This document shows, in pieces, positions 1 through 64,000 of a stretch of DNA of 64,000 bases. Position 1 is the first letter of the stretch; each line of letters begins with the position of its first letter. The position numbers and the translations under genes are program-made. The stretch comes from Streptomyces tuirus (GTDB lineage Bacteria; Actinomycetota; Actinomycetes; Streptomycetales; Streptomycetaceae). The notes beneath the pieces are model-generated. The model saw nothing but the letters and a program-made list of their open reading frames with translations, did not search any database and was not told the origin of the DNA. The stretch is from positions 868,001 to 932,000 of the forward strand of contig JAGTPG010000001.1 of assembly GCA_018195615.1 (NCBI GenBank), written 5' to 3'.

Positions 1-1
1 C

Positions 2-196
2 GTCGTACGCGGCCGGGAACTGACCTCGTGGCCGAGCCTGCGGACCGACATCCGCAACGCGGGCGGCACCTGGGTCGACAAGCAGGTGAAGGTCTGCGAC
101 CACGGCGCGGGCAAGCTGGTCACCAGCCGCAAGCCGGACGATCTGAAGGCGTTCTGCGAGACGTTCCTGGACGTCTTCGCCGAGGAGGCCGCCTGA
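2..196 (+). CDS. DJ-1/PfpI-family protein, C-terminal fragment
   Basis: The last 64 codons of a gene that begins before the window. The fragment has the C-terminal signature of PfpI/DJ-1 type 1 glutamine-amidotransferase-like proteins: a CDHG-like stretch followed by [10 protein letters not shown], then a short terminal helix. Its TGA at 194-196 overlaps the ATG of the catalase gene by one base (TGATG), so the two are probably cotranscribed and translationally coupled. These proteins act as chaperone/deglycase-like stress proteins or intracellular proteases; the catalytic cysteine lies outside the window, so the activity cannot be judged. Pairing with a catalase that carries its own DJ-1-like domain fits an oxidative-stress operon. 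Confidence 0.8.
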
Positions 197-2298
197 TGGC
201 CTCTCCCGCCGACCGCAAACAGGAGCAGCGCGCCGCGTCCAGGGCGGACGATCCGGCCGGCGGTCCGCTCACCACCGACCAGGGCGTCGAGGTGGACCAC
301 ACCGACGACTCCCTGGCGGTGGGCGAACGCGGTCCGACGCTGATGGAGGACTTCCACTTCCGGGAGAAACTCACCCGCTTCGACCACGAGCGGATCCCGG
401 AGCGGGTGGTGCACGCGCGGGGCGCGGGTGCCTACGGCTGGTTCGAACCGTACGAGTCCTGCGCGGAGTTCACCCGCGCGGCGTTCCTCCAGGACCCGTC
501 CGTGCGCACGCCCGTGTTCGTGCGGTTCTCCACCGTGCAGGGTCCGAAGGGCTCCGCGGACACCGTGCGGGACGTGCGCGGCTTCGCGACCAAGTTCTAC
601 ACGTCGGAGGGGAACTACGACCTGGTCGGGAACAACTTCCCGGTCTTCTTCATCCAGGACGGCATCAAGTTCCCTGACTTCGTGCACGCGGTGAAGCCGG
701 AGCCGCACAACGACATTCCCACCGGCGCGTCCGCGCACGACACCCTGTGGGACTTCGTGTCGCTCCAGCCCGAGACGCTGCACGCGATCATGTGGCTGAT
801 GTCCGACCGGGCGATCCCGCGCAGCTACCGCATGATGCAGGGCTTCGGCGTGCACACCTTCCGGTTCGTGAACGCCGAGGGGCGCGGCACGTTCGTGAAG
901 TTCCACTGGAAGCCGAAGCTCGGTGTGCACTCGCTGGTGTGGGACGAGGCACAGGAGTGCCAGGGCCGCGACCCGGACTTCAACCGGCGTGACCTGTGGG
1001 ACGCGATCGCGGCGGGCGAGTACCCGGAGTGGGAGCTGGGTGTGCAACTCGTGCCGGAGGAGGACGAGTTCGCGTTCGACTTCGATCTGCTCGACCCGAC
1101 GAAGATCATCCCGGAGGAGCAGGTGCCGGTGCGGCCGATCGGCCGGATGGTGCTGGACCGCAACCCGGAGAACTTCTTCGCGGAGACCGAGCAGGTCGCC
1201 TTCCACACCGCCAACGTGGTTCCCGGGATCGACTTCACCAACGACCCGTTGCTCCAGGCGCGGAACTTCTCCTACCTGGACACCCAGCTGATCCGGCTCG
1301 GCGGGCCCAACTTCTCGCAGCTGCCCGTGAACCGGCCGGTCGCGCCGGTGCGCAACAACCAGCGCGACGGCTACCACCAGAGCGCGATCCACTCCGGCAC
1401 GAACTACTTCCCGAACTCGCTCGGCGGGGGCTGCCCGGCCCACGCGGGTGCCGGGGGGAGCGCCTACACCCACCACGCCGAACGGGTCGACGGTCACAAG
1501 ATCCGGCGGCGCAGTCCCAGCTTCCAGGACCACTACAGCCAGACCGCGATGTTCTGGAACAGCATGGCGGACTGGGAGAAGCAGCACATCGTGGAGGCGT
1601 TCCGGTTCGAACTCGGCAAGGTCGGTGCGAGGACCGTGCGGGCCCGTACGGTGGAGCACCTGGCCGAGGTCGACGGGGAGCTGGCCGCGCGGGTCGCGCA
1701 GGGCATCGGGGTGCCGGAGCCGTCCGGGGCGGGCGCCCCGTACAAGCAGGCCTCCCCGGCGCTCAGCCTGGAGTCGCTGCGCGGGGACGGTTCGATCCGG
1801 ACCCGCCAGATCGCGGTGCTCGTCACGGACGGGGTGGACGCCGAGCAGATCACCTCCGTGCGGGAGCGGCTGGCCGCCGAGGGAGCGATCGTCGAGGCGC
1901 TGGCCGCCACCGACGGGACGATCGCCGGGGCCGACGGTGAGACGTACGCCGTCGACCGTGCGCTGCCGACCGTGGCGTCCGTGCTGTACGACGCCGTGCT
2001 GCTGCCCGGCGGGCCGGTAGGTACCCCGCCGACCGCCGCCGACCCGGACGCGGTGCGGTTCGTGCGGGACGCCTACCGGCACGGGAAGCCGGTCGGCGCG
2101 CTCGGCTCGGGGGTGGGCATCCTGTCGGCGCTGGAGCCCGAGGGCCTGAGGCTGTCGACCGAGTTCCACCGTGTGGTCAGCGACCAGGGCGTGGTCACGG
2201 ACACGTCCCCGGGTCCGGCGAGCGAGGAGTTCCTGAACACGTTCGTGGACGCGATCGCTGGACACCGGCATTGGGGGCGGGGGCCGGTGCGGCACTGA
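196..2298 (+). CDS. katE: Large-subunit catalase HPII (KatE type)
   Basis: Decomposes hydrogen peroxide in the cytoplasm. The 700-aa product has the large-subunit architecture: a clade-2 catalase core (about residues 40-530) and a C-terminal class I glutamine-amidotransferase/DJ-1-like domain (about 545-690) without obvious catalytic residues. Visible core motifs are [11 protein letters not shown] (distal His73), [11 protein letters not shown] (distal-side Asn) and the haem-ligand signature NFSYLDTQ (Tyr360). The ATG at 196 overlaps the preceding stop; an open frame extends upstream to a GTG at 28, but that extension lies inside the preceding gene and has no homology-like features. A weak hairpin at 2311-2328 follows the stop. 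Confidence 0.97.
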
Positions 2299-2310
2299 GC
2301 GGGGGCCGGG

Positions 2311-2328
2311 CCGAGCCTGGTCGCTCGG
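2311..2328 (+). terminator. Possible terminator after katE
   Basis: Six-base inverted repeat CCGAGC / GCTCGG with a 6-nt loop, 13 bases after the katE stop and 54 bases before the end of the convergent small gene. There is no T-tract, which is common for actinobacterial hairpin terminators. Confidence 0.4.
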
Positions 2329-2381
2329 GTCCGGTCCCGTCCGCCAGGTTCCGGTTTCTGTCCTTCCAGCCTTCCAGGGGC

Positions 2382-2639
2382 TCAGGTGCCGGGGGTCGTG
2401 GGAGTCGTCGACTCCCCGCTTCCCCGCTCCCGGGCCCCTTCGCGTGTGCGGCCCGCGGCCACCGGGCGGCTCGGGTTGCGGCGCAGGTACTCGCCCTCGA
2501 GCTGCGCCATGCGCTCGTTGTGGGCCCGCAGCGCGTCGTTCGAGCCGTAGAGCAGCGTGTCGTGGCGCGTGCGGTGGATGGTCTCCAGCTCCTTCATGAG
2601 CTGCTGGTCGTCCAGCCGGTCAGGGTCCACTCCGGTCAT
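2382..2639 (-). CDS. Small DUF6158-like protein
   Basis: An 85-aa acidic, helical protein that begins MTGVDPDRLDDQQLMKELE and continues with an IHRTRHDTLLYGSNDALRAH stretch. It resembles the uncharacterised DUF6158 family of Streptomyces, whose members are of this size. No membrane segment, signal peptide or enzyme motif is visible. The ATG at 2639 was preferred because family members, as I remember them, begin at this methionine; an in-frame ATG at 2669 would add ten polar residues. Neither start has a strong Shine-Dalgarno sequence. It diverges from the baeRF-like gene at 2735, leaving about 95 bp for two promoters. Function unknown. Confidence 0.75.
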   Translation of the reverse strand: MTGVDPDRLDDQQLMKELETIHRTRHDTLLYGSNDALRAHNERMAQLEGEYLRRNPSRPVAAGRTREGARERGSGESTTPTTPGT

Positions 2640-2734
2640 GGTGTCGCCCCGCTCGTCGTGTTCGTTCATGCGGTCCGGGTACCCGCCCCGGGAGCAACTG
2701 AGCACTACCCCCGAGCGGCATCCGGGAGGGAGCC

Positions 2735-3835
2735 ATGGATCTCGCTTTTCTGCACCCACTCTACGAACACCCGGGGCCCTGGGCTTCCGTGTACGTCGGT
2801 ACCTCCCGGCACACGGAGGACACCCCGCACGAGCGGCAGCTGACGGCCCAGGCGATGGCCAGGGAGCTGGCCGCACAGGGCGCGGACGAGGCGACCTGCC
2901 GGGCCGTGCAGAGCGCGATCGAGGATCTGGCGCACTCCTCCGAACCGCACGGCCGGGCCTTGTTCGCCCGCGCCGGCGAGGTGGTCCTCGACCCGCCGCT
3001 GGCCCGTTCCCCGCAGGGCGGCGACTGGGCCGAATGGGCTCCGCTGCCGCGGGTCACGCCGCTGCTGGAGCTGGCCGGTGAGGACCCGGTGTGCGTGGTG
3101 GCGTACGTCGACCGCAAGGGCGCGGACTTCGAGCTGCGCAGCGGGCTCGGCAGCGGGGACGCCGGGAGCGTCACCGGGCGCCAGTGGCCGGTGCACCGGA
3201 CGAGCTCCGTGGACTGGTCCGAGCGGCATTTCCAGCTGCGGGTGGAGAACACCTGGGAGCACAACGCCGCGGAGATCGCCGACGCGCTCGCCGTGTGCCA
3301 GGAGGAGACCCGGGCCGACCTGCTGATTCTCGTCGGTGACGACCGTGAGCGGCGGTCCGTGCACGAGCGGCTGCCCAAGCGGCTGCACGACCTCGTCGTG
3401 GAGGCGCCGCACGGCAGCGGCAGCCGGCTCCTCGACGAGGACGTGGAGCGGGCCCGCGCCGAGCACGTGGCCCGGCGCGCCGAGGGGGAGCTGGAGCGGT
3501 TCCGGGCCGCCCGCAACCCGGACGGCGAGGGCCGCGCCGGGGCCGTGGAGGGCGTGCCGGCGCTGATCGACGCGGCGCGTGAGCACCGTATCGACGAGCT
3601 GCTGATCAGGCTGGACGGGCCGGACGCGCACCGCGAGGTGTGGATCGGGGAGGACCCGGACCAGGTCGCGGTGCGGCGTACGGATCTGAAGGTCCTGGGC
3701 GAGCAGCACTCGTGGCCCGCCCGGGCGGACGACGCGCTGATCCGCTCCGCGGTGGCTACGGACGCGGGGGCACTGGCCGTTTCCGAGCAGGAGGTGCCGG
3801 TGGGGGGCCTTGGGGCGCTGCTTCGCTGGAAGTGA
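2735..3835 (+). CDS. baeRF2-domain (Rv2629-like) protein
   Basis: A 366-aa soluble protein similar in layout to Mycobacterium Rv2629, a bacterial/archaeal member of the eRF1-domain-2 superfamily (baeRF). These proteins are related to the peptidyl-tRNA hydrolase domains of eRF1 and Vms1 and are proposed to act on stalled ribosomes; activity is unproven in bacteria. The N-terminal PLYEHPGPWASVYVGTSRHT strand-rich start, the central VVAYVDRKGADFEL stretch and the helical ARAEHVARRAEGELERF segment fit the family. The ATG at 2735 follows the purine-rich GGGAGGGAGCC. Convergent with the ABC-F gene, itself a ribosome-associated family, which makes a ribosome-rescue context attractive but unproven. 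Confidence 0.8.
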   Translation: MDLAFLHPLYEHPGPWASVYVGTSRHTEDTPHERQLTAQAMARELAAQGADEATCRAVQSAIEDLAHSSEPHGRALFARAGEVVLDPPLARSPQGGDWAEWAPLPRVTPLLELAGEDPVCVVAYVDRKGADFELRSGLGSGDAGSVTGRQWPVHRTSSVDWSERHFQLRVENTWEHNAAEIADALAVCQEETRADLLILVGDDRERRSVHERLPKRLHDLVVEAPHGSGSRLLDEDVERARAEHVARRAEGELERFRAARNPDGEGRAGAVEGVPALIDAAREHRIDELLIRLDGPDAHREVWIGEDPDQVAVRRTDLKVLGEQHSWPARADDALIRSAVATDAGALAVSEQEVPVGGLGALLRWK

Positions 3836-3872
3836 GCGTCTCCTCGCCGTAGGGGTTGTCGCCCTGTCACGA

Positions 3873-3917
3873 GTGCGGGTGCGTCGTGGCTGGTCGCGCA
3901 GTTCCCCGCGCCCCTGT
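3873..3917. repeat. 45-bp interspersed repeat, copy 1
   Basis: About 40 of 45 bases match the reverse complement of 61771-61815. The most conserved part is TCGCGCAGTTCCCCGCGCC. I remember closely similar GCGCAGTTCCCCGCGCCCC sequences scattered through many Streptomyces intergenic regions. This copy lies between two convergent genes and runs into the hairpin at 3916-3938. Confidence 0.8.
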
Positions 3918-3938
3918 TGAGGGGCGCGGCCCCTCAAC
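3916..3938. terminator. Bidirectional terminator between convergent genes
   Basis: Perfect 10-bp inverted repeat GTTGAGGGGC / GCCCCTCAAC with a 3-nt loop. It overlaps the stop codon of the ABC-F gene and lies 80 bp after the baeRF2 stop, so it could terminate both. Confidence 0.7.
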
Positions 3939-5553
3939 GCGCTCGTTCCACCCTGCGTTCGTCCCAGACCGGGTTCGGGGTTTCCCGGACCCGGCCGTCG
4001 GTGCCGAAGACCAGGTAGCGGTCGAAGGAGCGGGCGAACCAGCGGTCGTGGGTGACCGCGAGGACCGTGCCCTCGAAGGACTCCAGACCTTCCTGGAGGG
4101 CCTCGGCGGATTCCAGGTCCAGGTTGTCCGTCGGCTCGTCCAGCAGCAGGGCCGTCACGCCCTCCAGCTCCAGGAGGAGGATCTGGAAGCGGGCCTGCTG
4201 ACCGCCGGACAGGCGTTCGAACGTCTGCTCGGCCTGGTGCGTCAGCTCGTAGCGGCGCAGCCGTGACATGGCGGCGCCGCGGTCCTGTGCGTGCTCCTTC
4301 CACAGGATGTCGAGGAGCGTGCGGCCCTGGAGCTCCGGGTGGGCGTGCGTCTGCGCGAAGTGGCCTGGCACCACCCGCGCCCCCAGCTTCCAGTTCCCCG
4401 TGTGCGCCACCTCGTCGCCGGCGAGCAGGCGCAGGAAGTGGGACTTGCCGGAGCCGTTGGAGCCGAGGACGGCGACGCGTTCGCCGTAGAAGATCTCCAG
4501 GGAGAACGGCTTCATGAGGCCCGTGAGCTCGAGGTTCTCGCAGGTGACGGCCCGTACTCCGGTGCGGCCGCCCTTGAGCCGCATTCTGATGTCCTGCTCG
4601 CGGGGCGGCTCCGGGGGCGGGCCGGCCTCCTCGAACTTGCGCAGCCTGGTCTGGGCGGCCTGGTAGCGGGACGCCATTCCATCGCTGTTCGTGGCGGCCT
4701 GACGCAGGGTCAGCACCAGTTTCTTCAGCTGGGCGTGCTTCTCGTCCCAGCGCCTGCGCAACTCCTCGAAGCGGGAGAAGCGTTCGCGGCGGGCCTCGTG
4801 GTACGTGGCGAAGCCGCCGCCGTGGATCCAGGCGTCGGCGCCGGCGGGCCCGGGTTCCAGGGAGACGATGCGCTGGGCCGCGCGGGCGAGCAGTTCGCGG
4901 TCGTGGGAGACGAAGAGGACCGTCTTGCGCGTCTCCTTCAGGCGCTCCTCCAGCCACCGCTTGCCGGGCACGTCCAGGTAGTTGTCGGGTTCGTCGAGCA
5001 GCAACACCTCGTCGGTGCCGCGCAGCAGCGCCTCCAGCACCAGTCGTTTCTGCTCGCCGCCGGACAGCGTGCTCACCTGTCGCCACTGCGCCTTCTCGTA
5101 CGGCACGCCGAGCGCTGCCGTGGTGCACATGTCCCACAGTGTCTCGGCCTCGTAGCCGCGGGCCTCGGCCCAGTCGGAGAGGGCCTGGGCGTACGTCAGC
5201 TGGGCGGCCTCGTCGTCGACGGTCATGATGGCGTGCTCGGCGGCGTCCACGGCCTTCGCGGCCTCGCGGATGCGGGGCGGCGCCACCGACGCGAGCAGGT
5301 CCCGTACGGTCGTCTCGTCGCGCACGGACCCGACGAACTGCCGCATCACGCCGAGGCCGCCGCCGACGGTGACGGATCCGCCGTGCGGCTTCAGCTCTCC
5401 CGCGAGCAGGCGGAGCAGGGTGGTCTTGCCCGCGCCGTTGGGTCCCACCAGGGCGACGACGGCCCCTTCCCCCACCCGGAACGACACATCGCCCAGCAGC
5501 GCCCTTCCGTCGGGCAGGTAGTACTCCAGGTGAGCGGCTTCGAGGTGACCCAT
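3934..5553 (-). CDS. ABC-F family ATPase
   Basis: A 539-aa protein with two ABC nucleotide-binding domains and no membrane segments, as in ABC-F proteins that act on ribosomes in translation or antibiotic resistance. Domain 1 (about 5-260) has Walker A GPNGAGKTT, signature LSGGEQKRL and Walker B VLLLDEPDN; domain 2 (about 325-530) has GSNGSGKS, LSGGQQARF and LLLDEPTDNLDLES. The charged linker between them (around 245-320) is the segment that reaches the peptidyl-transferase region in relatives. The ATG at 5553 is 110 bp from the divergent kinase gene. Whether it is a housekeeping factor or protects against an antibiotic cannot be decided from sequence alone. Confidence 0.93.
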   Translation of the reverse strand: MGHLEAAHLEYYLPDGRALLGDVSFRVGEGAVVALVGPNGAGKTTLLRLLAGELKPHGGSVTVGGGLGVMRQFVGSVRDETTVRDLLASVAPPRIREAAKAVDAAEHAIMTVDDEAAQLTYAQALSDWAEARGYEAETLWDMCTTAALGVPYEKAQWRQVSTLSGGEQKRLVLEALLRGTDEVLLLDEPDNYLDVPGKRWLEERLKETRKTVLFVSHDRELLARAAQRIVSLEPGPAGADAWIHGGGFATYHEARRERFSRFEELRRRWDEKHAQLKKLVLTLRQAATNSDGMASRYQAAQTRLRKFEEAGPPPEPPREQDIRMRLKGGRTGVRAVTCENLELTGLMKPFSLEIFYGERVAVLGSNGSGKSHFLRLLAGDEVAHTGNWKLGARVVPGHFAQTHAHPELQGRTLLDILWKEHAQDRGAAMSRLRRYELTHQAEQTFERLSGGQQARFQILLLELEGVTALLLDEPTDNLDLESAEALQEGLESFEGTVLAVTHDRWFARSFDRYLVFGTDGRVRETPNPVWDERRVERAR

Positions 5554-5663
5554 GGGGCACGATTCTGTGGGTGTCGGGGCACCGCGGCAAACGCATTTCC
5601 CGCCGCCCTCGCTGCCGCCCGCCCCGTCGGTGTGCCCACCCCCCTCCGGGTACCCGCACCCCC

Positions 5664-7169
5664 ATGACGAGCCCCGACCTGGACCTCACCACTTCGAAGC
5701 CCGGGCACCACCCCCTGCGCGACCGCGCCGTCGCGATGGACCGCCGCCTCTTCGAGGCCGTGGCCACCCGGCACTGGCCAGGGGCGGATTCCCTTCTGCT
5801 CGGTCTGAGCCGCGGCGCGAACCACGGCACGCTGTGGTTCGCGGCCGCCGCCGCACTGGCCGCGAGCCGCACCCCTCGCGCCCGCCGCGCGGCGACCCGC
5901 GGCCTGGCCTCACTCGGCCTCGCCTCACTCGCCGTCACCTCCCTGGCCAGGCACTCGATCCACCGCCCCCGCCCCTTGCCCCTGCCCCTGCCCCTGACTC
6001 TCCGGCTCCGCAGGCTGCGGCGGCGGCCGGGCGCCGGTTCGTTGCCGTCCGGCCGTGCCGCGTCGGCCGCCGCCTTCGCGGCCGGTGTCGCCCTGGAGTC
6101 GCCGGCTTGGGGTGCGGCCTGCGTCCCGATGGCCGCCTCGGTCGCCGTCTCCCGCGTCCGCGTCGGCGCCCGCTTCCCGAGCGAGGTCCTGGCGGGCGCG
6201 GCCCTGGGCGTGGGCGCCGCGCTCGTCGTACGGGGCCTGGTGCCCACCCGCGGCCAGGTCGCCCCGGCACCCCTCCCCCGCGCCGAGGTCCCGGCGCTGC
6301 CGGACGGCGACGGGCTCGTCCTCGTCGTGAACACCGCCGCGGGAACCGCCGAGCGGGCCGGCGCCCTGCGGGACGCCCTCCCCCGAGCCGAGGTCGTGGA
6401 GTGCGAACCTGCGGATGTGTCCGCCGAGTTGGAGAAGGCGGCCCGCCGTGCCCGGGTCCTCGGGGTGTGCGGCGGCGACGGCACCGTGAACGCCGCCGCC
6501 CGCGTCGCCCTCCACGCCGGCCTGCCCCTCGCCGTGCTGCCCGGCGGCACTCTGAACCACTTCGCCTACGACCTCGGCGTGGAGGGCGCCCGTGATCTCG
6601 CCCGCGCGCTGCGGGACGGCGACGCCGTGCGCGTCGACGTGGGCCGCTACGCCTGCGGCGACCGGCACGGCGTCTTCCTCAACACCTGCAGTGTCGGCGT
6701 CTATCCGGAGCTCGTCCGCGAACGGGAGCACTGGTCGCACCGGATCGGAGGCCAGCCCGCCGCAGTGCTCGCGGCCCTGCGCGTGCTGCGGGCGGGCCGG
6801 CACCCGATGGAGGCCGAGTTCCAGGGCCGTACGCGTCCCCTGTGGCTGCTGTTCGCCGGGAACGGCACCTACCACCGCATGGGGCTGGCCCCCGGGCGCC
6901 GGACGGACCTGGCGGACGGGCAACTCGACGTGCGGGTCGTGCACGGCGGGCGCCGGCCCGCCGCCCGGCTGCTCGCCGCCGCCCTCGCGGGCCCTCTGAC
7001 CCGCTCCCCCGCCCACGCTGCCGTCCAGGTGGGGCGGCTGCGCCTGGACCACGTGGCGCCCGGCACACTCCTCGCCCACGACGGCGAGGTCATCGAGGTG
7101 ACGGGCGCCGTGACCTTGGAGAAGCTGCCCGAGGCGCTGACCGTGTACCGCCCCACGACCGATCCCTGA
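5664..7169 (+). CDS. PAP2-like / diacylglycerol kinase-like fusion protein
   Basis: A 501-aa fusion. Residues about 1-200 form a PAP2-superfamily membrane domain; residues about 210-495 form a lipid kinase domain of the DAGK/YegS family with VLVVNTAAG, the nucleotide-binding GGDGTVN (270-276) and PGGTLNHFA. Related Streptomyces proteins combine both activities in phospholipid turnover. Here the phosphatase motif PSGH reads PSGR (Arg131), and the second catalytic motif, normally like GVHYPSD, reads GARFPSE (Arg170 where His is expected, Glu for Asp). Both histidines needed for the phosphohistidine mechanism are therefore absent, while the kinase motifs are intact. ATG at 5664 chosen; a GTG at 5571 would add residues overlapping the upstream promoter. 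Confidence 0.88.
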   Translation: MTSPDLDLTTSKPGHHPLRDRAVAMDRRLFEAVATRHWPGADSLLLGLSRGANHGTLWFAAAAALAASRTPRARRAATRGLASLGLASLAVTSLARHSIHRPRPLPLPLPLTLRLRRLRRRPGAGSLPSGRAASAAAFAAGVALESPAWGAACVPMAASVAVSRVRVGARFPSEVLAGAALGVGAALVVRGLVPTRGQVAPAPLPRAEVPALPDGDGLVLVVNTAAGTAERAGALRDALPRAEVVECEPADVSAELEKAARRARVLGVCGGDGTVNAAARVALHAGLPLAVLPGGTLNHFAYDLGVEGARDLARALRDGDAVRVDVGRYACGDRHGVFLNTCSVGVYPELVREREHWSHRIGGQPAAVLAALRVLRAGRHPMEAEFQGRTRPLWLLFAGNGTYHRMGLAPGRRTDLADGQLDVRVVHGGRRPAARLLAAALAGPLTRSPAHAAVQVGRLRLDHVAPGTLLAHDGEVIEVTGAVTLEKLPEALTVYRPTTDP

Positions 7170-7269
7170 CATACCGTCAGTCCATATGGCAGAATCCGGG
7201 TCTCATTATTCGGCGGATCTGCGTACCGTGATCACCATGCCGACCCGAACGGAAGGGGTGGGATCCGCC

Positions 7270-8091
7270 ATGCCGGAACCACGGGAGACCGCCGTCTACA
7301 CGCACGGGCACCACGAGTCGGTGCTGCGCTCGCACACCTGGCGGACCGCCGCCAACTCCGCCGCGTACCTGCTGCCTTCGCTCGAGCCCCACATGAGGAT
7401 CCTGGACGTCGGGTGCGGGCCGGGCACGATCACCGCCGACCTCGCCGAGCTGGTGTCGGGCGGGCAGGTCACGGGCGTGGACCGGGCGCCCGGGATCCTG
7501 GACCAGGCGCGTGCCACGGCGGCCGGGCGGGGGCTGGCCAACGTCGACTTCGCGGTCGCCGACGTGCACGCCCTGGACTACCCGGACGACACGTTCTGCG
7601 TGGTGCACGCCCACCAGGTGCTTCAGCACGTGGGCGATCCCGTACGGGCGCTGCGTGAGATGAAGCGGGTCGTGCGGCCCGGCGGCCTCGTCGCCGTGCG
7701 GGACGCGGACTACGCGGCCATGGCCTGGTTCCCGGCGTCGGAGGGGCTCGACCACTGGCTGGACCTCTACCGCCGGGTCGCCCGCGCCAACGGCGGCGAG
7801 CCGGACGCCGGGCGGCGGCTGAAGGCGTGGGCGCTGCGGGCCGGGTTCACCGACGTCACGGCGGGCTCCGGCACCTGGACCTTCGCCACGCGGGAGGAGC
7901 GGGCCTGGTGGAGCGGGCTGTGGGCCGACCGGACGCTGGCCTCGACGTACGCGGACCGGGCCCGGCAGGGCGGGCACGCCGGCCCGGAGGAACTTCAGGC
8001 CGTGGCCCGGGCGTGGCGGGAGTGGGGGCAGCAGGAGGACGGCTGGTTCAGCGTGCTGCACGGAGAAATTCTCTGCCGAAAGGAAGCCTGA
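7270..8091 (+). CDS. SAM-dependent methyltransferase (class I)
   Basis: A 273-aa methyltransferase. Motif I ILDVGCGPGTIT binds S-adenosylmethionine, followed by VTGVDRAPGIL (motif II acidic residue) and VRPGGLVAVRDADY further on. The fold resembles UbiE/COQ5-like enzymes (methyltransf_11 and _25 types); the substrate cannot be inferred. The ATG at 7270 is preferred because AAGGGGTGGGATCCGCC provides a ribosome-binding site; earlier in-frame ATGs at 7186 and 7237 lack one. The gene stands alone between the kinase fusion and a tiny membrane peptide. Confidence 0.9.
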   Translation: MPEPRETAVYTHGHHESVLRSHTWRTAANSAAYLLPSLEPHMRILDVGCGPGTITADLAELVSGGQVTGVDRAPGILDQARATAAGRGLANVDFAVADVHALDYPDDTFCVVHAHQVLQHVGDPVRALREMKRVVRPGGLVAVRDADYAAMAWFPASEGLDHWLDLYRRVARANGGEPDAGRRLKAWALRAGFTDVTAGSGTWTFATREERAWWSGLWADRTLASTYADRARQGGHAGPEELQAVARAWREWGQQEDGWFSVLHGEILCRKEA

Positions 8092-8133
8092 AACACCGAT
8101 TCGGGGACACCCTAAAAGCAGGAGGTTCGAATT

Positions 8134-8304
8134 ATGGTTCCCATCCTGCTGGTACTGCTTCTGGCCTTGATTCTGTTCGGCGCCGGATTCGCAGTAAAGG
8201 TACTCTGGTGGATTGCGTTGGCGGTTCTCGTTCTGTGGCTGCTGGGGTTCTTCGTCCGTGGCACGTCGGCAGCCGGACGGCGGGGCCGGTGGTACAGGTG
8301 GTGA
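8134..8304 (+). CDS. Small hydrophobic membrane peptide (56 aa)
   Basis: ATG at 8134 is preceded by AGGAGG (8120-8125), an excellent ribosome-binding site. The 56-residue product begins MVPILLVLLLALILFGAGF and has a second hydrophobic stretch (WWIALAVLVLWLLGFF), then a basic, Arg/Gly/Trp-rich tail ending RGRWYRW. This is the layout of a widespread Streptomyces family annotated only as hydrophobic protein, with two membrane helices and a cationic C-terminus. Codon usage is less GC-biased than its neighbours (ATT, GTA, TTG). It ends one base before the convergent gvpK stop. Function unknown. Confidence 0.85.
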   Translation: MVPILLVLLLALILFGAGFAVKVLWWIALAVLVLWLLGFFVRGTSAAGRRGRWYRW

Positions 8305-8305
8305 A

Positions 8306-8629
8306 TTAGCCCCCGTCCCGGGGGAGCAGCGGTCCGAGCGGCCCGAGGTCCAGGTTCAGGTCCTCGGGCCGCAGTCCGTAGCGTTCGCGCAGCTCCGTCA
8401 TCCGCTCCTCGAGCAGCATCAGGGTGAGCCCGATCCGCTCCTCCTGCTCCTCGCTCAGGTCGCCCACGTCGAACCGGCGCAGCGCCTGGCGCTCCATGAG
8501 CTGGCGCAGCAGCTCGACCACCGTCAGCACGAGCTTCACCAGGTCACGCTCGACGGTGTCGGGCTCCAGGTCCAGCCGGTCGCGGTGCCGCCGCGCGTTG
8601 TGCCGCGGCTGGTCGTCGGAGGAGGTCAC
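8306..8629 (-). CDS. gvpK: Gas vesicle protein GvpK
   Basis: A 107-aa protein with the GvpK core: LDLEPDTVERDLVKLVLTVV, RQLMERQALRRFDVGDLS and the LMLLEERMTELRERYGL helix. GvpK is an accessory protein needed for gas-vesicle assembly in other organisms. It starts at GTG 8629, overlapping the gvpS stop by 4 nt (GTGA). It is the last gene of the gas-vesicle operon; its TAA lies 1 nt from the convergent hydrophobic-peptide gene, so transcription must end inside or beyond that gene. Confidence 0.95.
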   Translation of the reverse strand: MTSSDDQPRHNARRHRDRLDLEPDTVERDLVKLVLTVVELLRQLMERQALRRFDVGDLSEEQEERIGLTLMLLEERMTELRERYGLRPEDLNLDLGPLGPLLPRDGG

Positions 8630-8814
8630 AGCAGCTCCTCGAACGGCGAGGGCACCTGGGCGTTGACCGAGCTGATGAGCGCGTTGAGGTCGATACGGAC
8701 GAGGTCGACATCGGCGATGCGCAGCGTGACGTCCCCCGTGATCACGACACCGCCGGCCAGCAGCCGGTCGAGCAGGTCCACGAGGGCGACCTCCCGGCGT
8801 TCCACTACGGTCAC
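8626..8814 (-). CDS. gvpS: Gas vesicle protein GvpS (GvpA paralogue)
   Basis: A 62-aa member of the GvpA/J/M/S family. It has the LVDLLDRLLAGGVVITGDVT helix-strand pattern and ADVDLVRIDLNALISSV, matching the shell-protein fold but with no C-terminal extension. Paralogues of GvpA such as GvpJ, GvpM and GvpS are thought to help nucleate or cap the vesicle shell. It overlaps gvpL upstream (4 nt) and gvpK downstream (4 nt), so it is translationally coupled on both sides. Confidence 0.92.
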   Translation of the reverse strand: MTVVERREVALVDLLDRLLAGGVVITGDVTLRIADVDLVRIDLNALISSVNAQVPSPFEELL

Positions 8815-9587
8815 GGCTTCTCCCCGCCGGCCATGTCGGCCTCCCCGGCGAACGAATAGGCGGCCCAGGGGCCGGTGAGTTCGACGCGCATTCCAGGGAA
8901 TTCACCCTTCGTACGGTCCACCATTTCCACGAACTCCTCGGAATGAGCGCGCGGCACGAGATAGGCGGCATTCAGTACGTTCCGCCCGGTCGCCTGGGAA
9001 AGCGCGGGGTTCTGCGGGGGGTGCAGTCGAGAATCCTCCGCGAATTCGGAGAGTTTCTGGTGCAGCGCGGTCGAGAAACTCTCGGCCTTCTGCCACATCT
9101 CCTCGTGCGACCTGGTCTGGGCGCGCCGCTGACGCAGGTAGTCCCGGCCCGACGCGGCTTTCTGCGCGGGCCGGGCGGTCTCCTTCGGTTCGGACTCGGC
9201 GTACACCTTGACGCCCCACTCGACCCGGCCCTCCAGCCGGTCGAGGGTGCGCTGGAAGTCCTCTTCGCGCGCCTCCAGCATCGTCCGTACGCCGCTGTCG
9301 TCGCGGAAGACGGTGCCGAGCCGCAGCGGCAGCGGCGTCGTGACGGTCGTCAGCGCGTCGATCACGCCCTGGTGGGCGCGGGCGGTCTCGGTGAGCCAGT
9401 CCATGTCCTCCAGATGGGCGCGGAGCGGCTCCTCCGCGAAGTCCCGCTCCGGCACATGGCTGACGACGGCGACGAGGCCGTGGTGGGTCAGCCCTCTGGG
9501 CGGGTCCCCCGCCACTCCTGTCAGCTGGGACTGGAGCGGTGTGCCGAAGGGGCGGCAGACGGCGTAGACGTACCGCAGTCCGGTCAC
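8811..9587 (-). CDS. gvpL: Gas vesicle protein GvpL (GvpL/GvpF family)
   Basis: A 258-aa GvpL/F protein beginning MTGLRYVYAVCRPFGTPLQ, with the family features LTHHGLVAVVSHVPERDFAEE, PLPLRLGTVFRDD and a C-terminal LTGPWAAYSFA that closes the ferredoxin-like half. GvpF and GvpL bind GvpA and probably prevent premature aggregation during shell assembly. Starts at GTG 9587, overlapping the gvpJ stop by 4 nt. It is the second GvpF/L paralogue of the cluster and differs from GvpF by a charged insert around residues 135-165. Confidence 0.95.
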   Translation of the reverse strand: MTGLRYVYAVCRPFGTPLQSQLTGVAGDPPRGLTHHGLVAVVSHVPERDFAEEPLRAHLEDMDWLTETARAHQGVIDALTTVTTPLPLRLGTVFRDDSGVRTMLEAREEDFQRTLDRLEGRVEWGVKVYAESEPKETARPAQKAASGRDYLRQRRAQTRSHEEMWQKAESFSTALHQKLSEFAEDSRLHPPQNPALSQATGRNVLNAAYLVPRAHSEEFVEMVDRTKGEFPGMRVELTGPWAAYSFAGEADMAGGEKP

Positions 9588-9922
9588 GGTGCCTCCCTCT
9601 TCTCCGCGCGGCCGGGCTCGAGTTCCTCCAGCCGGGCCAGCCTCTCGCGCAACTCGGCGTTCTCACGGGTCAGTTCGTCACGGCGGGCCCGTGAGGACAA
9701 CGCCGGGTCGCTCTCCCACCAGTCGATTCCCATCTCCTTCGCCTTGTCCACGGAGGCGACGATCAAACGCAGCTTGATGGTGAGGAGTTCGATGTCGAGC
9801 AGGTTGATGCGGATGTCGCCCGCGATGACGATGCCCTTGTCGAGAACCCGTTCCAGGATGTCGGCGAGGTTGGCGCTGCTCCCCTGGCCGTAGGGCTCGG
9901 GCATCCTGCTGGGCGTCGTCAT
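9584..9922 (-). CDS. gvpJ: Gas vesicle protein GvpJ (GvpA paralogue)
   Basis: A 112-aa GvpA-family protein: NLADILERVLDKGIVIAGD and INLLDIELLTIKLRLIVASV form the shell-protein core (about residues 18-65), followed by a charged coiled-coil-like tail (LTRENAELRERLARLEELE). The tail suggests a contact or capping role rather than a bulk shell subunit. ATG at 9922 overlaps the gvpZ stop (ATGA), and its own stop overlaps gvpL. Confidence 0.94.
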   Translation of the reverse strand: MTTPSRMPEPYGQGSSANLADILERVLDKGIVIAGDIRINLLDIELLTIKLRLIVASVDKAKEMGIDWWESDPALSSRARRDELTRENAELRERLARLEELEPGRAEKREAP

Positions 9923-11043
9923 CGCCGGCTCCCGCCTTCGGCGTACTCGTCCTCGTACTCGTCGTCCTCGTACTCCGCCGCGGGCTCGTCCTCGGCCTCT
10001 TCCTCGTTCTCTTCGTCGTACTCACCCTCGGGCTCGTCCTCGGCCTCTTCCTCGTACTCGCCCTCGGGCTCCTCTTCGCCTTCCTCTTCCGCTTCCTCGT
10101 CCTCGTACTCGTCCTCGGGCTCCTCGCCCTCCCGCTCCTCGTCCTCGGGACGCTCCTCCTCGGACTCCTCCTCGGCGACGGCGTCCTCGTGGCTGCGGAC
10201 GACCTCGCCGTCGCGGATCTCACCGCGCCAGCTGTCCTCCACCTCGCCCTTGATGGTGATGAAGCGGGCGAAGTTCTTCAGGTCGAGCCGGGCGCGGCGG
10301 CCCTGGGCGCGCCAGATGTTGCCGGTCTTCTCGAAGAATCCCGTCGGGTAGTACTCGATGACGAGCAGGACACGGGTGAGGCTGTCGGCGAGCCGGTGGA
10401 AGGAGACCACACCCCTCGTCGTGCCCTTGGCACCCTCCGACGCCCAGGCGATCCGGTCGTCGGGCACCTGCTCCGTCGTCTGCGCCTTCCAGCTGCGGTT
10501 GGACCAGAAGACCTTGACCTGCCAGTCCGACGTCGTGTCGTCCGCCTTGCCGGCGCTCTTGACGCCTTTCGCGAACGTGCTGAAGTCCTGGTACTGGGTC
10601 CACTGGTCGTACGCCGTGCGCAGGGGCACACCGACATCGATGTGCTCGATGATGACGGTGGGTTTCTTGCCCGCCGAGCGCTTGCGCTTGCTCTTGCCGC
10701 CGCCCAGGTTCTGCAGGCCTTCGGTCACCTTGTCCTTGACCCGCGAGCCGCCGGTCTCCAGGGCGGCACGCAGCGGCCCCTTTCCCTCGGCGAGCTTGCG
10801 CCCGCCGTCGAGCGCGAGCTTCGCGAAACCGGGGCTGTTGCCCTCGGCGATGTCGTTGAGCTTCACGGTGGTCTCACCGAGCTTGCGGCCGACGCCGGTC
10901 AGCAGGCGGGTGGCCTGCGCGGCGAGGTACTCCTGGAGCTCGGCCTTGAGCCGGTCGGCGGCCTCGCTGTGGGCCACGTCCGTGAGCGGGTTCTTCGACG
11001 CCCCGCGTGCGGCGGAGGTCGCCGATCCAAGGGTGTCGGTCAT
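9919..11043 (-). CDS. gvpZ: GvpZ: SRPBCC-domain gas-vesicle-cluster protein with acidic tail
   Basis: A 374-aa protein in three parts: an N-terminal helical region (about 1-125) with a basic patch (GGGKSKRKRSAGKKPTV), an SRPBCC/polyketide-cyclase-like domain (about 130-275; IEHIDVGVPLRTAYDQWTQY, FTDF-like positions, RVLLVIEYYPTGF), and a roughly 95-residue tail made almost entirely of Glu/Asp with regularly spaced Tyr-Glu units (EGEYEEEAEDEPEGEY). The SRPBCC fold binds lipids or other hydrophobic ligands. The name follows the Streptomyces gvpOAFGYZJLSK order, in which Y and Z have no assigned function. It overlaps gvpY and gvpJ by 4 nt each. The acidic tail complements the lysine-rich tail of the protein encoded just upstream. 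Confidence 0.88.
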   Translation of the reverse strand: MTDTLGSATSAARGASKNPLTDVAHSEAADRLKAELQEYLAAQATRLLTGVGRKLGETTVKLNDIAEGNSPGFAKLALDGGRKLAEGKGPLRAALETGGSRVKDKVTEGLQNLGGGKSKRKRSAGKKPTVIIEHIDVGVPLRTAYDQWTQYQDFSTFAKGVKSAGKADDTTSDWQVKVFWSNRSWKAQTTEQVPDDRIAWASEGAKGTTRGVVSFHRLADSLTRVLLVIEYYPTGFFEKTGNIWRAQGRRARLDLKNFARFITIKGEVEDSWRGEIRDGEVVRSHEDAVAEEESEEERPEDEEREGEEPEDEYEDEEAEEEGEEEPEGEYEEEAEDEPEGEYDEENEEEAEDEPAAEYEDDEYEDEYAEGGSRR

Positions 11044-11684
11044 CCCTCACCGCCTCCCTTCGGCAGCCGGGACCGGGCGCTGCCGCCCGTGCCCCCGGCG
11101 GTCGCCTTCTTCGCGGCGGTGGTGGTCTTCTTCGCCGCCCCCTTCCGGCCCGCCGTCTTCTTGGCGGGGGCCTTCTTGGCGGGCGCCTTCTTCGCCGCCT
11201 TCTTCGCGGGCGCCTTCTTGGCCGCCTTCCTCGCAGGCGCCTTCTTCGCCGCCGGCTCACGCTCGCGGTCGTCCTGTTCCTCGTCCGTCTCGGTCGTCTT
11301 TGGACCCGAGTCCTCGGGCTCCTCGTCCTCGGCGTCGTCGGCCTCGGCGCCGCGTCCGCCGGGGACCGCGCCCGAGAGCTGGTCGCGCATCTGGGTGGTC
11401 CGGCCGTGCAGCCGGTCGGCGAACGCGTCCAGCTGCCGCTCGACCATGGCACCGGAGGCCGCCTTGCCGACGCCCCGCAGGTCCTCGCGGAGCTGGTCGC
11501 CGATCTCCTTGAACTGCGGGTTGTTCCGCAGCTGCTGCTGGAGCAGTTCCGCGACCATGCGCGGGCTCAGGTTCAGCTTCTTCCCGGCGACCAGGCCGCC
11601 GACGGCCATCGCCATCTTCAGTTTCCTGGTACGTCCCAGGAGGTATCCGGCCCCCATCGCGAGGCCCAGTCCCATTCGGTTCAT
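11040..11684 (-). CDS. gvpY: GvpY: lysine/alanine-repeat gas-vesicle-cluster protein
   Basis: A 214-aa protein. Residues 1-40 contain a Gly/Ala-rich, membrane-like helix (MGLGLAMGAGYLLGRTRKLK); residues 40-100 are helical and polar (MVAELLQQQLRNNPQFKEIG); an acidic linker (about 105-135) leads into a tail of KKAPAKKA-type repeats resembling histone-H1-like tails. Annotation pipelines sometimes call such proteins DNA primase, which the sequence does not support. It overlaps gvpG and gvpZ by 4 nt. The basic repeats could bind nucleic acid, polyphosphate or the acidic tail of GvpZ; which of these is not determined by the sequence. Confidence 0.85.
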   Translation of the reverse strand: MNRMGLGLAMGAGYLLGRTRKLKMAMAVGGLVAGKKLNLSPRMVAELLQQQLRNNPQFKEIGDQLREDLRGVGKAASGAMVERQLDAFADRLHGRTTQMRDQLSGAVPGGRGAEADDAEDEEPEDSGPKTTETDEEQDDREREPAAKKAPARKAAKKAPAKKAAKKAPAKKAPAKKTAGRKGAAKKTTTAAKKATAGGTGGSARSRLPKGGGEG

Positions 11685-11944
11685 CGTGTCGTCCCGTCGC
11701 CTGTTCCCGCGCTCCCGCGCGAAGCCGTCTCCAACCGGTCGAGGAGCTCGTCCTCGAGGCGGTCGAACTCCTCCTCCGTGATCTCTCCGGCCTCCAACTG
11801 CTCCTCGAGACGGGACAGTTCGGCCCGGACCGTGGCGGGGTCGTAGTAGATCCGCTCGGCCTCCTGGAGCACCTGTCTGATGGCCCAGGCGCTGCCGCGT
11901 ACCGGTGCGAACGGGAGCAGCAGCACCTCGGAGATCAGGCCCAC
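11681..11944 (-). CDS. gvpG: Gas vesicle protein GvpG
   Basis: An 87-aa protein with the GvpG pattern: MGLISEVLLLPFAPVRGSAW, then IRQVLQEAERIYYDP and a Glu-rich helix containing the LEAGEITEEEFDRLEDELL motif shared with short C-terminal oligomerisation (SHOCT-like) segments. GvpG is an accessory factor required for vesicle assembly. GTG start at 11944, 4 bases after the gvpF stop, and overlaps gvpY downstream. Confidence 0.94.
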   Translation of the reverse strand: MGLISEVLLLPFAPVRGSAWAIRQVLQEAERIYYDPATVRAELSRLEEQLEAGEITEEEFDRLEDELLDRLETASRGSAGTGDGTTR

Positions 11945-11948
11945 GTCG

Positions 11949-12722
11949 TCACCCCGCTCCGGTGTCCGTGCCCCCGGCCGCGGTGCCCGCCGGCTCGGCC
12001 GGGCCGGGCTCGACGAAGCTGTACGGCGGCAGCGGGCCGTTGACCCGCACCTCCAGGTGCGGCATGTCCATGCGGGCCTGCTCGACGGCGGCCAGGAAGG
12101 TCTCGGCCGACCCGCGGTCCACCAGGAACGACACGTTGGCCAGCCAGCCGGTGGACTCCGGGCCGACGCTCACGTCGTCGGCGGCCGGTTCCAGGAGGCG
12201 CTGCAGTGCGGCGGCGTCGTCGCCCTCCTTGGCCTTGACCGCGGCGGCGACCAGCTCGCCGAGCCGGATCTTGTCGTCGTAACTTCCGCCGCCCGCCTGC
12301 CGGTTGGCCTCCGCGAGACCGCGGATGTCCGGGCTCTCGGCCATCACCTGGTGCAGGACGGCCTCTTCCACGTGGTTGGCCTTGACGTTGTACTCGACCC
12401 GGCCGTCCAGGGCCCGCAGGCGCTCCTTGTAGTGCTCGGCACGCTCGGCGAGCACGCCCGTGATCGAGTTGTCGTCCGGGGCGACGCTGCCGAAGCGCAT
12501 GGGCAGCACACAGCCCGCCGCGCCCGCCTCGCTGAGCACGTTCTGGTGGGCGAGAAGGTCCCTGCGCTTGGGCCGCAGGCCCTCCGGCGCCTCGCTGACG
12601 ACGGCGGCGAGGTCACCCTCGCGCAGGATGCGCACCGGGCGGGGCGGGTCGCCCACGCCGCCCATGCCCTCGGGCAGGGCGGGATGCGAACTCGCCGCGA
12701 TGCCGTAGACGTAGGTGCTCAC
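11949..12722 (-). CDS. gvpF: Gas vesicle protein GvpF (GvpL/GvpF family)
   Basis: A 257-aa GvpF: MSTYVYGIAASSHPALPEGM at the N-terminus, the GDLAAVVSEAPEGLRPKRRDL segment, VLPMRFGSVAPDDNSI, and a C-terminal half ending VNGPLPPYSFVEPG. In haloarchaea GvpF binds GvpA and is essential for vesicle formation. GTG or ATG at 12722 overlaps the gvpA stop by 4 nt, coupling accessory-protein synthesis to shell-protein synthesis. Confidence 0.95.
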   Translation of the reverse strand: MSTYVYGIAASSHPALPEGMGGVGDPPRPVRILREGDLAAVVSEAPEGLRPKRRDLLAHQNVLSEAGAAGCVLPMRFGSVAPDDNSITGVLAERAEHYKERLRALDGRVEYNVKANHVEEAVLHQVMAESPDIRGLAEANRQAGGGSYDDKIRLGELVAAAVKAKEGDDAAALQRLLEPAADDVSVGPESTGWLANVSFLVDRGSAETFLAAVEQARMDMPHLEVRVNGPLPPYSFVEPGPAEPAGTAAGGTDTGAG

Positions 12723-13153
12723 TCCTGCTCCTCCTTACGGCGGGCGGACGTGCTCTTGCGGGCGCGCGGACGCGACTCGGTCTCCCGCTCGGAGCCCTCG
12801 TCGCGGGCCTGCTTGAAGGCGTCGGAGATGGTCTCGGCAGCGCCGGACAGCGCGCCCTTGGACTTGCCGCGCGCGCCGGACTCGGTCATCTCACCGACCA
12901 GGTCGGGCAGGCCCGGGTCCTTGCGCGGCCCGGCCTCCAGGTCGAGCCGGTTGCACGCCTCGGCGAAGCGCAGATAGGTGTCGACGCTGGCGACGACGAC
13001 GCGTACGTCGATCTTGAGGATCTCGATTCCGACCAGGGAAACGCGCACGAAGGCGTCGATGACGAGCCCCCTGTCCAGAACCAGTTCAAGCACGTCGTAG
13101 AGACCGCTGCTGCCGCCTCCGCCGCCGGTCTGCTGTGCCGGTACGACAGTCAT
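12719..13153 (-). CDS. gvpA: Gas vesicle structural protein GvpA with long C-terminal tail
   Basis: The putative shell protein. Residues about 15-70 hold the canonical GvpA core: LYDVLELVLDRGLVIDAFVR and SLVGIEILKIDVRVVVASV, which make the hydrophobic beta-hairpin rib. The total length of 144 aa is about twice that of cyanobacterial GvpA (about 70 aa); the extra 70 residues are hydrophilic, with basic and acidic clusters (SRPRARKSTSARRKEEQE). A strong ribosome-binding site (GAGGAGGAA) precedes the ATG at 13153. First of the tightly overlapped gvpA-K block. Confidence 0.93.
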   Translation of the reverse strand: MTVVPAQQTGGGGGSSGLYDVLELVLDRGLVIDAFVRVSLVGIEILKIDVRVVVASVDTYLRFAEACNRLDLEAGPRKDPGLPDLVGEMTESGARGKSKGALSGAAETISDAFKQARDEGSERETESRPRARKSTSARRKEEQE

Positions 13154-13199
13154 TCCGGCTGTTCCTCCTCGTGTGTGGGTGTGATTCCGTCCGGGCGGC

Positions 13200-13571
13200 C
13201 TAGTGGCCGCCGGGCCTGCGCGCGTCGGCCCGACCGCGCTCGTAGCGGCGGACGCGCCGGTAACCGGTGAGCTGCCCCTGGGGGTCGAGCTCCACCTGGT
13301 AGCTCGCCATCAGGCTCATCGTGTCGGGCACCCGCTCGAGTTCGAGCACCTCGACCTCCAGCGACCAGCCCTCCTCCGTCTGCTCGAAGGACGACACGGA
13401 TTCGGCGTCCATGCCGGTGAGCTCCGCGAGCTGGCCGCGCGCCTGGCGCAGCACCTCCATGGGGCTCGGCCGCTCGTCAGCCGTGTGGTCGTCGGTCGGT
13501 TTGCGTGAATTCCGCGAGTCCTGTGATTTTTGTGAACTCTGTGACTCTTGCGTGTTCTTTGTGTTCGACAT
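13200..13571 (-). CDS. gvpO: Gas vesicle protein GvpO
   Basis: A 123-aa protein. The N-terminal 35 residues are polar and Ser/Gln/Asn-rich; the GvpO domain follows (PSPMEVLRQARGQLAELTGM, EGWSLEVEVLELERVPDTM, YQVELDPQGQLTGYRRVRRY). GvpO is required for gas-vesicle formation in haloarchaea and heads the Streptomyces cluster. The ATG at 13571 was chosen over the GTG at 13577 because GGGGAGGTGGCC positions it well. The promoter of the whole operon should lie in 13572-13663. Confidence 0.93.
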   Translation of the reverse strand: MSNTKNTQESQSSQKSQDSRNSRKPTDDHTADERPSPMEVLRQARGQLAELTGMDAESVSSFEQTEEGWSLEVEVLELERVPDTMSLMASYQVELDPQGQLTGYRRVRRYERGRADARRPGGH

Positions 13572-13638
13572 GGCCACCTCCCCCTCCGTGTGGCCGCAAG
13601 AGTGTTCGCCAAACCTCTACGGGCGCATGCATCTGCCA

Positions 13639-13659
13639 CCCACCGACCGCCGCGGTGGG
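13639..13659 (-). terminator. Hairpin after the ligD-pol operon
   Basis: Inverted repeat CCCACCG / CGGTGGG with a 7-nt loop, 5 bases beyond the stop of the LigD-polymerase gene. No T-tract. It would separate the NDH-tkt-ligD operon from the gas-vesicle promoter. Confidence 0.55.
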
Positions 13660-13663
13660 CGAC

Positions 13664-14591
13664 TCAGCCGCGCAGCGCGTTCAGCCGCCGCCGGGCCGGG
13701 CCCAGTGCCCGGCCGCGGTTCAGCAGACCCGACCAGGGGTTGGTGCGGGCCTGCTCGACGGCGTCGGCGATGGTCCAGCGGCGGGCGTGCAGCTCGGGGT
13801 CGTCCAGTTGCTCCCGGCTGATGGGCGTCGCCACCGGCGCGCCCGGCCGGGACGGACGGTGAACGGCGCGACAGCGGTCTGCGCGTAGGCGTTGCGCTGG
13901 ATGTCGAGGTAGAGCCGGTCACCGCGGTCCTTCTTGCGGGGGGCGGTGGTGAGCCGGTCGGGACGGTCGTCGGCGAGGGCGTCGGCGACGTCCCGGGCGA
14001 AGGCGCGCACCTCGTCGAAGTCGTGCCGGCCGTTCAGCGGCACGATGACGTGCAGACCGCGGGAGCCGGTGGTCATCAGCGCCGAGGGCAGCTCCAGCTC
14101 GTCCAGGAGCTCCCCAGCAGCCGGGCGGCCTCCCGGACGGCCTCGAAGTCGTCCCCCGAGGGGTCGAGGTCGAAGACCAGACGGTCGGGGTGGTCGGCGC
14201 TGTCGGCGCGGGACAGCCAGCGGTGCAGGGTGATGCTCGCCTGGTCGGCCAGGTAGAGGAGGGTGGCGGTGTCGTCACAGACGGTGTGACAGACGGTGCC
14301 GCCCTCCTTGGACAGCTCGACGCGGGTGATCCACTCCGGGTAGTGGTCCGGGGTGTTCTTCTGCATGAAGCGGGGGCCGTCGACGCCGTCGGGGTGCCGC
14401 TCCAGCATCAGCGGGCGGCCGCGCAGGTGCGGCAGCATGAAGGGCGCCACGGCCCGGTGGTAGTCCACCAGGTCGCCCTTGGTGTACTCCTTGGCGTCCC
14501 CACCGCCGGGGAAGAGCACCTTGTCCGGCCGGTGGACCTCCACGGTGCGGCGGCCGGCCCGCACCCTGCGCGTGCCGTCGCCGCCGCTCAC
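13664..14591 (-). CDS. LigD-type polymerase/primase domain protein (two frame breaks)
   Basis: Stand-alone LigD polymerase domain (archaeo-eukaryotic primase superfamily) of the bacterial non-homologous end-joining system, which fills or extends ends at double-strand breaks with Ku and LigD ligase. The N-terminal part reads VEVHRPDKVLFPGGGDAKEY and the catalytic region LVFDLDPSGDD carries the metal-binding DxD; then GSRGLHVIVPL and LYLDIQRNAYAQTAVAPF follow. The frame breaks at the CCCC of 14112-14115 and again at about 13850. Restoring one base in each gives 309 aa and the expected ending ARRRLNALRG. GTG start at 14591 overlaps the transketolase stop. More likely sequence undercalls than a decayed gene. 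Confidence 0.85.
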
Positions 14592-16435
14592 GGCACGACC
14601 GCCTCCTCCACCAGCAGCCGCCCGGCCGCCGCGATCGACTCCGCGTCGATGCCCGCGGCGTGCAGTTGCTCCTTGGGGGACGCCGAGCCCGGCATGCTCC
14701 GTACGCCGAGCCGCACCAGGCGCGGTACGGGGCGTCCGTCGGTGAAGGCGTCGAGGACCGCGTCGCCGATGCCGCCCTCCGGGTGGTGGTCCTCCACGGT
14801 CATCAGGCAGCCGGTCTCCTCGGCGGCCCGGCGCAGGGTGGCCCGGTCGACGGGCTTCACAGAGTACAGGTCGATCACCCGCGCGGCGATGCCCTCCCGC
14901 TCCAGGGCGTCGGCGGCGGACAGCGCCTCATGCACGGTGACGCCCGCCGCGACCAGGGTCAGCCGGTCGCGGTCGGAGGAGCGCAGCACCTTGCTGCCAC
15001 CGACCGGGAAGGTCTCGTCCGGGTCGTAGATCACCTTGCTCTCGCCGCGCGAGGTACGCAGATAGCGGATGCCCTCCAGGCCTGCCATCGCGCCGACGAG
15101 CCGCGCGGTCTGGTTGGCGTCACAGGGGTAGAGCACGGTCGAGCCGTGCACCGCCCGCATCATCGCCAGGTCCTCCAGGCCCATCTGGCTGGGTCCGTCC
15201 TCGCCGATGGCGACACCGGCGTGCGAGCCGACGAGGTTGACGCCGGAGCCGCTGACGGACGCCATCCTGATGAAGTCGTGGGCCCGGGTCAGGAAGGCGG
15301 CGAAGGTGGCGGCGTACGGCACCCAGCCGCGTGCCGCGAGTCCCACCGCCGAGGCGACCATCTGCTGTTCGGCGATGTAGCACTCGAAGTAGCGGTCGGG
15401 GTGCTCCTTGGCGAAGAACTCGGCGCGCGTGGAGTCGCCGACCTCGCCGTCCAGGGCGACGATGTCGCCGCGGCCGGTGCCGAGCGCGGCGAGGGCCTCA
15501 CCGAAGGCGTTGCGGGTGGCGACCTCCTCGCCCTTGTCCCACTTCGGCAGTTCGTAGTCGCCGGTCTGTACGGCGTGCAGCATGCGGGCGGCCGGCGGCT
15601 CCTGCACCTGGACGCGGACCTCGCGCGGGCCGCCGAGCTCGGCGATGGCGTCCTCGGCCTCCGGCAGCGGCTTGCCGTGCAGGCCCTCGCGGTCCTGGAC
15701 GGCCTCGACGCCCTTGCCCTTGAGGGTGCGGGCGAGGATCGCGGTGGGCTGGCCCTTGGTGGACGCGGCCTCGCCGTAGGCGCGGTCGATCGCGTCCACG
15801 TCGTGCCCGTCGACCTCGACGGTGTGCCAGTCGAAGGCCTGGAAGCGGCGGGCGTAGGCGTCCAGGTCGTGGCCGTGCCGGGTCGGGCCGCGCTGGCCGA
15901 GCCGGTTGACGTCGACGATCACGGTGAGGTTGTCCAGGTGTTCGTACCCGGCGTGCTCGGCGGCCTCCCACACGGATCCCTCGGCCAGCTCGCTGTCGCC
16001 GCACAGCACCCACACGCGGTAGCCGGTGCGGTCCAGCCGCTTGCCGGCGAGCGCGATGCCGACACCGACCGGCAGGCCCTGCCCGAGCGAGCCGGTGGCC
16101 GTCTCGACCCAGGGCAGGCGCTGCGGTGTGGGATGCCCTTCGAGGCGGCTGCCGAGCTTGCGGAAGGTCAGCAGTTCCTCGTCGTCGACGGCACCGGCCG
16201 CCTTGTACGCGGAGTACAGCAGCGGCGAGGCGTGTCCCTTGGAGAGGACGAAGCGGTCGTTGCCCGGGTGGGCGGGGCGGTCGAAGTCGTAGCGGAAGTG
16301 GTGGGCGAGCAGCACGGCCATCAGGTCGGCCGCGGACATCGAGGACGTCGGGTGCCCGGAGCCCGCGGCGGCGGCGGCGCGGACACTGTCCACGCGCAGC
16401 TGCTGTCCGAGGTCGGTGAGTTCACCGGTGTTCAT
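14588..16435 (-). CDS. tkt: Transketolase
   Basis: A 615-aa transketolase that moves two-carbon ketol units between sugar phosphates in the non-oxidative pentose phosphate pathway. It has FVLSKGHASPLLYSAYKAAG near the N-terminus, the thiamine-diphosphate motif starting GDSELAEG and ending at the VNRLGQ Asn, the central pyrimidine-binding domain with HAGVAIGEDGPSQMGLEDLA, and a C-terminal transketolase_C domain ending at LLVEEA. It is shorter than the usual 660-700 aa Tkt, as in the second transketolase of several streptomycetes. The ATG at 16435 overlaps the stop of the NADH dehydrogenase gene, and the stop overlaps ligD-pol, forming a coupled three-gene operon. Confidence 0.95.
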   Translation of the reverse strand: MNTGELTDLGQQLRVDSVRAAAAAGSGHPTSSMSAADLMAVLLAHHFRYDFDRPAHPGNDRFVLSKGHASPLLYSAYKAAGAVDDEELLTFRKLGSRLEGHPTPQRLPWVETATGSLGQGLPVGVGIALAGKRLDRTGYRVWVLCGDSELAEGSVWEAAEHAGYEHLDNLTVIVDVNRLGQRGPTRHGHDLDAYARRFQAFDWHTVEVDGHDVDAIDRAYGEAASTKGQPTAILARTLKGKGVEAVQDREGLHGKPLPEAEDAIAELGGPREVRVQVQEPPAARMLHAVQTGDYELPKWDKGEEVATRNAFGEALAALGTGRGDIVALDGEVGDSTRAEFFAKEHPDRYFECYIAEQQMVASAVGLAARGWVPYAATFAAFLTRAHDFIRMASVSGSGVNLVGSHAGVAIGEDGPSQMGLEDLAMMRAVHGSTVLYPCDANQTARLVGAMAGLEGIRYLRTSRGESKVIYDPDETFPVGGSKVLRSSDRDRLTLVAAGVTVHEALSAADALEREGIAARVIDLYSVKPVDRATLRRAAEETGCLMTVEDHHPEGGIGDAVLDAFTDGRPVPRLVRLGVRSMPGSASPKEQLHAAGIDAESIAAAGRLLVEEAVVP

Positions 16436-18607
16436 GAGTCTCCTTTCGCGGAGTCGTCCGGGACGTCGGAACGCTTGACGGGGCCGGGGGCGGTATCGGC
16501 ACCCGGGGGCGGCTGACCGGGCGGGGGTTCGAGGGCCGTGGGCCGGGGGTGCTTCTCGGCGGACTCCCCGCCGGACTGGTTCTTGGCGGGCTCACCACCG
16601 GGCTGGTTCTTGGCGGACTCCCCACCCGGCTGGTTCATGGCATCCTCGCCACCGGGCTGGTTCTTGGCGGACTCCCCACCCGGCTGGTTCATGGCATCCT
16701 CCCCACCCGGCTGACTCTTGGCAGGCTCCCCACCCGGCTGACTCTTGGCGGGCTCACCACCCGGCTGACTCTTGGCAGGCTCACCACCCGGCTGGTTCAT
16801 GGCATCCTCCCCACCCGGCTGACTCTTGGCAGGCTCACCACCCGGCTGACTCTTGGCGGGCTCACCACCGGGCTGATTCTTGGCAGGCTCACCACCGGGC
16901 TGGTTCCTGGCAGGCTCACCACCCGGCTGATTCCTCCCAGGCTCCCCACCTGGCTGGTTCATGGCAGGCTCCCCACCCGGCTGCCCCTGTGCCGGATCGC
17001 CGCCGGGTCGGCTGCCGGCCGTCGGCTCTTCCCCGGGCGTCCCTTCGCCGGATCGGTCTCGGAGCGCTGCTCCGTGAAGCGGGAACCTGGCCCGTCCCCG
17101 GACGGGCGTCCCTTGGCCGTCTCGGCTTCGGTGCGTGGCTGCGCGGGCCCGGGTCCGGGTCGTACCTGCGTCGGCCCGGATCCGGGCTGCCCCTTCGCGG
17201 GCTCTTCTCCTGCCCCGCCCGGGTCGGGTTCGTCATGGGTGTCGGAAGCGAGCGCCGCCCCCGGCCCCGACCGGGCAGCGGTCTCCTGCCGCTGCTCCGG
17301 CCCGCCCGGCACTCGGGCCAGCTCCGGCGACGACGTGTCCAGCGGCACCGACCAGGACCGGACGAGCCCCAACTGCACGGCCTGCCGCGGCAGTACCGCG
17401 TCCAGCAGCCAGTCCGCGGCGACCCGGACCCGGTTCCCGGGCATCGCGGCGAGGTGATAGCCACGCGTCACCGCACCGGCCGGTACCCCGGACAGCGCCA
17501 CACCGAGCGGGTTGGCGGCAGCCTTCGCACCGCCCAGGTCGACGACGAAACCGAGGTCGCGATGGCGGTAGGGCTTGCGCGCGCCGCCGAGGCCGAGCGA
17601 GGCCGCGACGTTCTCCGCCGCCACCTTGCCGTGCCGCCAGGCGTGCTGCGCGGTCATCGGCGTGTAGCTCCCCGGCTTCTCCAGATCGGGCACCGCGGCC
17701 ACGTCACCACAGGCGAACAGCTCGGGCCGGCCCGGCACCTGCAGGTGCGGGTCGACCAGCAGCCGCCCCTTCTCCATCGGCAGCCCGAGGGACTCGACCA
17801 GCGGGTCGGGCCGTACGCCCACGCACCACACCAGGGTCCGGGTCTCGACGAACTCGCCGTCGGTCAGCACGACCCCCTCGTGCGTGGCCTCCTGCACGGA
17901 GGTCCCCATCCGCACGTCCACGCCCCGCTCCCGCAGCACCCGGTCGGCGGTGGCGGACAGCTTCTCGTCCATCTCGGGCAGCACCCGCGGCGCCACGTCC
18001 AGCAGCATCCAGCGCGGCCGCATGCCCTGCCGCAGCGGATGCTTGCGGACCTGCGCGTCGGTGAACATCTGCCCGTGCGCGGCGACCTCGGTGCCGGTGT
18101 ATCCGGCGCCCACCACGACGAAGGTGCACCGCGCGGCGCACGTCTTGGGGTCGTCTGCGGCGGCTGCCAGCTCGACCTGCCGGGTCACGTGGTCGCGGAG
18201 GTAGAGCGCCTCGGGCAGCCCCCGGAAGCCGTGCGCGTGCTCGGCGACGCCGGGAATGGGCAGCAGCTTGTTGACGCTGCCGGCGGCGAGCACCAGCCGG
18301 TCGTAGGCGAGCGTGCCGCCCTCGCCCTCGGGCCGGTGTAGTGCAGGGTGCGGTCGTCGAGGTCGATCCGGTCGGCCTCGCCCAGCACCAGCCGCACGTT
18401 CGGCAGCGAGTCCGAGAGGGAGACCGTGACCCGGCGCGGTTCCAGGATCCCGGCGGCGACCTGGGGCAGCAGGGGCAGGTACAGGAAGTAGTCGGTCGGG
18501 TTGAGCAGGGTGATGTGGGCCCGGCCCCGGGTGATCCGGGACAAGGTGCGGGCCGTGCGGTACCCGGCGAAACCGGCACCGACGATCACGATGCGGGGTC
18601 GACTCAC
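16432..18607 (-). CDS. NADH dehydrogenase-like FAD oxidoreductase with QPGGE repeat tail (two frame breaks)
   Basis: Residues about 1-410 form a type II NADH:quinone oxidoreductase: the FAD-binding IVIVGAGFAGYRTARTL, the NAD-binding VVVGAGYTGTEVAAHG, a CVGVRPDPLVESLG segment, LFACGDVAA, and a C-terminal membrane-anchor region LLDAVLPRQAVQLGLV. About 300 further residues are low complexity and end in some 17 tandem nine-residue units of the type KSQPGGEPA. The frame breaks at 18330-18332 (GGG) and 17031-17034 (CCCC); one base restored at each gives a continuous 725-aa protein whose stop overlaps tkt by 4 nt. GTG at 18607 follows GGAGGCGAGCCAACC. Without the second correction the repeats would appear as a separate ORF starting at 16962. 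Confidence 0.85.
16558..17016 (-). repeat. 27-bp tandem coding repeats (QPGGE nonapeptide)
   Basis: About 17 units of 27 bp, each encoding nine residues such as KSQPGGEPA, MNQPGGEPA or KNQPGGESA. Units differ by a few substitutions, mostly in the first two and last three residues, and are adjacent without spacers. They lie in frame within the tail of the NADH dehydrogenase-like protein. Confidence 0.9.
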
Positions 18608-18779
18608 GGTTGGCTCGCCTCCGGCGCTGTCGCGTAGCTCGGGAGCCTTCCGCGTCCCCCTGGCCAGGGCACCCAAACGTCCGGCGGGGTCCGGTCGCCC
18701 GAACGCCGCCGGTTTCCGGCCCGGTGCCCGGGTACCCGGTGCGGGATACGGACCGCCGACGTCGCGGAGGCACTCCCCC

Positions 18780-19741
18780 ATGCCCGAGTACGGTTACTTC
18801 CTCTCGTGCGAGCAGTACGGACCCGCCGAGCTGATCGAACAGGCACGGATGGCCGAACAGGCCGGCTTCCAGGCACTGTGGATCTCGGACCACTACCACC
18901 CGTGGAACGACGAGCAGGGCCAGAGCCCCTTCGTGTGGTCGGTGATCGGTGCCCTGTCCGAGGCGGTGTCCCTGCCGATCGAGACGGCGGTGACGTGCCC
19001 GACCGTACGCATGCACCCGGCGGTGGTGGCGCAGGCCGCGGCGACCAGCGCGGTGATGACGGACAACCGCTTCCGGCTCGGCGTCGGCTCGGGCGAGGCG
19101 CTCAACGAGCACATCCTGGGCGACCACTGGCCGCCGGCCCACGTCCGGCTGGACATGCTGGAGGAGGCCATCCAGGTGATGCGCCGGCTGTTCACCGGGA
19201 GGAGGTCAACCACCACGGGCCGCACTACACGGTGGAGAACGCCCGCCTGTACACGGTCCCGGACGAGCCGATCCCGATCGACATCTCCGGCTTCGGCCCG
19301 GCGGCGACCCAGCTCGCGTCCCGCGTCGGCGACGGCTACATCACCATCCAGCCGGACGAGTCGATGGTGGAGCAGTACCGCAAGGGCGGGGGCGGCGGAA
19401 AACTGGTCAGCGGCGGCACCAAGGTCTGCTACGACACCGACAAGGACGAGGCCGTACGCACCGTCCACCGGCTCTGGGCCAACGAGCAGCTGCCCGGCGA
19501 GCTGGGCCAGGTGCTGCCCTCCCCGGCCCACTTCGAGCAGGCGCAGCAGCTCGTCACCGAGGACATGGTGCGCGAGAACCGGGTGTGCGGCGACGACGTC
19601 GACGAGCACGTGGCGGAGCTGAAGCAGTTCGCCGACGCGGGCTTCGACCGGGTCTACGTCAACCAGATCGGCCCCGACCTGCGCGGCTTCTTCGACCTCT
19701 ACCGCACGAAGGTGCTGCCCCAGCTCCAGCAGGCCGTCTGA
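18780..19741 (+). CDS. F420-dependent LLM-class oxidoreductase, TIGR03557 type (one frame break)
   Basis: A luciferase-like flavin/F420 oxidoreductase resembling F420-dependent glucose-6-phosphate dehydrogenase relatives (TIGR03557 group). It begins MPEYGYFLSCEQYGPAELIE, continues ALWISDHYHPWNDEQG and the conserved RFRLGVGSGEALNEHI, and ends in FDRVYVNQIGPDLRGFF. The frame breaks at GGG 19197-19199; one added G restores TGEEVNHHG and a 320-aa protein. ATG at 18780 follows GCGGAGGCA. It diverges from the NADH dehydrogenase gene with 172 bp between the two. Substrate unknown. Confidence 0.9.
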
Positions 19742-19759
19742 CGGAAGGCCGGTCACCCG

Positions 19760-20851
19760 ATGGAACTCCACCGTCCCGTCGTCTCGGTGTACACGGTGCC
19801 GACCGACGCCCCCGAGGCGGACGGCACGCTGGCCTGGGACACCACGACCGTGGTGATCTGCGAGGTGACGGCGGGCGACGCGACCGGTACCGGCTGGACG
19901 TACGGCCCGGCGGCGGTGGGGGAGTTCCTCACCGCCGCCCTCGCCCCGCTGGTGGAGGGCATGAGCGCCCTGGACATCCCCGCCGTGCACGACTCGATGT
20001 GCCGCTCGGTACGCAACGTGGGCCGCCCGGGCGTCGCGTCCTGCGCGATCTCCGCACTGGACATCGCCCTGTGGGACCTCAAGGCGCGGCTGCTGGAGCT
20101 TCCCCTGGCCCGGCTGCTCGGGGTGCGGAGCGAACACGTCCCGGTGTACGGCAGCGGGGGTTTCACGACGTACCACGACACGCATCTGGCCGCGCAGTTG
20201 AACGGCTGGGTGCACGGGCAGCACATCCCGCGCGTGAAGATCAAGATCGGTGAGAGCTGGGGTCGCGAGGTCACCCGCGACCTGCACCGCGTCCGGGCCG
20301 CCCGCCATGTCGTCGGTGAGGACGCCGAGTTGTACGTCGACGCCAACGGCGCCTACACCCGCAAGCAGGCCGTGCGCGTCGGCCAGGTGCTGGCCGAGCA
20401 CGGGGTGGGCTGGTTCGAGGAGCCGGTGTCCTCGGACGACCTGACGGGTCTCCGGCTGGTCCGGGACGCGGTGGTGTGCGACGTGACGGCCGGGGAGTAC
20501 GGCTTCGACCTGCCTTACCTGGCCCGGATGATCACGGCCGGGGCGGTCGACTGCCTCCAGGTGGACGCGACCCGCTGCGGCGGCCTCACCGAGTTCCTGC
20601 GCGCGGCGGCCCTGGCCCATGCCCACGGTCTGGAGATCTCCGCGCACTGCGCGCCGTACGCCCACGCGGCGGCGGCCGCCACGATCCCCAACCTCCGGCA
20701 CATCGAGTGGTTCCACGACCACGTGCGCATCGAGGACATGTTCTTCGACGGCGCCCTGGACCCCACGGGCGGCACGATCCGCCCGACCCAGGGCGTGGGC
20801 CACGGGCTCACGCTGCGGACGCAGGAGGTCGAGCAGTACCGGGTCGCCTAG
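19760..20851 (+). CDS. Enolase-superfamily (mandelate racemase/MLE-like) enzyme
   Basis: A 363-aa enolase-superfamily enzyme that abstracts a proton alpha to a carboxylate on an Mg2+-bound substrate. The N-terminal capping domain covers about 1-120. The barrel has KIKIG with Lys160 and Lys162 as the KxK catalytic pair, metal-ligand positions in LYVDANGAY, WFEEPV and TAGEYGFD, and a late His in SAHCAPYAHA. It could be a sugar-acid dehydratase or a racemase; the KxK pair is compatible with both. It follows the F420 oxidoreductase by 18 bp and is probably cotranscribed with it. Confidence 0.9.
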   Translation: MELHRPVVSVYTVPTDAPEADGTLAWDTTTVVICEVTAGDATGTGWTYGPAAVGEFLTAALAPLVEGMSALDIPAVHDSMCRSVRNVGRPGVASCAISALDIALWDLKARLLELPLARLLGVRSEHVPVYGSGGFTTYHDTHLAAQLNGWVHGQHIPRVKIKIGESWGREVTRDLHRVRAARHVVGEDAELYVDANGAYTRKQAVRVGQVLAEHGVGWFEEPVSSDDLTGLRLVRDAVVCDVTAGEYGFDLPYLARMITAGAVDCLQVDATRCGGLTEFLRAAALAHAHGLEISAHCAPYAHAAAAATIPNLRHIEWFHDHVRIEDMFFDGALDPTGGTIRPTQGVGHGLTLRTQEVEQYRVA

Positions 20852-20894
20852 GCCGTGCTGCTCCGCTCGTCCTCATGCGTGTCCTCATGCGTGC

Positions 20895-21938
20895 TCATGT
20901 GAGGGGCCGGCGGCGGACCAGTCCGGCCAGTTTCCGTGCGGCCAGGGCTCCCGCCCCCGCGGTGACGGCCGCGCCCATCCACCGCCGGTTCCGTGACACC
21001 CACTGCTGCGGGCTGTCGTGCACGGCCTCGTCGTCGAAGCGCCCGTGGGCGCCGAAGTCGTGGCCGTGCCGGCCGTCCGCGGGCTCCCAGAGGTTCGCCG
21101 GTCCTTCGTGCGGGCCGTTTTCCTGCTGCGCCTCGACGTTCGTGCGGGCCAGATAGCGGTCCAGCAGCCCGGGTGCGACGGCGTTGGCGATGAGCGTGGC
21201 GGCCGTGGAGCCGCCCACCCAGTGCTCCCGGCGCCGCGCGTGCGACGCCGCGTACACGATCGCCCGGGCCGCGACCTCCGGCTGGTACACGGGCGCGACC
21301 GGCCGGGCCCGCCCCCGCATGCGGTTCAGCACCCAGTCGAACTGCGGGGTGTTGAGGCCCGGCAGCTGCACCATCGTGGTCCGCACCCCGCTGCGCGCGT
21401 GCAGCAGCTCGCAGCGCAGCGACTCGTTGAAACCCTGGATCGCGTGCTTGGCCCCGCAGTACGCCGACTGCAGCGGGATGCCCCGGTAGGCCAGCGCGGA
21501 GCCGACCTGCACGATCGTGCCGCGGTCGCGCGGCAGCATGTGGCGCAGGGCGGCCCGGGTGCCGAACACGAAGCCCAGGTAGGTGACTTCGGTGACCCGG
21601 CGGAACTCGTCCGGGCCGACCTCCGTGAACGGCGCGAAGACCCCGGTGAAGGCGTTGTTGACCCAGACGTCGATGTGACCGAAGGCGTCGACGACCTGCT
21701 GGGCGGCGTCGTCGACGGCCTTGGCGTCGGAGACGTCCACGCCGACGACCAGCGCCTCGCCTCCGGCGCGCTGCACCTCGTCCGCCGCGGCGGCGAGTCC
21801 TTCACGCCCCCGGGCCAGCAGGGCGACCCGGTCGCCCCGGGCGGCGAAGGCCCTGGCGGCGGCGCGTCCGACACCGCCGCTGGCTCCGGTCACCACTACC
21901 ACGCGGCCGTGCCGGTGCAGTGTTCCTGCCGTGCCCAC
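20895..21938 (-). CDS. Short-chain dehydrogenase/reductase with C-terminal extension
   Basis: A 347-aa SDR: NAD(P)-binding VVVVTGASGGVGRAAARA, DVSDAKAVD, WVNNAFTG (NNAG-like) and the active-site YCGAK (Tyr-X3-Lys) in SAYCGAKHAIQGFNES. The last 100 residues extend past a classical SDR and end in a helix rich in Ala/Gly plus basic residues (GALAARKLAGLVRRRP), possibly a membrane anchor. GTG at 21938 lies 6 bases beyond the repaired stop of the holin-like gene, so the two form an operon. Confidence 0.9.
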   Translation of the reverse strand: MGTAGTLHRHGRVVVVTGASGGVGRAAARAFAARGDRVALLARGREGLAAAADEVQRAGGEALVVGVDVSDAKAVDDAAQQVVDAFGHIDVWVNNAFTGVFAPFTEVGPDEFRRVTEVTYLGFVFGTRAALRHMLPRDRGTIVQVGSALAYRGIPLQSAYCGAKHAIQGFNESLRCELLHARSGVRTTMVQLPGLNTPQFDWVLNRMRGRARPVAPVYQPEVAARAIVYAASHARRREHWVGGSTAATLIANAVAPGLLDRYLARTNVEAQQENGPHEGPANLWEPADGRHGHDFGAHGRFDDEAVHDSPQQWVSRNRRWMGAAVTAGAGALAARKLAGLVRRRPLT

Positions 21939-21944
21939 CTCGTA

Positions 21945-22444
21945 TCACGCCCCGCGGTGCGGTACTTCAGGGTCGTCCGAGGGCCGCGGGGGCACGCTGC
22001 CCGGGGCGGGCCCGCCGGCGGCTCCGCCGACCGGCCCGGCGGCGGGCGGCGCCGGCGGCACGGGCGGCACACCGCCGGGCACCCCGCTGACCGGCGCGGT
22101 GCCGTCGCGGCCCGGCGTCGGGCCGGCCGCGTGCCCGGGGCGGGCCGGGAGGCGGCGGGCCGGGCCGCGCCACGCAGCACGTACGCGGCGGCGGCCAGGA
22201 TCACGGCGGTGATCAGCGCAGCGGCCCAGTCGGGCAGGCCGAGGGCGAGGGCCAGCCCCACGGCGAGCGCGAGGGCCGCGCCCGCGTACAGGGCGAGGGC
22301 GCCGGACGCGGCGTACAGCGCGGCCCTGCGGCGCTGCCTGCGCGTCTGCTCGCGCAGTTCGTCCCGTACCGTCTCGCGCGCCACCTGTGCCAGCTCGTCG
22401 ACCAGATGCTTGTCCAGATGCTCCAGGTGATCCAGCGGCTTCAT
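21945..22444 (-). CDS. Phage-holin-family-like membrane protein (one frame break)
   Basis: The N-terminal 45 residues are a charged amphipathic helix (LDKHLVDELAQVARETVRDE), followed by two hydrophobic segments (ALALYAGAALALAVGLALAL and WAAALITAVILAAAAYVL) as in the actinobacterial Phage_holin_3_6/superfamily III proteins that commonly sit beside membrane-associated oxidoreductases. The frame breaks at GGG 22120-22122; adding one base gives a Pro/Gly/Ala-rich tail and a TGA at 21945-21947, for 166 aa. Without the correction the frame runs into the downstream SDR start. Not evidence of a prophage. Confidence 0.72.
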
Positions 22445-22492
22445 ACCCGGCCGGGTACCCTGGCCCCCCGGCGCGTAACTAGGCTCGTCGCC

Positions 22493-22839
22493 ATGGAGAT
22501 TCTGGGTGCCACACTGCGGGTCTGCGTCGACGACCTCGAGACCGCGATCCCCTTCTACGAGCGGCTGGCGGGGGCAGAGCCCAGCGCTTCGAACGGGGCG
22601 GTGTCCAGGTGGCGGCGATCGGCTGCTTCCTGCTGATGAGCGGCCCGCCGGCCGAACTGGAGCTGCTGCGCAAGGTCGCCGCGACGATCGCCGTGACGGA
22701 CGTCGACGAGACCCACCAGGTGCTCACCGAGCTGGGCGCCCACGTCATCGCGGGGCCCATCGCGTCACCGGCGGGCCGCAACCTGATCGCCCTTCATCCG
22801 GACGGGTCGGTCTACGAGTACGTGGACCGCCGCCCGTGA
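22493..22839 (+). CDS. VOC (glyoxalase/dioxygenase-fold) protein (one frame break)
   Basis: Small vicinal-oxygen-chelate fold protein: MEILGATLRVCVDDLETAIP, then VQVAAIGCFLLMSG and the C-terminal half with VTDVDETHQVLTELGAHVIA and HPDGSVYEYVDRRP. The frame breaks at CCC 22580-22582; restoring one C gives 115 aa, a normal single-module VOC length. Members are metal-dependent lyases, dioxygenases or binding proteins for drugs; no metal-ligand assignment is safe here. Divergent from the holin-like gene with only 48 bp between starts. Confidence 0.82.
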
Positions 22840-22857
22840 GCCCCGCCGGGGCCGGGT

Positions 22858-23416
22858 TCAGCACCACCCCGGCGCCTCGACCGTCTCGGTGGTGATCGCC
22901 CAGCGTTCGTGGTCGCGCCAGGCCCCGTCGACGAAGAGCATCTTCGGCGAGAAGCCCTCCAGGTGGAACCCGCAGCCCCGGGCCAGGGCGATGGACGCGG
23001 CGTTCATGGGCTGGACGTTGATCTCCAGCCGGTGCAGCCGCATCGGGCCGAACGCGTACCGCACGACGAGGTCCAGCCCTTCGCGCATCAGCCCGCGCCC
23101 GGCGGCGTGCGCGAAGGCGCCGTAACCCAGCGTGCCGGACTGGAAGCCGCCCTCGACGATGTTGTTGATGTTGATGAACCCGGCGACGGCCCCGTCGGCC
23201 TTGTCGCAGACCAGGAAGCCCGCCTTGGAGGGATCCTCGATCAGCCGGCCCGCGTACGCGGTGTACGCCTGTGTGCTCTCCGGCGGGAAGAGCCACGGGC
23301 GGTGCAGGTCCCTGCTCTCCGGGCGCGGGCGGTGAACTCGGCACCGTCCTCGTAGGTGAAGTGGCGTATGCCCACCCGGGGCCTTCGGCGAGGTAGCGGG
23401 ATGCGTTGTGCGGCAC
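22858..23416 (-). CDS. GNAT N-acetyltransferase, RimJ/RimL type (two frame breaks)
   Basis: An acetyltransferase whose body reads GFININNIVEGGFQSGTLGY, then AAGRGLMREGLDLVVRYAF (acetyl-CoA binding) and LEINVQPMNAASIALARGCG, the RimJ/RimL pattern for ribosomal-protein N-terminal alanine acetylation. Breaks at GGGG 23378-23381 and CC 23319-23320 disrupt the N-terminal 40 residues; restoring a base at each gives 186 aa starting MPHNASRYLAEGPRVGIRHF. The gene is convergent with the VOC gene (18 bp apart). Substrate not inferable. Confidence 0.83.
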
Positions 23417-23443
23417 CCCGCCACAGTAACCGCGCCGCCTGTG

Positions 23444-25219
23444 TCAGGGTCCGGCGACCGGCAGCCGGAGCATCCCGGTGTTCCCGGGACCGCTGATCAC
23501 GGTCACCGGTTTGACGCCCCGGTTGCCGAAGTAGGCGTCGTCGCTCGCCGCGATCACGAGACGCAGCCGGTGCCCCGTCGCGTACCGGTGCACGATGCCG
23601 GGCAGCGTGACGGTGAAGCTCTTGGTCACGTCCGGTACCCGGACCGGCGCGACCAGGCGGCGCACCAGGGTGCGGGTGCCGTCGGGGGCGACGTCGTAGA
23701 GCTTGGCGAACAGGACGAGCTTGTCGGCCGCGTCGCCGGAGTGCTGTGTGCGCTCGGCCTTCGGTGAGTGCACCCTGAGGGTGGCCCGGGGCGCGCCCAC
23801 GACGTCGAGGGGGCGTGCCAGGGGCGCGCTGGTCCAGTCGAGGTAGGTGCCCTCGGTGTCGCGCGGTGGGGTGGGGGCAGCCCGAGGAGGCCGGACAGCG
23901 AGCTCTCCGAATGGCTCGTGGGGACGAGCCGGTTGGTGTAGGTGCGGCTGCCGCGGGCCACCTTGTCCCGGTTGTCGACGAGTTTGCCGTCGCCGGAGAG
24001 GTAGTACGTGCGGCTCTTCGCGGGGAGCCGGTCGGCGGTGGCGTAGGTGTGGTCCGCGTCGGTGATCCAGTCCCGGTGATAGGCGAAGGCCGGTCCCGTG
24101 TCGACGTGCGTCCGCCCCCGCAGATGGCGGTCGAACCAGGCGAGGACGCGCCGGCCGACGTAGCTGGTCTCCAGGTTGCCCTTCGACAGGTCGAGCTCTC
24201 CGGCGGCCGGGGTGGGCCCGGCGCTGTGGCCCCAGGACTGCCAGATCATCTTCACGGGGTGCCCTGGGCCGCGAGCGTCCGGTAGGTCGCCGTCGCCTCG
24301 TTGAGGTTGAAGAGGGTGTCGGCCTGCCCCTGGACCAGCAGGGTGGGCGCCTTGACGCGGGGGAGGTACGACACCGGGGAGACGCTCCGCGCGAAGGCGA
24401 GCAGCTGGGCCGTCCGCTCGGCGGGGTACCTCCCGAGTTGAGGGTGCGGATGGTCCGGCAGGCCTCGGTGACGAAGTGCAGACATTTCAGGGAGTTGACG
24501 CGGGACGGGTCCAGGCTGGGCTGGAGCAGTGGCTGGCCCTCGCCGATGAGGTAGAAGCCGTTGGTCCACTGCCACTTGAAGGCGCCCGGGACGTCCCTGG
24601 CGCCGACGGCGTTGTTGGGGGCCAGCGAGTACGCCAGGTCGTGCCAGGTGATCATGGGGACGAGCGCGTCGAGGCGGTGGTCGACGGCGGCCGTCGCCAG
24701 CTGGACGGCACCGCCGTAGGAGCCGCCGATCATGCCGACGCGCGGGTCGCCGGGGGCGTCGAGGGTGACGAAGTCGGCGCTGGTGCCGTCGTCGGCGGCG
24801 CGTTTGCCTGCCAGGAAGTCGACCAGGTGCGAGGCGGCGGCGCCGTCGATGTCCGGGTCGTCGAGGGAGATGAGGCAACCGCTGCGGCCGAAGCCGAGCC
24901 CGGAGTAGACGAGGGAGACGTAGCCGCGCTGGGCGAAGGCCTTGCCGACGCTGTCCGTGGAACCGTCCGACTTGCTGCCGCCGAAGCCGTTGGTGCCGAG
25001 CACGGCGGGCGCCGGACGGTCGCGGTCCACGCCGGCGGGGCGGTACAGGTCGGCGTCGACCGTGCACGGGCGGCCGCCGGCCTGGACGGTGAACTTCAGC
25101 GGCGTGACGGTGTAGGCGGGGCCCGCCGCCGCGGGCGGGGTGAGCGTGAGGGGGGCGGCCAGGGCGGCGCCCAGCACGAGAGCGAGCGGTGCGCGGGATC
25201 TGGGCACGCGTCGGGACAC
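23444..25219 (-). CDS. Secreted CocE/NonD-type alpha/beta hydrolase (three frame breaks)
   Basis: Probable secreted X-Pro dipeptidyl-peptidase/CocE-type serine hydrolase. GTG at 25219 follows GGAGGTCCGA. A signal peptide (PLALVLGAALAAPLTLTPPA, ending near AAAGPA) precedes an alpha/beta-hydrolase domain with nucleophile motif MIGGSYGGAVQ, then a C-terminal jelly-roll domain (ATLRVHSPKAE, GIVHRYATGHRLRLVI) typical of the S15/CocE group. Breaks at CCC 24432-24434, GGGG 24256-24259 and GGGGG 23873-23877 interrupt it; one base at each yields 592 aa, the expected size. Transcription likely starts near the palindromes at 25263-25309. Confidence 0.88.
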   Translation of the reverse strand: MSRRVPRSRAPLALVLGAALAAPLTLTPPAAAGPAYTVTPLKFTVQAGGRPCTVDADLYRPAGVDRDRPAPAVLGTNGFGGSKSDGSTDSVGKAFAQRGYVSLVYSGLGFGRSGCLISLDDPDIDGAAASHLVDFLAGKRAADDGTSADFVTLDAPGDPRVGMIGGSYGGAVQLATAAVDHRLDALVPMITWHDLAYSLAPNNAVGARDVPGAFKWQWTNGFYLIGEGQPLLQPSLDPSRVNSLKCLHFVTEACRTIRTLNSGGTPPSGRPSCSPSRGASPRCRTSPASRRPPCWSRGRPTPSSTSTRRRRPTGRSRPRAPREDDLAVLGPQRRAHPGRRRARPVEGQPGDQLRRPARPRLVRPPSAGADARRHGTGLRLSPGLDHRRGPHLRHRRPAPREEPHVLPLRRRQTRRQPGQGGPRQPHLHQPARPHEPFGELAVRPPRAAPTPPRDTEGTYLDWTSAPLARPLDVVGAPRATLRVHSPKAERTQHSGDAADKLVLFAKLYDVAPDGTRTLVRRLVAPVRVPDVTKSFTVTLPGIVHRYATGHRLRLVIAASDDAYFGNRGVKPVTVISGPGNTGMLRLPVAGP

Positions 25220-25262
25220 TCGGACCTCCACGGTGGGGACGACGACACCCGGACAAGCCGGA

Positions 25263-25309
25263 TACCGACCAGTAGGTACCGGCCGGTAGTCATGGTGTGA
25301 CACGTGTCA
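25263..25309 (-). promoter_or_regulatory. Palindrome cluster in the CocE-hydrolase promoter
   Basis: Three palindromes lie 44-90 bp upstream of the GTG: an imperfect 16-mer TACCGACCAGTAGGTA (25263-25278), a perfect 12-mer TACCGGCCGGTA (25277-25288) and a perfect 12-mer TGACACGTGTCA (25298-25309). On the minus strand TTGACG (25315-25320) could be a -35 box, with TGACACGTGTCA lying in the spacer. TACC-GGTA palindromes are typical TetR-family operators; the regulator is unknown. Confidence 0.55.
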
Positions 25310-25368
25310 GGAGGCGTCAATCACCGAAACGAGGGTTTCTTGACAGGGTTTCAGTAGTGGCGCCGCCC

Positions 25369-26301
25369 TCAGCTCAGGGCCGGTTCGTCGAACGTCAACG
25401 TGCCCGCCCCGGCGTCCAGTTCGGCCAGGGAACCGAAGGGTATGGTCAGCGCGCCGTCGCAGTGCCCGAACCCGAACTCCTCCAGGACCGGGACGCCGAG
25501 GCCGCCGAGCCGGTCGGCGAGCATCGCCCGCACGTGCTCGTAGGGACCGCACGACTCCCACGACCCGAGCACGATCCCGGCGACCCCGTCCAGCCAACCG
25601 GTCCGCAGGAGTTGGGTCAGGTACCGGTCCAGGCGGTACGGGCTCTCCCCCACGTCCTCGATCAGCAGCAGCCGGTCCCGGGCCCCGGCGAGTGCGTGCG
25701 GTGTGCCGAGGTCGCTCACGAGCAGGCTCAGGCAGCCGCCCAGCGTGACGCCCCGGGCCCGGCCCGGCACCAGCACACCGCCGCCCGGGGGCACGGCGGT
25801 CACGGTCCGCACCGACTCGGGCTCGAAGAGGGTGGCCCGCAGCTGCTCCTGGGCGCGGGCGTTCTTGAGGAAGTCGACGCCGGCCGCCGCCGGGCCGTAC
25901 AGGGTGACCAGTCCCAGGCGGGTGGCGAACGCCTGGTGCAGGACGGTGATGTCGCTGAACCCGGCGAACACCTTCGGGCCCGCCGCCCGCATCGCGTCCC
26001 AGTCGAGCAGGTCGACCATGCGCTGCGCCCCGTACCCGCCCCGGGCGCACAGCACCGCGGCGACCGCCGGGTCGCACCAGGCGCTCTGGAGGTCGGCGGC
26101 CCGCTGGGCGTCCGAGCCGGCCAGGTAGGCCAACTCGGCGTGCCTCCCGAGCACATGAGGCATCGCCACGGGGTCGAGGTCCCAGCCGCGCAGGACGTCG
26201 AGACCGGCCTGGAGCCGCTCCTCGGGCACGGGCCCGCTGGGCGCGACGACGGCCACCCTGGCGCCGGGGGTGAGTCGGGGCGGTCGCAGAAGCTGTTTCA
26301 C
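25369..26301 (-). CDS. LD-carboxypeptidase, S66 family
   Basis: A 310-aa S66 peptidase that cleaves the L,D-bond before the terminal D-residue of muropeptides or acts on microcin-like substrates. It reads RVAVVAPSGPVPEERLQAGL, CARGGYGAQRMVDLLDWD, VFAGFSDITVLHQ (presumed nucleophile Ser in GFSDIT), LEGGCLSLL-like LGGCLSLLVSDLGTP and a C-terminal FGHCDGALTIPFG (candidate His). No signal peptide, so it is cytoplasmic and fits recycling of cell-wall peptides. GTG at 26301 overlaps the S9 peptidase stop by 4 nt, making it the last gene of the M55-M20-S9-S66 series. Confidence 0.92.
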   Translation of the reverse strand: MKQLLRPPRLTPGARVAVVAPSGPVPEERLQAGLDVLRGWDLDPVAMPHVLGRHAELAYLAGSDAQRAADLQSAWCDPAVAAVLCARGGYGAQRMVDLLDWDAMRAAGPKVFAGFSDITVLHQAFATRLGLVTLYGPAAAGVDFLKNARAQEQLRATLFEPESVRTVTAVPPGGGVLVPGRARGVTLGGCLSLLVSDLGTPHALAGARDRLLLIEDVGESPYRLDRYLTQLLRTGWLDGVAGIVLGSWESCGPYEHVRAMLADRLGGLGVPVLEEFGFGHCDGALTIPFGSLAELDAGAGTLTFDEPALS

Positions 26302-28306
26302 GTGTCGAGCTCCAGGGTCGGGACATCGGGCGGGTTCAGGCCGAACACCTGGGCGTACAGGGAGAGTTCGGCCTCCAGGGCGCGCACCATGGTCTCCGCC
26401 CGCCGGAATCCGTGCCCCTCCCCCTCGAAGGCGAGGTAGGCGTGCGGCACCGGCCGGTCGCCCAGCCGCGCCAGGAACCGCTCGCACTGGACGGGCGGGC
26501 AGATGACGTCGTCCAGGCCCTGGAGCAGCAGGAACGGCACGGTGAGGCGGTCGGCGTGGGTGGCGGGTGAGCGCTCCGCGTACCGGGCGGGCACTTCGGC
26601 GAGCGGCCCGATCAGGCTCTCAAGGTACTGCGACTCGAAGTCGTGGGTCTCCCCCGTGCCCCAGCCGGTGAGGTCCAGGATGGGGTACTTGATCGTGCCG
26701 CAGGCGTAGACGTCGGTGGTGGTGAGCGATGCGGCCGCGGTCCAGCCGCCGGCGCTGCCGCCCCGGACGGCGAGCCGGTCGCGATCGGCCGTCCCCTCGT
26801 CGGCGAGGGCCAGGGCGACGGCGGCGCAGTCCTCCACGTCCACCACGCCCCACTGCTCGCGCAGCCGCTCGCGGTACGCGCGCCCGTAGCCGGTGGAACC
26901 GCCGTAGTCGACCTCGGCGATGCCGATGCCGCGTGAGGTGAAGTAGGCGATCTCCAGGTCGAGCACGAGCGGTGCGCGGGCGGTGGGCCCGCCGTGCGCC
27001 CAGACGACGTACGGCGGCAGCTCGTCGCCGGGCGCGACGCAGCCGGGGTGGTGCGGCGGGTAGATGTGGGCGTGGATGTCGCGTCCGTCCGGGCCGGTGA
27101 AGGTGCGGATCTGTGGCTCGGGGTAGTAGGCGGGGTCCACGGCGTCGTCGTGCTCGGCGCCGATGACGCGGGCGTGGCCGGTGCCGACGTCCAGCTCCAC
27201 GACCTCGTAGGCGCTGCGCGGACTGGCCCCGACGGCGACGACCCTCCCCCACCCTCCGGGCGGGGGACCCCCATCTCGCTGCGCTCGCCGTGTGCGGCGA
27301 GGGTGGACGCGAACTCGGTCCAGGGACCGGCCGCGTCGACGAGTTCGCCGGTCTCGGGGTCGAGGATGCCGAGGGCGGTGGTGCCCCGGCCGTGCACGAC
27401 GGCGATCAGACCGCTGTCGAGCGGCGTGAACCAGCGCATGCCGAGCTTCCACAGGGCCCCGCCGAACTCCTCCTCGCGTGGGCACAGGGGCACGCCGTCG
27501 AGGAAGAGGTTCCACCAGCCGCTGCGGTCGCTCGCGTGCAGCAGGCGGCCGTCATGGGTCCAGTCGGCCTGGGCCACGGCCTCGCCGGGCCCGCCGGCCA
27601 CGGTACGGGGGTCGCGCAGGGTGCCGTCGGGGCCGACGTCGGCCAGGACCAGTTCGGTGCCGTCCCAGGGCATGCGCGGATGGTCCCAGGCGAGCCAGGC
27701 GGCCCGCCGGCCGTCGGGCGAGAGCTTGGCACCGGTCACGAACCGGTGCCGGTCGTCGGTCAGTTCGCGCACGGCGTCCCGGTCCCGCGCCGCGGAGCCG
27801 TCCAGCGGCACGGCGGCCAGGACGCGGCGAACGTCGGTGGGGCCGTCGCCGGTGAACTCCTCCAGCACGCACCACACTTCGTCCCGCTCGGGCCGCAGCA
27901 GGGGCTCCGCCCAGCGCAGGCCCGCGCCCACCGGGGACACGGGCGTGAGCGGGCGCGGCTGCCCGCCGGGCTCGTAGCGGTAGAGCCGCTGGTCGGCGAA
28001 GTTCACGAACACCACCAGCGGGCCGTCGTCGCGGGCGAGGGCGGCCCAGGGATGTCCCCCGTACTCGATCACCCGGCTGCGCACGTTCCACGGCGCGGGC
28101 AGCAGCGACTCCTCCGTGTTGTCGGCGTGCCGCCGCACCAGGGTGCGCCGGCCGCCCTCCTCGGGGCGCGGCTCGGTCCACCACACCTCGTCGCCGACGA
28201 AGCCAACCCACTCCGGGTGCCCGTCGTGCGCGGCGGCCAGGGCCGCGTCGAGGGGCGAGGGCCACGCCCCGTACGCCAGCGTCCGCACCGTCTCCGTCTC
28301 CCCCAC
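26298..28306 (-). CDS. S9 prolyl-oligopeptidase family peptidase (one frame break)
   Basis: Acylaminoacyl-peptidase-like S9 enzyme: an N-terminal beta-propeller (about 1-390; HPEWVGFVGDEVWWTE, AQADWTHDGRLLHASDRSG) and a C-terminal alpha/beta-hydrolase with RGGSAGGWTAAA (nucleophile Ser), GLDDVICPP (Asp) and EGEGHGFRR (His). The frame breaks at GGGGG 27262-27266 inside a repeat-like insert (27242-27289); one base restored gives 669 aa. GTG at 28306 is used: it lies 4 bases downstream of the original M20 stop, but an IS5-type element now sits at this junction, only 7 bases upstream of the start, so the gene has lost its coupled upstream context. Confidence 0.88.
27242..27289. repeat. Hairpin-forming G/C-run insert inside the S9 gene
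   Basis: Contains ACCCTCCCCCACCCTCCGGG followed by CGGGGGACCCCCATCTCG. It encodes a peptide of the type SEMGVPPPGGWGR, out of keeping with the surrounding propeller sequence. I remember similar GGGGGTCCCC-type segments in other Streptomyces genes and intergenic regions. Confidence 0.5.
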
Positions 28307-28313
28307 TCGCCTA

Positions 28314-28324
28314 GGCCGTGTTTT
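28314..28324 (+). repeat. IS left terminal inverted repeat
   Basis: GGCCGTGTTTT, matching the inverted copy at 29639-29649 in all 11 positions; similarity continues imperfectly (AGAACTC versus GAAAGTC). Confidence 0.85.
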
Positions 28325-28652
28325 AGAACTCGCTGACCTGCCTGGTTGGCCGTCCGGGGACGTCGCGGGCGGCCATCCAGATGGTGAGGTCGCGGGCGAT
28401 GTCGTTGACGCTGGTCGCTGTGGTGACCTCGTGCTCGTTGCGAGTGCTGTCACGGCGGACGATCTCGTAGCCGCCCTCGTCCATGATGGCCACTGAGGTG
28501 AACCAGACGGGGTCGTCCTCGTCGGGCTGGACGACCACGAACGTGTTGTCGGAGTCGTTGAGGTCGCTGATCAGCATGAACAGCGCGTCCTCGGAGGGGT
28601 CGTCGATGCGGTCGCCGTTCTCGCTGTCGGCACCGTAGTACTGAGCCCCCAT
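28323..28652 (-). CDS. IS passenger: small acidic Imm1-like protein
   Basis: A 109-aa acidic protein starting at ATG 28652 behind GAGGGGAAGGCAACG. Visible features: DDPSEDALFMLISDLNDSDN, then NTFVVVQPDEDDPVWFTSVA, a DEGGYEIVRRD strand pair and a terminal helix ARDLTIWMAARD. The pattern resembles Imm1-type immunity proteins and related uncharacterised actinobacterial proteins; this assignment is by eye. It is not a transposase part, has no DNA-binding motif, and lies between the transposase gene and the left repeat. It may protect against a toxin, act as an orphan immunity gene or stabilise the element; no toxin gene is nearby. Confidence 0.7.
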   Translation of the reverse strand: MGAQYYGADSENGDRIDDPSEDALFMLISDLNDSDNTFVVVQPDEDDPVWFTSVAIMDEGGYEIVRRDSTRNEHEVTTATSVNDIARDLTIWMAARDVPGRPTRQVSEF

Positions 28653-28724
28653 CGTTGCCTTCCCCTCGCCCCATTCACCCTGATCGTGGCCAGCATGGCA
28701 CGCGGAGACGACGCCTCGGGCCGG

Positions 28725-29594
28725 TCATAACCATTCGCCGATGGCTGCGATCAGAACGGTCGCTTCGAAGCGGACTGCGAGTTTGTCGAAACGAGTGGCG
28801 ACCGCCCGGTTGCGCTTGAGCCGGTTGATCCCGCATTCGACCGCGTGCCGGGCCTTGTAATCCTCGCGGTTGAAGGCCGGAGGCCGCCCGCCGGCCTTCC
28901 CTCGCCGTTTGCGGTTGGCGGCCTGGTCGGCAGGCTCCGGGATCGTGCATCGGATTCCCCGCTTTCGCAGGTAGGCCCGGTTGGCGCGGGAGGAGTACGC
29001 CTTGTCGCCCCGCACTCGCAGCGGGCGGACCCGGGGACGGCCGGGCCCGGTGCGGGGCACTCGGATGGCTTCCAGAACGGCGGTGAACTGAGGACTGTCA
29101 CCACGCTGACCTGCGGTGACCCGCAAGGACAGCGGCCGTTGGCCTTGTTCGCAGGCCAGGTGGATCTTGGTGGTGAAGCCTCCCCGGGACCGGCCCAGGC
29201 CGTGGTCCTCGGGTTCGGTGCGGGACCCGCCCGGCGGTTCCTTTTGGGATTGGCCGGCACGGCGGGCGCCCGCGGCGTGCTGATGGGCCCGGCAGATCGT
29301 GGAGTCGACATTGACCTCCCACGTGATCAGCCCTGCCGCGTCCGCCCGGACCTGCAGCCGGGTCAGCAGCAGGGTCCAGGTGTCGTCGCGTTGCCAGCGG
29401 CGGAAGAGGCCGTAGACCGTCTGCCACGGCCCGTACTTCGACGGCAGATCCCTCCACGGAGCACCGGTCCGCACCCGCCACCGGATTCCATCGATCAGCC
29501 TCCGCCGGCCCAACGATGGCCGCCCCAACGCCGCAACCGGCAACAACGGCTCCAGCACCGCCCATTGCTCGTCAGAAAGATCCCCTCGCCCCAC
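28725..29594 (-). CDS. IS5-family DDE transposase
   Basis: A 289-aa intact transposase. N-terminal DUF4096-type domain [14 protein letters not shown] with the [21 protein letters not shown] segment, then the DDE catalytic core: Asp in [13 protein letters not shown], Asp in [15 protein letters not shown] and Glu in [17 protein letters not shown] start at 29594, 55 bp inside the right repeat. No frameshift is needed to read it, unlike many neighbours, so the element may be functional. Confidence 0.95.
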
Positions 29595-29638
29595 ACCGAG
29601 ATCATCACGATGCGAGGCGAGGAACAGAGCTGACTTTC

Positions 29639-29649
29639 AAAACACGGCC
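29639..29649 (-). repeat. IS right terminal inverted repeat
   Basis: Inverted copy of GGCCGTGTTTT. Its last base is the first base of the CTA that encodes the TAG stop of the M20 peptidase gene. Confidence 0.85.
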
Positions 29650-30962
29650 TAGGCCGTCCGCAGGAACCGGTCGAGCACCCGGACGCCGAAGTGCAGCGCC
29701 TCGACGGGGACGCGCTCGTCGACGCCGTGGAACATGGCCGCGTAGTCGTAGCCCTCGGGCAGCTTCAGCGGTGTGAAGCCGTAGCCGGTGATGCCGAGGC
29801 GCGAGAACTGCTTGGCGTCGGTGCCGCCGGACATGCAGAACGGCACGACATGACCCTCGGGTGCGAACTCCTCGACGGCGGCCCGCATCCCCGCGAACGT
29901 CGCCGAGCCCACCGGCGCCTGAAGGGCGACCTCGCGGTGGTGGAACTCCCAGTCGACGTCCGGACCGGTGAGCCGGTCGAGGGTGGCGCGGAACTCGCCC
30001 TCCCCGTCGGGCAGATACCGGCCGTCCACGTACGCCACGGCCTCCCCGGGAATCACGTTGATCTTGTAACCGGCGTCCAGCATGGTCGGGTTGGCGCTGT
30101 TGCGGATGGTCGGCTCGACGAGCGCGGCGGCCGGGCCGAGTTTGTCCAGCAGGGCGTCCACGTCGGTCAGGTCGGTCTCGATGCCGTACAGCGCGGCGAG
30201 TTCGGTGAGCGCGGCGCGCACGGTCGGGGTCAGCCGCAGCGGCCAGTCGTGCGTGCCGATCCGGGCGATCGCGGCCGCGAGGCGGGTCACCGCGTTGTCC
30301 CGGTTCACCTTGGAGCCGTGCCCTGCGCGGCCGCGCGCGGTGAGCTTCAGCCAGGCCGTGCCCCGTTCCCCGGCCGCGATCGGGTAGATGTGCCTCCCGT
30401 TGCCGTCGTGGAAGGTGAAGGCGCCCGACTCGCTGACGCCCTCGGTGCAGCCCTCGAACAGTGCGGCGTGCTCATCGGCGAGGAAGCCGGAGCCGTCCTC
30501 GGCGCTGGCCTCCTCGTCCGCGGTGAACGCGATGACGACGTCCCGCCGGGGCCGGACCCCCTGGCGCGCCCAGGCCCGCAGCACGGCGAGGATCATCGCG
30601 TCCATGTTCTTCATGTCGACGGCGCCGCGTCCCCAGACGACCCCGTCGCGGATCTCCCCGGAGAACGGGTGCACGCTCCAGTCGGCGGCCTCGGCGGGTA
30701 CGACGTCCAGATGGCCGTGGAGCAGCAGCGCCTTCGCCGAGGGGTCGGTGCCCTCGACACGGGCGACGACGTTGGTGCGGCCCTTGGTGCGCTCCAGGAG
30801 CGTCGGCTCGATCCCGGCCTCGGCGAGTCGCGCGGCGGCGTACTCGGCGGCGGGCCGCTCCTGGCAGTCGCCTCCACCCCGGTTGGTGGTGTCGATGCGG
30901 ATCAGGTCGGACGTGAACGTCACGACCTCCTCCAGCGCCTGCTCGTCCACCTGCTCAGCCAT
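29649..30962 (-). CDS. M20 family metallopeptidase
   Basis: A 437-aa di-zinc peptidase/deacylase: LLLHGHLDVVPAE (His and Asp ligands), WGRGAVDMKN (bridging Asp), FTADEEASAEDG (catalytic Glu and ligand Glu), a dimerisation domain (about 190-330), and MFHGVDERVPVE near the C-terminus (His ligand). Such enzymes act on small peptides or N-acyl amino acids. The ATG at 30962 overlaps the M55 stop by 8 nt. The TAG stop coincides with the insertion site of the IS, which did not alter the coding sequence. Confidence 0.93.
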   Translation of the reverse strand: MAEQVDEQALEEVVTFTSDLIRIDTTNRGGGDCQERPAAEYAAARLAEAGIEPTLLERTKGRTNVVARVEGTDPSAKALLLHGHLDVVPAEAADWSVHPFSGEIRDGVVWGRGAVDMKNMDAMILAVLRAWARQGVRPRRDVVIAFTADEEASAEDGSGFLADEHAALFEGCTEGVSESGAFTFHDGNGRHIYPIAAGERGTAWLKLTARGRAGHGSKVNRDNAVTRLAAAIARIGTHDWPLRLTPTVRAALTELAALYGIETDLTDVDALLDKLGPAAALVEPTIRNSANPTMLDAGYKINVIPGEAVAYVDGRYLPDGEGEFRATLDRLTGPDVDWEFHHREVALQAPVGSATFAGMRAAVEEFAPEGHVVPFCMSGGTDAKQFSRLGITGYGFTPLKLPEGYDYAAMFHGVDERVPVEALHFGVRVLDRFLRTA

Positions 30963-31788
30963 ACTGCTCCTCCACCGCGGCCGAGACGATCGTGGTGACC
31001 GCCTTGAACGCGCGGATGCCCTCGTACATGGTCCCGCTCGTGTAAGCCACCTTCCGCTCCCCGATCCGGTCCACACCCGGCACGACGCTGGCGGCCATGG
31101 CCAGGTGCTCGGCGTCGAACTCCACGGCGACGGTGAACGGGCCGCCCCGCACGGGCTCGTGACGCACCGCCAGCGACGCGGCCTCCTTGGCGGCGGCCCG
31201 GATGTCGGCAGCGGTCCGTGCGGGCGTGCGGCAGACGGCCGCGTACCGCGAGACGTGGTCCTTCACCGCGACCTTCAGCGCCTCGGGCGCGTATCCGAGC
31301 GCGTCCTCGCAGGCGACGTCGTCCCCGGTGACCAGCACCACCGGCACCCCGAACTCGGCGACGACGTGGGCGTTGAGCAGTCCCTCGCTCGCCCGTACGT
31401 CGTTGAGCCAGACGCCCGTGATGGAGTTGGCGAGGTAGGTGTGGGCGAGGACGCCCTCCATGCCGGCGCCCGCGTGGTAGCCGACGAACGCGACGCCGTC
31501 GACGTCGCCGTGCTGCACGCCCTCCACCATGGACAGTGTCTTGTGCCGCCCGGTGAGCAGCTGGGCCCGGTCGTCCAACTGCTCCAGCAGCAGGTTGCGC
31601 ATCGACCAGTGCGCCTCGTTGATGATCACCTCGTCGGCGCCGCCGTCGTGGAAGCCGAGCACGGCGGCGTTGACGTCCGAGGTGAACAGTGAGCGGCAGC
31701 GCTCCCACTGCGAGGCGCCCGGCACCACGTCGTCCGGCCAGGTGACGCCGGTGGCGCCCTCCATGTCGGCGCTGACGAGGATCCTCAT
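30955..31788 (-). CDS. D-aminopeptidase, M55 (DppA) family
   Basis: A 277-aa zinc aminopeptidase of the DppA type that releases N-terminal D-amino acids from peptides such as D-Ala-D-Ala. It begins MRILVSADMEGATG (Asp and Glu zinc ligands), continues EVIINEAHWSMRNLL and FVGYHAGAGMEGVLAHTY (His and Gly-rich segment), and ends YTSGTMYEGIRAFKAVTTIV. ATG at 31788 is preferred because family members start at the MKI/MRI strand; a GTG or ATG further upstream (31827) is possible. M55 and S66 peptidases also co-occur in the Bacillus dpp-ykf operon, which supports a D-peptide salvage role. Confidence 0.92.
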   Translation of the reverse strand: MRILVSADMEGATGVTWPDDVVPGASQWERCRSLFTSDVNAAVLGFHDGGADEVIINEAHWSMRNLLLEQLDDRAQLLTGRHKTLSMVEGVQHGDVDGVAFVGYHAGAGMEGVLAHTYLANSITGVWLNDVRASEGLLNAHVVAEFGVPVVLVTGDDVACEDALGYAPEALKVAVKDHVSRYAAVCRTPARTAADIRAAAKEAASLAVRHEPVRGGPFTVAVEFDAEHLAMAASVVPGVDRIGERKVAYTSGTMYEGIRAFKAVTTIVSAAVEEQYG

Positions 31789-31859
31789 GACGAGCCGTCC
31801 AGGGTGCAGATCTTCATGGTTCGTCACGTTACGCGCTGCGGGCGGAACCGGCTACGACG

Positions 31860-32969
31860 TCACCAGCGTATCGGCAGGTCGGCGACGAACGAGGTGAGCC
31901 GGTCGGCCAGCAGGCGGTGGTCGCGGGCGGAGTAGTGCCAGTGGCAGCCGGAGTAGTCGAAGCCCGTGTCGTCGAGGCGCCAGTAGCGCACCCGGCGGTC
32001 GCCGGCGTCGGCGCGCTCCTTCACGACCTGCTCGACGTGTCCGGCGAACGGGCCGGCGCCGACGGCGAGGATGGTGGTCCGGGGCCCGTAGCGGGTCCGC
32101 AGCTTCTGGACGAAGGCGCCGTAGGCGCCGCGGTAGGCGGCGGCGAGGCTCTCGTCCGTCCATGGCTCGCCCGGGTTCAGGGGAGTCGAGAAGTCGTTCG
32201 TGCCGAGGTGGACCACCACGAGCCCCGGCCGCCAGGTGCCCGGGTTCTGCCAGACGTCGCCCGGGACGTTCAGCAGGGCACGGTCGTAGAAGGTGCGGTA
32301 GGTGACCTCCGGTGTACCGCCGTTGTAGTTGCGCACCATGCCCAGGCCCGAGTAGGCGTTGATCTGGTGGTCGGCCCGCAGCCGCCGGGCCGTCAGGGCA
32401 CCGTAGCCGACGTCGACATTGGTGGTGCGTTTGAGCTGCTCGCCGTCGCAGTCACGAGAGGTGGAGAGGTTGCCGTAGCCGACGGTGAGGGAGTCTCCGA
32501 CGAACTCGATCTGACGGCTGCGGGCGGCCGGCCTGGCCAGCACGGCGCCGCCCGGCGCGGCGACGAAGCCGCCGAACGCGCTGGTGCTCCACGGGGTGTC
32601 GTTGCGCTTGACCAGCCGGACGGTGTGCACGCCGTCGCGCAGGCCCTTGACCCAGTGGGTGGTCCTGCCCGGCGTGACGAGGGTCGCGACGGTGGCTCCG
32701 TCGACCTGGACGTCGTAGTCGGCGGCCGGGTCGTCGAGCACGATGCCCACCCCGGTGCCGCGGATCCGGCCCTCGAAGTAGACGCCGGGCCAGCTGTACC
32801 GGAGCACGTCTCCGCCGTCCTCGACCCGCCCGGCGGTGTGCACGGTCGTCCGCACCCCGTCCTCGGCGGGCGTGGTGGCGCCGGCGACGGCCGACGTGCC
32901 GGCCAGCGCCATCGCCGCCGCCGACGCCGACGCCGACGCGACCAGCATCCGTGACCAGGGCAACCGCAT
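31860..32969 (-). CDS. Secreted SGNH/GDSL esterase (CE2-like)
   Basis: A 369-aa exported protein. The signal peptide (LVASASASAAAMALAGTSAV) is followed by a beta-sandwich domain (about 40-135, GVYFEGRIRGTGVGIVLDD) and an SGNH hydrolase domain: FVGDSLTVGYG (nucleophile Ser), the Gly block near NAYSGLGMVRNY, VVHLGTNDFSTPL (Asn) and a C-terminal DYSGCHWHYSARDH with the Asp/His pair. This two-domain order matches carbohydrate esterase family 2, which removes acetyl groups from polysaccharides; lipase-type activity is the alternative. Monocistronic, 71 bp from the M55 gene. Confidence 0.88.
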   Translation of the reverse strand: MRLPWSRMLVASASASAAAMALAGTSAVAGATTPAEDGVRTTVHTAGRVEDGGDVLRYSWPGVYFEGRIRGTGVGIVLDDPAADYDVQVDGATVATLVTPGRTTHWVKGLRDGVHTVRLVKRNDTPWSTSAFGGFVAAPGGAVLARPAARSRQIEFVGDSLTVGYGNLSTSRDCDGEQLKRTTNVDVGYGALTARRLRADHQINAYSGLGMVRNYNGGTPEVTYRTFYDRALLNVPGDVWQNPGTWRPGLVVVHLGTNDFSTPLNPGEPWTDESLAAAYRGAYGAFVQKLRTRYGPRTTILAVGAGPFAGHVEQVVKERADAGDRRVRYWRLDDTGFDYSGCHWHYSARDHRLLADRLTSFVADLPIRW

Positions 32970-33056
32970 GACTGTCCTCCGCGGGACGAGGCAGGTGCAC
33001 GAACGGGGAAGAGTGACCGTACACCGACAAAACCGCGCCCACCAGGCCGCCTCGCG

Positions 33057-34339
33057 TCAACTCCGCGGCCGGTCGAAGCCGAAGGGCGCGAGGGCCTCGG
33101 GCCGGCGCCCGGTGACGACGTACTCGGCGAGTCTGTGCCCCGTGACCGGGCCCAGGGTCACGCCGAGCATGCCGTGGCCGGTGGCCGCGAAGGCGTTGTC
33201 CTGGCCCGGCACGCGGTCGATCACCGGAAGCCCGTCGGGCAGGAACGGCCGTCCGCCCACCCAGGGGTCACGGATCAGGCCGACCAGGTCGTCAGGGTCG
33301 TCGAACCAGCGGCCCAGATAGTGCCGGCTGGCGAGGGCGACCGCGACGATACGGCGCCAGTCGAGACGGTTGTTGTTGCCGCTGAGCTCCATCGTGCCGC
33401 CGATCCGCGTGGTCCCGCCGATCGGTGAGGCGACCGCCCGGCGCTCGCCGAAGTACAGCGTGTGCCGGGGCGCCGGATCCAGGTCCACCGAGAAGCTGTA
33501 GCCCTTGCCGGCCTGGAGGGGCAGCCGGTGCCCGAGGAGGCCGAGCAGGCCCGGCGAGCGCATCCCGGCGGCGACGACGACCGCCGCGCAGGGGAGTTCG
33601 CTCTCCGCGGTGCGCAGGGCGGTGACCCGGCGGCCCGCCGACCGGAACCCGGTGACCTCGGCGTTCTCGTGGATCTTCACACCAGCCGCGGCCAGTGCCT
33701 CACCGAGGGCACGCGCGAACGCCTCCGGGTCCACGACGCCCTCCCCTGAACGAGGTAGGCCGCGCGTACGGCCGGTGACAGCGCCTCGTCCAGCAGGTGG
33801 GCCTCGGCGCCGGTGGTGATGTCGTCGGGCACGGGGTAGAGCCCGTCCGCCATCTCCCGCTGGATCGCCAGGTGGTGGCGGGCCTCGGCCGGCGACAGGA
33901 AGGCGTGCACCATGCCGGGCCGGGTCAGGGTCGTGTCGACGCCGGCCTCGCGCAGCCCGTCGAACAGCCCGAAGGTGTCGCGGTTCAGCTCGGCGATCGC
34001 CGCGTAGCCGCGCCGGAAGGCGGCCCGGGTGCTGCTGCGCCAGAACCGCCACAACCACCGTACGAACGCCGGATCCGGGAGCGGCCGGAGGTACAGCGGG
34101 GAGTCCGGACGGCCCAGCGAACGCAGCGCGTAGCGCACCACGCCCGGGGCCGGCACGGGCGTCGAATGGCTGAGGCAGACCCACCCGGCGTTGCCCCGCG
34201 ACACCCCGGACCCGATCCGGCGCCGCTCGACCACCTCCACCGGCAGCCCCGCGGCGGCCAGGTAGTACGCCGTGCACAGCCCCACGACACCGCCGCCCAC
34301 GACGACGACCGGGTCCGCCGTGGGGTTCACGGCGCTCAT
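33057..34339 (-). CDS. FAD-dependent amino-acid oxidoreductase, DadA-like (one frame break)
   Basis: D-amino-acid dehydrogenase/glycine-oxidase-like flavoenzyme: dinucleotide-binding [38 protein letters not shown] (substrate-lid region as in DadA), [12 protein letters not shown] and a C-terminal [20 protein letters not shown] (FAD closing motif). The frame breaks at CCCC 33743-33746; adding one base restores [19 protein letters not shown] and gives 427 aa. The ATG at 34339 overlaps the ABC ATPase stop, so the enzyme is coexpressed with an amino-acid importer; oxidation of imported D- or imino acids is the natural inference. Confidence 0.88.
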
Positions 34340-35130
34340 GACGGGCTCCCGTACGCCTGGAGGAACTCCCTCGTGCGGGCCTCGGCAGGGGTGTCCAGGA
34401 CGTCCTCGGGCCGCCCCTCCTCCACGATCCGGCCGCCGTCGACGAACACGACATGGTCCGACACCTCGCGGGCGAAGGGCAGTTCATGGGTGACCAGCAG
34501 CATCGTCATCCCGTCGGCGGCGAGTTCACGCATCACGCTGAGCACCTCCCGGGTCGCCTCGGGGTCCAGGGAGGAGGTGGGCTCGTCGAAGAGCAGCACC
34601 TCGGGCCTCAGGGCGAGGGCACGGGCGATGGCGACGCGCTGCTGCTCGCCACCGGAGAGCTGGTCGGGCTGTGCGAGGGCGCGGTGGGCCACCCCGACCC
34701 GGCGCAGCAGCGCCACGGCCCGCTCCAGGGCCCGCGGTTCGGGCACGCCGGCCTTGCGCTGTGCGAGCACGACGTTCTCCACGGCGGTCAGGTGCGGAAA
34801 CAGATGGAACCGCTGGAAGACCATGCCGACAGTGCGACGCAGCCGGGGCAGGTCGCGGCAGACCGTGCGACCACCCTGGTGGACGATCTCCCCGGCGACC
34901 TCGACGGTGCCGAGGTCCGGGCGTTCCAGCAGGTTGACGCAGCGCATCAGAGTGGTCTTGCCGCCACCGCTCTGCCCGATGACGCTGACGATGCTGCCCC
35001 GCCGGACCTCCAGGTCCACCTGGTCGAGCACCAGCCGGCCGTCGAAGGACTTGCACAGTCCCTCGACCCGTACGACGGCCTCGGAGGAGGCCCGGGGGGT
35101 GGGCGTCGCGGCGGCCACGGACTCGGTCAT
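34336..35130 (-). CDS. Polar amino-acid ABC transporter, ATP-binding protein
   Basis: A 264-aa ATPase of the PAAT (GlnQ/HisP) class: Walker [15 protein letters not shown]-loop [16 protein letters not shown], signature [17 protein letters not shown], Walker [14 protein letters not shown] and switch His in [13 protein letters not shown]. The first 20 residues are an unstructured extension. ATG at 35130 overlaps the permease stop by 4 nt. Energises uptake of amino acids through the permease encoded upstream. Confidence 0.95.
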
Positions 35131-35881
35131 GCGGAAGCCTCCTTCACGGGGACGGCGCCGGCGGTTTCACCGGCCAGCAGGGCACGGGCCGCCCGCAGAC
35201 GCCGCCGGCGCCACGGCGACAGGGGGACTCCCGACCGGACCTTCCGCTCCAGGAGCAGCAGCAGTTGGGACAGCGGGTAGCAGAGGGCGAAGTAGATCCC
35301 CGCGATGACCAGGTACACCTCCAGGGCGCGGAAGGTGGCCGAGGTGATGAGCCGCCCCTCCGACATCAGCTCGGCGGCGGAGACGGTGACCAGCAGCGAG
35401 GTGGACTTGAGCAGGTCGACCAGCATCGTGTTGGTGCCGGGCAGTGCCAGCCGGAGGGCCTGCGGCAGCACGATGTGGCCGAAGATGCCCGTCCTGCCCA
35501 GCCCCAGGGCCTCCCCGCCTCGGTCTGCCCGGCGTGCACACCGCTGATCGCGGAGCGGAAGATCTCGGACAGGTAGGCGGCGTAGAAGACGATCAGGCTG
35601 AGGCAGCCGGCCGTGAAGACGTCCAGCCGGATCCCGGCGGAGGCGAGACCGAAGTAGGTCAGGAAGATGATGGCGAGCAGCGGGACGTTCTTGAACACCT
35701 CGGTGTAGACGGCGGCGAGGGCACGCGCCGGCCAGGCCCTGCTGAGCCTGAGCAGCGCCACGGCCAGGCCGAGCAGTACCGCGCCGGCGAAGCTGACGAT
35801 CGTGTAGGAGACGGTGCGCCCGAGCGCGTCGATGAGATCGGGCCGGTAGTCGGACCAGGGAACCTCGAAGAGACCGGACAT
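35127..35881 (-). CDS. Polar amino-acid ABC transporter permease (one frame break)
   Basis: HisM/GlnP-type permease: [38 protein letters not shown], the [20 protein letters not shown] region, and the EAA loop [20 protein letters not shown] that contacts the ATPase. The frame breaks at CCCC 35513-35516 inside the EAA loop; restoring one base gives 251 aa with about five membrane helices. ATG at 35881; a GTG at 35896 overlapping the previous stop is an alternative. Single permease, so the transporter probably works as a homodimer of this subunit. Confidence 0.9.
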
Positions 35882-35892
35882 GGCGGCTGCTT

Positions 35893-36825
35893 TCACTCGG
35901 CGATGGACGGGGGCGTCCAGTCCTGGGGCCGGTCCACGCCGCGGCGGGCCGTGGCGACGTCGGCGGCGGGCACGAGGAACTGCTTCGGGTCACCGCCGTA
36001 CTTCCGGACGAGCTTCGCCATCTCGCCGTTCTCGTACATGGCGTCGATCTGCTCGGAGACCGCCCGCTCCAGCTTCGTCGCCTGCTTGGGCAGGTAGAAG
36101 CCGGTCTGGTACGGCTGGAAGTAGGCGTAGGCGGGTTCGGCCTTGACCTGCGCGGCGGTCGGCGGCGTCAGGTACTCGGTGTCGATCTTCAGGTCCGGGC
36201 GCTGCTTCTGCGCCGCGATGATGATGAGCGGGTCGAGGAAGCCGACGTCGACGCGGCCCGCGCCCAGGTCGTCGAAGACACCGTTGGCGTCGGGGTAGGC
36301 GTGCAGCTTGGCTCCCGGCACGGCCTGGATGGACTTGACCCAGACATAGCCCTCGACGGTACCGAGGTCCAGGCCCTCCAGATCGCCGACCGTCCGGTAG
36401 GTCTTGCCGCTGCGGACGGCCATCGCCGGGGGTGAGTAGTAGGGCGGATCGGTGAACAGTCCCTGTTTCTGCCGGTCCGCGGACCAGGCGACACCGCCGA
36501 CGGTGATGTCGACCCGGCGTGACTGCACGCCGGCGAGCATGCCGGCGAAGTCCGTCACCTCGGGCTGGACCTTCAGGCCCAGCTTCTTCGCGACATGGCC
36601 GAGGATGTCGCCGTCGAGTCCGACGATGCTGCCGCCCTGGACGCTGGTGTACGGCGCGTAGGGCTGGACGGCGACCTTGATGACGCCGGGCGTGAGGGTC
36701 CCCAGGGCGGCGGCCTCGGCCGACACGTTCTCCGGGGCGTCGTCCCCGCCCGAGCCGCAGGCGGCGACGGTGGACATCAGGAGCATCGCGGACAGAGCGA
36801 GAGCGAGTGAGCGCACACGGATCAT
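35893..36825 (-). CDS. Amino-acid ABC transporter substrate-binding lipoprotein
   Basis: A 310-aa extracytoplasmic solute-binding protein of family 3. The signal sequence ends in a lipobox STVAAC with lipidated Cys23. Mature features include IKVAVQPYAPYTSV, GLDGDILGHVAKKLGLKVQP and ADRQKQGLFTDPPYYSP, then GDLEGLDLGTVEGYVWV and AYPDANGVFDDLGAGRVDVG. First gene of the SBP-permease-ATPase-DadA-like operon, transcribed divergently from the CdaR-type regulator 195 bp away, which is the likely controller. Ligand unknown. Confidence 0.93.
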   Translation of the reverse strand: MIRVRSLALALSAMLLMSTVAACGSGGDDAPENVSAEAAALGTLTPGVIKVAVQPYAPYTSVQGGSIVGLDGDILGHVAKKLGLKVQPEVTDFAGMLAGVQSRRVDITVGGVAWSADRQKQGLFTDPPYYSPPAMAVRSGKTYRTVGDLEGLDLGTVEGYVWVKSIQAVPGAKLHAYPDANGVFDDLGAGRVDVGFLDPLIIIAAQKQRPDLKIDTEYLTPPTAAQVKAEPAYAYFQPYQTGFYLPKQATKLERAVSEQIDAMYENGEMAKLVRKYGGDPKQFLVPAADVATARRGVDRPQDWTPPSIAE

Positions 36826-37020
36826 CGGCCCGGGCCTTCCGTCTCGGTGCTGAAGGAACCCGCCGATTCACCGGGCGCCGTGCCCGAGATCGGGGGACTG
36901 ATTGGGCCCATACGCTAGGCAGGCTCCGGCCGCGCGTCACCGTTCACTTCGTACGAAGTTATGGCTGGAATCGCCCTCTTCCCTGTACGGTGCGTCCAGC
37001 CCTCGACGGGAGGAACGATC

Positions 37021-38202
37021 GTGCTGAGCCCGTCACTCGCGCAGGAGATCGCCACGGACACCTCCGCGGTCATCGGCTTCAACGTGCTGATCACCGACGC
37101 GGAGGGCACGGTCATCGGCAGCGGCGACAGCAGCCGCGTCGGCACCTTCCACGAGGCGTCCGTCGAGGTCGTCCGTACCAAGGAACCCGCCACGCACAAC
37201 GCCTCGCAGGCCCAGTCGCTGCGCGGGGTACGGCCCGGCATCACGCTGCCGCTGGTCACCGACGGGCAGGCGGTCGGAACCGTCGGGATCACGGGCACGC
37301 CCGCCCAGGTGGGCCGCTTCGGACTGCTGGTGAAGCGGCAGACGGAGATCCTGATCCGGGAGTCCGTGATGCTGCGCTCCCGGCTGCTCGCCGAGCGGGC
37401 GGCCGAGAAGCTGCTCGGCGACATCGCCTCCTACGACCCCCAGGTCGTGGAGGGCGACTTCCTGCTGTTCCGGGCCGCCGAACTCGGCTTCGACCTGAGG
37501 CTGCGCCGGGTGGCGGTGGCGTTCGAGGTGACCGTGCCCGGCCCGGGCGCCCGCCGCGGCGCCCCTGCCCGGGACATGGCACTGGTCCGCTCGGAGCTGC
37601 TGCGTACGGTCCGGGACGTCTTCGCCGACCCGCAGGACATCGTCGCCGGTACGGCCCCCGGCTGGATCGGCGTCCTGCACCGGCTGCCGGCCCGGGGCCC
37701 GGCGGAGTCGCTGGCCGACGACTGCCGCCGGGTCACGGACGTCATCGCCTCTCAGGACGGGCTCGCCGCCCGCGCGGGCATCGGTGAACCGGCCGCCTCC
37801 GTCGGCGGTCTGCACGACTCCTACCAGGACGCGTGCGACGCGCTGCGCCTGGGTGCGCGGGTGGACGGCGGATCCACCGTCCACGCCATCGGTGATCTGC
37901 GGGTGCACCAGCTCCTGGCGGCGGTGGGCCAGTCCGCCCGAACCCGGCTGCTCGACCTGACCGCCGCGCGGTTGCGGGACCAGCCGGACTGGCCGGCGCT
38001 GCGCGACACCGTCACGGCCTGGTGCGAGAGCGGCTTCAACCTCGTCCGGGCGTCCGCGGCGCTGCACATCCACCGCAACACCGTCGTCTACCGCATGAAC
38101 AAGATCGAGCGGCTCACCGGCCGTCCGCTGCGCGAGCACCGGACGGCCATGGCGCTGTATCTGGCGTGTCTGGCCGACCGGCTGGGCGGCCCGGACCGCT
38201 GA
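37021..38202 (+). CDS. CdaR/PucR-family transcriptional regulator
   Basis: A 393-aa regulator: an N-terminal sugar-diacid-recognition (diacid_rec) domain (about 5-130; SLAQEIATDTSAVIGFNVLI, VVRTKEPATHNASQAQ), a degenerate GGDEF-like middle (about 150-280) and a C-terminal PucR-type HTH (NLVRASAALHIHRNTVVYRM). GTG at 37021 follows GGGAGGAACGATC; an in-frame ATG at 36961 has no ribosome-binding site. Its divergent position next to the amino-acid importer and DadA-like enzyme suggests it senses a small acid and controls that operon. Confidence 0.92.
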   Translation: MLSPSLAQEIATDTSAVIGFNVLITDAEGTVIGSGDSSRVGTFHEASVEVVRTKEPATHNASQAQSLRGVRPGITLPLVTDGQAVGTVGITGTPAQVGRFGLLVKRQTEILIRESVMLRSRLLAERAAEKLLGDIASYDPQVVEGDFLLFRAAELGFDLRLRRVAVAFEVTVPGPGARRGAPARDMALVRSELLRTVRDVFADPQDIVAGTAPGWIGVLHRLPARGPAESLADDCRRVTDVIASQDGLAARAGIGEPAASVGGLHDSYQDACDALRLGARVDGGSTVHAIGDLRVHQLLAAVGQSARTRLLDLTAARLRDQPDWPALRDTVTAWCESGFNLVRASAALHIHRNTVVYRMNKIERLTGRPLREHRTAMALYLACLADRLGGPDR

Positions 38203-38211
38203 CCGCCCGCC

Positions 38212-38937
38212 TCAGGCCGTGCGCCCCGCCACCAGCCACCGGGAGGGCAGCTCGATACGGGTGCCGTCGGGGCGGTACTCCGTGGTCATGAGGGGCAGTT
38301 CGCCGCTCGCCAGGACGGTGAGGCCGGCCGAGCTCAGGTACTCGGGTACGGCGTCGTCGGAGACCTCGCCGGGTGCGATGCCGTGCCGGAACACGGGTGC
38401 GAGCTTGGGCGGCGGTCCGGCCGGGCCGCTCGCCAGGCCCATCAGCACCGGCTTGGCGGCGCCCGAGAGCTCCACGAGGAAGGCCCGGCCCCGGCCACCG
38501 ACCAGGGTGGCGATCCCGTCGACGAGCGACTGCCGGTCGTCCGGCTCGCACTGGTGCAGCACACCCCGCATGTAGACGTTGGAATCGCCGAGCTCCGCGT
38601 GCAGGGTCTGGGCCTCGGTCTTCTCGGCGCCGTCCAGCTGCCGGTAGGTGGCCTGCCCCGCCGGGTCCGCGCGCCGGGCGTGGTCGAGGGCGGCGGCCGA
38701 CAGGTCGGCGCCCACGACCCGCGGGAAGCGGTCGGCGAGGAAGCGGGTCTGGGTGCCGTTGCCGCAGCCGAGGTCCAGCAGCGGCAGTGCGGGATCGGCC
38801 AGGTGCGGTTCGAACAGGGCAAGATGCGGCCCTACGGTCAGGGCCGGTTCCGCGTCCCAGAACACCGCCCCGGGTTCGGCGGGCGCCGCACGCCAGAACC
38901 CCTCCCATGCCTCCCGGTACCGACTCGTCACGCTCAT
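38212..38937 (-). CDS. SAM-dependent methyltransferase
   Basis: A 241-aa class I methyltransferase: YREAWEGFWRAAPAEPGAVF at the N-terminus, motif I LLDLGCGNGTQTRFLA, motif II VVGADLSAAALDHA, and an internal GRGRAFLVELSG motif. Such proteins are common, with unassigned small-molecule substrates. ATG at 38937 was preferred over 39003 because GGGGAGTCGGTC precedes it. Convergent with the CdaR gene (9 bp) and followed upstream by the divergent PP2C region. Confidence 0.88.
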   Translation of the reverse strand: MSVTSRYREAWEGFWRAAPAEPGAVFWDAEPALTVGPHLALFEPHLADPALPLLDLGCGNGTQTRFLADRFPRVVGADLSAAALDHARRADPAGQATYRQLDGAEKTEAQTLHAELGDSNVYMRGVLHQCEPDDRQSLVDGIATLVGGRGRAFLVELSGAAKPVLMGLASGPAGPPPKLAPVFRHGIAPGEVSDDAVPEYLSSAGLTVLASGELPLMTTEYRPDGTRIELPSRWLVAGRTA

Positions 38938-39067
38938 GACCGACTCCCCAGGGTGCGAACGAATCCCGCCAGGTGTGACGGGCGAGTACGGTGTACCGCG
39001 CACCGCAGGCCGCTACAAGCGTCCGACGGGTACTTTCACGGCTCGTTCGAGGAAGGCCTCAGGGGGA

Positions 39068-41515
39068 TCAGCGCCGGGGCAGCGTCAGTTCGAACCACAC
39101 GGTCTTGCCCGCCTTGGTCCGGCTGGTGCCCCACGCGCGGGACAGCGTGCTGACGACGCGCAGTCCCCGTCCGGCGTCGTCGAGCGGGCCCGTGTCGAGC
39201 AGCGTCGGCAGCTCGTGGTCGTCGTCGTCCACCTCGCACAGCAGGCTGTCGCCGCGGACGAGGCGCAGTTCGACGGGGCGTGTGCGGGAGTGCCGTACGG
39301 CGTTGGTGACGAGTTCGCTGACCAGGAGCTCGGCGGGCGCGGCGAGCTTCGCCAGGCCCCAGTCGTGCAGTTGCTCGCGGACCACCGCACGGGCCCGGCC
39401 GGCCTGTGCCGGGTCGAGGGCGAGCGTCCATGCGGCGACGTCGTCCGGCTCGATGCCGCCCAGGCGGGCCATCAGCAGGGCGACGTCGTCCTTGCGGCCG
39501 CCACGTGTGTTGAGGGCCCGGATGATGGTGTCGCAGGCCGCGTCCATGGACGCGGCCGGATGAGCCGCCGACTCGCAGAGGGTCGCGAGGCCCACGCCGA
39601 TGTCCTCGCCGCGCACCTCGACCAGTCCGTCGGTGCACATGACCAGCCGGTCGCCGGGCTCCACGCGCACGCGCACGGCCTCGAAGGGCACCCCGCCGAC
39701 CCCGATGGGCGCGCCCGTGGGCAGGTCCAGCAGTTCGCTGCGGCCGTCCTCGGCACGGACCAGGACGGGCGGGACGTGCCCGGCGTTGGCGAGGTGCAGT
39801 TCGCTCGCGATGGGGTCGTAGACGGCGTACTGGCAGGTCGCGAGGTAGGTGTCGCCGAGGCGCTGGGCGAGGTCGTCGAGGTTGCGCAGCAACTGGGCGG
39901 GCGGCAGGTCGAGCCCGGCCATGGTGTGCACGGCCGTCCGCAGCTGCCCCATCTTGGCGGCCGAGTTCAGGCCGTGGCCCATGACGTCGCCGACGACGAA
40001 CGCGGTGCGGCCGCCCGGCAGCTTCACCGCGTCGAACCAGTCGCCGCCGACCCGGCCGAGCAGGGTGCCCGGCAGATAGCGGGTGGCGATGTCGCAGCCC
40101 GCCATACGGGGTGGGATGTGCGGCAGCATGCTGTCCTGGAGCGTCTCGGCGACGTTCTCCTGGTACGTGTACATGCGCGCGTTGTCGAGCACGAGGCCCG
40201 CGCGGGCGGCGAGTTCGGCGCCGGTGACCCGGTCCATGTCGTTGAAGACGGGCCGCTCCGGGTGCCGCAGCAGGATCATGAACCCGAGGACGACGTTGCG
40301 CGCCTTCAGCGGCACGACGAGCATCGAGCGGCCGGTGATGAGCGGCCGGATGTCGCGCTTCTCGAACTGCGCGGCGATGGCGTGGCCCATCTCCTCGCTG
40401 ATGCGCGGCACGAGGACGGGCTCGCCGCTGGTCATGCACTGGAAGAACGGCGTGTGCGCCGGGAACGGCATGGCCTCCCCGACGGGCACGACGTCGTCCC
40501 AGCGGCCGGGTTCGTCGGTGTGTTCGACGGCGACCCGGTGCCACATGGTCGTCGTGTCGGGCACGCCCTCCGGGAACCCCTCCCCGGCGACGACCTGTTC
40601 ACGCAGGTACGTCCCGGCGACATCGGTGAAGCGGGGCACGACGGCCCGGCTGACCTCGATGATGGTCCGCGACAGGTCGAGGGAGGTGCCGATGCGGCCG
40701 CTGACCTCGTTGAGGAACTCCAGGCGCTCGCGGACGGCCGCGTACTCCAGGTCCTCACCCTCGTCGCGCAGTTCCTCCGGGACGGGTTCGCCGGCGGCGA
40801 GGGCCCGCGCGGCCCGTTCGCGGCGTGCCTTGCGCTCGGCACGCCGGGCCACTCCCCAGTCGGGGGTGACGGGCACCCGGTCGTTCTGGCTGAACTCCAG
40901 CACCGGATAGCCGAGTTCGAGGACCTGCGCGACGATGCGGGCGCTCTCGCCGACGCTCATGCTGGGCAGGATCTCGGGCAGCCGGCGGGCGAGGTGCTCC
41001 GCCCCGGGGAAGTCGGTGTGCAGGGCGAAGCCGGGGGCGATCCGTTCGAACGCCCCGTCATCGGGGTCGTCGGCGCGCAGCCCGTCCGCGTCGGCTGCCA
41101 GCACCAGCAGCCGCTCGGGCCCGGGGCCGACCAGGGGGTAGGCCCACCACAGGACGTCGACCCGGTCGCGTCCGGGTGCGGTGAGCCGGGCGCGGCCCGC
41201 CGCGGGGTAGGACAGCCCCTGGTCGAGGGAGGATTCGAGATCGGGACCGAGGCCGTCGCCGTCCGCGTGCGGGGCGGTGTCCGGTTCCTCGGGGAGCGCG
41301 CCGGAGACGGGGAGCAGGTCGAGGGCCGTGCGGCCGATCGCCTCTTCCCTGGGGAGGCCGAACAGGCGCCGGGCGCCCCGGCTCCAGTGGGACACGAGGC
41401 CTTCGCGGTCGACGACGACCACGGCCAGGGGGACACGGCCGGGCTCGGGTTCCGTCGTCGTGCCGTGTCCAGCTCCGGGGCTGGGGGATCTGTCCCTCTC
41501 GGTGCCACGGTCCAT
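39068..41515 (-). CDS. PAS-GAF-PP2C-HATPase multidomain phosphatase (RsbU/RsbW-like)
   Basis: An 815-aa stress-signalling protein. Order: PAS (about 28-130, VVVVDREGLVSHWSRGARRL), a helical region with DUF5593-like content, GAF (about 285-440, FNDMDRVTGAELAARAGLVL), SpoIIE/PP2C phosphatase (about 455-665; RVGGDWFDAVKLPGG, VGDVMGHGLNSAA, MCTDGLVEVRG metal sites) and an RsbW-like histidine-kinase-type ATPase (about 690-812; LLVSELVTNAVRHS, DDDDHELP, DDAGRGLRVV). One polypeptide therefore couples a phosphatase and an anti-sigma-type kinase, as in many Streptomyces regulators of sigma-B-like factors. No anti-sigma antagonist or sigma gene is adjacent. Confidence 0.93.
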   Translation of the reverse strand: MDRGTERDRSPSPGAGHGTTTEPEPGRVPLAVVVVDREGLVSHWSRGARRLFGLPREEAIGRTALDLLPVSGALPEEPDTAPHADGDGLGPDLESSLDQGLSYPAAGRARLTAPGRDRVDVLWWAYPLVGPGPERLLVLAADADGLRADDPDDGAFERIAPGFALHTDFPGAEHLARRLPEILPSMSVGESARIVAQVLELGYPVLEFSQNDRVPVTPDWGVARRAERKARRERAARALAAGEPVPEELRDEGEDLEYAAVRERLEFLNEVSGRIGTSLDLSRTIIEVSRAVVPRFTDVAGTYLREQVVAGEGFPEGVPDTTTMWHRVAVEHTDEPGRWDDVVPVGEAMPFPAHTPFFQCMTSGEPVLVPRISEEMGHAIAAQFEKRDIRPLITGRSMLVVPLKARNVVLGFMILLRHPERPVFNDMDRVTGAELAARAGLVLDNARMYTYQENVAETLQDSMLPHIPPRMAGCDIATRYLPGTLLGRVGGDWFDAVKLPGGRTAFVVGDVMGHGLNSAAKMGQLRTAVHTMAGLDLPPAQLLRNLDDLAQRLGDTYLATCQYAVYDPIASELHLANAGHVPPVLVRAEDGRSELLDLPTGAPIGVGGVPFEAVRVRVEPGDRLVMCTDGLVEVRGEDIGVGLATLCESAAHPAASMDAACDTIIRALNTRGGRKDDVALLMARLGGIEPDDVAAWTLALDPAQAGRARAVVREQLHDWGLAKLAAPAELLVSELVTNAVRHSRTRPVELRLVRGDSLLCEVDDDDHELPTLLDTGPLDDAGRGLRVVSTLSRAWGTSRTKAGKTVWFELTLPRR

Positions 41516-41615
41516 GGCCCAGGCCCTCTCTCCCCACGGATCCGCAAGATCTGTGCCAGCGTCACCACCGTACGGCGACCGCCGGTTGCCATGTGCGGCA
41601 ATGCGGGAATTGCTC

Positions 41616-41648
41616 GCGCGGGGTTCGCACCGGCGTGCGACCCCGCGC
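41616..41648 (-). terminator. Terminator after the MFS gene
   Basis: Strong hairpin: GCGCGGGGTTCGCAC / GTGCGACCCCGCGC with a 4-nt loop and one bulged base, 12 nt beyond the MFS stop in the 145-bp gap before the PP2C gene. Confidence 0.7.
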
Positions 41649-41659
41649 GCCGGCGTGGT

Positions 41660-44046
41660 TCAGTCCTCGTGTCCCAGCTGGAGGTCCCGCTCGGTGCGTC
41701 CGCCTCCGGCCACCTGGAGGACGGTCGCGACGGGCGGGTAACCGGCGGCGATGACGGTGTACTCGCCGGAGGCGACGTCGACGAACCGGAAGGTGCCGTC
41801 GGGGCCGGTGGTGAGGGTGTCGACGACGTTGCCCGCCACGTCCAGGAGGGTCACGCGCGCGTCCTCGACGGGCCGGCCACCGCCCGCCCGGACGGTGCCG
41901 CGCAGGACGGCGCCGCCGGCCAGCTCGATGTCCTGGCGGGTCTCGCGGGCGGCCTGGACGGTGACGGGGAGCGCGGCCGGGCGGAAGGCGGGCGCGCCGG
42001 CGGCGAGGGTGTACTCGCCCGCCACCAGCTCGGTGATGACGTAGCCGCCCTCACGGCCGCTGCGGGTGGTGGCCACGACCTCGCCGTGCACGTTGGTGAG
42101 CGTGACGGTGGCGTCCCGCACGGGTGTGCCGTCGGCGGTGACGACGCTGCCGACGAGGTTTCCGGCGCCGCCCAGGACGATGTCCAGTTCGACGGGGCGT
42201 TCGCCGACGGTCACGGAGACCGCCTGCGGCTGGTGGCCGCCGGCGGCGGCGATCAGCACGTACGAGCCCGGGCCCGGTGTGGCCAGGGCGTAGCGCCCGT
42301 CCTCGCCGCTGGCGCCGCGCCCGGTCTGCTGCCCGGTGACGTCGATGAGGGTGAGGGCGGCGCGGGGCACGACGGTCCCGTCGTGGTGCTGCACCGAGCC
42401 GCAGACGGGGATCCCGGCGGTGTGCGGAGCGCGGGCCTGCGGGATCGGGGCGTTCCCGGGCGCCGTGTCCGGCTCTGTGACGGGGCGTGGTGGGACACCA
42501 GTGGTTTCTCCTTGAGGAAGAGGGCGATGACCAGCCCGAGGACCAGCACCGGCACCAGGTAGAGGAAGATCCGCGGCATGGCGTCGGCGTACGCCCGGAT
42601 GTAGCCGTCGCGCAGGGCCGGGGCAGGGCGTGCACGAGCTGCGGGTGATGGACTCCGGGTCGGGGATCCTGGTGGCCGTGCGCGGAGGGAGGTGCCGGGT
42701 CAGGGCGTCGGCGAGCCGGTCGGCGAGCAGGGTGCCGAAGACGGCGGCTCCGACGCTGCCGCCGATCTGCCGGAAGTAGTTGTTGGCACTGGTGGCGGTG
42801 CCGAGGTCGGCGGGGCGCACGGAGTTCTGCACGGCGAGGATCAGGACCGGCATCACCATGCCGATACCGGCGCCGAGGACGGCCATCCAGATGCTGTAGT
42901 GCGGCCGGGGCGTGTCCGCGTCGAGGCGGGACAGCAGCCACATGCCGGCGACGGCGAGGGCGCCGCCGAGGACCGGGTAGGCCTTGTAGCGGCCGGTGTG
43001 GCTGATGAGCTGCCCGACGACGATCGAGGCGCCGACGATGCCGGCCATCATCGGCAGCATCAGCAGGCCCGACTCGGTGGCGGAGGCTCCGTCGACCATC
43101 TGCAGGTACGTCGGCAGATAGCTGGCGGCGCCGAACAGGCCGACGCCGATCACCAGGCCGACCAGCCCGGTGACGTTGAAGACGGAGTCCCGAAACAGCC
43201 GCAGCGGGATGAGGGGTTCGGCGGCGAAGCGCTCGGCGACGAGGAAGAGGACGGTGGCCACCGCCGCTCCCGCGCCGAGGCCGAGGATCACGCGCGAGTC
43301 CCAGGCGTACTCGGTGCCGCCCCAGCTGGTCAGCAGGACCAGGCAGGTGGAGGCGGCGGCCAGCAGCAGCGCGCCGAGGATGTCCAGCCGGGCCCTGACG
43401 GCCGGTTTCGGGAGTTTCAGCGCGGCGGCCACGACGGCCAGGGTGATCAGGCCGAAGGGCACGTTGACGTAGAAGCACCAGCGCCAGGAGAGGTGGTCCG
43501 TGAACCAGCCGCCGAGCAGGGGCCCGGCCACGGAGGCGAGACCGAAGGCGGCTCCGATCAGGCCCATGTGCCGGCCGCGCTGCCGGGGCGGCACGATGTC
43601 CGCGATGATCGCCTGCACGCCGATCATGAGGCCGCCCGCGCCGGCGCCCTGCAGGGCGCGGAAGGCGATCAGCTGGTCCATGGTCTGCGCCCGGCCAGCG
43701 AGCGCGGAGCCGGCGACGAAGACGACGATCGCGAACTGGAAGACGCCCTTGCGGCCGAGCAGATCTCCGAGCTTGCCGTAGATCGGCAGCCCGACGGTGG
43801 CGGTGAGCAGGTAGGCGGTGATCGCCCAGGACATCCGGTCCAGGCCGTGCAGCTCGCCGACGATCTTCGGGAGCGCGGTGGCGACGATCATCTGCTCCAG
43901 GGCGGCCAGGAGCAGGGCCAGCATGAGCGCGAGGAAGACCAACCGCACGCGGCGGGGGCTCAGTTCGGCGGTCGGGGCAGTGGTGGGGCCGGGGTGTCGG
44001 GAGGTGCCACCGCCGGTTCGTCCTGCGCCAGAGTGATCCCGCCCAC
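41660..44046 (-). CDS. MFS exporter (DHA2 type) with three carboxypeptidase-regulatory-like domains (four frame breaks)
   Basis: Proton-drug antiporter of the 14-helix EmrB/QacA class: LEQMIVATALPKIVGELHGL (motif D1), YGKLGDLLGRKGVFQ (motif A), RALQGAGAGGLMIG and AAFGLASVAGPLLGGW (motif C). After the last helix (MPRIFLYLVPVLVLGLVIAL) come three CarboxypepD_reg-like beta-sandwich modules of about 85 aa (GNLVGSVVTADGTPVRDATV; LRGTVRAGGGRPVEDARVTL). Breaks at GGGG 43985-43988, GGG 42643-42645, GGGG 42620-42623 and GGGG 42482-42485 cycle through all three frames; four added bases give 796 aa. The start is likely GTG 44046 behind GAGGGGAGCGGTAC. Substrate unknown. Confidence 0.85.
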
Positions 44047-44161
44047 GTACCGCTCCCCTCGTCGCGCTGCCGCACAATTCCCGCGTAAAAGCGACAACTA
44101 CGAGCAAGCGCGACGAGTTACGGCACAAAGCCGAGCCGAGCGGAGATCACCCGAACCGGTG

Positions 44162-44179
44162 AGGGGCACAACGGCCCCT
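44162..44179 (-). terminator. Weak hairpin after the SRPBCC gene
   Basis: AGGGGC / GCCCCT stem with a 6-nt loop, 22 bases beyond the repaired SRPBCC stop and upstream of the MFS start region. Confidence 0.45.
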
Positions 44180-44201
44180 GGAAGTCAGCTCCTTGAGGGG
44201 G

Positions 44202-44644
44202 CTACTTCTCGACCTCGGCGGCGAGCTTGGCGAGCATCGCGTCGTAGATCCTGCCGAGTCCCTTCGGGCGAAGGTCTTCTCGAAGAAGCCGCCGATACCG
44301 CCGGCGCCCGTCCAGGTGGTGGTCACGACGACCCGGGACCCGCCCTCACCGGCCGGGGTGACCCGCCAGGTGGTGACCATGGAGGAGTTGCGGTCCTTCT
44401 CGACCAGCTCGCCGTCGGTGGGCTCACTGACCTCCAGGAGGCAGTCGCGGACGCGCTTGCTGGTGGCCTGGAGCTTCCAGTGGACGAGGGTGCCCTCTCC
44501 GTCACCGCCCTCCCGGACCTCGTACTCGCTGAACTGCTCGGGCAGCAGTTTCGCGCGCGTGCCGCTGTAGTCGGCGAGGGCGTCGAACACCGTCTCCGCG
44601 TCCGCCGCGACGATCCGCTCCGTAGTGGCCTCGACCTGCGCCAT
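44202..44644 (-). CDS. SRPBCC-family protein (one frame break)
   Basis: Ligand-binding START-like fold: TTERIVAADAETVFDALADY at the N-terminus, then LPEQFSEYEVREGGDGEGTL, VHWKLQATSKRVRDC and SRVVVTTTWTGAGGIGGFFE. The frame breaks at GGG 44266-44268; adding one base gives PKGLGRIYDAMLAKL and a TAG at 44202-44204, for 147 aa, the normal length. ATG at 44644 follows GGAGGAAAGCG. Divergent from the radical-SAM gene, so it could share the LexA-type box region. Confidence 0.82.
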
Positions 44645-44768
44645 CGCTTTCCTCCAGGACATGGTTTCTCGGGGTCGGGGCAAGCCAACCACCCCGCTGC
44701 CCGGCCCCCAAATCGGGGTGGCCGAACCCGGTCGAACGCGTTCGGAAAACACCCCCGCACGATCAAGG

Positions 44769-44780
44769 GAACATCTGTTC
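44769..44780 (+). promoter_or_regulatory. LexA-type SOS box
   Basis: GAACATCTGTTC, a GAAC-N4-GTTC palindrome matching the core of the actinobacterial/Bacillus-type LexA box, 32 bp upstream of the radical-SAM start. TATTCT (44781-44786) immediately downstream could be a -10 element, so LexA binding would block it. Confidence 0.7.
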
Positions 44781-44812
44781 TATTCTGTGGGCAGTGCTAC
44801 CGAGGAGGCGTC

Positions 44813-45853
44813 ATGCGCTGGGAGAACCTCACAGTGGACTCCGAACACGGCCGGGCCGACGCCGCGCTGTTCGGCGCCGACGCGGTGACCACTCGTACGT
44901 TCGACACGCCCGAGTTCCGCGGGATCACCTTCCACGAGATCCGGGCCCGGTCGATCATCAACCGGGTGCCGGGGGCCTCGCGCATGCCCTTCGAGTGGAC
45001 CGTCAACCCCTACCGGGGCTGCTCGCACGCGTGCGTGTACTGCTTCGCGCGCAAGACGCACAGCTATCTCGACCTCGACACGGGCCTCGGCTTCGACTCC
45101 CAGATCGTGGTGAAGACCAACGCGCCCGAGCTGCTGCGCCGGCAGCTCGGCTCGCCCCGCTGGCAGGGCGAGCACATCGCGATGGGCACGAACGTCGACT
45201 GCTACCAGCGCGCCGAGGGCCGCTACCGGCTGATGCCGGGCATCATCTCGGCCCTCCGCGACCACGCCAATCCCTTCTCGATCCTGACCAAGGGCACCCT
45301 GATCCTGCGTGACCTGGACCTGATCAGGCAGGCGGCGGAGGTGACCGACGTGGGTATCTCCGTGTCGGTCGGCTTCACCGACGCCGAGCTGTGGCGGACC
45401 GTGGAGCCGGGCACGCCCGCCCCGGAGCGGCGTCTGGAGGTCGTACGGACCTTCGGCGAGCACGGCATCGGCTGCGGTGTGCTGATGGCGCCGGTGATCC
45501 CGTTCCTGAGCGACCGTCCGGACCAACTGCGTGCCACCGTACGGGCGATCGCGGCCTCCGGTGCCACGTCCGTCACCCCGCTGGTGCTGCATCTGCGGCC
45601 GGGCGCCCGCGAGTGGTTCATGAGCTGGCTGGAGCGGCACCATCCGTACCTGGTCCCCCGCTACCGGCGCCTGTACGCGGGGGGCTCCTACGCCCCGAAG
45701 TGGTACCAGCGCCGGATCACCCGTCAGGTGCACGAACTGGCCGAGGAGTACGGCATCGGGCCCAGGCGCGCGGAGACGCCGCGGCGGATCCGGCCCCCGG
45801 AGGACCCGGCGGAGCCGCCGGTGCCGGGGCCGACGCAACTCTCGCTCCTTTAG
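44813..45853 (+). CDS. Rv2578c-family radical-SAM protein
   Basis: A 346-aa radical-SAM enzyme related to spore photoproduct lyase-like proteins and Mycobacterium Rv2578c. The iron-sulfur motif CSHACVYC (Cys70-X3-Cys74-X2-Cys77) follows WTVNPYRG; then HIAMGTNVDCYQRAEGRYRL, FSILTKGTLILRD, VSVSVGFTD-like ISVSVGFTDAELW and GCGVLMAPVIPFLSD. Its C-terminus is Pro/Arg-rich. ATG at 44813 follows GAGGAGGCGTC. The upstream LexA-type box agrees with reported LexA control of Rv2578c in Mycobacterium, suggesting a DNA-damage role. Its reaction is not known. Confidence 0.93.
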   Translation: MRWENLTVDSEHGRADAALFGADAVTTRTFDTPEFRGITFHEIRARSIINRVPGASRMPFEWTVNPYRGCSHACVYCFARKTHSYLDLDTGLGFDSQIVVKTNAPELLRRQLGSPRWQGEHIAMGTNVDCYQRAEGRYRLMPGIISALRDHANPFSILTKGTLILRDLDLIRQAAEVTDVGISVSVGFTDAELWRTVEPGTPAPERRLEVVRTFGEHGIGCGVLMAPVIPFLSDRPDQLRATVRAIAASGATSVTPLVLHLRPGAREWFMSWLERHHPYLVPRYRRLYAGGSYAPKWYQRRITRQVHELAEEYGIGPRRAETPRRIRPPEDPAEPPVPGPTQLSLL

Positions 45854-45989
45854 GAGCGTTCGGGCGCATCCGAAGATCCGATTGGGTTATGAATTGGCAG
45901 ATCAAGTTCTTTTAGGACGGCTTGCCGGGACGATGCGGCGAGGACGGTGTCCCTCGCGGTCCGACATCCCGCCGTCCTGGGAGGACTCC

Positions 45990-47567
45990 ATGACAAGACG
46001 CGCAGTCGCGCTGTGCGGCGCCGCCGTCGTGCTGGCCGGGACCTGCACGGCCGTCTCCGCCGAGGCGAGCACACCGCGCACCGCGGACACCGTGCACGCC
46101 ACGAAGCTCACCTGGAAGAACTGTGCCACCAAGGACTACCCGGTGCTCCAGTGCGCGTCCCTCGAGGTGCCGCTCGACCACCGCAGGCCGCGGGGCCGGC
46201 AGATCACCCTCGCGCTGTCCCGCGTGCCCCACACCGCCGGCACCTACCAGGGCCCGCTGCTGGTCAATCCCGGCGGTCCCGGCGGCAGCGGTCTGACGCT
46301 CGCCGGGTTCGTCGCGTCCTCGCTGCCCGAGGAGGTCGCGGCCCAGTACGACGTCATCGGCTTCGACCCGCGCGGAGTGGGCGCGAGCCGGCCGGCGCTG
46401 GACTGCAAGCCCGGCCACTTCGCCGCGGTGCGCCCGGACTCCGTGCCGACCACACCGGCCGTCGAGCGAGCCAACCTCACCCGCGCCAAGTCCTTCGCCG
46501 CCGCCTGCGGCAAGAAGCACGCGGACCTCCTGCCGTACATCGACACGGTCAGCGCCGCGCGCGACCTGGACGCGATCCGGCAGGCCCTGGGCGTGGGCCG
46601 GCTCAACTACTTCGGCTACTCGTACGGCACCTACCTGGGCGCGGTCTACGCGAGGCTCTTCCCCGAGCGGGTCAGACGTCTGGTCCTGGACTCGGTCGTG
46701 TCGCCGACCGACGTCTGGTACGACGTCAACCAGTACCAGAACCTCGCCTTCAACGACCGTCATCGCGCCTTCATGGCCTGGGTCGCCGAGCACGACGAGA
46801 CGTACGGGCTCGGCACCGATCCGGAGAGGGTCGAGGTCAAGTGGTACGCGATGCGGGCGGCTCTGGCGAAGAAGCCGACGGGGGGTGAGGTGGGCGCCGC
46901 GGAACTGGAGGACACCTATCTCCCGGGCAGCTACTACAACGGCTACTGGCCGAGCCTGGCGGAGGCGTTCGCGGCGTACGTGATCGACAAGAACGGCGCC
47001 CCTCTCGTCAAGGCGTACCGGAACCTCGGCGCGGTCGACGCCTCCGGCGACAACGGCTACAGCATCTACACCTCGGTGGAGTGCGGGGACGCCGCCTGGC
47101 CGCGTGACTGGCGTCAGTGGCGGAAGGACAACTGGGCGGCGTACGAGAAGGCGCCGTTCATGACGTGGAACAACGCCTGGTACAACGCGCCGTGCGCGTT
47201 CTGGCCGACGGCCGCGCAGCGCCCGGTGAGCATCGCCAACGGCGAGCTGCCGCCCGCCCTGCTGTTCCAGGCGACGGGCGACGCGGCCACTCCCTACGTG
47301 GGCGGCGTCTCGGTCCACCATCTGCTGGCGCGCTCCAGCCTGGTGATCGAGGAGGGCGGCGGCAACCACGGGATCACGCTGAGCGGGAACGCCTGTCTGG
47401 ACAAGCATCTGGCGCGGTACCTGTCCGACGGCACCGTGCCCCGCGGACAGGGCGTGGCCGACGCGGTGTGCCAGGCCCTGCCCGACCCGAAGCCGGCCGC
47501 CACGAAGGCGGCGCCGGCCTCCGCGAGCGGATCGACGCTGCACAGCCTGCTCGGCTTCCGCGCGTGA
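45990..47567 (+). CDS. Secreted tripeptidyl aminopeptidase-like S33 hydrolase
   Basis: A 525-aa exported serine peptidase. The ATG at 45990 follows GGGAGGACTCC; the signal peptide is MTRRAVALCGAAVVLAGTCT with cleavage near AEA-ST. The alpha/beta hydrolase domain has LLVNPGGPGGSGL (oxyanion), FDPRGVGAS, nucleophile motif FGYSYGTYLG (Ser211), ATGDAATPYVG (Asp) and GGGNHGITL (His), the order found in SlpD/Tap of Streptomyces. It removes tripeptides from secreted proteins. The C-terminal Ala/Ser-rich tail ends HSLLGFRA. No Cys lipobox. Monocistronic. Confidence 0.93.
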   Translation: MTRRAVALCGAAVVLAGTCTAVSAEASTPRTADTVHATKLTWKNCATKDYPVLQCASLEVPLDHRRPRGRQITLALSRVPHTAGTYQGPLLVNPGGPGGSGLTLAGFVASSLPEEVAAQYDVIGFDPRGVGASRPALDCKPGHFAAVRPDSVPTTPAVERANLTRAKSFAAACGKKHADLLPYIDTVSAARDLDAIRQALGVGRLNYFGYSYGTYLGAVYARLFPERVRRLVLDSVVSPTDVWYDVNQYQNLAFNDRHRAFMAWVAEHDETYGLGTDPERVEVKWYAMRAALAKKPTGGEVGAAELEDTYLPGSYYNGYWPSLAEAFAAYVIDKNGAPLVKAYRNLGAVDASGDNGYSIYTSVECGDAAWPRDWRQWRKDNWAAYEKAPFMTWNNAWYNAPCAFWPTAAQRPVSIANGELPPALLFQATGDAATPYVGGVSVHHLLARSSLVIEEGGGNHGITLSGNACLDKHLARYLSDGTVPRGQGVADAVCQALPDPKPAATKAAPASASGSTLHSLLGFRA

Positions 47568-47623
47568 GCGTCTGACGAACCGTCGGGGCGGGCGCTGTCA
47601 GGGCCGTGGTCCACTATGGAGCC

Positions 47624-48022
47624 ATGAGCGAGCTGACCAGAATTCCCGCCCCCGACGGGGTCGCCCCCGCCGCCCAGTACAGCCATGTCGTCCTGGGCAC
47701 CGGCCGCTTCGTGGCGATCGCCGGCCAGGTCGCGCTCGACGAGCTGGGGCGGCTGGCCGGCGAGGACGACCCGGCGGCCCAGGCCCGCCAGGTCTTCGAG
47801 AACCTCCGGCGCTGTCTGGCCGCCGCCGGCGCCGGCTTCGACGACGTCGTCAAGCTCACCTACTTCGTGACGGACGTGGCCCACCTGCCCGCGATCCGGG
47901 CGGCCCGCGCCGCGTACATACCCGACGACCGGCTGCCGGCCTCTTCGGCGGTGCAGGTCGCCGCGCTGGTCCGGCCGGAGTTCCTCCTGGAGGTCGAGGC
48001 GTTCGCGGTGGTGGCGGAGTGA
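47624..48022 (+). CDS. RidA/YjgF-family protein
   Basis: A 132-aa enamine/imine deaminase-like protein of the RidA family: APAAQYSHVVLGTGRFVAIA, GQVALDE, NLRRCLAAAGAGFDDVVKLT and a C-terminal ASSAVQVAALVRPEFLLEVE. Catalytic Arg positions cannot be certified by eye; many actinobacterial members belong to Rid1-7 subgroups lacking activity. ATG at 47624. Its stop overlaps the next gene by 4 nt. Confidence 0.9.
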   Translation: MSELTRIPAPDGVAPAAQYSHVVLGTGRFVAIAGQVALDELGRLAGEDDPAAQARQVFENLRRCLAAAGAGFDDVVKLTYFVTDVAHLPAIRAARAAYIPDDRLPASSAVQVAALVRPEFLLEVEAFAVVAE

Positions 48023-48546
48023 GGGGGCTTCGGATACGGGAGATGACCCTCGCCGACTGCGACCGGGTCGCCGAGATCCGCGTCCGCGGCTGGCAGAGCG
48101 CGTATCAGTGCCTGATCCCGCAGTCGTACCTGGACGGGCTCAGCGTCGCGGAGGACGCCGAGCGACGTCGTGCGCACCTCACGCGAGGCGACGGCAGCAA
48201 GGTGGACCTGGTCGCCGAGGACGCGCACGGCGAGGTCGTGGCCTGGGCCTGCCACGGCCCGTACCGGGACGGCGAAGTGCGCACTTCGGACGCCGAGTTG
48301 TACGCCATCTACGTCCACCCTGATCATGTCGGCCAGGGCGCCGGGCAGGCGCTGCTCGCGGAGTCCGTCGCACGCTGCTCCGCCGCGGGCCGGGACCGTC
48401 TCCTCCTGTGGGTCCTCAAGGAGAACAGCCGGGCCCGCCGCTTCTACGAACGGGCCGGCTTCCACGCGGACGGCGCCGAGGAGCCCTTCGAGGTGGAGGG
48501 CGTGACGGTCCCCGAGGTGCGGTACGCGCGCCCGCTCCCCCACTGA
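48019..48546 (+). CDS. GNAT-family N-acetyltransferase
   Basis: A 175-aa acetyltransferase: RVRGWQSAYQCLIPQSYLDG, AIYVHPDHVGQGAGQALLAE (acetyl-CoA pyrophosphate loop) and NSRARRFYERAGFHADG. GTG at 48019 overlaps the RidA stop (GTGA), so they are coexpressed. Substrate unknown; an amine or the N-terminus of a protein are typical. Confidence 0.92.
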   Translation: MRGLRIREMTLADCDRVAEIRVRGWQSAYQCLIPQSYLDGLSVAEDAERRRAHLTRGDGSKVDLVAEDAHGEVVAWACHGPYRDGEVRTSDAELYAIYVHPDHVGQGAGQALLAESVARCSAAGRDRLLLWVLKENSRARRFYERAGFHADGAEEPFEVEGVTVPEVRYARPLPH

Positions 48547-48548
48547 CC

Positions 48549-49124
48549 TCACCTCTGCTTCGGGATCCGCCCCAGCGCCTTGACCGCGGCCTCGGCCAGC
48601 GCCGGGTGCGCGAGGGCCTCGTTCAGTACGGGTCTGGCCCGCGCGTCGCCCAGCGCGCCGAGCCCGTCCACGCAGGCGAGGGCCACGCGACGGTACGGAT
48701 CATGCGGGCGCAGCCGCCGCTGCAGGGTGGTGATCAGCGCCGGCACGGCCTCCGGGGCGCGCAGCTCGACCAGCAGCCGCACCGGGTGCAGGGCGTAGGC
48801 GACGCGCAGTTCGTTGGTGGCGAGGGCGGCGGCCGCGCGGGCGGTGCGCGGGTCGCCGAGGCGGGCGAGGGCGTGGGCTGCGGAGACACAGCGTGGCGGA
48901 TCGCGGTGGTTGAGCAGCAGGACCAGGGCCTCGAAGGCCCGCCGGTCCTGGGCGAGCCCCAGCCGGAACGCGGCGAGTTCTCTCGCCCAGAGTGGCTGCC
49001 CTGGTTCGGTCAGCACTCCCGCCAGGTCGTCGAGGTCGCCGGTCGCCACGAGCCGCTCGAACGCGGGCGAGGCCCCCGACTCCTGCCGTAAGCGCTCCGT
49101 GAGTGATCGCAACTCTTCGTCCAT
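48549..49124 (-). CDS. HEAT-repeat protein
   Basis: A 191-aa all-helical protein with four to five degenerate HEAT repeats (AFEALVLLLNHRDPPRCVSA, ALARLGDPRTARAAAAL, PEAVPALITTLQRRLRPHDP, RVALACVDGLGALGDARARP), a scaffold without catalytic motif. Homologues are sometimes mislabelled adenylosuccinate lyase; no such motif is present. Convergent with the GNAT gene (2 bp) and divergent from the dehydrogenase gene 332 bp away. Confidence 0.85.
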   Translation of the reverse strand: MDEELRSLTERLRQESGASPAFERLVATGDLDDLAGVLTEPGQPLWARELAAFRLGLAQDRRAFEALVLLLNHRDPPRCVSAAHALARLGDPRTARAAAALATNELRVAYALHPVRLLVELRAPEAVPALITTLQRRLRPHDPYRRVALACVDGLGALGDARARPVLNEALAHPALAEAAVKALGRIPKQR

Positions 49125-49456
49125 GACTGAGAGATTAGGGGCGCCGCGAGCCGCGCGGGACGTACATCACAAACACGAGGGCTGGCGTGCTCGTTACCCG
49201 CCAGTTAAGCTCAGACGAGCGGGTTACCCACTCGCATTCTCCTCGCGGCGGTCTGGTGACGCGGCCACCGTGAGCGCAGTCGGTTCGGTACTTCAGGTAC
49301 CGCGGTGCGACTCGGCCCCGGGACAGGGCCGGTCCTCCCATCACCGGGCGTGTGCGCTTGCAGCCCGGCAACACCCGCATTTCTCACGCACCCGGTGCGC
49401 CTTTCGGCGCTCATGGGCGTGTTCCCCGTCGTCACCCTCATTCCTGGAGTCCCGCG
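49125..49456. other. Divergent intergenic region with possible operator
   Basis: A 332-bp gap between the HEAT gene and the dehydrogenase gene. No credible small gene is visible. It contains an imperfect palindrome TTACCCGCCAGTTAA (49194-49208) and a related GCGGGTTACCC (49219-49229) 25 bp further on, resembling TTAC/GTAA operators of TetR regulators of lipid catabolism. GGAG precedes the dehydrogenase ATG. Promoters for both genes must lie here, but none is clear. Confidence 0.4.
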
Positions 49457-51262
49457 ATGGCCACTCCCCTTTCCGACCCGTCCCCGTCCCCGCTCCAGAC
49501 CATCGCCGTCGTCGGCCTCGGCACGATGGGCACCGGCATCGCCGAGGTCCTCGCCAAGGCCGGCCGCGAGGTCGTCGGCATCGACATCAGCGAGGCCCAG
49601 GCCGCGAAGTGCGTCGCCGCCCTGGAGTCCTCCACCGCCCGTGGCGTCGAGCGCGGGCGGCTCACCGAGCAGGACAGGGCGGAGATCCTCGCCCGCGTCC
49701 GCACCTCCGCCGACCTGCGGGCGGCGGCCGACGCCGACCTGGTCATCGAGGTGGCCCCGGAGTCGTACGAGGTCAAGCAGCAGATCTTCCGGGAGCTGGA
49801 CGGGATCGTGCGCCCGGAGACGATCCTGGCGACGGGCACCAACGCCCTGTCCGTCACACGGCTCGCCGCCGACTCGGCGCGTCCCGAGCGGGTGCTGGGC
49901 CTGCACTTCTTCAACCCGGCCCCGGCGATGCGGCTGGTCGAGGTCGTCTCCTCGGTGCTGACCGCGCCGGCGGCCGTCACGGCGGTCACGAACCTCGCGC
50001 TCGACCTGGGCAAGGAGCCCGTCGCGGTCGGTGACCGCCCCGGCTTCGTCGCCGACGGACTGCTGTTCGGCTATCTGAACCAGGCCGCCGCGATGTACGA
50101 GGCGAAGTACGCCTCCCGTGAGGACATCGACGCCGCGATGCGGCTGGGCTGCGGGCTGCCCATGGGCCCGCTGGCGCTGCTCGACCTGATCGGCGTGGAC
50201 ACCGCGCGCACGGTCCTGGAGGCGATGTACGCCGCGTCCCGCGACCGGCTGCACGCCCCCGCGCCGATCCTCAAGCAGCTGAGCGAGGCGGGCCTGACGG
50301 GCCGCAAGGCGGGGCGCGGTTTCTACACCTACGAGGCGCCGGGCAGCGGCACGGTCGTGCGTGACGCGCTGACCCCGCTGGAGGGCGGCGGCCTGACCCC
50401 GGGCCGGGAGGTCGCCTCGGTCGGTGTCGCGGGCTCGGGCACCATGGCCTCCGGTATCGCCGAGGTCTTCGCCAAGGCGGGGTACGAGGTGGTCCTCGCC
50501 GCCCGCAGCGAGGAGAAGGCCCAGGCCGCGAAGGCCCGGATCGGCAAGTCCCTGGCCCGCTCGGTCGACAAGGGCCGGCTGACCGCGGAGGCCGCCGCCG
50601 AGACCCTGGACCGCATCACGGCCACGGGCACCTACGACGACTTCGCCGGCGTCGACCTGGCCGTGGAGGCGGTCGCCGAGGACCTGGAGGTCAAGCGGCA
50701 GCTGTTCGCCGCGCTGGACAAGGTCTGCAAGCCGGGCGCGGTCCTGGCCACCACCACCTCGTCCCTGCCCGTCGTCGCCTGTGCCCGTGCCACCTCGCGC
50801 CCGCAGGACGTGATCGGCATGCACTTCTTCAACCCGGCGCCGGCCATGAAGCTGGTCGAGGTCGTGCGTACGGTCCTGACCGCCGACGACGTCCACGCGA
50901 CGGTCCGCGAGGTGTGCGGCCGGATCAGGAAGCACGCGGTCGACTGCGGGGACCGTGCGGGCTTCATCGTGAACGCGCTGCTGTTCCCGTACCTCAACAA
51001 CGCGGTCAAGATGGTCCAGGAGCACTACGCGTCCCTGGACGACATCGACGCGGCGATGAAGCTGGGCGGCGGTTACCCGATGGGCCCGTTCGAGCTGCTG
51101 GACGTCGTCGGGCTCGATGTCTCGCTCGCCATCGAGAAGGTCCTGCACCGCGAGTTCCGTGACCCCGGACTCGCTCCGGCGCCGCTCCTGGAGCACCTGG
51201 TGGCCGCGGGCTGCCTCGGCCGCAAGACCGGCCGTGGCTTCCGCGAATATGCCAGGCGCTGA
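49457..51262 (+). CDS. Tandem-duplicated 3-hydroxyacyl-CoA dehydrogenase
   Basis: A 601-aa protein with two complete 3-hydroxyacyl-CoA dehydrogenase copies. Copy 1 (about 10-295) has IAVVGLGTMGTGIAEVLAKA and GLHFFNPAPAMRLVEVV; copy 2 (about 315-600) has VGVAGSGTMASGIAEVFAKA and GMHFFNPAPAMKLVEVV. Each copy has an NAD-binding half and a helical C-terminal half (ASREDIDAAMRLGCGLPMGP; ASLDDIDAAMKLGGGYPMGP). Likely acts as 3-hydroxybutyryl-CoA dehydrogenase, supplying crotonyl-CoA to the adjacent ethylmalonyl-CoA operon. ATG at 49457 follows GGAGTCCCGCG. The copies are similar but not identical, pointing to an old duplication. Confidence 0.92.
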   Translation: MATPLSDPSPSPLQTIAVVGLGTMGTGIAEVLAKAGREVVGIDISEAQAAKCVAALESSTARGVERGRLTEQDRAEILARVRTSADLRAAADADLVIEVAPESYEVKQQIFRELDGIVRPETILATGTNALSVTRLAADSARPERVLGLHFFNPAPAMRLVEVVSSVLTAPAAVTAVTNLALDLGKEPVAVGDRPGFVADGLLFGYLNQAAAMYEAKYASREDIDAAMRLGCGLPMGPLALLDLIGVDTARTVLEAMYAASRDRLHAPAPILKQLSEAGLTGRKAGRGFYTYEAPGSGTVVRDALTPLEGGGLTPGREVASVGVAGSGTMASGIAEVFAKAGYEVVLAARSEEKAQAAKARIGKSLARSVDKGRLTAEAAAETLDRITATGTYDDFAGVDLAVEAVAEDLEVKRQLFAALDKVCKPGAVLATTTSSLPVVACARATSRPQDVIGMHFFNPAPAMKLVEVVRTVLTADDVHATVREVCGRIRKHAVDCGDRAGFIVNALLFPYLNNAVKMVQEHYASLDDIDAAMKLGGGYPMGPFELLDVVGLDVSLAIEKVLHREFRDPGLAPAPLLEHLVAAGCLGRKTGRGFREYARR

Positions 51263-51377
51263 GGGTCCCGGCGACTGGTTCCGGTCCGGCGCGGAGTGGG
51301 GCGGCCTGCTCGGCCCGGACCGGTGCCACGAACCAGGCCCTGCGCGGCGAGCTGCGCACATGCAGTACGTTCAGGGC

Positions 51378-52187
51378 ATGCCCCAGCCCGCCAAGTCCTC
51401 ACGTACACCAGCTACGACCGACGCGCCGGAGAGTGCCGCAGGCTCCCGCGCCGCCGCCCAGCGGCTCAAGATGCGCCGGGAACTGGCGGCCGCCGCGATG
51501 GAGCTGTTCGCGACCAAGGGGTACGAGGCGACCACCGTCGACGAGATCGCGGCCCAGGCCGGGGTCGCCCGCCGCACCTTCTTCCGCCACTTCCGCTCCA
51601 AGGAAGAGGCGATCTTCCCCGACCACGACGACACCCTGATCCGCGCCGAGGCGGTGCTCAACGCCGCGCCCGCGCACGAGCATCCGCTCGACACGGTGTG
51701 CCGCGGCATCAAGGAAGTCATGAGGATGTACGCGGCGCGGCCGGAGATCTCGGTCGCCCGCTACAAGCTGACACGTGAGGTGCCCACGCTGCGCGAGGCG
51801 GAGATCGCGTCGGTGGCCCGCTACGAGCGCCTCTTCACCCGCTATCTCCTCGGCCACTTCGACGAGCGCGCGCACGCCGACGACGCCAACGACGACCCGC
51901 TGCTGGCGGAGGTCGCCGCGTCCGCCGTGGTCACCGCGCACAACCACGTCCTGCGGCGCTGGCTGCGGGCCGGCGGGCAGGGGGACGTGGAGGCGCAGCT
52001 GGACCACGCCTTCGCCATCGTGCGGAAGACGTTCGGCACGGGGATCGGAGCCGGGCGCTCCACGAGCCCGCAGCCGGCCGCGGCGACGGCCTCGGCGCAG
52101 GGCGAGGTGCTGGTGACCGTCGCCCGCACCGACGCCCCGCTGGACGAGGTCATGCGGACGATCGAGCAGGCGCTCAAGGAGCGCTGA
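51378..52187 (+). CDS. TetR-family regulator of the ethylmalonyl-CoA region
   Basis: A 269-aa TetR regulator: N-terminal HTH KMRRELAAAAMELFATKGYE and TTVDEIAAQAGVARRTFFRH, then a long ligand-binding domain and a Gly/Ala-rich tail. It lies between the dehydrogenase and the ccr operon, all on the plus strand, and two candidate operators occur at 52331-52366 in front of ccr. Control of ccr (and perhaps itself) is inferred. ATG 51378 chosen; an upstream ATG at 51360 is in frame, and neither has a clear ribosome-binding site. Confidence 0.9.
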   Translation: MPQPAKSSRTPATTDAPESAAGSRAAAQRLKMRRELAAAAMELFATKGYEATTVDEIAAQAGVARRTFFRHFRSKEEAIFPDHDDTLIRAEAVLNAAPAHEHPLDTVCRGIKEVMRMYAARPEISVARYKLTREVPTLREAEIASVARYERLFTRYLLGHFDERAHADDANDDPLLAEVAASAVVTAHNHVLRRWLRAGGQGDVEAQLDHAFAIVRKTFGTGIGAGRSTSPQPAAATASAQGEVLVTVARTDAPLDEVMRTIEQALKER

Positions 52188-52208
52188 GCACGCTTTCCCA
52201 CTGTGATG

Positions 52209-52235
52209 ACGGCCACCCCACGGGGTGGCCGTTTT
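52209..52235 (+). terminator. Intrinsic terminator after the TetR gene
   Basis: Perfect 10-11 bp stem ACGGCCACCC / GGGTGGCCGT with a small loop followed by TTTT, 22 nt after the stop codon. It isolates TetR transcription from the ccr operon. Confidence 0.88.
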
Positions 52236-52330
52236 GGCATGTCAGAGGCCGTTTTGACGGCGCCCGCCGAGGCCATTCGATCGATCATCGCTCATTTGTT
52301 ACGTAAAGATTTCATCTGAGAGCAAGTTCT

Positions 52331-52372
52331 GGCACTCAGTGCCTTGCGAGGTGACACGCGGTGTCATACGTT
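52331..52372 (+). promoter_or_regulatory. ccr promoter with two palindromic operators
   Basis: GGCACTCAGTGCC (52331-52343) and TGACACGCGGTGTCA (52352-52366) are perfect palindromes whose centres are 22 bp (two helical turns) apart. Between them TTGCGA (52344-52349) and TACGTT (52367-52372) are spaced 17 bp, a plausible HrdB-type -35/-10 pair; the second palindrome fills the spacer exactly. A repressor dimer at each site would occlude RNA polymerase. Confidence 0.65.
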
Positions 52373-52378
52373 GGAGAG

Positions 52379-52569
52379 GTCCGGGCGACCGTCCCAGCAA
52401 GCCCACCCGCCTGCTCGCCCGGACGCCTGCGTCACAGGCAACCTCCCGCGCCACCAAGCGCTGCCGAACAGCACCACCGCCGAACCGACGGCACACCCTC
52501 AACCCTCAGCAGCACCGACGTAACCATCGGCGCCCCTCCCTCAGGGCGCTCACCGCCGGAGGCAACACC
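52379..52569 (+). promoter_or_regulatory. Structured 5' leader of ccr
   Basis: If transcription starts a few bases after the -10, the leader is about 190 nt without an ORF. It can form GTCCGGGCGA / TCGCCCGGAC (52379-52388 with 52415-52424), GCCTG / CAGGC (52425-52429 with 52435-52439) and GCGCCC / GGGCGC (52530-52535 with 52544-52549), the last just upstream of the GGAGG ribosome-binding site (52558-52562). The rest of 52188-52330 holds the TetR terminator and an A/T-rich stretch with palindrome TTACGTAA. Confidence 0.45.
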
Positions 52570-53912
52570 GTGACCGTGAAGGACATCCTGGCCGCGATCC
52601 AGTCGCCCGACTCCACGTCGGAGGACTTCGCCGCCATCCCGCTGCCCGAGTCGTACCGCGCGATCACCGTGCACAAGGACGAGACGGAGATGTTCGCGGG
52701 CCTCGCGACCCGCGACAAGGACCCCGCAAGTCGATCCACCTGGACGAGGTGCCGCTGCCCGAGCTCGGCCCGGGTGAGGCCCTGGTGGCCGTCATGGCCT
52801 CGTCGGTCAACTACAACTCCGTGTGGACGTCGATCTTCGAGCCGCTGTCGACGTTCGGGTTCCTGGAGCGCTACGGCCGGCTCAGCGAGCTGACCAAGCG
52901 CCACGACCTGCCGTACCACATCATCGGCTCGGACCTCGCCGGCGTGGTCCTGCGCACCGGCCCGGGCGTCAACGCCTGGCGGCCCGGTGACGAGGTCGTC
53001 GCGCACTGCCTCTCCGTGGAGCTGGAGTCCAGCGACGGCCACAACGACACGATGCTCGACCCCGAGCAGCGCATCTGGGGCTTCGAGACCAACTTCGGCG
53101 GCCTCGCCGAGATCGCGCTGGTCAAGTCCAACCAGCTGATGCCGAAGCCGGACCACCTCAGCTGGGAGGAGGCCGCCGCCCCGGGCCTGGTCAACTCCAC
53201 CGCCTACCGCCAGCTGGTCTCCCGCAACGGCGCCGGCATGAAGCAGGGCGACAACGTGCTCATCTGGGGCGCGAGCGGCGGCCTCGGCAGTTACGCCACC
53301 CAGTTCGCGCTGGCCGGCGGCGCCAACCCGATCTGCGTGGTCTCCTCCCCGCAGAAGGCGGACATCTGCCGGTCCATGGGCGCCGAGGCGATCATCGACC
53401 GCAACGCCGAGGGCTACAAGTTCTGGAAGGACGAGAACACCCAGGACCCGAAGGAGTGGAAGCGCTTCGGCAAGCGCATCCGCGAGCTCACCGGCGGGGA
53501 GGACATCGACATCGTCTTCGAGCACCCCGGCCGCGAGACCTTCGGCGCGAGCGTCTTCGTCACCCGCAAGGGCGGCACCATCACCACCTGCGCCTCGACC
53601 TCGGGCTACATGCACGAGTACGACAACCGCTACCTGTGGATGTCGCTGAAGCGGATCATCGGCTCGCACTTCGCCAACTACCGCGAGGCCTGGGAGGCCA
53701 ACCGGCTCATCGCGAAGGGCAAGATCCACCCGACCCTGTCGAAGGTGTACTCCCTCCAGGACACCGGCCAGGCCGCCTACGACGTCCACCGCAACCTGCA
53801 CCAGGGCAAGGTCGGCGTGCTGTGCATGGCCCCCGAGGAGGGCCTGGGCGTGCGCGACCAGGAGAAGCGCGCCAAGCACGAGGACGCCATCAACCGCTTC
53901 CGGAACATCTGA
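52570..53912 (+). CDS. ccr: Crotonyl-CoA carboxylase/reductase (one frame break)
   Basis: Reductive carboxylation of crotonyl-CoA with CO2 and NADPH to (2S)-ethylmalonyl-CoA. Medium-chain reductase fold: SYRAITVHKDETEMFAG, VNYNSVWTSIFEP (CO2-binding Asn), IIGSDLAGVVLRTGPG, GFETNFGGLAE (Phe/Glu), WGASGGLGSYATQFALAGG and SHFANYREAWEAN (His). The frame breaks at CCCC 52722-52725; one base restores DKDPRKSIHLDEVPLPEL and gives 447 aa, the length of the S. coelicolor enzyme. GTG 52570 follows GGAGG; GTG 52576 is a near alternative. First gene of the ethylmalonyl-CoA operon. Confidence 0.95.
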
Positions 53913-53921
53913 GAGGCGTAC

Positions 53922-55949
53922 ATGACTGAGCGTCAGAAGGACCGGCCGTGGCTCATGCGGACCTACGCCGGTCACTCCACGGCCGAGGCGTCCAACGAGC
54001 TGTACCGGCGCAACCTCGCCAAGGGCCAGACGGGTCTGTCGGTGGCGTTCGACCTGCCGACGCAGACCGGATACGACTCCGACCACATCCTCGCCCGCGG
54101 CGAGGTCGGCCGGGTCGGGGTGCCGATCGCGCACGTCGGTGACATGCGCCGGCTGTTCCAGGACATCCCCCTGGAGCAGATGAACACCTCGATGACCATC
54201 AACGCCACGGCCATGTGGCTGCTGGCGCTCTACCAGGTCGTCGCCGAGGAGCAGGGCGCGGACATCACCAAGCTCCAGGGCACGACCCAGAACGACATCG
54301 TCAAGGAGTACCTGTCCCGGGGGACGCACGTCTTCCCGCCGGGACCCTCCCTCCGCCTGACGACGGACATGATCGCGTACACGGTCTCCCACATCCCGAA
54401 GTGGAACCCGATCAACATCTGCAGCTACCACCTGCAGGAGGCGGGCGCCACGCCGGTCCAGGAGATCGCGTACGCGATGTCCACCGCGATCGCCGTCCTG
54501 GACGCGGTCCGTGACTCCGGCCAGGTGCCGCAGGAGCGCATGGGTGATGTCGTCGGCCGCATCTCCTTCTTCGTGAACGCGGGCGTCCGCTTCATCGAGG
54601 AGATGTGCAAGATGCGCGCCTTCGGCCGCATCTGGGACAAGGTCACGCGCGAGCGGTACGGCATCGAGAACCCCAAGCACCGCCGCTTCCGCTACGGCGT
54701 CCAGGTCAACTCCCTGGGCCTGACGGAGGCGCAGCCGGAGAACAACGTCCAGCGGATCGTCCTGGAGATGCTGGCCGTGACCCTCTCCAAGGACGCACGC
54801 GCGCGTGCCGTGCAGCTCCCCGCCTGGAACGAGGCGCTCGGCCTGCCCCGCCCCTGGGACCAGCAGTGGTCGCTGCGCATCCAGCAGGTGCTGGCGTACG
54901 AGAGCGATCTGCTGGAGTACGAGGACATCTTCGAGGGCTCGAAGGTGATCGAGGCGAAGGTGGAGGAGCTGGTCGAGGCCGCGCTCGCGGAGATCGACCG
55001 CATCCAGGAGATGGGCGGCGCGATGGCGGCCGTCGAGTCCGGCTACCTCAAGTCGCAGCTGGTCGCCTCGCACGCGGAACGCCGGGGCCGCATCGAGTCC
55101 GGCCAGGAGAAGATCATCGGTGTCAACGCCTTCGAGGGCACCGAGCCGAACCCGCTGACCGCCGACCTGGACACCGCCATCCAGACGGTGGACCCGGAGG
55201 TCGAGGCCCGCGTCATCGCCGCGCTCCAGCAGTGGCGCGACAGCCGCTACCAGCCGCCTTTCAACCACCCGCGGCCCTGCAAGGCCCTGGAGCGGCTGAA
55301 GGAGGCCGCGCGCGGCACCGAGAACCTCATGGAGGCGACCCTGGAGTGCGCCCGCGCCGGGGCGACGACCGGCGAGTGGGCCGGGGCCCTGCGCGAGGTG
55401 TTCGGCGAGTTCCGCGCACCCACGGGCGTCTCCTCGGCGCCGGTGGCCGTCCCCGCCGAGGAGGGCAGCACGCTGGCCCTGGTGCGCCGCAAGGTGGATC
55501 TGACGGCCAAGGACCTGGGCGTGGGCAAGCTGCGCTTCCTGGTCGGCAAGCCGGGCCTGGACGGGCACTCCAACGGCGCCGAGCAGATCGCCGTGCGGGC
55601 GCGTGACGCCGGCTTCGAGGTGGTCTACCAGGGCATCCGGCTGACGCCGGAGCAGATCGTGGACGCGGCCCTCGCCGAGGACGTGCACGCGGTCGGCCTG
55701 TCCATCCTGTCCGGCTCGCACGCCCAACTGGTGCCGGACGTGCTCGAACGGCTGCGTGTGGCCGGTGCCACAGATATACCGGTGATCGCCGGTGGCATCA
55801 TCCCGAACGGTGATGCCGAGCAGCTCAGGGCAGCCGGAGTGGCCGCGGTCTTCACCCCGAAGGACTTCGACATCACCGGAATCATCGGCCGCATCGTCGA
55901 CGAGATCCGGAAAGCGAACCAGCTCGACCCCCTGGAGGTCCCCGCATGA
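53922..55949 (+). CDS. ecm: Ethylmalonyl-CoA mutase (MeaA), B12-dependent
   Basis: A 675-aa adenosylcobalamin-dependent mutase converting (2R)-ethylmalonyl-CoA to (2S)-methylsuccinyl-CoA. Residues about 1-520 form the acyl-CoA-binding barrel (RPWLMRTYAGHSTAEASNEL, SVAFDLPTQTGYDSDHILAR, GEVGRVGVPIAHVGDMRRL). The C-terminal B12 domain (about 525-665) has KPGLDGHSNGAEQIAVRAR (DxHxxG lower ligand), SILSGSHAQL and AGGIIPNGDAEQLRAAG. Unlike methylmalonyl-CoA mutase it is a single polypeptide. 9 bp from ccr; its stop overlaps mcl (ATGA). Older records call it MeaA. Confidence 0.95.
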   Translation: MTERQKDRPWLMRTYAGHSTAEASNELYRRNLAKGQTGLSVAFDLPTQTGYDSDHILARGEVGRVGVPIAHVGDMRRLFQDIPLEQMNTSMTINATAMWLLALYQVVAEEQGADITKLQGTTQNDIVKEYLSRGTHVFPPGPSLRLTTDMIAYTVSHIPKWNPINICSYHLQEAGATPVQEIAYAMSTAIAVLDAVRDSGQVPQERMGDVVGRISFFVNAGVRFIEEMCKMRAFGRIWDKVTRERYGIENPKHRRFRYGVQVNSLGLTEAQPENNVQRIVLEMLAVTLSKDARARAVQLPAWNEALGLPRPWDQQWSLRIQQVLAYESDLLEYEDIFEGSKVIEAKVEELVEAALAEIDRIQEMGGAMAAVESGYLKSQLVASHAERRGRIESGQEKIIGVNAFEGTEPNPLTADLDTAIQTVDPEVEARVIAALQQWRDSRYQPPFNHPRPCKALERLKEAARGTENLMEATLECARAGATTGEWAGALREVFGEFRAPTGVSSAPVAVPAEEGSTLALVRRKVDLTAKDLGVGKLRFLVGKPGLDGHSNGAEQIAVRARDAGFEVVYQGIRLTPEQIVDAALAEDVHAVGLSILSGSHAQLVPDVLERLRVAGATDIPVIAGGIIPNGDAEQLRAAGVAAVFTPKDFDITGIIGRIVDEIRKANQLDPLEVPA

Positions 55950-56905
55950 CCGTCAACCGTCTCCGCCCGCGGCGTTCCTGCCTGGCCGTACCGGGCAGCA
56001 ACCCCCGCTTCCTGGAGAAGGCGCAGGGCCTCCCGGCGGACCAGGTCTTCCTCGACCTGGAGGACGCCTGCGCCCCGCTCGCGAAGCCGGAGGCGCGGCA
56101 CACCATCGTCAAGTTCCTCAACGAGGGCGACTGGACGGGCAAGACGCGAGTGGTGCGCGTCAACGACTGGACGACCGAATGGACGTACCGGGACGTCGTC
56201 ACGGTCGTCGAGGGCGCCGGCCCCAACCTCGACTGCATCATGCTGCCGAAGGTGCAGGACGCCCAGCAGATCGTCGCGCTGGACCTGCTGCTGACGCAGA
56301 TCGAGAAGACGATGGGCTTCGAGGTCGGCCGGATCGGCATCGAGGCGCAGATCGAGAACGCGCAGGGCCTGAACAACGTCAACCAGATCGCCCAGGCCTC
56401 CCCGCGCGTCGAGACCATCATCTTCGGCCCGGCCGACTTCATGGCGTCCATCAACATGAAGTCGCTGGTCGTGGGCGAGCAGCCGCCCGGCTACCCGGCG
56501 GACGCCTACCACTACATCCTGATGAAGATCCTGATGGCCGCCCGCGCCAACAACCTCCAGGCGATCGACGGCCCCTACCTGCAGATCCGCAACATCGACG
56601 GCTACCGCGAGGTCGCCCAGCGCGCCGCGGCCCTCGGCTTCGACGGCAAGTGGGTGCTGCACCCGGGCCAGGTCGAGGCGTCCAACGAGATCTTCTCGCC
56701 GTCGCAGGAGGACTACGACCACGCCGAGCTGATCCTGGACGCGTACGACTACTACACGTCCGAGGCGGGCGGCAAGAAGGGCTCCGCGATGCTCGGCGAC
56801 GAGATGATCGACGAGGCCAGCCGCAAGATGGCCCTGGTCATCTCCGGCAAGGGCCGCGCCGCCGGCATGCAGCGCACCAGCAAGTTCGAGATCCCGGAGG
56901 CGTGA
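55946..56905 (+). CDS. mcl: HpcH/HpaI aldolase, malyl/beta-methylmalyl-CoA lyase
   Basis: A 319-aa CitE-like lyase: RRSCLAVPGSNPRFLEKAQG, VFLDLEDACAPLAKPEARH (Glu/Asp metal ligands), LNCIMLPK-like DCIMLPKVQDAQQIV, IEAQIENAQGLNNVNQIA and ETIIFGPADFMASI. In the ethylmalonyl-CoA pathway it cleaves beta-methylmalyl-CoA to glyoxylate and propionyl-CoA and may also make malyl-CoA. ATG overlaps the mutase stop; 5 bp precede the MaoC gene. Confidence 0.92.
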   Translation: MTVNRLRPRRSCLAVPGSNPRFLEKAQGLPADQVFLDLEDACAPLAKPEARHTIVKFLNEGDWTGKTRVVRVNDWTTEWTYRDVVTVVEGAGPNLDCIMLPKVQDAQQIVALDLLLTQIEKTMGFEVGRIGIEAQIENAQGLNNVNQIAQASPRVETIIFGPADFMASINMKSLVVGEQPPGYPADAYHYILMKILMAARANNLQAIDGPYLQIRNIDGYREVAQRAAALGFDGKWVLHPGQVEASNEIFSPSQEDYDHAELILDAYDYYTSEAGGKKGSAMLGDEMIDEASRKMALVISGKGRAAGMQRTSKFEIPEA

Positions 56906-56910
56906 CGGCC

Positions 56911-57423
56911 ATGCAGTTCGGACGCACCTACGAGGAGTTCGAGGTCGGGGCGACGTACAAGCACTGGCCGGGCAAGACGGTCACGGAGTACGACGACCAC
57001 CTGTTCTGTCTCCTCACCATGAACCACCACCCGCTCCACATGGACACGAACTATGCGGAGAAGACGACGGACTTCGGCAAGAACGTCGTCGTGGGGAACT
57101 ACATCTACTCCCTCCTGCTCGGCATGTCCGTGCCGGACATCTCCGGCAAGGCCATCGCCAACCTGGAGATCGAGTCGCTCAAGCACGTGGCGCCGACCTT
57201 CCACGGCGACACCGTCTACGGCCAGACGACCGTGCTCGACAAGTGGCCGTCGAAGTCGAAGAACGACCGCGGCATCGTGCATGTCGAGACCAAGGGCTAC
57301 AAGCAGGACGGCACGCTGGTGTGCGTGTTCCGCCGCAAGGTGATGGTGCCGACCGAGACGTACATCAAGGAGCGCGGCGGCGAGCAGCCGGGCCGCCCCG
57401 AGCTCAAGGAGCAGGAGAAGTAG
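56911..57423 (+). CDS. Mesaconyl-CoA hydratase, single-domain MaoC type
   Basis: A 170-aa hot-dog MaoC-like protein: FGRTYEEFEVGATYKHWPGK, VTEYDDHLFCLLTMNHHPLH (Asp and His of the hydratase 2 motif), MDTNYAEKTTDFGKNVVVG and HVAPTFHGDTVYGQT. By context it hydrates mesaconyl-C1-CoA to beta-methylmalyl-CoA. The Rhodobacter Mch has two fused hot-dog domains (about 340 aa); this single domain would have to work as a dimer. ATG 56911 chosen; GTG 56902 would overlap mcl. 2 bp separate it from the next gene. Confidence 0.88.
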   Translation: MQFGRTYEEFEVGATYKHWPGKTVTEYDDHLFCLLTMNHHPLHMDTNYAEKTTDFGKNVVVGNYIYSLLLGMSVPDISGKAIANLEIESLKHVAPTFHGDTVYGQTTVLDKWPSKSKNDRGIVHVETKGYKQDGTLVCVFRRKVMVPTETYIKERGGEQPGRPELKEQEK

Positions 57424-57425
57424 CC

Positions 57426-58631
57426 ATGGCGCGACTCGCCCAGACCGCCGGTCTGACGGACATCCAGCAGGAGATCCTGTCCACCGTCCGCGACTTCGTG
57501 GACAAGGAGATCATCCCGGTCGCGACCGAGCTGGAGCACCGCGACGAGTACCCGCAAGCGATCGTCGACGGGCTGAAGGAGTTGGGCCTGTTCGGCCTGA
57601 TGATCCCCGAGGAGTACGGGGGTCTGGGCGAGTCGCTCCTGACGTACGCGCTGTGCGTGGAGGAGATCGCCCGCGGGTGGATGTCGGTGTCCGGCATCAT
57701 CAACACGCACTTCATCGTGGCGTACATGCTCAAGCAGCACGGCACGCAGGAGCAGAAGGACCACTTCCTGCCGAGGATGGCGGCCGGCGACATCCGCGGC
57801 GCGTTCTCGATGTCGGAGCCGGGCCTCGGCTCCGACGTCTCGGCCATCACCTCGAAGGCGGTGAAGGACGGCGAGGAGTACGTCCTGAACGGCCAGAAGA
57901 TGTGGCTGACCAATGGCGGTACGTCGTCTCTGGTGGCCGTTCTGGTCCGAAGTGACGAAGGTCACCCCGAGGGCACCGCACCCCACAAGTCGATGACCAC
58001 CTTCCTGGTCGAGAAGGAGCCCGGCTTCGGCGAGGTTCGCCCCGGCCTCACCATCCCCGGCAAGATCGACAAGATGGGCTACAAGGGTGTCGACACCACC
58101 GAACTCATCATGGATGGCCTGCGGATTCCTGCGGATCGTGTGCTGGGCGGGGTCACCGGCCGTGGTTTCTATCAGATGATGGACGGCGTGGAGGTCGGCC
58201 GCGTCAACGTGGCGGCGCGTGGCTGCGGCGTCGCTCAGCGTGCGTTCGAACTGGGCGTCCAGTACGCGCAGCAGCGCCACACCTTCGGCAAGCCGATCGC
58301 CCAGCACCAGGCGATCCAGTTCAAGCTGGCCGAGATGGCTACCAAGGTCGAGGCGGCGCATGCGATGATGGTGAACGCAGCACGCAAAAAGGACTCCGGG
58401 GAGCGAAACGACCTCGAGGCTGGGATGGCGAAGTACCTCGCCTCCGAGTACTGCAAGGAGGTCGTCGAGGACGCCTTCCGGATCCACGGCGGCTACGGCT
58501 TCTCCAAGGAGTACGAGATCGAACGCCTCTACCGCGAGGCGCCGATGCTGCTGATCGGTGAAGGTACCGCCGAAATCCAGAAAATGATCATCGGTCGGCG
58601 GCTGCTCGAAGAGTATCGATTCCAGGGCTAG
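57426..58631 (+). CDS. mcd: Acyl-CoA dehydrogenase, probable methylsuccinyl-CoA dehydrogenase
   Basis: A 401-aa FAD acyl-CoA dehydrogenase: PEEYGGLGESLLTYALCVEE, AFSMSEPGLGSDVSAITSKA, YVLNGQKMWLTNGGTSSLVA (FAD/acyl binding), QRHTFGKPIAQHQAIQFKLA, and the catalytic-base region RLYREAPMLLIGEGTAEIQK. Oxidises (2S)-methylsuccinyl-CoA to mesaconyl-CoA, closing the operon's chemistry. The Rhodobacter Mcd is longer (about 550 aa with an N-terminal extension), so this is the short actinobacterial form. A long hairpin at 58642-58678 follows the stop. Confidence 0.92.
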   Translation: MARLAQTAGLTDIQQEILSTVRDFVDKEIIPVATELEHRDEYPQAIVDGLKELGLFGLMIPEEYGGLGESLLTYALCVEEIARGWMSVSGIINTHFIVAYMLKQHGTQEQKDHFLPRMAAGDIRGAFSMSEPGLGSDVSAITSKAVKDGEEYVLNGQKMWLTNGGTSSLVAVLVRSDEGHPEGTAPHKSMTTFLVEKEPGFGEVRPGLTIPGKIDKMGYKGVDTTELIMDGLRIPADRVLGGVTGRGFYQMMDGVEVGRVNVAARGCGVAQRAFELGVQYAQQRHTFGKPIAQHQAIQFKLAEMATKVEAAHAMMVNAARKKDSGERNDLEAGMAKYLASEYCKEVVEDAFRIHGGYGFSKEYEIERLYREAPMLLIGEGTAEIQKMIIGRRLLEEYRFQG

Positions 58632-58641
58632 ATGTCCGGAT

Positions 58642-58678
58642 ACGGGGTGTTTTCTTGGAGAAGAAGATCACACCCCGT
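58642..58678 (+). terminator. Terminator of the ethylmalonyl-CoA operon
   Basis: Perfect outer repeat ACGGGGTGT / ACACCCCGT with an inner TTCTT / AAGAA stem in the 19-nt loop, 10 nt after the mcd stop codon. Confidence 0.75.
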
Positions 58679-58801
58679 CAGCACTCTTCGGTCGCCGACT
58701 CGGCTTCCTGGCTTACCCAGTTAGGGCCCCGAGCCGCTACGATCGCCGGAAAGCCGCCGTCCCCCGTCAGAGTGCGGCCTCATCCGCTACGAAGGTCATC
58801 C

Positions 58802-59458
58802 ATGCCCCACAGCCAAACCTCTGCACCTCGCGACAGCCGGGCCGGCGTACGCCTCGCGCGCGGAGCATCGCCGTGGCTCCTTCCGACCGTCGCCACCGCA
58901 GCCCTCAGCCTGGCCCGTGCTCGCCGCTCCGGCGCCGCCAAGGCCGTCGCCGTTCCCGCCACCGCGCTCGCGGCGGGAATGCTGTGGTTCTTCCGCGACC
59001 CCGAGCGCGAGATCACCCAGGGCCGGGTCATCTCGCCCGCCGACGGTGTGGTGCAGAGCATCATGCCGTGGAAGGACGGCCGCACCCGCGTCGCGATCTT
59101 CATGAGCCCGCTCAACGTCCACGTCAACCGCGCGCCGCTGGCCGGCACGGTGACGTCGGTCGAGCACGTCCCGGGTGGCTTCGTTCCCGCCTTCAACAAG
59201 GAGAGCGAGAACAACGAGCGTGTCGTCTGGCACTTCGACACCGAGCTCGGTGACATCGAGATGATCCAGATCGCCGGCGCGGTCGCCCGCCGCATCGTCC
59301 CCTACGTGCCGCAGGGCACCAAGGTCGAGCAGGGTGAGCGGATCGGCCTGATCCGCTTCGGCTCGCGGGTCGACCTCTACCTGCCCGAGGGCGTGGAGGT
59401 CGCGGTCGAGGTCGGTCAGAAGACGGTGGCGGGGGTGACTCGCATTGACCGTGATTGA
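58802..59458 (+). CDS. psd: Phosphatidylserine decarboxylase (proenzyme)
   Basis: A 218-aa Psd that decarboxylates phosphatidylserine to phosphatidylethanolamine. A hydrophobic N-terminal segment (AVPATALAAGMLWFF) anchors it to the membrane; RDPEREITQGRVISPADGVV and SPLNVHVNRAPLAGTV carry the conserved Asp and His. The self-cleavage site reads IRFGSRVDLYLP, with Gly187-Ser188 giving the pyruvoyl prosthetic group on the small subunit, as in the short actinobacterial form (RFGS in place of LGST). ATG 58802; the last 14 nt overlap pssA. Confidence 0.94.
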   Translation: MPHSQTSAPRDSRAGVRLARGASPWLLPTVATAALSLARARRSGAAKAVAVPATALAAGMLWFFRDPEREITQGRVISPADGVVQSIMPWKDGRTRVAIFMSPLNVHVNRAPLAGTVTSVEHVPGGFVPAFNKESENNERVVWHFDTELGDIEMIQIAGAVARRIVPYVPQGTKVEQGERIGLIRFGSRVDLYLPEGVEVAVEVGQKTVAGVTRIDRD

Positions 59459-60299
59459 TCCGGATACCAAGGCCGGCTGGGTGCCGGAGGCCGACGACGT
59501 CGACGAAGAGGAGGAGATGCCCCTCTCTCTGCGCCTGTCGATAGCGGACACGCTGACGCTCGGCAACGCCACGTGCGGTTTCATGGCGGTGTACTTCACC
59601 ACCACCGGCATCCTGATTCCGGACCTCATGGGCAGCCAGGAGTCCGGCATGGCGCGCAACAGCGCGGCCACGGCGGTCATCCTGATGCTGTGCGCGGCGG
59701 TCTTCGACCTGTTCGACGGCCTGGTGGCGCGCAAGCTGCGCTCCTCCCCCATGGGCGCCGAGCTGGACAACCTCTCCGACCTGATCAGCTTCGGCCTGGC
59801 GCCGGCGTACTTCGTCCTCGTCTACGGCATGGTGGCGGAGGGCGCGTACCAGCGGGTCGCGGCGGTCGGGGCGATCGTGGTGCTGCTGGCGGTGGTGCTG
59901 CGGCTTGCGCGGTTCTCGTGCGTCACGGTCAAGGACGGCACGTTCCAGGGCATGCCGTCGCCGTTCGGCGCGCTGACGGTCGTGTCCATCGTGTTGCTGG
60001 AGCTGCCCTTCGTGGCGACGCTGCTGGCGATTCTGGGGACCGCGTGGCTCATGGTGAGTCGTGTGGAGTACCCGAAGCCGCGGGGCCGACTCGCGGTGGC
60101 GATGCTGTCGTGGATCGTGCTGGGCATGGGCATGATGGCTGCCTGGGCGTTCGACGCGCCGGGCGGGCAGCTGCTGCTGCAGACGGGCTGTGCGCTGCAG
60201 CTGGTCATGGGAGCGGTGATTCCGCTGTTCGCGACGGCTCGGCGGGTGAACAACTTCCGCGACAATCGGCGGGAGGCGCGGGCGGCGCAGCTTCCGTGA
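59445..60299 (+). CDS. pssA: CDP-diacylglycerol-serine O-phosphatidyltransferase
   Basis: A 284-aa integral membrane CDP-alcohol phosphotransferase: ADTLTLGNATCGFMAVYFTT, then the catalytic motif DLFDGLVARKLRSSPMGAEL followed by DNLSDLISFGLAPAY (DGxxARx8Gx3Dx3D), and about seven membrane segments. Makes phosphatidylserine for Psd. The start TTG at 59445 overlaps psd by 14 nt, so the pair is coupled, although a downstream start is possible. A strong hairpin at 60322-60352 follows. Confidence 0.93.
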   Translation: MTVIDPDTKAGWVPEADDVDEEEEMPLSLRLSIADTLTLGNATCGFMAVYFTTTGILIPDLMGSQESGMARNSAATAVILMLCAAVFDLFDGLVARKLRSSPMGAELDNLSDLISFGLAPAYFVLVYGMVAEGAYQRVAAVGAIVVLLAVVLRLARFSCVTVKDGTFQGMPSPFGALTVVSIVLLELPFVATLLAILGTAWLMVSRVEYPKPRGRLAVAMLSWIVLGMGMMAAWAFDAPGGQLLLQTGCALQLVMGAVIPLFATARRVNNFRDNRREARAAQLP

Positions 60300-60321
60300 C
60301 GCCGTAGCGCGGATATGCCGT

Positions 60322-60352
60322 GGGCCCCGGACCGGGATTCGGTCCGGGGCCC
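60322..60352 (+). terminator. Terminator after pssA
   Basis: Stem GGGCCCCGGACC / GGTCCGGGGCCC (12 bp, perfect) with a 7-nt loop, followed by TTGCTT. Confidence 0.88.
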
Positions 60353-60498
60353 TTGCTTGTGCGGGTCCGTGGGTGGCGGTGGTCGCTGTTCCCGGGGCCC
60401 GCCCCCGGACCCCGGCCTGGGCTCGGCCGCCGCCCTACACGGTCGGACAGGACGAGCGGCCGGGGGCGGTGCGGTTCAGGCCGGCCGGAGCGCCCGGC

Positions 60499-61646
60499 TC
60501 AGGTCAGGAAATCCCTCGCTACGCGTTCCGCCACCCGCTCCAGGATTGGTCCGGCCTCCGCGATGCACTTCGACACGTCCGGCTCGGCCTCCGTCAGGGG
60601 GTAGGTGCGGCGGAAGCCGGCCCGGCCCAGGACCTCCGGGGGCAGGGCGAGGCGGCCGCAGACCGCGACGACCTCCTTGCCCGCGGCTCGGGCCGCCGCG
60701 GCGACGCCCGCCGGTGCCTTGCCGTGGAGGGTCTGTTCGTCGAGGGAACCCTCACCCGTGATCACCAGGTCGGCACGGTCCAGAGCGGGTGCGAAACCCA
60801 GGACGTCGAGCATCACCTCGATCCCGGGGCGGAACCGGGCGCCCAGCAGCAGGGCGCCGTAGCCGATGCCGCCCGCCGCGCCCGCCCCCGGCGAGGCGGC
60901 GTGCTCCGCGGCCTTCGCGCCCACGGCCCCCTCCAGGACCTTCGCGAAGTGCGCGAGAGCCGCGTCCAGGGCCTCCACGTCGTCCGGTGAGGCGCCCTTC
61001 TGCGGGCCGTACACCGCGGGCGCGCCCGTCGGGCCGGTCAGCGGGTTGTCGACGTCGCTCGCGAGCACGAGTGCGATCTCGCTGAGGCGCGGGTCGAGAC
61101 CCGACAGGTCGGCCGTCGCCAGCTCGGCGAGGCCAGCGCCGCCCGGGGACACCGGCTCGCCGTCCGCCTTCAGGAACCGGGCGCCCAGCGCGGACAGCAT
61201 GCCGGCGCCGCCGTCCGTGGTGGCGCTGCCGCCGACCCGAAGACGATCGTGCGGGCGCCCGCGTCCAGGGCGGCCCGCAGCAGCTCGCCGGAGCCGTACG
61301 TCGATGCCGTGAGCGGCGCGAAGACGCCGGCGGGCAGCCGCTGCAACCCGCTCGCCTCCGCCATCTCCACGACCGCGGTGCCGTCGCGCAGTGCGAACGC
61401 CGCCGTCGTCTCGTCGCCGAGGGGACCGGCGACCCGTACCTCCCGGCGCTCGAACCCGGCCGCGACCGCCGCGGCCACGGTCCCGTCGCCGCCGTCGGCC
61501 ACGGGCAGCGCCTCGACCTCGAGGTCCGGTACGACCCGGCGCAGCCCGGCCGTCACCCGCTCGGCGACCTCCACGGCCGTCAGCGACCCCTTGAACTTGT
61601 CCGCGGCGACGAGCACCCGCCGGGTGCCGCTCACACCGTCCGCCAC
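60499..61646 (-). CDS. Glycerate kinase, GlxK/GarK family (one frame break)
   Basis: Phosphorylates D-glycerate (to 2- or 3-phosphoglycerate). RRVLVAADKFKGSLTAVEVA at the N-terminus, VADGGDGTVAAAVAAG, VFAPLTASTYGSGELLRAAL, then GGSATTDGGAGMLSALGARF, LTGPTGAPAVYGPQKGASPD and ITGEGSLDEQTLHGKAPAGV. The frame breaks at CCC 61236-61238; one added base restores IVFGVGGSATTDGG and gives 382 aa, standard length. GTG 61646 is preferred because GGGGAG stands 5 nt away. May help use glyoxylate-derived glycerate; this link to the ethylmalonyl-CoA genes is an inference. Confidence 0.88.
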
Positions 61647-61770
61647 TTGCACTCCCCTTGCTCTCCGGGCCCTCACGCACGTCAAGGCCAGTCGCGCCGC
61701 TGCGACCTTAACCGGAGGACACCCCCGTCGTCAGCCCGTGCCCATCTCATGGACCCCAGGGTCCTCGCCC

Positions 61771-61815
61771 TCAGGGGCGCGGGGAACTGCGCGAGAAACC
61801 ACGGCACACCCGCAC
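61771..61815. repeat. 45-bp interspersed repeat, copy 2
   Basis: Reverse-complement match to 3873-3917, about 40 of 45 bases. Lies in the 232-bp divergent region between the glycerate kinase and ADP-ribosylglycohydrolase genes, so it is not obviously a terminator here. Confidence 0.8.
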
Positions 61816-61878
61816 CCGGCAAACGACCCGCGACCCCACCCCCTTGGGCACGCTGCGCGAAACGGGTAGACGAAAAGC

Positions 61879-62948
61879 ATGACCCTCGTCGACAACGAAA
61901 CGGCGCTGGCCAACCGCATCCTCGGCGGCTGGACGGGCCGCATCGCGGGCAACATGCTGGGCAAACCGGTCGAGCAGGGCGAGCTCTGGACGCGCGACCG
62001 CATCGACCGCTACCTCAGACAGGCCGCCGCCCTCCCCCTGACCGACTACCTGCCCGAGCCCACCGGCGACCTCGAAATCGCGCTGCGGCCCGAATGGCGC
62101 CAGTGCGTCCGCGGCCGCATCCACGGCAGCTGCCGGGACGACGACGTCGACTACGCGATCCTCGGCCTCGACCTGCTGGAGACCCACGGCTTCGGCTTCA
62201 GCACCGAGCAGGTCGGCGACCTGTGGCTGCTGCGGCTGCCGTACCTCCAGACGTTCACCGCCGAGCGGGCCGCGTACCGCAACCTCGCCAACGGTCTCAA
62301 GCCGCCGCTGACGGCGACGTACGACAACCCGTACCAGGAGTGGATCGGCGCCCTCATCCGCGCCGACGTCTACGGCTGGACCTGCCCGGGCGTGCCGCGC
62401 CGGGCCGCCTCGCTGGCCCGGCGGGACGCGGTGCTGTCGCACACCGGCAACGGGGTCTACGGGGCGATGTGGGCCGCGGCGCTGATCGCGGCGGCGTTCA
62501 CGGCGCCGACGGTGCGGCACGCCGTCGACCAGGCCCTGGCCGTGATCCCGCGAGCAGCCGCCTGGCGCGTACGGTGCGCCGGGTGGTGTCCCTGCACGAC
62601 ACGCGGATGTCCTGGGAGGACACGCTGACCACGGTCGCGGAGGAGACCGCCGGGATGGGCTGGATCCACACCGTCCCGAACGCCGCCGTGCTCACCGCCG
62701 GCCTGCTCTACGGCGACGGCGACTTCACCCGGACCATCACCCTGACCGTCCGCGGCGGCCTGGACACCGACTCCAACGGCGCCACGGCGGGGTCGGTGGC
62801 GGGTGTCTTCGGTGGGGCCGCGGCCATTCCCGACCAGTGGAAGGTTCCGCTGGAGGACACCGTCCACAGCGCGGTGTTCGGCTTCGACGGGGTGCGGATC
62901 AGCGAGCTGGCGGAACGGACGGTGCGGCTGGCGGAGCGGGAGGCCTGA
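61879..62948 (+). CDS. ADP-ribosylglycohydrolase (one frame break)
   Basis: ADP-ribosylglycohydrolase-fold enzyme that removes ADP-ribose from proteins or small targets: RILGGWTGRIAGNMLGKPVE, SCRDDDVDYAILGLDLLETH (DDDxDY), SHTGNGVYGAMWAAALI and the Mg-binding RGGLDTDSNGATAGSVAGVF. The frame breaks at CCC 62547-62549; one base restores ASSRLARTVRRVVSL and gives 356 aa. ATG 61879. No ADP-ribosyltransferase gene is in the window. Confidence 0.9.
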
Positions 62949-63080
62949 CCGGTCCGAACCGGCCATTCCTCGGCCGGGCAGTCGGCTGACCCTGGCTTCC
63001 GCTTGGCGCCACGCGCCGCGCGACGGCTCAGTATCGGCCACTTCTTCTCTTCTCCTGGGCCGTCCCGGTGCCCGTTCCGC

Positions 63081-63095
63081 TTGAAAGCGCTTCCA
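63081..63095 (+). promoter_or_regulatory. Possible LacI-type operator
   Basis: TTGAAAGCGCTTCCA, an AAGCGCTT palindrome of the kind bound by LacI/GalR regulators, about 140 bp upstream of the small secreted protein. No regulator is adjacent. Confidence 0.35.
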
Positions 63096-63236
63096 TCCGG
63101 CTGATTTCGGCCACTTGCTCGCCAGTCGGCGATGTCGATCAACCACGAACGTAAGGTGATCTGGCTTTTGCCTCACCCGATCATTTCAAGACACCCCTTC
63201 CGTGTCCTCTCGCCCGGCAGAAAGGGCCTGCTTGTC

Positions 63237-63692
63237 ATGTCCCGCCTCAGAAACACGCTGCGTGCCGCCGCCTCCGCCGCCGTCCTCGCAGGCGCGGTCC
63301 TCAGCGCGCCGCAGGCCGTCGCCGCCGAGCAGCCCACGGCCACCGCTGCCGCCGCCAACGTGTGCGGAAGCGGCTACACCCTGAGGAAGGCGATCCCGCT
63401 GCCCGTCGGCACCGACCCCAGCGAGCGCCTGGCGACCCTCTTCGCCTACGAGAACGGCGGCAAGGGCTGCGCCATCCTCGACAACAACGTCGGCAAGGCG
63501 CAGTACATGTACCTGCAGGTCTGCAAGGTGGGCGGCACGTCCTGCGACCCCGACTCGGGCAACTTCAGCGAGTACGCCGGCCCGGTCCACGTCTCCAGCT
63601 TCGCCTGTGCCCCGGTGACGGCCAAGATGGGCTCGTCCTCCAGCAGCCTCTACATCAACTACAAGTCGAGCTACGTCTTCCCCTGCGGCTGA
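63237..63692 (+). CDS. Small secreted cysteine-containing protein
   Basis: A 151-aa exported protein. Signal peptide LRAAASAAVLAGAVLSAPQA, likely cleaved after AVAAE. The mature part has six Cys (CGSGYT, GCAILD, VCKVGG, SCDPDSG, FACAPV and the final CG), implying disulfides in an extracellular fold, with YMYLQVCK and LYINYKSSYVFPC. It resembles the small actinobacterial spore-associated/secreted proteins of unknown function (for example SapA-like), but no family can be assigned. ATG 63237. Confidence 0.7.
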   Translation: MSRLRNTLRAAASAAVLAGAVLSAPQAVAAEQPTATAAAANVCGSGYTLRKAIPLPVGTDPSERLATLFAYENGGKGCAILDNNVGKAQYMYLQVCKVGGTSCDPDSGNFSEYAGPVHVSSFACAPVTAKMGSSSSSLYINYKSSYVFPCG

Positions 63693-63721
63693 GCCGGCCA
63701 CCGGGTGGTTACCCTGCCCCA

Positions 63722-64000
63722 ATGACCACCTCACCTGATTTCGCCGCCTACATCGCGTCCCTGCCCCGCGTCCTGGCCGGTGCCGCCGCGCTGTTCCGGG
63801 ACGGCGAGGGCCGGGTGCTGCTCGTCGAGCCCAACTACCGGGAGGGCTGGACGCTGCCCGGCGGCACGATCGAGTCCGACGACGGCGAGACCCCGCGGCA
63901 GGGCGCACGGCGCGAGACGGCGGAGGAGATCGGGCTGGACCGGGAGCTCGGCCGGCTGCTGACGGTGGACTGGGTGCACGGCCCGGGGCGTCCGCCGCTG
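63722..64000 (+). CDS. Nudix hydrolase, 5' part
   Basis: The first 93 codons of a Nudix hydrolase truncated by the window end. The protein begins MTTSPDFAAYIASLPRVLAG, then ALFRDGEGRVLLVEPNY and a Nudix box TPRQGARRETAEEIGLD with RExxEE; the Gly-rich loop GGTIESDDGE is two residues longer than usual. Substrate unknown. Confidence 0.85.
   Translation, partial: MTTSPDFAAYIASLPRVLAGAAALFRDGEGRVLLVEPNYREGWTLPGGTIESDDGETPRQGARRETAEEIGLDRELGRLLTVDWVHGPGRPPL

Follow-up and report, generated by a model that had tools for sequence, protein, structure and literature searches.

The gene at 44813..45853 on the plus strand of the Streptomyces tuirus window, by which we mean the whole 64,000-nucleotide stretch of DNA that was analysed, is best read as coding for an SOS-induced radical-SAM enzyme that docks on the sliding clamp and acts on DNA lesions. 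We give this reading a probability of roughly two in three; the docking and the substrate are the parts of it that we infer. That the gene is repressed by LexA and derepressed by DNA damage is strongly supported and, in our judgement, close to certain. The features on which the argument turns are the following.

44769..44780, no strand assigned: LexA-type operator GAACATCTGTTC, with an exact palindromic core that is conserved upstream of orthologues
44781..44786, plus strand: TATTCT, a −10-like element abutting the operator, its role as −10 presumed; GTTCTATT is conserved to at least 94% per column
44804..44808, plus strand: GGAGG, the likely ribosome-binding site, from the sequence
44813..45853, plus strand: Rv2578c-family radical-SAM gene, 346 codons and stop (NF038135, 535 bits, cut-off 430)
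45020..45043, plus strand: CSHACVYC, [4Fe-4S] cluster motif, residues 70-77, its three cysteines present in 339/339 aligned rows
45044..45046, plus strand: Phe78, at the place of the spore photoproduct lyase relay tyrosine in the alignment
45767..45835, plus strand: linker, residues 319-341, predicted to be disordered and unconserved by column
45836..45850, plus strand: QLSLL, clamp-binding-like C-terminal pentapeptide, residues 342-346, with QLxLh at the very end in 126/127 genus proteins

The preliminary description of this DNA had placed a GAAC-N4-GTTC palindrome with an adjoining TATTCT 32 bp before the ATG, and these positions are correct: the palindrome has all 8/8 palindromic core bases and lies 32 nt from the ATG at 44813. 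The bare palindrome is not beyond chance, since GAACn4GTTC is expected 0.61 times in the window (one copy is observed, and at least one appears in 50 of 100 shuffles) and the 9.01-Mb genome has 97 copies of it; the argument for LexA thus rests on conservation. The extended form GAACn4GTTCTATT, with one mismatch allowed, has its sole genomic occurrence at the radical-SAM gene, and an extended promoter common to other genes of the genome was rejected on this single match. A sigma-70 scan returned no promoter with a standard spacer, so that TATTCT is a putative −10 element. The lexA and recA genes of the same genome carry LexA-type boxes with 7/8 core bases. A paralogue (G000:C1:1357621-1358433) has a palindrome beyond its gene end, within another ORF, which we took as chance. 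The divergent gene, which starts at 44644, is the counterpart of the SRPBCC neighbour in PMC12924846; this SRPBCC gene (44150-44644, minus strand) has a frame change near its 3' end relative to four relatives, perhaps an assembly error in a genome rated 85% complete.

Conservation was examined in upstream DNA from 127 of the 131 Streptomyces-genus genomes with a protein above the family cut-off (150 genomes searched, the window's own included; G008, G073, G102 and G135 were left out), scanned from -150 to +30 and compared with 8133 other 180-nt windows from all fetched loci. All eight core bases GAAC/GTTC are present at 114 of these loci and seven at the remaining 13, whereas the control windows hold a perfect core in 9/8133 cases and at least seven bases in 329/8133; conservation before the same gene is far beyond chance. 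With the 127 loci aligned on the box, conservation is 94% or higher in every column of GTTCTATT, whereas the columns 50-110 bases upstream average 41%. The gap between box and ATG ranges from 27 to 127 nt among the 114 perfect boxes (an earlier count on nearly the same set), so that the block is conserved in its own right, not because the leader as a whole is frozen.

The box extends beyond the genus. Among 40 + 21 + 46 outside loci, a non-random sample from the listed matches in which many fall below the family cut-off and from which 3/49 phylum loci were dropped for too short an upstream region, the core is perfect in 87/107 and has at least seven bases in 102/107, the exceptions being L162, L165, L270, L272 and L282. 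A further group, class61 (22 loci, 11 from the same genus and 11 from other genomes), was excluded from these counts and has 18/22 perfect boxes and 22/22 with at least seven core bases. The named loci (the top 80 among 591, some of them also in the genus set) give 66/80 and 78/80 respectively, L244 and L245 being the two that have no good box. The box was looked for and found absent at copies of the family or its relatives that sit on plasmids in Tsukamurella and Arthrobacter, and GAACn4GTTC precedes 0/11 of the low-scoring actinobacterial relatives (L302-L312). Many of the boxes outside the genus are the full TCGAACn4GTTCGA, and the consensus there, which includes class61, a group that is itself half Streptomyces, reads tcGAACat.tGTTCga. 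The outer bases in Streptomyces are GG...TA as opposed to TC...GA, so that the affinity for LexA may differ in this genus. Box conservation upstream of orthologues had been proposed earlier as a check on the operator, together with the suggestion that the link between this radical-SAM family and the SOS response is conserved across actinobacteria; the counts, with boxes in the genus set and in relatives outside it, bear out both.

A chance palindrome, or the site of some other repressor with the gene outside LexA control in this organism, would sit comfortably with the expected frequency of the bare palindrome and with outer bases that depart from the LexA consensus. We nevertheless regard it as very improbable, given a core of at least 7/8 bases at 127/127 genus loci, full LexA boxes in many relatives, and an S. 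venezuelae orthologue that is enriched in LexA ChIP and induced by mitomycin C (PMC9380542). The connection between LexA and these radical-SAM genes is already known, both at family level and for that orthologue, and the earlier proposal of a LexA-type box at this promoter is upheld by the published binding and induction as well as by the conservation described above. Table 1 of Stratton et al. 2022 (PMC9380542) has vnz_31145 ('Radical SAM protein') as a member of the S. venezuelae LexA regulon, with a 19.97-fold increase upon mitomycin C treatment, a LexA ChIP fold change of 1.31 and a box printed as TCGACCGTTCGCTC at -61. That LexA controls SplB-like or radical-SAM genes, whether by prediction or by experiment, is likewise reported in studies on alpha-/beta-Proteobacteria (PMC3323433), on Bacteroidetes (PMC8565304) and on Gram-positives including M. 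tuberculosis, and Balneolaeota (PMC7739468), the last of which counts 'a radical SAM protein' within the Gram-positive core SOS regulon. An unnamed 'DNA repair photolyase' appears among RecA-dependent genes (PMC8151990). For the statement of the preliminary description that Rv2578c itself belongs to the M. tuberculosis LexA regulon, the literature searched gave no paper in which the locus name and LexA occur together.

The box printed for S. venezuelae deserves comment. In locus L107 (genome G015), the Rv2578c-family gene is preceded by those 14 printed bases in reverse-complement orientation, from -38 to -25; the conserved palindrome, here GAACAGGTGTTC, occupies -56 to -45, close to the printed position of -61. 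The gene has 343 codons, as does SVEN_6313 by its printed coordinates (1032 bp), although the coordinates differ by ~1 kb; from the box letters and the gene length, we have treated L107 as coming from S. venezuelae or a closely related strain. The S. venezuelae gene (vnz_31145 / SVEN_6313) would then be a direct orthologue of the gene studied here, with the block GGGAACn4GTTCTATTCT upstream of both, but its printed box is another stretch just downstream of the conserved palindrome. With up to two mismatches allowed, the printed letters are found at 2/127 genus loci, as against the palindrome (at least 7/8 core bases) at every one of them, which makes the palindrome the likelier operator; it is probably this conserved palindrome, and not the printed letters, that LexA recognizes in S. 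venezuelae.

The product (346 aa) is an Rv2578c-like protein, as had been proposed: its score against NF038135 ('Rv2578c family radical SAM protein'; intein form NF038136) exceeds the cut-off along the model, which has 317 positions and ends before the linker and clamp-type tail, the match stopping at residue 315. It reaches 238.4 bits against NF033668, below the cut-off of 360, and is thus not a member of the PA0069 family. An alignment of 339 rows was made without the low-scoring relatives, from proteins that measured 300-430 aa once inteins had been taken out, and with related rows left unthinned; its only invariant cysteines are C70, C74 and C77, with C130 found in 227 rows and C221 in 287. 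We rejected C130 as a catalytic cysteine, this position being Pro in 103/339 rows. An AlphaFold2 model built from 22 of our own sequences has a mean pLDDT of 76, and structure comparison with it ranks spore photoproduct lyase (SPL) entries first (Z 15.3-15.6 over 265-271 residues, rmsd 3.9-4.2), followed by lipoyl synthase as the next fold family (Z 13.7); Foldseek gives TM-scores to SPL of no more than about 0.5. A sequence search of solved structures gave no match at E 0.01, and at E 10 it retrieved SPL entries at E 0.024-0.12 along with one unrelated designed protein at 0.027. Distant matches were present in 9 phage records.

The protein resembles SplB in having SPL as its closest solved fold, in its CxxxCxxC motif and in a short aligned ePGT region; it differs in having no fourth catalytic cysteine, in having Phe for the relay tyrosine, and in its SOS-type operator and clamp-type tail. 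SPL requires a fourth cysteine as H donor, C141 in B. subtilis, according to PMC3742179, and its relay tyrosine follows the third cluster cysteine (Y99 Bs, Y98 Gt), where 338/339 rows of the present family have Phe. On these two tested features, the fourth cysteine and the relay tyrosine, the product falls outside SPL as far as its sequence can tell. With both the Cys and the Tyr absent by which SPL gives the hydrogen atom back and restores SAM, the enzyme is probably no spore photoproduct lyase: either SAM would be consumed or the lesion would be another one. A true SPL, retained so that Streptomyces spores and exposed cells can cope with UV damage, would explain why SPL is the closest solved fold and why some strains annotate the gene as splB (PMC12924846), but we hold this to be improbable in view of the missing fourth cysteine, the Phe at the relay position, the induction by mitomycin C, and the presence of gene and box in other actinobacterial families and classes.

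We favour instead, and think likely, a radical-SAM enzyme with a [4Fe-4S] cluster and an SPL-like fold whose target is a DNA lesion, and which may resemble SPL in opening that lesion by hydrogen abstraction; the literature yielded no established reaction for the Rv2578c family. Most of the matched radical-SAM folds (lipoyl synthase, NifB, MiaB, viperin) do not belong to DNA enzymes, as would be expected if the SOS substrate were RNA, a protein or a metabolite, but SOS control in several phyla, a DNA-repair enzyme as the closest fold and the clamp-type tail make a substrate other than DNA unlikely.

The tail bears on where this DNA-lesion enzyme might work. Residues 319-346 have a pLDDT <50 and are predicted to be disordered. 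At positions -8 to -30 of the genus proteins the commonest residue accounts for only 19-48%, and the last five positions are Q 99%, L 99%, T/S 97%, L 98% and L/I/M 99%. By patterns written after the data had been seen, a clamp-type end is present in 126/127 genus proteins, in 89/110 outside the genus (29/40, 15/21, 45/49) and in 20/22 of class61; control C-termini, which come from mechanical ORFs of at least 200 codons in related loci and represent neither all genes nor independent ones, show the pentapeptide in 0/777 cases and the hexapeptide type in 2/777. An earlier, stricter count gave 124/127 for the genus and 1/390 for controls. Among the 21/110 outside-genus proteins that have no clamp-type end, 11 keep an xLF-like end that lacks the Q, and one of the 80 named proteins has no stop codon in the fetched DNA. 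Relatives carry variants such as QLSLF, QLRLF, QPTLF and QATLF, or the longer QLSLDL, QMSLDLG and QLALPGF, some of these motifs lying inside the tail. The low-scoring relatives L302-L312, which have no GAACn4GTTC box, possess a clamp-type tail in 10/11 cases, so that the tail is broader in distribution than this operator.

The consensus for clamp binding is QL[S/D]LF or QxxLF, with QLSLPL as a tight E. coli form and QLSLF as the C-terminus of B. subtilis PolC, and changes at the fifth position weaken binding to the E. coli clamp (PMC12309361). QLSLL fits this consensus at Q1, L2 and L4 and has L for F5; Streptomyces tails end in L or I. The QL[ST]L[LI] tail resembles sliding-clamp-binding motifs, a resemblance that is new here: a clamp tail on this radical-SAM family was not found in the literature searched, subscription journals being mostly outside its reach. 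That the tail is no clamp motif but a C-degron, a dimer contact or a partner-specific hook is possible, though we find it doubtful. Such a role would suit a fifth residue that is L/I in Streptomyces and not F, and a hydrophobic peptide at the extreme C-terminus could act as a degron by which an SOS enzyme is cleared; against this, the QLSLF, QLRLF, QPTLF and QLSLDL of relatives fit the clamp consensus or the QLSLPL type (PMC12309361), and the motifs that sit inside the tail are not at the very end of the protein. Docking of the flexible, QLSLL-ended linker in the cleft of the DnaN sliding clamp thus remains our preferred interpretation, and we consider it reasonably probable.

Proteobacterial relatives were sampled as 11 PA0069-type records from a plasmid collection, two of which were checked against NF033668. 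Their C-termini are of the QxxLh type in 9/11 (QLSLF, QLSLL, QYSLF, QLRLF, QLTMF, QLRLL); the Sphingomonas protein ends in GPQGELF and the A. thermophilum frame is unreadable to its end. A clade-type LexA box precedes 10/11 of the genes: GTTCn7GTTC lies at most 700 nt upstream in 9/10 alphaproteobacterial records, where arithmetic predicts this motif in about 1% of random 700-nt stretches, and CTGTn8ACAG is found in the single gammaproteobacterial record. The PA0069-type relatives mostly pair clamp-type tails with LexA boxes of their own. The PA0069 family (NF033668), or SOS-regulated 'splB' of alpha-/beta-Proteobacteria as described in PMC3323433, is like the family studied here in its related core, LexA boxes and QLSLF-type C-termini, but its LexA operator differs from the actinobacterial one and the cut-off sets it apart as a separate family. 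Among distant SplB-like proteins of Paenibacillus, Priestia, Nostoc and Runella, the tail was seen in 0/4 and any of four scanned box patterns in 0/4. Two plasmid loci have suggestive surroundings: in Sphingomonas parapaucimobilis (L386), a PA0069-type gene with two GTTCn7GTTC upstream has an annotated dnaE slightly downstream on the other strand, and in Runella slithyformis pRUNSL02 (L392), a plasmid typed as conjugative, the SplB-like radical-SAM gene overlaps a UvrD-helicase-domain gene by a few bases.

The gene is also a target for insertions. Positions 44902-44913 of the window, CGACACGCCCGA, match the att core of phage Samy in reverse complement with a single mismatch. The published attB target gene of Samy (SCO6481, SAM40697_5543; PMC12924846) belongs to the same family and has the same neighbours in that account, namely the divergent SRPBCC gene, an MFS gene and a secreted peptidase. 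The match inside the gene identifies it as the Samy attB target, which means that Samy vectors, which integrate into it (PMC12924846), disrupt an SOS gene, and loss of an SOS-induced enzyme is probable in strains built with them. The main text of that study, which contains neither 'SOS' nor 'LexA', reports that disruption of the gene had no significant fitness effect and calls a role in DNA repair speculative. We rejected the idea of an SOS promoter driving the prophage integrase: the Samy integrase gene points away from the att core, and this core is matched by the antisense strand of the radical-SAM gene, so that an integrated integrase should adjoin the 3' half. Certain genomes of the genus Streptomyces have the radical-SAM gene broken around codons 68-77, at what appears to be a second integration site in the Fe-S cysteine codons, with the parts 28.7 kb apart in G149 (L143/L144), about 8 kb apart in G068 (L145) and on two contigs in G146. 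The G149 5' fragment retains its LexA box, and a serine-recombinase-like ORF (recognized by eye, L144) converges on it. The L245 protein lacks its first 68 residues.

An intein-like insert is present in every one of the 28 proteins of >430 aa (e.g. L162, L163, L165, L253, L316, L330), always between Y76 and C77. Inserted at HN|CFAR, it would have as its +1 splice cysteine the third cluster ligand, so that no cluster could be bound before splicing; the insert is possibly a checkpoint.

In the model that we propose, a LexA dimer bound to GAACATCTGTTC at the core promoter would silence the gene in the undamaged cell, and RecA-stimulated self-cleavage of LexA would free the promoter upon DNA damage. 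The SPL-fold core of the enzyme would then cleave SAM and attack the lesion without the SPL relay, which is missing from its sequence. Once docked on DnaN, the enzyme would find itself at stalled forks or on newly synthesized DNA. ImuB, a mycobacterial SOS protein that needs its clamp motif for damage foci (PMC10421592), is directed in a comparable way and offers a precedent for combining SOS control with clamp binding. We see an even chance that SOS-regulated SplB-like enzymes in general, those of the Rv2578c family in Actinobacteria and of the PA0069 family in Proteobacteria, are clients of the sliding clamp whose tails direct them to damaged forks, where the lesion would be reversed or resolved. 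Radical-SAM genes are a repeated finding in SOS regulons, in Actinobacteria as well as in Proteobacteria and Bacteroidetes. The operator tells when the enzyme is needed, the clamp-type tail where it is probably working, and the missing SPL relay sets it apart from a plain SPL; if this model is true, these enzymes would form a clamp-docked, direct-reversal branch of the SOS response.
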